This document shows, piece by piece, positions 1-21,326 of a stretch of 21,326 bases of DNA (positions within the stretch are counted from its first letter, which is position 1; every line of letters begins with the position of its first letter). The notes beneath the pieces were generated by a model. The model was not told the origin of the DNA, did no database searches, and saw only the letters and a list, made by a program, of their open reading frames with translations. Source of the DNA: a virus; the IMG/VR virus record IMGVR_UViG_3300045996_000416, positions 1 through 21,326 of that record; one strand, given 5' to 3'. The position numbers were made by a program, and so were the translations under genes.

Positions 1-214
1 CCCTAACCTCACCCGGCGTCGCGGGATCTGAAACTACTTCCAGCGCTCGTCTCTGAAAGACGCTGTAAACGTCGCCAACAGCCTCGGCGCAGCGCTCGAT
101 AAGATATTGATCGGATGGCGCACATGCGAGGGAGATCACGTCCTGTGGCTTTGTAGCGCCGGTAGCGCAGCCGACCAGAATCAGCAGGATGGGAATGAAC
201 AGAAATTTACGCAC
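1..214 (-). CDS. Small phage lipoprotein, partial (C-terminus beyond window)
   Basis: The frame opens with GTG at 214 and runs off the left edge, giving about 71 residues. The N-terminus is a typical lipoprotein signal: MRKFLFIPILLILVGCATGA, with a basic start, a hydrophobic core and the lipobox LVGC, so Cys16 would be lipidated and the protein anchored to the inner or outer membrane. The start is supported by a GGAG motif 7 nt upstream and by an 8-nt overlap with the end of the holin gene. Two more cysteines follow at about residues 31 and 42. Its place directly after holin and endolysin suggests a lysis role, possibly an outer-membrane spanin subunit. It is not visibly proline-rich as lambda Rz1 is, so that role is inference only. 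Confidence 0.75.
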   Translation of the reverse strand, partial: MRKFLFIPILLILVGCATGATKPQDVISLACAPSDQYLIERCAEAVGDVYSVFQRRALEVVSDPATPGEVR

Positions 215-404
215 TGGGAGGCTCCTCCAATGATGCATTCGGGACAAAGTATTGAAGAATGAAGTTGATGAGCGTGGCCCCCGCGAGCGCGACTTCCGCC
301 GGAATCTCGACGCCGGCGTACTGCTTCGATGCCCACGCGAGAATGGTCATAATCGAACCGGATACGAGTCCGACCGTGACTTTGCGGTTGGGTGCTTGAA
401 TCAT
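207..404 (-). CDS. Probable holin (small two-helix membrane protein)
   Basis: This 65-residue protein has two hydrophobic segments, roughly residues 10-27 (VGLVSGSIMTILAWASKQ) and 36-54 (AEVALAGATLINFILQYFV), separated by a short polar loop, with a short charged C-terminus. Size, topology and the spacing of the helices resemble small holins of the HP1 type, which form membrane lesions that release the endolysin or collapse the membrane potential. An AGGAG ribosome-binding site lies 6 nt before the ATG at 404. It follows the GH19 endolysin by 9 nt and overlaps the lipoprotein gene downstream, so the three form a lysis cassette. Holin identity rests on size, topology and context rather than on catalytic residues. 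Confidence 0.75.
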   Translation of the reverse strand: MIQAPNRKVTVGLVSGSIMTILAWASKQYAGVEIPAEVALAGATLINFILQYFVPNASLEEPPSA

Positions 405-413
405 TGAATGCTC

Positions 414-932
414 CTATAAACCGAGACATCTCCGAATTCTGAGCCAGTGTTGAATTCGATCGTCGATGCCGTTGTAACCACCATTCCAAATCCGGCACAG
501 GGAGCCGAACTTGTCCGCGTCGGCAAGTGGCGCAAGGTTCTTTGTCTTCCAGAACCATCCCGCTGAGCGCGCTGCCGGGATGGGTTGTTCAAGTAGATCG
601 GGATTGGACAGCAGGTCCAGACCTAGCGCCTGTCCGCAAGCCCGGTAGTTGTCTCGGCCGGTAATCTGCGGAAGACCTCGCCCTTTGAAGCGCCGGCCAT
701 CGCCGGGCTGCGTATTGCCGAGATCCTTGCGGCCCTCGTAAGCGTCGCCACTAGCGATCTCTTCAACGTAGCGGAGGCTGCCGGATTCGTGGGCAATGTT
801 GGCGAGGAAAGCGGCTTGTCTTTGCGGAGTGTTGATGTCGAACTCGCTCATCGTGATCGTTAGCGGTTCGGCATAGGTAGACGCGCGTGATGCCGCGTAA
901 GGCATCATCGCGGTCAGTTCCGCCGGTGTCAT
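414..932 (-). CDS. Phage endolysin, glycoside hydrolase family 19 (chitinase-like)
   Basis: The 172-residue protein is a compact single-domain GH19 lysozyme/chitinase-like enzyme that would cleave the glycan strands of peptidoglycan at lysis. Visible family signatures are AAFLANIAHESGSLRYVEE (residues 40-58), containing the catalytic glutamate Glu49 and a candidate second acid at Glu57 or Glu58, then FKGRGLPQITGRDNY (82-96) and RIWNGGYNGIDDR (147-159). There is no signal peptide or SAR-type N-terminal helix, so export should depend on the holin encoded next. A GGAGG motif lies 11 nt before the ATG, a rather long spacing. There is no separate peptidoglycan-binding domain, as is usual for phages of Gram-negative hosts. 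Confidence 0.93.
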   Translation of the reverse strand: MTPAELTAMMPYAASRASTYAEPLTITMSEFDINTPQRQAAFLANIAHESGSLRYVEEIASGDAYEGRKDLGNTQPGDGRRFKGRGLPQITGRDNYRACGQALGLDLLSNPDLLEQPIPAARSAGWFWKTKNLAPLADADKFGSLCRIWNGGYNGIDDRIQHWLRIRRCLGL

Positions 933-962
933 TCGTGTCTATGCCTCCAACCAAAGGCAATC

Positions 963-1364
963 TCAGTCACCGCGGCCTCCAGTGAACACCTTGCGCTCGA
1001 TCCTCTCCGCCCTCTCCTTGAGAGCCGCGATCTGCTCTTGCATGCTGGCGATAGCCCGTGATTGGGCCCGTGCCTCGGGCGCGTAGTCGTTGTGACGCCA
1101 CTCGGCGAAGCTCTTGATGATCTGCTGCATCTGCAGATCCACCGATTGACGCCACTGCGCCCAATCCATCTCGCGGCGGGCATCCATCGCTTTGAACGAT
1201 GCCAGGTCGGTGAGCCCCTGAGTTCTCTCGATGCGTTCCAGTCGCTCAGTGACAGACTGACGCCACTCTCCCGTCTTTGCCTCAAACAGACGCGAGTGAA
1301 TCAGCCACGACGCCGCAGGGCTCAAAATTGCGATCGCGATGGCAATCCAGGCTTCGACACTCAC
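963..1364 (-). CDS. Membrane-anchored coiled-coil protein, possible inner-membrane spanin
   Basis: The frame starts at GTG 1364 with AGGA 7 nt upstream and gives 133 residues. Residues 5-22 (AWIAIAIAILSPAASWLI) form one N-terminal transmembrane segment. The rest is charged and helical, rich in E, R, Q and W, with likely coiled-coil stretches near residues 35-50 and 105-128 (IASMQEQIAALKERAERIER). This N-in, C-out anchor plus coiled coil is the architecture of inner-membrane spanins (Rz-like), and the gene lies directly upstream of the endolysin. No recognised Pfam-type signature is evident to me. A structural or exclusion function is equally possible. Confidence 0.7.
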   Translation of the reverse strand: MSVEAWIAIAIAILSPAASWLIHSRLFEAKTGEWRQSVTERLERIERTQGLTDLASFKAMDARREMDWAQWRQSVDLQMQQIIKSFAEWRHNDYAPEARAQSRAIASMQEQIAALKERAERIERKVFTGGRGD

Positions 1365-1372
1365 AATTCATC

Positions 1373-1546
1373 CTAGTCAGCCGGCAAGGGCGCGACCTTG
1401 GAAGCGATATAGCCCAGATACAGCCGGTCCTGCAGGTTGTATTCGTTGCGCGCTTCGATCTCTTCCAGGACTCGGCGCTGCTCCGGCGTGACTGCCGGCA
1501 GCGGCTTGATTGCTTGAATGATGACGTGACCGCTACGGTGCGACAT
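1373..1546 (-). CDS. Small unknown protein, 57 residues
   Basis: I translated this short gene directly. It begins MSHRSGHVIIQAIKPLPAV, continues with a charged helical segment (TPEQRRVLEEIEARNEY) and ends YIASKVAPLPAD. The ATG overlaps the stop of the preceding membrane-protein gene as TAATG, and a GGAGAT motif lies about 9 nt upstream. Its stop is followed 9 nt later by the next gene, so it neatly fills what would otherwise be a 180-nt gap in a tightly packed operon. There is no transmembrane segment or signal peptide. I do not recognise the family. The position among membrane and lysis genes is the only clue to its role. Confidence 0.65.
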   Translation of the reverse strand: MSHRSGHVIIQAIKPLPAVTPEQRRVLEEIEARNEYNLQDRLYLGYIASKVAPLPAD

Positions 1547-1908
1547 TACGGGCTATCTCCTGGTTTGTGTTTGGGGATCTTCGCCATCTCAAGCCGTACG
1601 TTCATCTCGTCGGTCTCAAGGCGCTGCAGCCGGACTTCCCGTTCCATCTCGCGATAGGAAATGATCATCCACGCTGACATGACGATGCCTGCCCCGACCA
1701 GCATCGCCAATGCGACAACCAACCCCACAACCCACGCCGCGACCTTACCGACGCTTTTGTCGATCGTAAGCGTCAGGCTGATCGGCCCTTTCTGCTCGCT
1801 CAAGTGTGGTAACGCGATTATCGAGTCCCCGGAGTTCTGTGTCGTGCCTGGAGTCTGCGCTGTCGTGGCGTGCGTCGGCTGACTCGAGGCGTGCAACGTC
1901 TCTGGCAT
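1546..1908 (-). CDS. Single-pass membrane protein, unknown function
   Basis: The 120-residue product has a polar, Thr/Gln/Ser-rich N-terminal part (residues 1-50), one long hydrophobic segment at about residues 58-85 (AAWVVGLVVALAMLVGAGIV then MSAWMIISY), and a charged helical tail (REMEREVRLQRLETDEMNVR) ending in KPGDSP. A strong GGGAG ribosome-binding site lies 7-8 nt before the ATG at 1908. That supports this start even though it places the first 55 codons inside the upstream gene in another frame. The low-complexity N-terminus fits a sequence constrained by dual coding. Function is unknown. The context suggests a membrane role late in infection. Confidence 0.65.
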   Translation of the reverse strand: MPETLHASSQPTHATTAQTPGTTQNSGDSIIALPHLSEQKGPISLTLTIDKSVGKVAAWVVGLVVALAMLVGAGIVMSAWMIISYREMEREVRLQRLETDEMNVRLEMAKIPKHKPGDSP

Positions 1909-2116
1909 TCTGCTTCTCCCTTTCGTTGAGCATCACTCGGATCTCGGCAAACGAGCTTGCGAAGCTCCACATGATGCCGAAGAGCGCCACTATGCCAGCA
2001 AGAATAAGGGCCTGCAGCAATTGCATGATCCATTGCCTACCTGCGCTATCTCCGCTCACTGCAAACATCGGCTCCCTCTCGTATGGGTCGAAATCGTCGC
2101 GTGGCGGCTTGTCCAT
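1745..2116 (-). CDS. Single-pass membrane protein with C-terminal coiled coil, unknown function
   Basis: This 123-residue protein has an acidic cytoplasmic-type N-terminus (MDKPPRDDFDPYERE), a transmembrane segment at about residues 29-50 (IMQLLQALILAGIVALFGIM), and a long hydrophilic helix with heptad-like ARLESADARHDSADSRHD and LDNRVTTLERAER. Predicted topology is a short N-terminus, one membrane pass and an extended coiled coil. The last 164 nt overlap the next gene in a different frame. The ribosome-binding site is weak (GGAACCGTC before ATG). It follows the last fibre-type gene by 20 nt. It resembles the other two membrane/coiled-coil proteins downstream in design but not clearly in sequence. 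I cannot name a family. Confidence 0.7.
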   Translation of the reverse strand: MDKPPRDDFDPYEREPMFAVSGDSAGRQWIMQLLQALILAGIVALFGIMWSFASSFAEIRVMLNEREKQNARDVARLESADARHDSADSRHDTELRGLDNRVTTLERAERADQPDAYDRQKRR

Positions 2117-2136
2117 GACGGTTCCGGAAAGTGCAC

Positions 2137-2349
2137 CTAGCAGGCTATCTGGATCTGCCGGTACTTGTTCGCGTTACTAGCAGTGTCGTCGGGAACGTTC
2201 TGGCTCAGCATCAATGCGCAAACCTGGGTGGTTATCATGTGCAGTGCATTTGCACTGAGAACCAACGTGGCGCCTTGCGATACCCTTGCCATCGGGTTGA
2301 CGGCGGTTAGCGTCAGCGCCGGTGCTTGGGTTGTGCGTGCTACCGTCAT
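2137..2349 (-). CDS. Small phage protein following the tail fibre genes
   Basis: The 70-residue protein (MTVARTTQAPALTLTAVNPM at the start) is rich in Thr, Ala, Val and Asn and lacks a membrane segment or signal peptide. The composition suggests a beta-rich structural polypeptide. Its ATG overlaps the stop of the lectin-like tail gene as ATGA, so its translation is probably coupled to that gene and it may be a virion component or a fibre partner. I do not recognise a family, and no catalytic motif can be seen. Confidence 0.6.
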   Translation of the reverse strand: MTVARTTQAPALTLTAVNPMARVSQGATLVLSANALHMITTQVCALMLSQNVPDDTASNANKYRQIQIAC

Positions 2350-3365
2350 GCCGCCACCTTGGGCCCAAACTCTGCGCTATTAAATCCGCTCTGTGTCCAT
2401 GCCGACGATGTCCCCGGATCTGTCTCAAGGATCTGCTTGTAATAGATGTAACTGGTAGATAATGCCTGCGTTGACCCGTCGTAGTCCGTTCCTCCAGATC
2501 GCGTCACCATCGCAATCGAACGCGATCCTGCATCGTCTTTCTTGGCATTTGCCAGAGTCATCACACCAGAGATCGAAGCTGGTGTGTGCGACATGTTCTG
2601 AAAGGTATACGTGTCCTTGTTGTTGAGGACGTCTGACTGCACGTAGTCGGTGTCATCGTTAGGATTTGTGTCGTCTACGAGCAGATAATTGTCGGTTGAA
2701 TTTGCATCACTGCCGACCATTTGGGAGCTATTGCCGTTTCCGTTCGGAAAGTAGACGTCAACTCTTCGATCGCCGAGAAAGTCATTGTTGACGGATCCGG
2801 CACTGTCACAAATATAGAAGTCGTCAAATATCTGTCCGTTGCGAGCGAATAGAATAGAGACACCGGTAATTACGCCAGTGGCCCCGTTACGCGTGTCCGC
2901 TCCAGTCCCTGACAACACGTTAGCACCATTAATTCGCACCTCATAGGTTCCTGTGGTGTCGTTAATCAGAGCTTTGAGTTCCACATAACAGTAACCAGAA
3001 GTTGGAACGACACCGGCTGCGGAAGTTGCTAACGCGGTGTTGCTTCTTAGCACACTGACAGACATGTCCGTGTTTAGCCTCAAAGCGACATGCAATGTTG
3101 CTGTTTCGAGGAACTCTAATAGATTTAGCGCCGACGCTGGCGCGCCACCCATATTCAATGCGAACCCCGCAATCACGGTAGTGGCTGACGTGATAGCAAC
3201 GTTCAATCCACGGCCGGTTGTTGTGCACGTCCATCCATTGCCGCTCCGACGGCCCGTACCTGATGCGATTGATTGCGAAGCTATTGTGTTCGCGGCCGCA
3301 GTCCACATTTCCAACACGTCGGCAGTCGCGTAGTGATCCCAACCGTCGAAGAATCGCAGTGTCAT
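2346..3365 (-). CDS. Putative tail structural protein with lectin-like (jelly-roll) N-terminal domain
   Basis: The 339-residue protein opens MTLRFFDGWDHYATADVLEM, the start seen in phage tail proteins that carry a concanavalin/LamG-like sandwich of about 200 residues. Matching features are the beta-rich body and the sequence IFDDFYICDSAG near residues 179-190. The C-terminal third (DVYFPNGNGNSSQMVGS onward) is rich in N, D, S and T and is probably also beta-structured. Such proteins sit at the tail tip or on side fibres and may bind surface glycans. An AGGA motif lies 7 nt before the ATG. The gene looks visibly AT-richer than its neighbours, as expected for a rapidly exchanged host-range gene. 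The lectin role is inference from fold resemblance. Confidence 0.65.
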   Translation of the reverse strand: MTLRFFDGWDHYATADVLEMWTAAANTIASQSIASGTGRRSGNGWTCTTTGRGLNVAITSATTVIAGFALNMGGAPASALNLLEFLETATLHVALRLNTDMSVSVLRSNTALATSAAGVVPTSGYCYVELKALINDTTGTYEVRINGANVLSGTGADTRNGATGVITGVSILFARNGQIFDDFYICDSAGSVNNDFLGDRRVDVYFPNGNGNSSQMVGSDANSTDNYLLVDDTNPNDDTDYVQSDVLNNKDTYTFQNMSHTPASISGVMTLANAKKDDAGSRSIAMVTRSGGTDYDGSTQALSTSYIYYKQILETDPGTSSAWTQSGFNSAEFGPKVAA

Positions 3366-3374
3366 TTTTGCTTC

Positions 3375-4055
3375 CTATCTCGTGCCAGCAAGAACGAATG
3401 AAATGTCAGCAAGCGTCGCGTCCGGAACAGTAGGCGCAACAACAGTCAGAACGTCTCCCACGTCGAAAACTGTCTCGGATGCCATGTCAAACGTGGCAGT
3501 TGTAGCGGCTGCAGCGAAGCTCATGGTTCCGACTGAAACGCCGTTCTGCTGGATGTCGAAGTCTGTCTCGGCAGTTGCGGCTACATCGGCCACACCTTGG
3601 GATGGCGAAAGGCCGGCAGCGAATGTCACTTCACGAGGGAATGCGTAGCGCAAGCACACCGCATCGGCATCTGGAACACCGGACACCATGGCTCCCACAT
3701 CATACGGTGACGCCCCTCCTCCTCCGCCTGGCTCCCAGTATCCCGAACTGCTTTCATCAAAGACGTACTCGCTGTCTCCAGGGATATAAGCACGCCAACC
3801 CGGCAGAGGTTGCAGGAACTGCCAACCTCCAGAGTAGTACGCCACCTCTTGAGCATGTCCAACCCATGCACCCGTCGGCGTGGCTCCCACCAAGTAGCGG
3901 TCGCCCTCGGCCGGTGATCCAGGTGGATCATTCTGATATCCGAGCGCCTGAATGTTGATCGCCGCTTCGAGCGCGCGAAACGCTGCATTGACGATGACCT
4001 CGGGCTGACTCTGTGCTGCCGCTAGCTCGTCAAGCTCAAGAATCGGTGTCGTCAT
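3375..4055 (-). CDS. DUF2793-like tail protein (fibre or tip appendage)
   Basis: The 226-residue protein has an N-terminal DUF2793-like module at residues 1-110, recognisable by [40 protein letters not shown] and [20 protein letters not shown] glycine linker (GGGGG) follows, then a C-terminal beta-rich domain of about 100 residues ([20 protein letters not shown] and on). DUF2793 proteins are found in tail-tip and fibre positions of phages and gene-transfer-agent-like clusters. Their biochemical role is not established. The gene is joined to the tail-tip hub by an ATGA overlap, which fits a protein that docks on that hub. The C-terminal domain could be the exposed, ligand-binding part. Confidence 0.8.
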
Positions 4056-7000
4056 ACTGTTGCTACCCCAGGCGTTCCGCGGCCTACGATCGCGGAAAGT
4101 TGATAGATGTGGACGGTTACCTCCGGCACGGGCGCACCGAAGTCAGTGGTTTGGTCGGCGGCGGTATAAACCACTGACGGCGTGGAACTCGTAAGCGTAC
4201 GCACGACGGTGACTTCGTCGAGAATGTCAATCGAGTACGACTCGTTCGCCTCGGAGTTGGGTATCTCCACCCCATCGCGCATTGTTTGGTGCAGCCGGTC
4301 GCGACGGATCCAGGTGATCGTTAGATCCTCCGAGAGATCGCGCTCACCGCGGACGTATACTGGCGAGAAGGTTTCCAGCGCCATGCCGGTACCCGTGAAT
4401 GGGTATGTCGTGGCAGCAGCAAGCGTGGAACCCATCGTCACGCCGCGGTATCGCATTTCGACGCCAATCTGCGCGGTACTGAGCGGCAGTCGCACGACGC
4501 CCGGGCCGCTTAACAGCACGAACCGGTCATTGATTTCGCTTGTCCCGACGATGTGCTCGGTGCCCCGACGCCCACGTAACAGCGTACTCAACCGCCAGCG
4601 GTTGGCGCTAATCTCTTCTGCATCTTGAAACTGGACGATTTCCCAGCGTCCATGGACACCGATTGCAGCAGTGTTAGCGCCGACTAACACATCCTCCTCA
4701 GTGCGGCTTTCGAACGCGGTAGCCGACCCTACAACCACATCAATCGAGTTCTCGTAGTCCCAGGTGCTAGTGATGCCAGAGGGCAACGCTGTGTTGATTC
4801 GACCAACCCTGGCTTCGTTTGCAACAGCGGCAACCTGCGTCCAGCTCGTGCCGCCGTCTGCACTCCGATAGATAATAGCCCCACCCCACGTGGTGCCAAT
4901 GCCAGAGCGTGCCGCCACTGCGTAGATGCCCGCATCGTCGTCCTCTTCTCGAAGCGCCGGTAGATCGAGCAGCAGCAACTCCGTGCTCGCAGGGAACGTG
5001 AGCCGATTAGGCTGGCGAAGCGGCGGTTGAGCAACGGCAGTAGACTCATAACTGCCATCGTCATCCCGTACCAGTTCGGCTCGGCGCAGAATGAGATCTG
5101 CGGTTTCGATAGATGCAATCCGCATGCGTTCGTTGCGGCCGTCCACCGGCACCACAATAGCGTCTGCGGGTTCGAGCTCAGAGCGGTATCGGTCGAGCGA
5201 AAGATCGTGTATCCAACGAGCTCGCCAAGCATCCGCCCAGACGATTTCAGCAATCTGTGCGGCCTGGTCATCGTCGAGCGCAGCTACCAAGTCGATGTCT
5301 AGATCGTTGACTGCGTCGGTGGTCAGTCGCGCCGGACTGATTTGCTCGCCCGGTTCATAGTCCCGGCTGGGCGCCAAGTAATGCACCCGCATCATGCGGG
5401 GAAGTTCTATGGACTGAACCTTTTTTGTGATCACTGCCGGTGGTCCATCTCCGTCACCTTCATGAGCCCCGAGTTCTTCGGCCTCAATCGTTGCAACAGA
5501 TTCCTTGCCACGCGTAGGCCATTTTAAGACCACGCCCGATTCGACGCAGTCGAAGAAACCAATCATTCGTAGTGGTTCGATACATGCACGACCACTCATA
5601 GGCCGAGTACGTGCATAGCCGTGAACGAACCGATTAGTTAGATCGGACACGTCGATGTCAGATTCTAGTAGGCCGCAGTCATTACAGACGTTTGTGACAA
5701 TCGTTGCGAGAGATACGTCGTCAGGTGACGGACTCCCAAACTCAAGCACGACCGGTGCGCGGGAACCTCCTGGGCCTAAGTTCGCTTCGAACGTGATGAG
5801 TCTATTTCCGCCACCATCAAAAACGCTTCCGCCTTCGAATGAGCCGATCTGCTCGTCCCATTCAATGTCGATATAGGTCCCGTCCCTCGTATCTAGATAT
5901 CTCGTGAATGAGACGATCGGCCACGCGAGCACATGGTTCTGGACGCGTCCCGCATTGAGGTTTTCGGTACTGCCAGGAAGCTGAGTCTCAATATTCCATA
6001 CCATATTCCCGGTATGTGGATCCCATTTTGCGAGACGCTCAGTGCTGGATCCCGCGGGCCCACCTAACATGCCAATTAACAGCGTGTCGTCCCAAAGGTC
6101 GTACAAAAATAGTTTGCACTGTACAAAGCGCGTCCAGGTGGGATCGAAGTCTATCGGGAAAACGGCTCCTACCGCCTCATGCTGAAATATCAAAGTCAAT
6201 AGGAAGGTATTGTAGTGACCGATGGCCCGACGCAACAGCGCGGGTTGGGAGGTTGTTGTGTCAGGATCAACGGCAATGGCGTATCCAGCCGCGCTGTTAA
6301 AAAACAGCGGATCTCTACCACCACATACTTTGCCCTCCGTATAACCGGCCCCAGGTGCCCAAAAGACACCGCCGCTCATCAACACGCCATCATAGGCAGA
6401 GAAGCTGACTCCAGCCTCAGATACTGCGAGGATCATGTCACCATATCCCGGGACATAGATCACAACTGCCTCGGCCCAGAAATCTGTGGATCCGCCCACG
6501 GGCCGCGAGGCATCCATCACCAACGTGTCTGGGTGGATTCTCGCGATGGCAACATTGTCATCCTCGGTGAACCAAGGAAAATAGATATGTCCGTTCCGGC
6601 CAGTTGCGATCGCGCCGTGAATCCATAACCCGCCGAGACTAAGCATTCCAGGCAAGGCGTCTTCGAATGTTTGCTGCCTGAGTTCGGTATTGTCAGATAT
6701 TCTGAACTCTCTGAAGCCCATCGTATCGCCAGCACTGTCTACAGTGATATAGCGCCCTCTCAGCCAGCTCGGCAAGACGACATTCGGATTGAAGCTATCG
6801 AATACGCTATCCGGTAACAGCGTCGGCTGGATGTAGTCCTGCTCGCTGGTACCGTCGAATATTTCAAATCTCCATTGTGGATGACGTCGCGCCTGCTCAT
6901 CAATCAACTGGCGCCTTGGAAAAATCACATATGCCAGTTCTCTGAAGGCTGGTACGTTTCCCACGCCCTCAAATGATTCAATGGTAGGGTCTGGCAACTG

Positions 7001-7531
7001 ATCAGACGTGCCCGTGTAGACTTCGAACTGGGCTCGGTAGACAAACGAGGCTGCAGTTCGCTCAGTGAAGTCGTCAATCGACTCATCGTCCTGTTGCTCA
7101 CGAACGTCGTAAACGAGCTTTCCGTTCTCCCAAATACGAAGTATTCCGCCGATCGGTCCATGAGTACTAGCGCGCAAGCCAACAGCGACGGGCTGGAAGT
7201 ATGTGAAGGTGGTGACCGATTGCTCCGGGCCTCCTCCTTTTCCTCCTAATTCTTCCGTGGTGGATACCTCCTCAATGGGACCTAACCAAATTACTGTCCC
7301 TGGAACGGCAATGGTTCCCCAGGTATCTGGCACTGGGTTTCCAACCTGCGCGCTCGTGGTCTGCAAGTCCTCCATCCGTGGGCCGATACTTGCTGGAAGC
7401 TGCCCCGGGAAGAGAACCGAACCCGCAAGCAGACCCAACTGGGCGCCATACATGGCGCCCGTAGGTCCGCCGACAATGTACCCAATGATACCGCCGATAA
7501 TGGCGGTACCAGCCTGTTCCCAATTGCTCAT
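4052..7531 (-). CDS. Tail-tip hub / central fibre protein (lambda J- and GTA-like) with beta-propeller-like insertion
   Basis: The 1159-residue protein is the largest in the window. Residues 7-40 are Gly/Ala-rich and hydrophobic. Residues 165-226 ([20 protein letters not shown], then [11 protein letters not shown]) and 604-690 ([40 protein letters not shown]) are the two halves of the conserved hub core of Phage-tail_3/GTA-type tail proteins. Residues about 865-920 hold a BNR-like strand ([15 protein letters not shown]). Residues 985-1159 form the conserved C-terminal region ([39 protein letters not shown]). Between the core halves lies a segment of about 370 residues with repeated beta motifs such as GHIYFPWF and [15 protein letters not shown]. 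The protein would cap the tail and contact the host. ATGA overlaps join it to both neighbours. Confidence 0.9.
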
Positions 7532-8031
7532 GCAGCACCACGAAAGCTGTGGTGCGGAGGCCCATCCCAGTCAAGACCGACACTCGTAATCGGCACTCCA
7601 TCGCGCCACTTCTGCAATGAGATGAAGGCACCTCCGCCGTCGTGAACGATCGCACCATGCGTTGCGCCAGCGGCTACTCCGACCATCATTCCCTGCGTTG
7701 ACAGCTTGTTCTCAAATACCTCCCGAGGAAACACCGAACGCCCTCGCACCCGGAAGTCAATCTGACCCGCAAGCATCACTTCGATTGAATCAACATTGGG
7801 GTGAGAGTGATCTGGGAATACTCCTGCGCTCGTGCCCATGAACAGTTCCGCTTGATAGCGGCCGGCTCGATACAGGACAACGCTGCTGACCTTGCTGCCT
7901 TGAGCTTCGAACTCGTATGTGGCACTTGCTGGAAGCATCCACGCTGATGGCGGTTGGGCCATAAACCATCGAGCGAACGCGGCCAGATTCCTGTGCCCAG
8001 AATCGTTGGTACAAGCCGCGTCAGTCGTCAC
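7528..8031 (-). CDS. Cupin-like protein A within the tail-tip gene cluster
   Basis: From GTG 8031, which overlaps the stop of the DUF2163 gene as GTGA, the product has 167 residues. A cupin motif 1 is visible at residues 75-89, HSHPNVDSIEVMLAG, giving His75, His77 and Glu84 as candidate metal ligands. A second-motif histidine follows in GVAAGATHGAIVH (His125 or His130). The C-terminus FISLQKWRDGVPITSVGLDW is shared with the second cupin-like protein at 9559-10011, so the two are paralogues. A metal-binding beta-barrel is likely, but no substrate is evident. ATGA links it to the hub gene. It may be a tail-tip subunit using a cupin fold or an enzyme acting on tail proteins or host glycans; neither can be chosen from sequence. 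Confidence 0.75.
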   Translation of the reverse strand: MTTDAACTNDSGHRNLAAFARWFMAQPPSAWMLPASATYEFEAQGSKVSSVVLYRAGRYQAELFMGTSAGVFPDHSHPNVDSIEVMLAGQIDFRVRGRSVFPREVFENKLSTQGMMVGVAAGATHGAIVHDGGGAFISLQKWRDGVPITSVGLDWDGPPHHSFRGAA

Positions 8032-8921
8032 GTTGGCCCACGCATGATCGCCAAGATGCCAGGGATGTAAACGCCGTAGCCGCGAAAATTGACGATGTTG
8101 TTGTGCACGTCTCGGCACGTGGAAAGCAACCGATTGCAAGCTGGAGGAAGATCTATCGTGTCCCCGATGACGGGGTCTTCCGGAAACTCTTCCCATGTCG
8201 TAATTGATAGAGTTGCGCCCGCAATCGTCACCCGCTTCGCCTCACGCGAGAAATCCAAGTTTGCTCCGGCAGTGAACGTCACTTTCGAACCATCGAAGTA
8301 GGTCGCTGTCGGCGGCGCTGCGCCGGCCGTAATCTCGACATCGAACCGCCGACGGCTGGTCACCGCCGTCACGATCGCTTGGCGCGTAGCAGCTGCTACG
8401 TTGAACCCGCAGCGGCTATCACCAAACTCCACAACATTGCAGCGCTCTGAATAGGTCCAGCCGATATTCTGGGACAGCCGCTGCGTCATTCCACGCACTT
8501 CGACTTTGTATCTGCCGTCTGAGTCTCGAGACGGTACTCCTAAGTACCCGCGCCTCTCAATCAACTGGCCCTGGTCCGGCGCGTTGTAGTTGACTCCAAA
8601 CACTTCGACCGGAGCATTGTCCAACAATCCCGCTTCGATCTCCGAGACGGTGATGTCAGGAATTTCGAATTGGTCCGAGAGAGCGCCGTCAACCTCCATG
8701 TTGTCCACGCTCATGTCGCTGGTGGAGCGCACATCGGAGCCCGTGATGTTTGATACTGATCGATAGCGCCCAGCGTAACGGCCCGACGCTATCTCAATAT
8801 CTTGGTCGTGATCCGTGGAACGGATTACTTCGCCATTCGCTTTCTCTATGGTCCAGCACAGCGCGAGCGTGGACACTTCGCCTCGCAAGTGTGCCAATAA
8901 CTCGGCTTCAATCGTCCTCAC
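8028..8921 (-). CDS. DUF2163 / BR0599-type tail-tip protein (lambda gpL / GTA hub-like)
   Basis: The 297-residue protein matches the DUF2163 plus Phage_BR0599 family that forms the hub ring below the distal tail protein in GTAs and related siphophages. Recognisable parts are LLAHLRGEVSTLALCWTIEK (residues 9-28), EIEAGLLDNAPVEVFGVNY (94-112) and the C-terminal GYGVYIPGILAI (281-292). Four conserved-looking cysteines, Cys161, Cys171, Cys262 and Cys269, are spaced C-x9-C and C-x6-C. This resembles the ligand pattern of the iron-sulphur cluster known in lambda gpL and GTA hub proteins. The GTG start at 8921 overlaps the DUF2460 stop as GTGA, and the 3' end overlaps the cupin-like gene in the same manner. 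Cluster binding is inferred. Confidence 0.88.
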   Translation of the reverse strand: MRTIEAELLAHLRGEVSTLALCWTIEKANGEVIRSTDHDQDIEIASGRYAGRYRSVSNITGSDVRSTSDMSVDNMEVDGALSDQFEIPDITVSEIEAGLLDNAPVEVFGVNYNAPDQGQLIERRGYLGVPSRDSDGRYKVEVRGMTQRLSQNIGWTYSERCNVVEFGDSRCGFNVAAATRQAIVTAVTSRRRFDVEITAGAAPPTATYFDGSKVTFTAGANLDFSREAKRVTIAGATLSITTWEEFPEDPVIGDTIDLPPACNRLLSTCRDVHNNIVNFRGYGVYIPGILAIMRGPT

Positions 8922-9559
8922 GTGCGCTGTACTCTGATCTCAGTGATCGAGAAATCACACTGCTGAATCTCACGACTCGCAATCGCCACGTCTAACAAGC
9001 TATCAAAGCGCGCATAAACGTAGAACTCACCTCCCCAACTAGTAGGAGTACCGACGAACGAGACTTCCGGAGTCAATATTCCGGTGGCCTCGTCCAACGT
9101 CCAGGCGGTATCTGGTTGCTCGACGCCGAGCTCATTGGCTATACGGATCGTGTCGCCCTTTGGCTTGTATATCTCTCGTACTTGTTCGAGAGCCCCGTAC
9201 GGATAGGTTTTAACCAGTTGATAACCGGAAGGACTGTCTTCCTCAAAGATAAAAGGCTGGTCCAGGGGCGTCGGCTGCTCGTGTGTTTTACAGCTCTTAT
9301 AATCGGCATGGTCCTTCAGGCGAAATCCCGTCGCCATGCCACCAACCGCATGCCAAAAGTAAAGTATCTCTTGGATGTCTTCCTCGGCCCTCGCCCCCAT
9401 CGGAACAGACACATATCGATGTAGCGGGCGGGACCATTTGCGTGTGCGTCGCTCGTAACCGCCCTCGCGCTCTATCACTTTGACCTTGTACCGAGGCCCG
9501 CTAGAGAAGCCGAACGATGGGCACCCAGGAAAGATCTCTGTGGTGTCTGGTATCAGCAT
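8918..9559 (-). CDS. DUF2460 distal tail protein (GTA ORFG12-like)
   Basis: The ATG at 9559 overlaps the stop of the upstream cupin-like gene as TGATG. This is a better start than the open frame extending to 9658, which lies inside that gene. The product has 213 residues. It carries DUF2460 features: an early PGCPSFGFSSGPRYKVKVIE, EEDIQEILYFWHAVGGMATG FRLKDHADY in the middle, FIFEEDSPSGYQLVKTYPYG, and a C-terminal WGGEFYVYARFDSLLDVAIA. The family forms the distal tail ring that connects tail tube and hub. Position directly before DUF2163 is the conserved order in GTAs and related siphophages. Confidence 0.88.
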   Translation of the reverse strand: MLIPDTTEIFPGCPSFGFSSGPRYKVKVIEREGGYERRTRKWSRPLHRYVSVPMGARAEEDIQEILYFWHAVGGMATGFRLKDHADYKSCKTHEQPTPLDQPFIFEEDSPSGYQLVKTYPYGALEQVREIYKPKGDTIRIANELGVEQPDTAWTLDEATGILTPEVSFVGTPTSWGGEFYVYARFDSLLDVAIASREIQQCDFSITEIRVQRT

Positions 9560-10011
9560 CAGCCTATCCGCACAGAACGGAGTTCGGGGTGTACTGTGCC
9601 GCGCCAGTCGAGCGCTATGCTCGTCGGCTCGATACCATTCAGCCATTGCTGAATACAAAGTATCGCGCTACCCGATTCCCCGACCGTCGCTCCATGATAG
9701 ACGCCGGCACCAACACGCCTCTTACCGCCGTAAGTACAGTCAACCACGCCACTGAGGGGCCCCAACTGGCCGTGGACAAACATATCGATCGAGTGCACGT
9801 TTGGGTGGCAGTGCTCAGGAACAACTGAGCCTACGCCCGGAGTCGGTGAGCAAAGGATGTACTCGATCTGAAACTGACCCTCTCGACAGAGAACCATCGT
9901 GTTGAACTCCACCGTCCCTAAGCGAAATGCGCGTAACGCGTCCGGCGGAGGTCTGAAGTCGGCGAATGACATTGAGAGCACGCGGCGGGCGAAACCACCA
10001 AAGTCGCTCAT
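9559..10011 (-). CDS. Cupin-like protein B within the tail-tip gene cluster
   Basis: The ATG at 10011 overlaps the stop of the NlpC/P60 gene as ATGA and is preferred over upstream in-frame ATGs that lie inside that gene. The product has 150 residues. HCHPNVHSIDMFVHG (residues 67-81) is a cupin motif 1 in which Asp76 replaces the usual glutamate. GVYHGATVG (103-111) supplies a second-motif histidine (His106). The ending ILCIQQWLNGIEPTSIALDW matches the end of cupin-like protein A closely, so the two arose by duplication. Unlike copy A it has several cysteines (42, 54, 68, 92, 119). No enzyme class can be assigned. Conserved location beside the distal tail genes suggests a tail-tip function. 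Confidence 0.72.
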   Translation of the reverse strand: MSDFGGFARRVLSMSFADFRPPPDALRAFRLGTVEFNTMVLCREGQFQIEYILCSPTPGVGSVVPEHCHPNVHSIDMFVHGQLGPLSGVVDCTYGGKRRVGAGVYHGATVGESGSAILCIQQWLNGIEPTSIALDWRGTVHPELRSVRIG

Positions 10012-10490
10012 GTGTAGAGCACTCCAGGAATCTTCCAGTATGAGTGAACCCATCGACTCCATGGCGCACGCAGACCGTGCTCCACCACCCCACACTGTTT
10101 TGCGTTGGCATGTATGACATAGCCGTCATACGTCGCAATCCCGTAGTGCCTTGGGTAGCTGTCGCCCTCGAACTTAAACAGCACCAAGCAGCCTGGGCAC
10201 GCCTTATTGATTTTCTCGCTATAGCGAGCAGTGAGTTCATGCAGGACCGGGCTTGCCGTGCGCGCGTACCCCGTCGGGGCCGGCTTCCCAAAGTAAGTTT
10301 CCAGACTATGCCCGGCAATTTTCGTCGCCAGATCTATGAATCCCGCGCAGTCAACACCCGAACTTGTTCGACCCTGATGACGCCACGGAATTCCCTTCAA
10401 CGAACGTGCCGCGGTAATCAGCTGATCGGCCGTAATGACGTGGTGCTTGGGACTCTGGTCGAGCGTTGGCGAGACGTGATGCGATGACAT
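10008..10490 (-). CDS. NlpC/P60 cysteine peptidase, tail assembly or tail-tip (lambda gpK-like)
   Basis: The 160-residue protein is a single NlpC/P60 domain. The catalytic cysteine is Cys48 in SSGVDCAGFIDLA, the catalytic histidine is His115 in YPRHYGIATY, and His127 in GYVIHAN is the probable third residue. These enzymes cut peptidoglycan stem peptides, or act during tail assembly, and are usually incorporated at the tail tip to help the DNA cross the cell wall. The gene starts at ATG 10490, overlapping the tape-measure stop as TGATG. In gene transfer agents the peptidase gene follows DUF2460 and DUF2163; here it precedes both. Confidence 0.9.
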   Translation of the reverse strand: MSSHHVSPTLDQSPKHHVITADQLITAARSLKGIPWRHQGRTSSGVDCAGFIDLATKIAGHSLETYFGKPAPTGYARTASPVLHELTARYSEKINKACPGCLVLFKFEGDSYPRHYGIATYDGYVIHANAKQCGVVEHGLRAPWSRWVHSYWKIPGVLYT

Positions 10491-12745
10491 CAGTTGTTAC
10501 GCCTGTGCGCTGATGCCATTCCTCGGGATGCGGCCGCTGCGATCTGCTGCTCTGTTCTACGACTCACGCGTTCGCCAGTCTCCGTGCGCACGCTGAAATT
10601 CTGATTCAGAACCATGCCGCCGCCCATGTTCGGCATCTTCGATAGCGGAATGATGTCGCCTCCAACACGAGGTCTAAAGAACTCAGGCTCTCTTTCGTTG
10701 ACTCGGTAATTCATGCCGGCCAGAACGGGACCACCGATTGCGCGGGCCCCGCCGAACCCGAGCGCACCGGCAGCCATGCCGATCCACCCAGTCCCGGTGC
10801 CCCCACCGGCTGCGCCGAAGAGTCGTTTCGCGATATCCGCTGCCACAGCCTGCGCAATGAGCTTCTTCAGCATCTCGCCGAATGATTTCAGCACTCCGTC
10901 CGCGCCCTGATCGAAGCCAGACACCAACGTATCTGCAATGATGTCCTGAGTGTTTCGTGCCGCCTGCTCCTGAAACACGGTGAGAGTCTCAAGCCCTTTA
11001 AGGAATCTGGCTTCGAAATCTGCTTCGAAAGCTTCGAGTCCTTGATCGAGGCTATCGCTGTTTTGGCTGGCGAATTCGGAGACAGCCTCGGCTGCACCAT
11101 TTGCTGCCTCAGTCATGATCTCCAGCTGCAACGTCAGGTCCAGCAACTTTTGCTTGAGCGCCTCGCCGTTCTCGCCTGCCAGCATAAATGCCGCGGCCAG
11201 ATCGCCGTGAGCAACTTGATATGCAAGGGCTGCCGTCTCACCCATTCCGAATGTCGCAATCTGCTGCTCCAGAGATTGCGTCATCTTCTCGATCTCTTCC
11301 GCAGCCTTCTTCTGCTCCTCGGCAGCCTTCTTTTGAGCATCTGCCGACTTGACGACCGCGTCGTAGCGACGGGCCAGCGAGAGCAACTGCTGTTGCTCCG
11401 ATTTGCTCAGCTCATCGAGCGCACCCGATTGGATCTGGTAGGCGATTTCGGCCGCTTTGCCGACCGAGCCATACAGCGCGATCTGTTCTCTGAGCTTTTC
11501 AGAGAGCTTCACGAACTCTTCTGATGGCTCCTTCGGAGTGCTCGAACCGCTATCGGAGCCAGCCCCTGCTGTCAGCAAAGGCGGGCGCGCGGCACCACGA
11601 TCATAGAATGCTTTAATCTGCTGCTCGATCTCTGCAATCGACCTATCTAAGTCCGCGTCCGAGTACCACTCGATGAATCCATTCTTGCCGAACACCCGGC
11701 CACGGTTCAGGAAGTCTGGGTGCAAGATTCCGAGCGACCGAAACTTTTGCATCTCGGCTAGCAGATCCTCCAGTCGCACGATGTCGTCAGCTGCCACACC
11801 GTTGAGGCGTGCCGCCGCAGACTCACCTACGAACTTTGCAACATTCCCAATCTCCGCTACAGCCCCTATCGATACAGCGGACAGCTTAATGATGCCACTG
11901 ACGAAACTTGCGAACCCCTGCTGGAACTCTGGATCACTAATTTGATCACTGAGCTTTGTAATTTCATCAACCAGCGGCGTCATGTTGACGTCGCCAATCG
12001 CCTGATTAATGTTGTTCTGCATTCGCGTGAATGCTTGTCCAACAGTCACCGGCATGGCCTGCGCCCGCTTCGACAGGTCTTCTGTGCCTTTCAGGAATGC
12101 CTCGAAGAATTCCTCGCTCGAGACCTTGCCTTTGAGCACTGCTTGGCGAAGCTTTCCGATGCTGCCGTCCATTCCTTCCATGTTGGCGGCGACAGTGCGC
12201 AGAATCTCCGGCGCACCTTCCATCATGCTGTTGAATTCTTCAGCGCGAACCGTGCCACCAGCAAGCGCCTGGGACAATTGCAGCAGTGCGCCGCTAGCCT
12301 GCTGAGCGCTCGCGCCGCTGACTGTCAGCGCGTTACCCACACCCTCCGTGAACTGCAAAAGCTCCTGCTGAGAGGCGCCCAGTTCTCGGCCGGACTGCGC
12401 GAGCTTGACGTATAGGTCCGCGACACCGGACATTTCGGTACGGGTTCGCTGAGCAATATTGAATAGCTCTGCCTGGACCTTCCCAAGTTCCTGTGTTCCC
12501 TCCGTAACCAGCGCCAAGCGTCCACGCAGCTGCGTGTATTGATCCGATATCCTGATGATCGACTGCACCGCCTGAACAGATGCGTATGCGCCCAAAGCAG
12601 CACCGATTCTCTGTCCGAGTCGATCAAAGGATCGTTGCATATCCCTTGAGCGACGTTCGGCGAGACGTGCGGCACGGCCAATATCAGTCTCGAACTTGCC
12701 CGTGCGCGCAAGAAGATCAATGAAAAGACTACCGAGACCGGCCAT
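10490..12745 (-). CDS. Tail tape measure protein
   Basis: The 751-residue, alpha-helical protein begins MAGLGSLFIDLLARTGKFET and continues with the tape-measure N-terminal domain (IRISDQYTQLRGRLALVTEG, EEFNSMMEGAPEILRTVAAN). A coiled-coil stretch includes the internal repeat KKAAEEQKKAAEEIEKM. The C-terminal part carries the lambda gpH-like block DGVLKSFGEMLKKLIAQAVA followed by a Gly-rich hydrophobic region (GMAAGALGFGGARAIGGPV) that may enter the host membrane. The protein sets tail length and is later ejected. By the usual 0.15 nm per residue the tail would be near 110 nm, an inference. It overlaps the second chaperone frame by 17 nt and the peptidase gene by 1 nt. Confidence 0.95.
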   Translation of the reverse strand: MAGLGSLFIDLLARTGKFETDIGRAARLAERRSRDMQRSFDRLGQRIGAALGAYASVQAVQSIIRISDQYTQLRGRLALVTEGTQELGKVQAELFNIAQRTRTEMSGVADLYVKLAQSGRELGASQQELLQFTEGVGNALTVSGASAQQASGALLQLSQALAGGTVRAEEFNSMMEGAPEILRTVAANMEGMDGSIGKLRQAVLKGKVSSEEFFEAFLKGTEDLSKRAQAMPVTVGQAFTRMQNNINQAIGDVNMTPLVDEITKLSDQISDPEFQQGFASFVSGIIKLSAVSIGAVAEIGNVAKFVGESAAARLNGVAADDIVRLEDLLAEMQKFRSLGILHPDFLNRGRVFGKNGFIEWYSDADLDRSIAEIEQQIKAFYDRGAARPPLLTAGAGSDSGSSTPKEPSEEFVKLSEKLREQIALYGSVGKAAEIAYQIQSGALDELSKSEQQQLLSLARRYDAVVKSADAQKKAAEEQKKAAEEIEKMTQSLEQQIATFGMGETAALAYQVAHGDLAAAFMLAGENGEALKQKLLDLTLQLEIMTEAANGAAEAVSEFASQNSDSLDQGLEAFEADFEARFLKGLETLTVFQEQAARNTQDIIADTLVSGFDQGADGVLKSFGEMLKKLIAQAVAADIAKRLFGAAGGGTGTGWIGMAAGALGFGGARAIGGPVLAGMNYRVNEREPEFFRPRVGGDIIPLSKMPNMGGGMVLNQNFSVRTETGERVSRRTEQQIAAAASRGMASAHRRNN

Positions 12746-13396
12746 TTTTCACCATTCCAAAGGCTTTGACGACGTCATCTAGGTTGAGTCCTTTCGGCTT
12801 TGGCTTGTAGGGCAGGAAATCTTCAATATTCCCAGTGCCTCCCAATGCCTTAGCCACGATGGAACACAATTGCGCCGAACCTCTGTCGTACATGCGTATG
12901 GGATCAAGTCTGCCGTTGCGTTCGAAATAGTCGATCCAATCGATCCACTCCCTATGACTCATCGTGCGCTTACATTCACGTACCGGTCGCCCAAGCGCGC
13001 AAGCGATCTCATGCCAGAGATCGGCGACCGTTAACCGTTTCCCTCGCTATCTCCTTCAACGGCTTCCTCTGCGGATTCCTCGGACGCCTTCTGGAGATCG
13101 ATTCCTTGCGCCTTCATCGCCGCGTTGGTCAACAACGTCGCAGGCTCCTTCGGCAGACGCTTCCACGCATTGAGCGTGAACACCTGCTTCCCGTCTTTGT
13201 CCTCAATCGAGGCGACGGCGGTGTCGTGAAGAACCTTCAGGCCACGACGTTCGCTGTCCGATTTGTCCGGGAATGCTTTCGCCGCTTCCTGGTTGAGTTC
13301 CTGGAACTCGTAGTAGCCGAGTTCCCGGATGTAATAAGTGACTTCCTTGTCCTTGTGATTCACCGTCACCGCATGGCGCTCAGTATCGAAGTCCAT
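12729..13396 (-). CDS. Tail assembly chaperone fusion made by programmed -1 frameshift (G-GT type)
   Basis: The first frame (13396-13031) continues into a second frame that stays open from the slip site to 12729. At 13043-13037 the heptamer G GGA AAC lets ribosomes move back by one, after which the reading continues RLTVADLWHEIACALGRP and on through MSHREWIDWIDYFERNGRLD to the stop. The fused product is 222 residues: 120 from the first frame and 102 from the second. The joined sequence, with LWHEIACALGRPVREC then M-x-x-REWIDWIDYF, matches the T-domain pattern of siphophage chaperones, so the region upstream of the ATG at 12962 is genuinely coding. The longer form helps load tube subunits on the tape measure. 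An independent start at 12962 is possible but unnecessary. Confidence 0.88.
12985..13043 (-). promoter_or_regulatory. -1 ribosomal frameshift element: GGGAAAC slippery site plus two-part stem
   Basis: On the minus strand the canonical heptamer GGGAAAC occupies 13043-13037 in the correct phase (G GGA AAC). A 7-nt spacer, which contains the in-frame UAA, follows. Then come two nested perfect stems: GGTCGCC (13029-13023) pairs with GGCGACC (12991-12985), and directly inside it GATCTC (13022-13017) pairs with GAGATC (13010-13005) around a 6-nt loop, with a 13-nt bulge on the 3' side. Heptamer, spacing and structure together match known -1 frameshift signals. GGGAAAG, the lambda site, differs in the last base only. 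Confidence 0.9.
13031..13396 (-). CDS. Tail assembly chaperone, short form (lambda gpG-like)
   Basis: The 121-residue acidic protein starts MDFDTERHAVTVNHKDKEVT, has a helical middle (EFQELNQEAAKAFPDKS) and an acidic C-terminus (ESAEEAVEGDSEGNG) that ends within the frameshift site. It starts 1 nt after the tail tube stop and precedes the tape measure, the standard place of the gpG-type chaperone. It is expected to coat the tape measure protein during tail assembly and to be absent from the finished virion. Most ribosomes should end at the UAA at 13033-13031, giving an excess of this form over the fusion. Confidence 0.88.
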   Translation of the reverse strand: MDFDTERHAVTVNHKDKEVTYYIRELGYYEFQELNQEAAKAFPDKSDSERRGLKVLHDTAVASIEDKDGKQVFTLNAWKRLPKEPATLLTNAAMKAQGIDLQKASEESAEEAVEGDSEGNG

Positions 13397-13397
13397 A

Positions 13398-13883
13398 TCA
13401 GGTCGCCGTCCTCGGGAAGATCTCAGGGAAGTCCGAGAGCTGGATCGAAATGTTCGATGTCACCACCGTGTTGAGTGCGAAATCGAACGGCACATCCGCC
13501 ACGAATCCATTGAAGAGAATCCACGTGCGGGTATCGGTGATATCGAATCCATCCTCCGATCCCAGCGTCGGCTCTGAAGTGCCATCCGACCAGCCGATTG
13601 CCCAGTCAATTTTGACGCCAGAGCGGTACAGCGCATGAACCGCCAGATGCGACGCATCTTCCGGCTCAAAGTTGATGGTGAAAGTGGCAGTGCCAGGTGT
13701 CGGCATTCCGGGCTCGTAAGTGCGAGCCAGCGACTCCAGGCAGGTCGTTTCGATCTGATCGCGCGGAGCACCCAGCCCAGTTAGATTCGTCACGCACCCC
13801 ACGCGCAGCAGATCTGCCGCGGGATTGTCTTCATCGACAGGCACGATGAGATAAAGCATCGTGCCCTGTGTTTTCTTCGCCAC
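13398..13883 (-). CDS. Major tail tube protein
   Basis: From GTG 13883 (GGGAG 8 nt upstream) the product has 161 residues, beginning MAKKTQGTMLYLIVPVDEDN. It has the features of siphophage tube subunits: CVTNLTGLGAPRDQIETTCL, GMPTPGTATFTINFEPEDAS in the middle, and a C-terminal FNGFVADVPFDFALNTVVTS. Copies of this protein stack as rings around the tape measure to form the tail shaft. The gene lies immediately after two intrinsic terminators and 1 nt before the chaperone gene. High expression would be expected for this subunit, which makes the terminators in front of it notable. Confidence 0.92.
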   Translation of the reverse strand: MAKKTQGTMLYLIVPVDEDNPAADLLRVGCVTNLTGLGAPRDQIETTCLESLARTYEPGMPTPGTATFTINFEPEDASHLAVHALYRSGVKIDWAIGWSDGTSEPTLGSEDGFDITDTRTWILFNGFVADVPFDFALNTVVTSNISIQLSDFPEIFPRTAT

Positions 13884-13902
13884 GTTTCAGTCTCCCAAAA
13901 TG

Positions 13903-13924
13903 AAAAAACCCGCACGTGGCGGGC
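13903..13924 (-). terminator. Intrinsic terminator 2 (proximal to tail tube)
   Basis: In the minus-strand direction CCCGC pairs with GCGGG around the loop CACGT, followed at once by six T residues (13908-13903). The stem is short but all G-C. It lies 20 nt before the GTG of the tail tube gene and just after a stronger terminator. The plus-strand reading has no T tract, so the element acts only in the direction of the operon. Confidence 0.7.
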
Positions 13925-13926
13925 AC

Positions 13927-13952
13927 AAAAAAGCCCGCGCGATGGCGGGCTT
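13927..13952 (-). terminator. Intrinsic terminator 1 (after the gp10-like gene)
   Basis: In the minus-strand direction AAGCCCGC pairs with GCGGGCTT around a 6-nt loop (CATCGC). The downstream arm ends in, and runs straight into, a T tract: six T residues at 13932-13927, two of which pair in the stem. This is a textbook intrinsic terminator lying 22 nt after the gp10-like stop codon, in tandem with a second hairpin. Confidence 0.85.
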
Positions 13953-13974
13953 CTCGACACTAGTTACTAGACGG

Positions 13975-14451
13975 TTATCGGCGACGCGCCTTCTTCACTG
14001 CGCGATCGATCGCCTTTCTCGTTTCGGTGATAAACACGTTCAGTGCCTCAGACGACTTCTCGGGCACCACCGGACGAAGCCAAGGCTTGGCTGGCACTTG
14101 CTCATTGCCGAACTCGAGCATGCCGCCGTACGCATGCACGGATGCCCCATTCGGGGCACGATCTTTCCGCCTTAGCCTTACCAGCACGCGCTCGTTTGCA
14201 CCGGATCTCTGCGGATTCGGATCTCGGCTGACGATCACGGCCTTCTTAAGCGTGCCGGTAGAGACGCTCGGCCTAGCATCCTTGTTAGGATCCGCGACGA
14301 TCCGATCAATGTTTGCTTGCGCGGCACGCTGGAACACTTGCCCAGCCTTTCGAAGTCCGACGCGGACGGGCCCGCCCTTGACGCTTACGATCTCCTTTGG
14401 AAGCGCCTGGAGCGTCTTCAGGAGTTCGCCGAGACCTTCGACTTCCGCCAT
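13975..14451 (-). CDS. HK97 gp10-like tail completion protein
   Basis: The 158-residue protein begins MAEVEGLGELLKTLQALPKE and shows the HK97-gp10 family pattern: KAGQVFQRAAQANIDRIV (residues 35-52), TGTLKKAVIVSR (65-76), and SVHAYGGMLEFGNEQVPAKP WLRP (104-127), in which the E-F/Y-G-x3-x-P-A-x-P/PW-L-R-P motif is diagnostic. Such proteins act at the head-tail or tail-terminator interface. It is the last gene before the tandem terminators. In many relatives it precedes the DUF3168 gene; here DUF3168 and an extra gene come first. The ribosome-binding site is weak. Confidence 0.9.
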   Translation of the reverse strand: MAEVEGLGELLKTLQALPKEIVSVKGGPVRVGLRKAGQVFQRAAQANIDRIVADPNKDARPSVSTGTLKKAVIVSRDPNPQRSGANERVLVRLRRKDRAPNGASVHAYGGMLEFGNEQVPAKPWLRPVVPEKSSEALNVFITETRKAIDRAVKKARRR

Positions 14452-14591
14452 CGCTTTTCTACCTGTTCCAAACGCCGGCGCAGTTTCTCCGGCAACAACC
14501 TACGGGCGGCCGAGCACGGCTTGCACAGCGTTACAGCACGTCCGCGAGGCTTGCCGTTTTGAAGCACGTGAGTGCGCTCCCAGGAGAACAA
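14418..14591 (-). CDS. Candidate small overlapping gene, 57 residues
   Basis: This open frame starts at TTG 14591 with GGAAG 7 nt upstream (alternative GTG at 14567 with GGGAG 9 nt upstream). It bridges the 79-nt gap between the 'norphogenetic'-type gene and the gp10-like gene, overlapping both ends in other frames. The product is basic: it reads MFSWERTHVLQNGKPRGRAV, then TLCKPC and a helical, Arg-rich segment (AARRLLPEKLRRRLEQVEKR). The single C-x2-C could be half of a metal site. Tight packing elsewhere makes an unused 79 nt unlikely, but no homologue is known to me and the start is non-standard. Treat as tentative. Confidence 0.35.
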   Translation of the reverse strand: MFSWERTHVLQNGKPRGRAVTLCKPCSAARRLLPEKLRRRLEQVEKRWRKSKVSANS

Positions 14592-15055
14592 TTGATGACT
14601 TCCACATCCGACTTCCAGCGCTGGAACTGCCGCAGCATCCGATGAAAGTCGGCGGACGTTGAGTTCTTCAGTGCGGGTGGATGCTTCCCGAAGTAGTGCG
14701 TCCCCTTCATGTCCATACCCAACAGAATGATCCGCGTCGCACCGAGCGTCAGCGCAACGCGCATTCCTTGCAGGCCGCTATTTGAACCAGCCGGGAACAT
14801 CGACTCGGGCTTCAGCCTCTCAGTCCCCTTGAGTTCGCCGCCACAGAACTTGCGTCCTGCAAACTGCAAAGCTTGCGGATGCTGCTTCCACCACTTAACG
14901 TCGTTGCTCACCATCACGTCGGCCCAAGGCGTGAGCTGGTAGGCGTTCGACACCGCTACGGCCTTGCAACGCTGCTCCTCGTGCGCCTGCCTTACGCGAT
15001 CGACCTGCTCGTGCGACAGGCTCTGGCCGGTCGCTAGCACAACGAACGTTGTCAT
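14531..15055 (-). CDS. 'Norphogenetic'-type phage protein, copy 2
   Basis: The 174-residue protein starts MTTFVVLATGQSLSHEQVDR, a Rossmann-like first strand and glycine turn. It contains PWADVMVSNDVKWWKQHP (44-61), NSGLQGMRVALTLGATRIIL (92-111), GMDMKGTHYFGKH (113-125) and VINCSPGSALTCF. Phage proteins with this pattern lie among head-tail genes and carry the odd database label 'norphogenetic protein'; their fold appears related to DUF115-type nucleotide/sugar-binding proteins (from memory, unverified). It is clearly paralogous to the protein at 18494-19021. The ATG overlaps the DUF3168 stop as ATGA. No activity can be assigned; small-molecule or nucleotide-sugar binding is the most reasonable guess. 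Confidence 0.78.
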   Translation of the reverse strand: MTTFVVLATGQSLSHEQVDRVRQAHEEQRCKAVAVSNAYQLTPWADVMVSNDVKWWKQHPQALQFAGRKFCGGELKGTERLKPESMFPAGSNSGLQGMRVALTLGATRIILLGMDMKGTHYFGKHPPALKNSTSADFHRMLRQFQRWKSDVEVINCSPGSALTCFKTASLADVL

Positions 15056-15420
15056 CGAGACGTGATGAACTCGAAGTCAAGCATATAGCCGTAGTTGCGG
15101 GTGATCGGATCACGCGGACGCTGAGCAGCGTTGATCATGTGCGCATGCGGCTCGATCGCATTTCTGATGGCGAGGGCCGCCGCGTCCGCGCTTGCCTGGG
15201 TAATGCCATACACGTCAATCTGGATGCGTGCATCGTCAGCGTCCGGCACTTGGCCGAGATAGTTCGCTGGCGTACTGAACGGCATCTGCCATACCGCATA
15301 GACCGGAGGCTTGTCCTGTGGCGCTTCGCCAAAAGGATAGAAGCGCATGTTCGGCGGACTGCCGAGCTGTGCTCGGCACGCGCTCGAAGCAGCGACGATT
15401 ACGAACACTGCTGGTGTCAT
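15052..15420 (-). CDS. DUF3168 tail terminator / tail completion protein
   Basis: The 122-residue product shows DUF3168 features: a helical start (MTPAVFVIVAASSACRAQLG), PPVYAVWQMPFSTPANYLGQ (37-56), the strand ARIQIDVYG (64-72) followed by an alpha segment (ASADAAALAIRNAIE), and a C-terminal strand (GYMLDFEFITS). The family caps the tail tube at the head-proximal end and joins it to the connector. It starts 5 nt after the nuclease gene stop with only a poor ribosome-binding site, as if an original coupling to an upstream head-tail gene had been interrupted. Downstream it is coupled to the 'norphogenetic'-type copy 2. Confidence 0.88.
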   Translation of the reverse strand: MTPAVFVIVAASSACRAQLGSPPNMRFYPFGEAPQDKPPVYAVWQMPFSTPANYLGQVPDADDARIQIDVYGITQASADAAALAIRNAIEPHAHMINAAQRPRDPITRNYGYMLDFEFITSR

Positions 15421-15425
15421 TGTGG

Positions 15426-15977
15426 TTAGGCCGCCATCCGACTGGTTCCCTGATTGAAGACAAGGCTTCGGGCGATCTCCAAGGACTCATCTAGTCCCCA
15501 GTCGTTCAGCAAACAGTTCACCGCGTACAGAACGACACGGCAATTGGCCTTTGTGTAACCACCGCCAGCCGTGATTCTGTCAACGCTTGGGGTCCGGCTA
15601 TTTCTTCGCCTGTTCTCTATCGAGAAATCAAATTGCAGTCCGGTAAGTTCACATTTGCCGCGCTTCAACTTCTCCGAGAGCCAACCTGCGTCTAGGTCGA
15701 AGTCCACACCTTCTCTCTTGCTCCTTTTCTTTATCGAGCAAACGAGTCTTGACGCTCTCCAATGAAGGTCGTTCTCGTAACGATCCCGTTGCTTCTGAAT
15801 CAGTGACGGACTTTCTCTGCGCTCCTTCTCATTAGACGCATGACACTTCTTGCACCAACCCGCCAGTTTCAAGCGCAAGCGAGATTTCTTTCTGCCTGGG
15901 GAAAACTGCTCATATGGCAAGTGCTGGTCGCACTTAGGGCAATACTTCAACTCTCTGCTCTCAATAGTAGAAGTCAT
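15426..15977 (-). CDS. HNH-type endonuclease with N-terminal zinc ribbon
   Basis: From ATG 15977 the product has 183 residues (a GTG at 16004 would add 9). The N-terminus has a zinc ribbon, Cys13-x2-Cys16 (YCPKC) and Cys42-x2-Cys45 (WCKKC), as in many phage HNH proteins. The nuclease core near residues 107-160 contains GKCELTGLQFDF, TPSVDRITAGGGYTKANCRV and VLYAVNCLLNDWG. This is the HNH-related subfamily in which D-R-I replaces the first H-H. It overlaps the glycosyltransferase stop by 17 nt. It looks AT-richer than its neighbours by eye and is probably a free-standing homing endonuclease. A role in DNA packaging is less likely this far from the terminase. Confidence 0.82.
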   Translation of the reverse strand: MTSTIESRELKYCPKCDQHLPYEQFSPGRKKSRLRLKLAGWCKKCHASNEKERRESPSLIQKQRDRYENDLHWRASRLVCSIKKRSKREGVDFDLDAGWLSEKLKRGKCELTGLQFDFSIENRRRNSRTPSVDRITAGGGYTKANCRVVLYAVNCLLNDWGLDESLEIARSLVFNQGTSRMAA

Positions 15978-16680
15978 GTATCCATGGGGAGGCTTGTAAC
16001 GCACTATAACACCAAGGATCAGGTTTGCCGTGAAACATCACGACGCGAGCGCCCTTGGGAAGCTTGCTCTGGTACTGCTTCACGCAGTGGTCTCGATACG
16101 AATAGACGCCATGTTTCGGGCCCCAGCCCGCGAGCTTCTTACGCATGACGTAGTAGAGCCACGATTGATCGCTGCCCTTCATGCGGCCATCTTGGGTCGC
16201 GAGCCGCGGCGACTTCACCGGATCAAAGGTGTCCCATATCTCGGTGTGCGCGCCCGCGGTGGCCATGATCATCGACGCACAGTGCGTGATCATTGGATTG
16301 CCGGTCTCCCACATCAAAAATGGCTCTTCGCGATGGAAGATCGGCGTCAGATCATCGGTAATCACAACGTCAAGGTCCATCAGCACCATTCGCGTGCCCG
16401 GCCCGATCAACTGCGCGAACCAATCCGAATGAACCTTCAACCGCCGGTAACAGCTCGGACCCGTCGGCCACGAAGGATTAGGGATCGCTGCATAGTCGTC
16501 CCACAGCGGGATGTGTTCGACCTCGGGATCCAGCCCGGTCGCATCGTCCGTTACGCAGATGAAGCGGAACGGATGCGGATAGTGACGAGCCACCATGCGC
16601 CGAAGCGTGTTGACATGGACCGGTAGGAACGTGCTGCGGTAGCCAGGCTTCGACCACTTGAAGGTTATGACGGCGATCAT
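15961..16680 (-). CDS. GT-A type glycosyltransferase-like protein with DxD motif
   Basis: The ATG at 16680 overlaps the glycerophosphodiesterase stop as ATGA and is preferred over the upstream in-frame start at 16794. The 239-residue protein opens MIAVITFKWSKPGYRSTFLP, has FRFICVTDDATGLDPEVEHI (38-57) and RMVLMDLDVVITDDLTPIF (97-115). Asp102-x-Asp104 is the metal/nucleotide-sugar DxD of GT-A enzymes, most like GT8-type folds. SDQSWLYYVM in the second half and the terminal FHGKPDPWCYSALQASPW with its histidine also fit GT8-like enzymes. It would transfer a sugar from a nucleotide-sugar donor. The acceptor is unknown: virion protein, host envelope glycan or a small molecule. No membrane segment is present. 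Confidence 0.8.
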   Translation of the reverse strand: MIAVITFKWSKPGYRSTFLPVHVNTLRRMVARHYPHPFRFICVTDDATGLDPEVEHIPLWDDYAAIPNPSWPTGPSCYRRLKVHSDWFAQLIGPGTRMVLMDLDVVITDDLTPIFHREEPFLMWETGNPMITHCASMIMATAGAHTEIWDTFDPVKSPRLATQDGRMKGSDQSWLYYVMRKKLAGWGPKHGVYSYRDHCVKQYQSKLPKGARVVMFHGKPDPWCYSALQASPWIHDFYY

Positions 16681-17324
16681 TGCATCAACTGCCGGACACG
16701 CATCGTTTCCAGCAGGTGCACTCCGTACCCCATCAGGCGCGCCGCCATGGTCCTGTCGGCGACTTCGTATGAGACCCAGAGGAATCCGGGCCACACGGGG
16801 CCCGTGACGTGCCTCTGGTCTATAAACACGTACTCAGGTTTGTGCACATCACAGTGCGCTCGGCTCGCTGGGCTCATGTCGGGTAGGACGAAGCCAATCC
16901 GGAAGCCTTTGGCTCGAGCAAGCAACGCCGCGTCCTGATCGAATGAGATAATCACGCACTGATCGGCCGGGCAGATTTCACAAACACGATCCACCACGGT
17001 GCGCGCGCCGAACTTGGTCACGCCGTCCCGCTTGATCTCGACGAACGCCGTCGCCTCCCCCAGCACTGCAATCCCTTCCGCCAAGGTCTCGACACCAAGT
17101 GCCTTCAACCCTTGTGCGCTCGTATCGAACGAATCCCGGTCCTTGCCGTACATCCGGAGCAAACAAGCGTCGTGCATAAGCACCGGAACCATATCGCTCG
17201 ACATCTGCACGTCGAACTCGACGAACCGAGCGCCGAGCTCAACGGCTGAGCGGATAGCGGCGACTGAGTTCTCTCTATGCTCCATGGCATTGCCGCGGTG
17301 AGCGACGATTCGGTCTCTCAGCAC
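16677..17324 (-). CDS. Glycerophosphodiester phosphodiesterase-like enzyme (GDPD)
   Basis: From GTG 17324, which overlaps the previous stop as GTGCTGA, the product has 215 residues. An ATG at 17357 is an alternative start. The GDPD TIM-barrel signature is intact: RIVAHRGNAMEHRENS (catalytic His9, Arg10), FVEFDVQ (Glu36, Asp38) and PVLMHD (second catalytic His51), then AFVEIKRDG and CVIISFDQDAALLARA. The enzyme class hydrolyses glycerophosphodiesters to glycerol-3-phosphate and an alcohol. No signal peptide is present, so it should act in the cytoplasm. It is coupled to a glycosyltransferase downstream and to a membrane protein upstream. A substrate such as phospholipid head groups or glycerophosphate-decorated glycan is inference. 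Confidence 0.87.
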   Translation of the reverse strand: MLRDRIVAHRGNAMEHRENSVAAIRSAVELGARFVEFDVQMSSDMVPVLMHDACLLRMYGKDRDSFDTSAQGLKALGVETLAEGIAVLGEATAFVEIKRDGVTKFGARTVVDRVCEICPADQCVIISFDQDAALLARAKGFRIGFVLPDMSPASRAHCDVHKPEYVFIDQRHVTGPVWPGFLWVSYEVADRTMAARLMGYGVHLLETMRVRQLMQ

Positions 17325-17638
17325 GGGTAGAGAACTTCGCGCGCACGGTGCTCGCATCGATAGACTTCGACGCAGTGATTCGGCTCCCAGAAGTAAATCC
17401 GGTCTGCCAGCGCGCCCATCAGTAGGCCAGCGATCCGCTTCCATCCACGCTCCGTCGAAATCCAGCGGCCCAGCAGCCCTGAAATGGTTTCGCGAGGCAA
17501 TGCCCATGGAAGAAACGCGATGGCGCAAAGAGCCATGTTGATCACTATGTATAAGACAAAAACGCGCGCAAGGAACCGACTCCACAGCGGGCGACGTGCC
17601 GCGATTTGATCGGCGACTGCTAGTGCTTCTTCTGCCAC
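17318..17638 (-). CDS. Small membrane protein of the enzyme island
   Basis: Starting at GTG 17638 the product has 106 residues. It has a helical N-terminus (MAEEALAVADQIAARRPLWS), one clear transmembrane segment at about residues 27-48 (VFVLYIVINMALCAIAFLPW), a possible amphipathic or re-entrant segment at 70-80 (IAGLLMGALAD), and a Cys/His-containing C-terminus (FWEPNHCVEVYRCEHR). The two cysteines and nearby histidines could bind a metal, which is speculative. It overlaps the ATP-grasp gene by 19 nt upstream and the GDPD gene by 7 nt downstream. It may tether the enzymes encoded beside it to the membrane. I do not recognise a named family. Confidence 0.7.
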   Translation of the reverse strand: MAEEALAVADQIAARRPLWSRFLARVFVLYIVINMALCAIAFLPWALPRETISGLLGRWISTERGWKRIAGLLMGALADRIYFWEPNHCVEVYRCEHRAREVLYPC

Positions 17639-18513
17639 GTTCCAGCCTCAAGTTCGTCCATCATCAGATCAAACATTTCTATCCAGCGCCGCTTTGTCCC
17701 GAAGAATGGCGCTTCGTTACATTTGCCCGGAGACGGCCAGGGCCATGCCAAGCTTGTTTCGAGCAATCGCCACGAATCACCGTCCTGCAGAACATCGATC
17801 GCACACCAATTCGTGCCAGCGACCTCAAGAAACTTATTGGAAAAGTCCAGTAGCGACTCAACCTGCGGCGTCACAGTCGTCACCGGCTCGACATTGCCGG
17901 TCTGAGCAACGGAGCGATCCGGGTAGCAATACCGTCGGAAGGCCGCTCGCTTCGTTCCAACTGCGTTCACTCGCCACGTCACCATGTGGGGAATGAACTT
18001 TTGCAGCAGCGCGTACCCCTTCTGCATCGATCGCGCTTTGCCAGAGCAGTGATTGACCTCAACGCCAGCGCCAAATAGTGACGCCACGTGAGCGATCGCT
18101 TGGTATTTGTCCCGCAGGATACGGACGTTCACCGAGCTCGCTCCGACATCCGCTTTGGACACCACCGGATATGGAGCCGATGACTCACAAAAAGCGAGCG
18201 CCTCGTCGCGATCAGTGAATCGCCAAGTCGGAGGCATCCATTCGGACCACCGTTCGAACTGTGCGCTCTTGTTTTCGTACAGCCTGACCTGCGCTTCGTC
18301 CTGAATCATCGTCAGGCGAGCAGCCATCAGGTCGTAGTCGCGCTGATTTTTCTTCAACTCGGCGGGATCGGCATGCGGTCGGATGAAGCCGACGCCGTCA
18401 GAATCAGCTTCCTCGCCGCGGAAGATTCGCTTTGGCGAGTAACCGCGGGCCTTTGCCGATTTGATGATGGCCGCATGCCATACATCTCTTGTGTCAAGAA
18501 CGTAGAACTTCAC
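17620..18513 (-). CDS. ATP-grasp superfamily ligase-like protein
   Basis: The 297-residue product (GTG start at 18513) has ATP-grasp order: an N-terminal Rossmann-like part (MKFYVLDTRDVWHAAIIKSA), then the ATP-binding lysine strand and glycine-rich loop YPVVSKADVGASSVNVRIL (residues 115-133; Lys120), QKFIPHMVTWRVNAVG (171-186), and the metal-binding end with Asp240 (NWCAIDVLQDG) and Glu252 (WRLLETSLAWPWPSPGK). ATP-grasp ligases join a carboxylate to an amine or thiol through an acyl-phosphate. The usual E-x-N of the last strand reads E-T-S here, so either a lineage-specific variant or reduced metal binding is possible. It overlaps its upstream neighbour by 20 nt. Confidence 0.8.
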   Translation of the reverse strand: MKFYVLDTRDVWHAAIIKSAKARGYSPKRIFRGEEADSDGVGFIRPHADPAELKKNQRDYDLMAARLTMIQDEAQVRLYENKSAQFERWSEWMPPTWRFTDRDEALAFCESSAPYPVVSKADVGASSVNVRILRDKYQAIAHVASLFGAGVEVNHCSGKARSMQKGYALLQKFIPHMVTWRVNAVGTKRAAFRRYCYPDRSVAQTGNVEPVTTVTPQVESLLDFSNKFLEVAGTNWCAIDVLQDGDSWRLLETSLAWPWPSPGKCNEAPFFGTKRRWIEMFDLMMDELEAGTWQKKH

Positions 18514-19021
18514 TCAAATCGCCCATTGGAAACCGTTTCAGCGCCGATCCCGGCGTGCAGTTGATGACTTCACCGAATCGCCAGCCATCGAACTGCCTCA
18601 GGAGCTTCAGATACCGCTCCGGCGTGGTGTTCTTCAGCGGCTCCGGGTGCGGGCCAAAGTAGTGAGTGCCGTGCATATCGAAGCCGACCAGCAGTATCCG
18701 GCTCGCGCGGAACACATCTCTCGCCACGCGCATTCCTTGCAGGCCGCTGTTCAGTCCAGAATTGAACTCGCCAGTCTGCTCCAATCGCTCAACACCGGGA
18801 TAAGGCACACCGCAGAATCTGCGACCCTGGAACTTCGACGCGTCCAGGTTGTTTTCCCACCAGTTTCTGTCGTTGCTCACGAGCGCATCGGCCCATGGCG
18901 CGAGCTTGTACATGTCGGAGATCGCGATCGCTCCGCACTTCCCTGCTGCATGCAATTCACGAACGTACTCCACCTGATCAGCCGTGACGGACTGACCGGT
19001 GGCGAGCACTACGAAATCCAA
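18494..19021 (-). CDS. 'Norphogenetic'-type phage protein, copy 1
   Basis: The frame starts at TTG 19021, immediately after the head-tail adaptor stop (TGATTG), with GGGAG 5 nt upstream, giving 175 residues. It shares with copy 2 the blocks FVVLATGQS, PWADALVSNDRNWWENN, NSGLNSGLQGMRVARDV, ILLVGFDMHGTHYFGPHP, LLRQFDGW and VINCTPGSAL, so the two are full-length paralogues. The conserved glycine turn after the first strand suggests a nucleotide- or sugar-nucleotide-binding fold. It opens the accessory enzyme island, overlapping the ATP-grasp gene by 20 nt. No activity can be assigned from sequence alone. Confidence 0.78.
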   Translation of the reverse strand: MDFVVLATGQSVTADQVEYVRELHAAGKCGAIAISDMYKLAPWADALVSNDRNWWENNLDASKFQGRRFCGVPYPGVERLEQTGEFNSGLNSGLQGMRVARDVFRASRILLVGFDMHGTHYFGPHPEPLKNTTPERYLKLLRQFDGWRFGEVINCTPGSALKRFPMGDLSEVLRS

Positions 19022-19372
19022 TCAATCTCCCGAATTTGTGCCTTCGCTACACGGGGCGGTCACATATTCGAGTCCGCTGTCGGGGTCGGCCAGCCACCCC
19101 GCCGGGTTGTATATCTTCCCCGTGCTCGGATGAAGGATGCGCATCTGCGGCGTCAGGCCACCGCGATATCGGATCGTGATGCGCGCTGTGATCTGGCTCT
19201 GCATCTGACTCGACGCAATGAACTCGCGAACGCTCAGCGGCTCTATCGCAGCCGCGACCTCAGTGGCGAAATCGACCCAAACGGTGCGAACTGCGCCCGT
19301 GTTTGGGTCCTGCGGGTGCCTCGGCTCTTGGATTGTGATCTTGTGCCGAAGCCGGCCGGCAGACAGGCTCAC
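19022..19372 (-). CDS. Head-tail adaptor (phage head-tail joining family)
   Basis: The 116-residue product starts at GTG 19372 (GTGA overlap with the preceding stop) and reads MSLSAGRLRHKITIQEPRHP. This is the start typical of head-tail adaptors of the SPP1 gp16 / HK97 gp7 type: G-x-L-R-H-R/K-I-x-I-Q. A strand pattern follows (VWVDFATEVAAAIEPLSVRE FIAS, then QITARITIRYRGGLTPQMRI) and the closing ILHPSTGKIYNPAGWLAD. The protein forms a ring between connector and tail terminator. The gene that would normally follow it (gp10-like or DUF3168) is displaced by the 3.6-kb enzyme island. Confidence 0.9.
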   Translation of the reverse strand: MSLSAGRLRHKITIQEPRHPQDPNTGAVRTVWVDFATEVAAAIEPLSVREFIASSQMQSQITARITIRYRGGLTPQMRILHPSTGKIYNPAGWLADPDSGLEYVTAPCSEGTNSGD

Positions 19373-19572
19373 GGCGTTTCGGAATGCTCTTCAGCGGCAG
19401 CCACACGAATGCCCTCAGTGAGGATCACAGCTCTCACACCGGTCCCGTCCAGAGCGGTTTTTAAATGCTCTGCGTAGTCCCGATACGCCTCCTTGGTAAG
19501 GGCTGCGGGAATCTCGATGAAGACCACGTCACCAGGACGAAAGGCACGGAGGATCTTCGTTTGTTCGCTCAT
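19369..19572 (-). CDS. Small unknown protein between connector and adaptor
   Basis: The 67-residue protein reads MSEQTKILRAFRPGDVVFIE, then a helical stretch (LTKEAYRDYAEHLKTALDG) and a strand (VRAVILTEGIRVAAAEE). The pattern of two strands around a helix is compact and soluble. It is coupled to both neighbours through ATGA and GTGA overlaps. Similar small genes occur in this place in other HK97-like phages, to my memory without an assigned role. There is no membrane segment or catalytic motif. Confidence 0.75.
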   Translation of the reverse strand: MSEQTKILRAFRPGDVVFIEIPAALTKEAYRDYAEHLKTALDGTGVRAVILTEGIRVAAAEEHSETP

Positions 19573-19937
19573 GCTAAGGCTGGACTTCTCAATGGATATA
19601 GAATTGCAGTCACTGGCATCGGCAGATAGCCACGCTCAAAGATGGGCCTGAATGATCCTTCGCCGCCCTCGTCACGATTGCGCCACAGGTAGCCAACCAG
19701 CATTTTCGTGGCGTGCTGAACCTCGGGTCTGACGGTGGTTGTGTAGACCGGATCGTCGTTACTATCGACGACGGGATCACCTGCACTGTCGAGTTCCGGA
19801 ACGTACGGAGACGCGCTCTTGAGGTAGTTCACGATCATCGCCGAAGCGGCATCGACGACTTCCTGCAACTCGTCCTCGTCAACCTCGCTGCCACCGCGGA
19901 TCTGCAGCAGCGCTTGGTCAGTCGTGATGAGCGCCAT
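19569..19937 (-). CDS. Head-tail connector (HK97 gp6-like)
   Basis: The 122-residue protein begins MALITTDQALLQIRGGSEVD, followed by DEDELQEVVDAASAMIVNYL and PEVQHATKMLVGYLWRNRDE, the all-helical pattern of the gp6-like connector family, and ends in a Pro-rich segment (GYLPMPVTAILYPLRSPALA). It forms the ring attached to the portal. A central insertion (ELDSAGDPVVDSNDDPVYTT) is also seen in many relatives. The ATG at 19937 overlaps the stop of the upstream repeat protein as TGATG. Confidence 0.9.
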   Translation of the reverse strand: MALITTDQALLQIRGGSEVDEDELQEVVDAASAMIVNYLKSASPYVPELDSAGDPVVDSNDDPVYTTTVRPEVQHATKMLVGYLWRNRDEGGEGSFRPIFERGYLPMPVTAILYPLRSPALA

Positions 19938-20872
19938 CAGGATCCCTTCCCATCACGACCTTTTTTCACTGCAAGTCTCCAGTCAGGCGACTGCCCAGGC
20001 TTGCCACTCGGCGCGTCCTTCTGCGCGATCCAGTAACTACCGTCAGCCGTCACCGCATCACCGCGCTCGTATGTGCGATCGGCTTTGTACACGCCGCGCT
20101 CGAGCACGACGGGAACCGTGAACGTGAACTCTTTACGCTGCTCGCCGCGTTCGAAGATGAAAGAAAATGAGCGCTCGCCATCGTGTTCCACGCGAAGATC
20201 GTCGAAGCCCAAGCCGTCCTTACCGTCGTCGCCATCTTCACCGTCTTGAGGCTTATCGAAGGACGCCAGCAGGCGTGTATGTATGTCCTGTGCGCGCCGC
20301 TCGAAATCGAGGGCCCACTTATCGAATGCCTGGTGGAACAGCGGCAACACTTCATCCAGCGTGACCGACTTGCCGTCCTTCGGCAGCGGCAGTGCATCGA
20401 TCCAGGTTTTGACTGTCGGCAGCAACTCTTCCAGGGTAACGGACTTTCCGTCGTCCCCATTCTTCGGGCGAGGCAGTTCAGCCACAGCCTTGCGGGCCAC
20501 TTCGGCGGCCTTAGCCTCAAGCGATGGAATCAGAATCGGCAGGAGCTCGTCAGCCGTGACGCTTTTGCCGTCCTTCGCCTTCGGAATCGATTCGACGGCT
20601 TTGCCAACCATCTCGGTAACGACGGGGATCACCTCGTCAACCGTGACGCTCTTTCCGTCTTTAGGTGCTGGGATCTTTGCAACCGCATCCGCGACCGCCA
20701 GTTCAATGAGGGGCGCCACCTCCTCGACCGTTACCGACTTTCCCGGATCGCCCTTCTCTGGCTGGCGCTGCTCGAGCGCTGCCACTCGCTCAAGAATCGG
20801 CTGTATAGCCTTACCGCAGTATTCTTTGACAGCGGCCGCAACTGACTTGGCCCATTCAACCGGGTCGTTCAT
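19937..20872 (-). CDS. Repeat-containing structural protein with C-terminal carbohydrate-binding-like module
   Basis: The ATG at 20872 overlaps the portal stop as ATGA and is preferred over an upstream in-frame start at 20920. The 311-residue product begins MNDPVEWAKSVAAAVKEYCG and then has five imperfect repeats of 25-40 residues built on (P)GKSVTVEEVAPLI, DGKSVTVDEVIPVV, DGKSVTADELLPIL, DGKSVTLEELLPTV and DGKSVTLDEVLPLF, separated by helical segments. A short Gly/Asp-rich stretch (DGEDGDDGKDG) leads to a beta-rich part and a C-terminal module, VYKADRTYERGDAVTADGSY WIAQKDAPSGKPG, resembling CBM5/12-type domains of phage proteins. It may be a head decoration or a virion-surface binding protein. 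The function is inferred. Confidence 0.75.
   Translation of the reverse strand: MNDPVEWAKSVAAAVKEYCGKAIQPILERVAALEQRQPEKGDPGKSVTVEEVAPLIELAVADAVAKIPAPKDGKSVTVDEVIPVVTEMVGKAVESIPKAKDGKSVTADELLPILIPSLEAKAAEVARKAVAELPRPKNGDDGKSVTLEELLPTVKTWIDALPLPKDGKSVTLDEVLPLFHQAFDKWALDFERRAQDIHTRLLASFDKPQDGEDGDDGKDGLGFDDLRVEHDGERSFSFIFERGEQRKEFTFTVPVVLERGVYKADRTYERGDAVTADGSYWIAQKDAPSGKPGQSPDWRLAVKKGRDGKGS
20361..20750 (-). repeat. Five degenerate DNA repeats encoding the GKSVT motif
   Basis: Copies of a sequence close to GTGACCGACTTGCCGTCCTT (plus-strand view) begin near 20361, 20434, 20556, 20643 and 20731. They lie in the same frame of the repeat-containing structural protein and encode DGKSVT or GKSVT. 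Spacing varies (73, 122, 87 and 88 nt), so copy number or linker length may have changed by recombination. Confidence 0.75.
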
Positions 20873-21326
20873 GCGGCTCGTAGCTCCAGTGACAGGGCGT
20901 CCAGCGCCTTCCGATTCCACTCTGCGCGGCGTTGTTCGGAATCTTCCGGAGCAACATCTGGCACGGGCGCAGGTTTAGGCGCGTCTGACTTCCCAAACGG
21001 ATCATCTCTCGCGTCTCGCTTCGCCAAGGCGGGAAGACTGAAGTTCTGCTGCTGGAGATAGAGAACATCTCCGCCTTCCTGCGGTGCCCAATTCTCCATT
21101 CGACGCGCTTCATTCGGCGCAAGTAACGCGCCGCTGATCGCCTTGATGTGAGAATCCATTCGCGTAGATGGGTCCATGCGCAGCAACACTCCTTCATCCA
21201 GCCACACCTCGGACGGGTCGGCGACCTCAAGTCCATCCTTCAGGCGTCGCTCGATGTTCTCCACGATCGGCTGCAAAGCCTGGTCGTAATACTGTTGATT
21301 GAGCGCGGCTACGTTGTTGGTGGTCG
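20869..21326 (-). CDS. Portal protein, HK97 family, C-terminal part
   Basis: The frame enters from the right edge (TTNNVAALNQQYYDQALQPI) and covers the last 151 residues or so. It shows the HK97-portal C-terminal pattern: QPIVENIERRLKDGL, LLRMDPSTRMDSHIKAISGA, LLAPNEARRMENWAPQEGGD and LYLQQQNFSLPAL. The portal is the dodecameric channel through which DNA enters and leaves the head. It is followed directly by the repeat protein and the connector, without the protease and capsid genes that usually come next in HK97-like order. Those genes must lie outside this window. Confidence 0.92.
   Translation of the reverse strand, partial: TTNNVAALNQQYYDQALQPIVENIERRLKDGLEVADPSEVWLDEGVLLRMDPSTRMDSHIKAISGALLAPNEARRMENWAPQEGGDVLYLQQQNFSLPALAKRDARDDPFGKSDAPKPAPVPDVAPEDSEQRRAEWNRKALDALSLELRAA

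Follow-up and report, generated by a model that had tools for sequence, protein, structure and literature searches.

A pair of cupin genes in a GTA-like tail operon belongs to an apparently undescribed viral family and may encode accessory metalloenzymes

Two small genes in the distal tail operon of a virus, here called cupin A and cupin B, apparently represent an undescribed family, almost confined to viruses, of small cupins with a single domain. On balance we think it somewhat probable that both encode accessory enzymes that carry one metal each and are produced together with the virion proteins without being structural, and that their order in the operon is explained by an inserted gene cassette. 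Each protein would bind its metal ion through H75, H77 and H125 (numbered as in cupin A), perhaps with the help of E84, and would have either a small molecule or the side chain of a protein as its target; neither would be a structural subunit of the tail tip. The window in which these genes were found is the whole 21,326-nucleotide stretch of IMG/VR record IMGVR_UViG_3300045996_000416.

All genes of the segment lie on the minus strand, and in the 5′ to 3′ direction they run as tape measure protein (TMP), NlpC/P60 peptidase, cupin B, DUF2460, DUF2163, cupin A and large tail protein (Table 1). As an earlier note on this DNA had described, two paralogous cupin-like genes flank DUF2460 and DUF2163; indeed, both open reading frames are in place and their products are 30% identical over 154 amino acids (BLASTP, E 2e-21). 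The overlaps of 1-4 nt reported in the same note hold as well, every junction of the segment, as read from the sequence, being a stop/start overlap of either 1 or 4 nt. The peptidase and cupin B share ATGA (4 nt), cupin B and DUF2460 share TGATG (1 nt), GTGA (4 nt) joins DUF2460 to DUF2163 and likewise DUF2163 to cupin A, and cupin A overlaps the large tail protein through ATGA (4 nt).

Table 1. Features of the distal tail segment, with positions in the window.
Feature	Position	Strand	Remarks
Large tail protein	4052..7531	-	RcGTA megatron (Rcc01698) type, Rcc01698_C domain; the 'hub' of the earlier note
Cupin A	7528..8031	-	167 aa, GTG start
DUF2163	8028..8921	-	RcGTA hub type: Phage_phiJL001_Gp84_N + Phage_BR0599; between both cupins
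DUF2460	8918..9559	-	RcGTA distal tail protein type; between both cupins
CTGATG stop/start word	9557..9562	-	cupin B/DUF2460 junction; putative downstream border of inserted cassette
Cupin B	9559..10011	-	150 aa, ATG start
NlpC/P60 peptidase	10008..10490	-	upstream half of peptidase-cupin B cassette; N-terminus extended by extra residues at the new junction
CTGATG stop/start word	10488..10493	-	TMP/peptidase junction; putative upstream border of inserted cassette
Tape measure protein (TMP)	10490..12745	-	upstream of peptidase-cupin B cassette

Cupins A and B share the C-terminus T-S-[VI]-x-[LI]-D-W-x-G, which agrees with the earlier proposal, made from a common LDW-x-G ending, that they descend from one gene. 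The H-x-H motif noticed previously is likewise intact in both, being H75-x-H77 in cupin A, with which cupin B aligns. Values of dN/dS indicate purifying selection on cupin A (0.083, against its relative L002) and on cupin B (0.128, against its relative L007). Neither protein has an above-threshold family match in Pfam, PHROGs or NCBIfam, none of 70 members could be placed in a PHROGs family (0/70), and a phmmer search of the PDB with cupin A alone returned chance matches only. When modelled with AF2 from a 13-row alignment, cupin A folds as a cupin barrel (pLDDT 88, pTM 0.83), its Foldseek matches in the PDB are headed by KdgF, TM1459 and RmlC-like proteins (best E 7e-6), and VIA-align comparison with cupins gives Z of 10-12. 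A double-stranded beta-helix cupin fold, as the label cupin-like had anticipated, is predicted from this model for cupin A and by homology to A for cupin B. A BFVD entry of 200 aa, D6PF24, is likely to be a further member of the family (33% identity; TM 0.71 normalised to the query).

The pocket of the cupin A model holds the predicted metal ligands H75, H77 and H125, possibly E84, and the conserved residues Q60, Q140 and W142. Among dereplicated members, H125, Q140 and W142 are each found in 70/70, and H75, H77 and Q60 each in 71/71, where the pattern search used to gather members favoured H-x-H and could inflate the conservation of that motif. H125, Q60, Q140 and E84 fall within neither of the two member-gathering search patterns, and H-x-H is kept in 31/74 members not matching the H-x-H pattern. 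Similarly, the cupins of L195, L197 and L200, which came to light through their large tail proteins and not through a cupin motif, keep all of the pocket residues. Because the three histidines, two glutamines and the tryptophan are invariant in these alignments, the pocket is likely to be a working one, and probably that of an enzyme. In the earlier note the cupins had been proposed as tail-tip subunits with a metal site, and the invariant histidines favour the metal-site part of that idea. Such strict conservation of a pocket also fits a metal-stabilised cupin with a ligand-binding or structural function. The E84 position is occupied by Glu in 68 of the 71 dereplicated members, by Asp in two, both of type B, and by Val in one. 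Cupin B retains the three histidines, both glutamines and the tryptophan, while type B alone has the Asp at E84 together with Cys at S138, and cupin B is without a segment of about 15 residues after the H-x-H hairpin.

Cupins are classically recognised by motif 1, G(X)5HXH(X)3-4E(X)6G, and motif 2, G(X)5PXG(X)2H(X)3N, and many divergent cupins deviate from motif 1. The residues of motif 1 are present in cupin A at a different spacing (G70-x4-H75-x-H77-x6-E84-x4-G89), and the family consensus for motif 2, R-V-x-P-x-x-x-H-G-G, retains the His, places Pro at H-4 rather than H-5 and has no Asn. Spacing in the family departs from the canonical motifs by one or two residues.

Two rival readings also take the cupins to be enzymes, but of a more narrowly specified kind. 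By profile, the nearest solved relatives are thiol dioxygenases of the PCO_ADO family (PF07847): the best PDB match of a 70-member profile is plant cysteine oxidase 2 (E 0.0025), followed by PCO4/5 and ADO, and weak PCO_ADO matches occur in 43/70 members (best 9.5e-6). The HxHP...G hairpin spacing is identical and the third histidine is alike; the ADO ligands are His112, His114 and His193 (PMC8503633), and the phage cupins possess the same three-His set as H75, H77 and H125, invariant in sequence. Even so, we find it very unlikely that the cupins are oxygenases of PCO/ADO type, with iron held by three histidines, that oxidise a side chain, be it cysteine or another, in a protein of the host or the phage. 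The bit scores of L018 (22.5) and of cupin A of the window (11.5) stay under the Pfam gathering cut-off of 27, cupin B has no match, the match spans only about 50 residues, and PCO/ADO sequences differ at the positions of a near-invariant Glu and Ser of the phage family. The Glu occupies a strand position at which PCO2 has Ser, the Ser lies at H+13 where ADO has Asp206, and the phage family ends in a C-terminus of its own, W-L-N-G-x-x-P-T-S-V...D-W.

It is quite unlikely that the cupins are KdgF-, isomerase- or lyase-like enzymes, or lectins, that work at the receptor on surface or cell-wall sugars, either alone or with the NlpC/P60 peptidase. This possibility, of which enzymes acting on receptor sugars had been proposed in the earlier note, draws on Foldseek, where KdgF and D-lyxose isomerases are among the best matches, on the high place of phosphomannose isomerases in the VIA-align ranking, and on the apparent movement of cupin and peptidase as one cassette. 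KdgF, TM1459 and RmlC-like proteins are like the phage cupins in size, in the fold predicted for these and in having an H-x-H metal hairpin, but the spacing after H-x-H is different and identity in the aligned structures is 9-19%; for sugar cupins of KdgF type the similarity to the cupin A model comes without a sequence-family match. More generally, the structural matches are generic cupin matches (8-19% identity), the nearest solved proteins by sequence are thiol dioxygenases and not sugar enzymes, no adhesin domain was recognised, and most family members do not adjoin a peptidase.

Relatives of the tail operon, gathered by searches with DUF2163 and the large tail protein, carry 0, 1 or 2 cupins in otherwise colinear operons. 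The single-cupin relatives that the earlier note had suggested looking for do exist, as L002, L020, L022, L035, L195, L197 and L200 have one cupin each. L007 has two in tandem, between peptidase and large tail protein in the order peptidase-B-A, and in L008 a type B cupin stands at the contig end. No cupin is located between DUF2163 and the large tail protein in L010, L011, L013, L016, L192, L194, L196, L198, L201 and L202, L193 has no cupin match either, and four records without a cupin at the tail site have none anywhere in the whole record. Presence throughout the GTA-like tail lineage was therefore not found for the cupin, and several of the cupin-less relatives have large tail proteins 63-65% identical to that of the window. 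The tandem of L007, the one copy of L002 and the several relatives with none speak against the earlier suggestion that each of two tail-tip steps was given its own preceding copy. All GTA-like relatives that carry the family have a cupin directly adjoining the peptidase, standing before it in L022, L035 and L195. This adjacency is suggestive of a functional link, although it is weak functional evidence because both gaps between DUF2163 and the large tail protein touch the peptidase. Ten of 11 tail cupins fall into one clade (support 100/98), within which A and B types separate, and a single clade of window A, window B, L002 and both L007 copies is not rejected (AU test, p 0.24). The cupin of L022 lies outside and is a second entry into the tail lineage.

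Beyond tail operons, the family was found in TerL-cupin-portal, portal-cupin-scaffold (T7-like), scaffold-cupin and primase-cupin-cupin arrangements, with tandem cupin pairs after primase in L040 and L050, as well as beside a head protease/MCP gene and near an amidoligase. According to context labels from PHROGs models and our own neighbour clustering, a recognised virion or packaging gene lies at most two genes away in 35/65 dereplicated loci. At the first stage 27/65 loci were without a neighbour label, and later neighbour scans revealed both packaging and replication genes. A portal-based test found the cupin in 4/69 assessable loci among close relatives of one portal. The vicinity of virion genes in these 35/65 loci, to which most members with recognised neighbours belong, also fits a virion protein.

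Since members in unrelated phages lie between terminase and portal, between portal and scaffold or near primase, the subunit part of the earlier tail-tip proposal is weakened. We regard as unlikely that the cupins are structural or chaperone proteins that attach to DUF2460, DUF2163 or the large tail protein and use a metal to stabilise their fold. Their translationally coupled position in the distal tail operon and the peptidase next to the cupin in GTA-like relatives agree with such subunits, as does the Fe-S metal centre of the RcGTA hub described in the excerpt of PMC7296036 on which we drew. Yet the cupins are missing from relatives with closely similar large tail proteins, other phages have the family among head/packaging or replication genes, and the invariant Gln and His, of interior type, point to chemistry. 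The same excerpt gives the RcGTA distal tail module as g12 (DUF2460, the distal tail protein), g13 (DUF2163, the hub), g14 (peptidase) and g15 (megatron), which is the gene set of the window, and names no cupin among the RcGTA baseplate proteins, whereas the window has two (PMC7296036). There is thus a gene where the earlier note placed a 'hub', but it is the homologue of the RcGTA megatron, and the hub is DUF2163. The cupin is an optional accessory gene and probably not a part of the tail tip.

Most relatives follow the order TMP-g12-g13-g14-g15, while the peptidase of the window is instead located upstream of DUF2460. Cupin A is 79% identical to its counterpart in L002 and 48% to that in L007, cupin B is 73% identical to L007, and the window peptidase is 76% identical to the L007 peptidase and 44% to that of L002. 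In close relatives DUF2460 comes directly after TMP, with AACTGATGCTGAT as the junction in both L002 and L007, whereas in the window TMP is followed by the peptidase-cupin B pair. This pair is flanked by AACTGATG and GGCTGATGCTGAT, so that CTGATG is found at both borders of the insert. The GTGA end of DUF2163 is kept and is now shared with cupin A, whose approximately 12 extra N-terminal residues relative to L002 stand where L002 has the peptidase.

In the simplest reading of these comparisons, an old duplication would have produced a second copy, type B, whose altered pocket (E84D, S138C and the lost segment) probably shifted its substrate or turned it regulatory. The cupin gene would travel with the NlpC/P60 peptidase in GTA-like tail operons, and a peptidase-cupin B cassette from an L007-like donor would have joined an L002-like operon between TMP and DUF2460 at the CTGATG words, the old peptidase that once preceded cupin A being lost afterwards. 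Insertion and loss would then account for the interleaved order, as opposed to a design for two assembly steps. Peptidase and cupin B upstream of DUF2460 are known from this one contig only, and the nearest relatives of cupin A and cupin B differ, as might be expected if the assembly had joined two phages and the order were unreal. We consider such an artefact highly improbable, however, as the stop and start codons overlap precisely and in frame at both new junctions, the segment has a single peptidase with none preceding cupin A, G+C content is even across its genes (0.54-0.58), and A and B exist in tandem in L007 anyway.

At least 179 relatives of cupins A and B are present in IMG/VR. Seven member queries gave no significant match, and no carrier isolate, among 50,697 GenBank phages, and a plasmid search for the family found none. 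Weak tblastn matches (E 0.2-0.8) to Acidovorax phage ACF1, Thalassomonas phage BA3 and Vibrio phage 166E36-1, which fall within a large protein or have unrelated surroundings, were discounted as chance similarity. Among bacteria, a clear member was detected in 1/385 genomes of the class of L018, where two other genomes match weakly and in part (E 5e-5 and 7e-4), and in 1/292 genomes of the phylum of L017; this near-absence argues against a common bacterial gene. The clear bacterial member lay in each case in the genome that had served as the starting point. The phage cupins found in the literature were sugar-isomerase or hydroxylase-type enzymes of jumbo cyanophages only, with nothing on the A/B family. 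The host Cellulophaga is also described there as encoding a possible demethylase that is cupin-like.

The aggregate data thus describe a conserved viral family with an apparent active site that is undescribed in Pfam, PHROGs and NCBIfam and was unseen in the GenBank phages searched. The borders of the putative cassette suggest that genes of a packed operon relocate at words in which stop and start overlap, with translational coupling retained. A wider and rather unlikely possibility is that a widespread, undescribed family of phage cupin metalloenzymes, carried on exchangeable late-operon cassettes, chemically modifies a common virion or host target, and that in the GTA-like lineage one copy is dedicated to the tail peptidase while a pocket-altered paralogue controls or complements it. 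Natural comparisons of 0, 1 and 2 copies are available within one tail lineage. If the cupins are indeed accessory enzymes, screening these two small proteins with simple biochemistry would uncover a late phage function that is new.

Further tandem cupin pairs occur in loci outside the window. In two of the loci compared with it, L040 and L050, the two copies of each tandem pair are split between different clades of the cupin family, and a third locus, L097, likewise carries a tandem pair. The transposable-phage-like contig L020 carries a cupin as well, and the adjoining ORF, judged from its sequence, looks like an HslV/Ntn-hydrolase.

Features of the window and of the compared loci
Feature	Locus	Positions	Strand	Remarks
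Glyco_hydro_19 (chitinase class I) match	window	414-932	-	E 6e-11
GDPD-matching ORF	window	16677-17651	-	within structural module, upstream of tail genes
Cupin locus	L017	683-1637		Cyanobium MAG contig
Cupin locus	L018	5878-8394		alphaproteobacterial MAG
Isolated 39-aa cupin piece	L019	5974-6138		gammaproteobacterial MAG
ORF directly downstream of cupin	L020	6934-7563		
Tandem cupin pair	L040	5992-6937		directly 3' of DNA primase
Tandem cupin pair	L050	5572-6517		directly 3' of DNA primase
Tandem cupin pair	L097	5986-6652		

Within the window, the DUF2163 protein (8028-8921, minus strand) contains Cys161, Cys171, Cys262 and Cys269, which are conserved in the single-cupin tail relative L002 as well. 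These resemble the four cysteines that hold an Fe-S cluster in the RcGTA hub (PMC7296036). The Glyco_hydro_19 match probably marks an endolysin. The match to GDPD (glycerophosphodiester phosphodiesterase) is significant yet partial (E 7e-21, 70/244 model positions); the neighbouring ORF that overlaps the GDPD-matching one (15961-16794) gave no family match.

Cupins and one cupin piece were also found in bacterial MAGs. The Cyanobium cupin is preceded by a short ORF that looks like a possible Nif11-type peptide precursor. The gammaproteobacterial piece shares 67% identity with the C-terminal portion of window cupin A and is possibly a gene remnant. The alphaproteobacterial cupin, adjoined by a TPR-sulfotransferase protein, is the clearest cellular member of the family.

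Follow-up and report, generated by a model that had tools for sequence, protein, structure and literature searches.

A linked cassette of ATP-grasp ligase, membrane protein and glycosyltransferase genes among the head and tail genes of uncultured phages, probably serving chemical decoration of the virus particle or the host envelope

Why would a phage carry a run of enzyme genes between the gene that closes its head and the one that terminates its tail? The question is raised by a 21,326-base record of an uncultured virus (the whole of this stretch is hereafter called the window), in which an earlier note had described a six-gene island between a head-tail adaptor and a tail terminator. The coordinates and gene types were correct: all six open reading frames were verified on the minus strand at 15426-19021, and the Pfam and PHROG matches of the border genes place the head closure protein Hc1 on one side and the tail terminator on the other. 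The minus-strand order is a repeat-rich protein, Ad1, a 67-aa protein, Hc1, PmgO1, the ATP-grasp protein, a small membrane protein (TM), a glycerophosphodiester phosphodiesterase (GDPD), a glycosyltransferase (GT) and an HNH nuclease, followed by the tail terminator, PmgO2, an HK97-gp10-like protein and the major tail protein. The features that matter here are the following.

19022..19372, minus strand: Hc1, head closure or head-tail adaptor protein, upstream border (PF05521, 7e-25; phrog_25)
18494..19021, minus strand: PmgO1, PmgO-family transferase-like protein, MptE/GT42-like Rossmann fold (phrog_4603, 5.7e-23)
17620..18513, minus strand: ATP-grasp ligase, RimK/LysX/ArgX-like fold, family unnamed in Pfam (Foldseek, NCBIfam)
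17318..17638, minus strand: TM, small membrane protein, one predicted helix, VFVLYIVINMALCAIAFLP (hydropathy, alignment)
16677..17321, minus strand: GDPD, glycerophosphodiester phosphodiesterase, CTG start (PF03009, 2.4e-21)
15961..16680, minus strand: GT, GT-A glycosyltransferase, GT8/glycogenin-like, DxD at D102-D104 (phrog_1962 glycosyltransferase, 2.7e-13)
15426..15977, minus strand: HNH/endonuclease VII-type free-standing nuclease, between GT and tail terminator (phrog_3322, 9e-27)
15052..15420, minus strand: gp17-like tail terminator, downstream border (PF11367, 1.4e-11; phrog_78)
14531..15055, minus strand: PmgO2, second PmgO-family copy, downstream of the tail terminator (phrog_4603, 4.7e-33)

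Five of the six island genes are chained by overlaps of 4-20 nt (PmgO1/ATP-grasp, 20 nt; ATP-grasp/TM, 19 nt; TM/GDPD, 4 nt, CTGA; GDPD/GT, 4 nt). The statement that all but the nuclease overlap was right about these five, but the nuclease gene overlaps too, its first ATG at 15977 lying 17 nt inside the 3' end of the GT gene. From the overlaps and the position of the genes we infer that they are expressed together and late in infection; no match to a sigma-70-type promoter was found between 13 and 20 kb of the window. Near the window end, an open reading frame at 414-932 resembles class I chitinases (PF00182, 6e-11) and is perhaps an endolysin.

Identification of the ATP-grasp protein is supported by its fold and by weak matches of its family. 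In a Foldseek search against the PDB, which gave 412 matches at E<=0.001, its model (pLDDT 72) matched RimK, LysX and ArgX (E about 1e-9, probability 1.0). PsnB and MdnC, two ligases that modify peptides, are also among the fold matches. The NCBIfam matches of the 28 family members are weak and mostly to ATP-grasp families. K120, D240, E252 and S254 are invariant in these members, and E252-T-S254, of which E and S never vary, is presumably the metal-binding motif, a placement made by inference rather than by superposition. RimK, LysX and ArgX are the closest solved folds, but the window protein differs from them in that identity is 12-20% in the listed best matches, E-x-S replaces the usual E-x-N, and the protein searched by itself has no Pfam assignment. 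As to the R2K (CDC123-like) clade, no R2K or D123 profile was among the Pfam matches of the 28 members at E<=1. Among 50,697 records of annotated phages, tblastn with the ATP-grasp family found nothing at E 1e-3. A DNA-level search of annotated phages gave one short match, in a Halomonas phage. Two scans of bacterial genome contigs with ATP-grasp alignments confirmed no relative, a pattern-limited result that does not prove absence.

The three proteins encoded next are largely what they had been taken for. Hydropathy shows one predicted helix in TM, the RETxSGLLGRW and HC motifs are conserved in its alignment, and 19 of 20 TM members match phrog_3342, a family of unknown function; in annotated phages tblastn with TM found no match at 1e-2, and a search with its consensus at E<=10 gave weak matches alone. 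GDPD matches the profiles of solved GDPDs at 1e-13 and has its catalytic residues intact (H8, R9, E35, D37, H50, E95 and K97, covering HRG, E-x-D and the catalytic His). Comparison with its homologues puts the apparent start at 17321, a CTG codon within the CTGA at 17318-17321 that overlaps the TM stop; the start is CTG also in the relative L004, and GTG or ATG in other relatives. The DxD glycosyltransferase call agrees with a GT-A profile match (Skp1 galactosyltransferase, 5e-4; glycogenin, 2e-3) and with D102, D104, D171 and Q172, which are invariant across 49 GT sequences, 4 of which singly and weakly matched PF01501.

The first island gene, by contrast with its earlier 'norphogenetic'-type label, belongs to the PmgO family (phrog_4603, named 'alpha-2,3-sialyltransferase'); the phage P1 record uses 'norphogenetic' for PmgP. 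The second copy, PmgO2, which the earlier note did not mention, is 53% identical to PmgO1 and holds the same place in L004, L006 and L007; the phrog_4603 profile spans both copies at full length (residues 7-174 of PmgO1 and 8-174 of PmgO2). The AlphaFold model of PmgO1 has a pLDDT of 92.8. Its nearest PDB fold is M. jannaschii HPPK/MptE (8sd5, probability 0.99), a moderate match with a TM-score of 0.42-0.48, and the fold search returned nothing at E<=0.001. PF01973 (MptE-like) is matched by 26 of 41 family members; its relatives, we assume, include the Maf flagellin glycosyltransferases. No significant profile match to solved GT42 sialyltransferases was found, the CstII type reaching E 0.42. 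Thus the PHROG name is no proof of sialyltransferase activity, and a transferase role for PmgO is suggested by remote similarity.

Do these genes belong together? An earlier linkage count was partly biased in that some loci had been drawn from a GT search, and a count centred on the ATP-grasp gene avoids this. The ATP-grasp-centred search of IMG/VR gave 46 loci, 40 of them distinct, and the 35 with at least 1.2 kb downstream serve as the denominator. TM follows the ATP-grasp gene in 31/35 contigs and GT in 32/35, and every one of the 35 has at least one of the two. The contigs lacking GT (L202, L203 and L205) carry TM and PmgO, and those with no detected TM (L192, L207, L209 and L212) have GT directly downstream of the ATP-grasp gene. 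A search centred on TM found the ATP-grasp gene in 18 of 18 loci. PmgO lies within about 4 kb of the core in 27 of the 35 contigs and GDPD is present in 5, while PmgO and GT occur together without the ATP-grasp gene in 45 further distinct loci. The core is ATP-grasp, TM and GT, its order kept in dozens of uncultured phages, with PmgO as a frequent partner and GDPD as an add-on. Other genes also join the cassette, namely O-methyltransferases in L007 (the same as L083), L064, L085 and L054, and a relative of NAD-epimerase/GDP-mannose dehydratase in L110; such partners are a glycan-building signature. Mantel tests on the distances gave significant correlations for almost every pair of genes and did not set the cassette apart from its neighbours.

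Comparison with L004 points the same way. The stretch from ATP-grasp through TM and GDPD to GT is 91% identical to that of L004 (89-93% for each gene at the DNA level), whereas on either side identity drops to 64% in PmgO1 and 68% in the tail terminator gene (Fisher p 1e-61, with sites taken as independent); PmgO2 and the gp10 gene are again 88-90% identical. The breakpoints lie near the ATP-grasp start and at the GT/tail terminator junction, indicating that two phages have exchanged the four genes as one block. The cassette is under purifying selection: against three relatives dN/dS is 0.04-0.18 and there are no inactivating internal stops. It also occupies several contexts among head genes. 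In the window its neighbours are Hc1 on one side and the tail terminator/gp10 genes on the other; in L063, which has a different layout, it immediately precedes the major head protein gene, and in L103 a third layout has it between the portal and the major tail protein.

The nuclease, whose HNH-type label agrees with its PHROG match, behaves differently. All three aligned relatives that cover the junction have a gap in place of its gene, which is absent there from L004, L006 and L007; in L004 and L006 the GT stop and the tail terminator start are 2 nt apart. It is therefore a lone insert of the free-standing, homing type and no part of the pathway. An insert between ATP-grasp and TM in L073 (1692-2294) looks HNH-like by eye, with one weak Pfam match, and may be a second nuclease insertion in the cassette. 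Independent occurrence or inactivating changes in relatives would have counted against the single pathway proposed for the six genes. By these measures the idea survives for the three core genes, with their fixed order, lack of stops, low dN/dS and share in the block exchange, and for PmgO, but fails for the rarely present GDPD and the inserted HNH gene. As a separate observation, the stretch at 13975-15420 reads tail terminator, PmgO2, gp10 in the clade of the window, but gp10, tail terminator in L009 and L047, and has therefore been rearranged.

Some known phages have part of this arrangement. The pmgO-pmgP-ppp-pmgQ region of P1 likewise encodes, on one strand, a PmgO protein and a nearby glycosyltransferase (PmgQ), but its annotated stretch has a phosphatase and no ATP-grasp gene, and it is not at a siphovirus head-tail junction. 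Both pmgO and pmgQ of P1 are nonessential for lytic growth (PMC10695390), which would fit an accessory role and lends indirect support to the view that the island genes are not needed for morphogenesis. Closer in position are Pseudomonas phage D3, with PmgO and a methyltransferase among its head-tail connector genes, and Tetraselmis viridis virus S20, with PmgO and glycosyltransferases there, one of them 46% identical to GT; they differ from the window in that the ATP-grasp and TM families had no tblastn match in annotated phages at the thresholds given above.

What could such a cassette do? It probably decorates the virus particle or the dying host's envelope chemically. The reading we prefer, to which we give a probability of about 0.4, is that of a late-expressed covalent-modification cassette among the virion assembly genes, acting most likely on a virion protein. 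Its core would be a carboxylate-amine ligase of the ATP-grasp type, a single-pass membrane protein and a GT8-like glycosyltransferase, assisted by PmgO in one or two copies and by optional further genes. GT and PmgO would most likely glycosylate at least one virion protein, the ATP-grasp enzyme would ligate an amino acid or some other carboxylate to that protein or its glycan, and TM would anchor the enzymes or serve as substrate. A narrower version, which we regard as rather doubtful, is a new protein-modification pathway in which the dedicated TM organises the ATP-grasp enzyme and GT, virion proteins receive a glycan carrying amino-acyl or peptidyl groups, and the cassette moves between phages that differ in genome layout. 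There is precedent for such a target in mycobacteriophages, whose capsid and tail tube proteins carry glycans (Freeman et al. 2023, as cited in PMC12619734) added by glycosyltransferases that the phages themselves encode. A speculative acceptor is the repeat-rich protein at 19937-20920, encoded just upstream of the connector genes and carrying five GKSVT copies in spaced repeats. Its top PHROG match is named 'portal protein', a name made doubtful by the repeats. Its C-terminal region is present in 25 of 40 PmgO-centred loci, weak evidence, since its gene is tied by position to that same block.

The location of the cassette among late genes suggests when it acts rather than on what, and, to judge by TM and GDPD, a membrane lipid or the envelope would be no worse a candidate target than a virion protein. 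The host envelope (LPS, a glycolipid or a phospholipid head group) might instead be modified late, for example blocking superinfection or re-adsorption of virions to debris. The conserved TM directly after the ATP-grasp gene in most contigs argues for this, as do the action of GDPD on glycerophosphodiesters and the LPS glycosyltransferases within the GT8 family. We nevertheless consider an envelope target somewhat unlikely: virion genes lie on both sides in every context read, most relatives lack GDPD, and the seroconversion gtr genes (flippase and bactoprenol glucosyltransferase) are absent among the island ORFs.

Another view would be that the genes are unlinked morons with no pathway in common, which occupy one permissive slot bounded by Hc1 and the gp10/tail terminator genes. 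Other phages do use this slot for different enzymes, as L012, L014 and D3 show with their methyltransferases and GT-like genes, but the fixed order, the linkage across layouts and the block exchange are unexpected for unrelated genes, which makes this improbable. The presence of PsnB and MdnC among the fold matches, and of TM directly behind the ligase in most contigs, raises a graspetide-like scheme in which the ATP-grasp enzyme cross-links or tags TM, with its conserved motifs, as the product and GT decorates it. In the alignment, however, TM lacks the Thr/Glu-rich repeated core of graspetides, and the four contigs with a ligase gene and no detected TM do not fit either, so that we hold this scheme to be quite improbable. 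That the cassette hypermodifies DNA with glycosylated or amino-acylated bases, as phage glycosyltransferases are described to do (Pyle et al. 2024, as cited in PMC12619734), is highly unlikely, since ten cassette-bearing records, some of them fragments, contain no thymidylate synthase or hydroxymethylase homologue, a membrane protein would be unexpected and the genes lie among virion genes.

A full-text search of open-licence papers found no description of the set of ligase, membrane protein and glycosyltransferase. In the mycobacteriophage glycosylation system no counterpart of the ATP-grasp enzyme or of the membrane protein is known to us. Thus, while virion glycosylation by phages is known, a ligase-TM-GT unit recurring across head-gene layouts is apparently undescribed. 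If the cassette decorates virions, as we favour, it would bear on host range, on particle stability and on the recognition of phages by hosts or immune systems, and it would offer a testable function for the long-unexplained PmgO family of P1.
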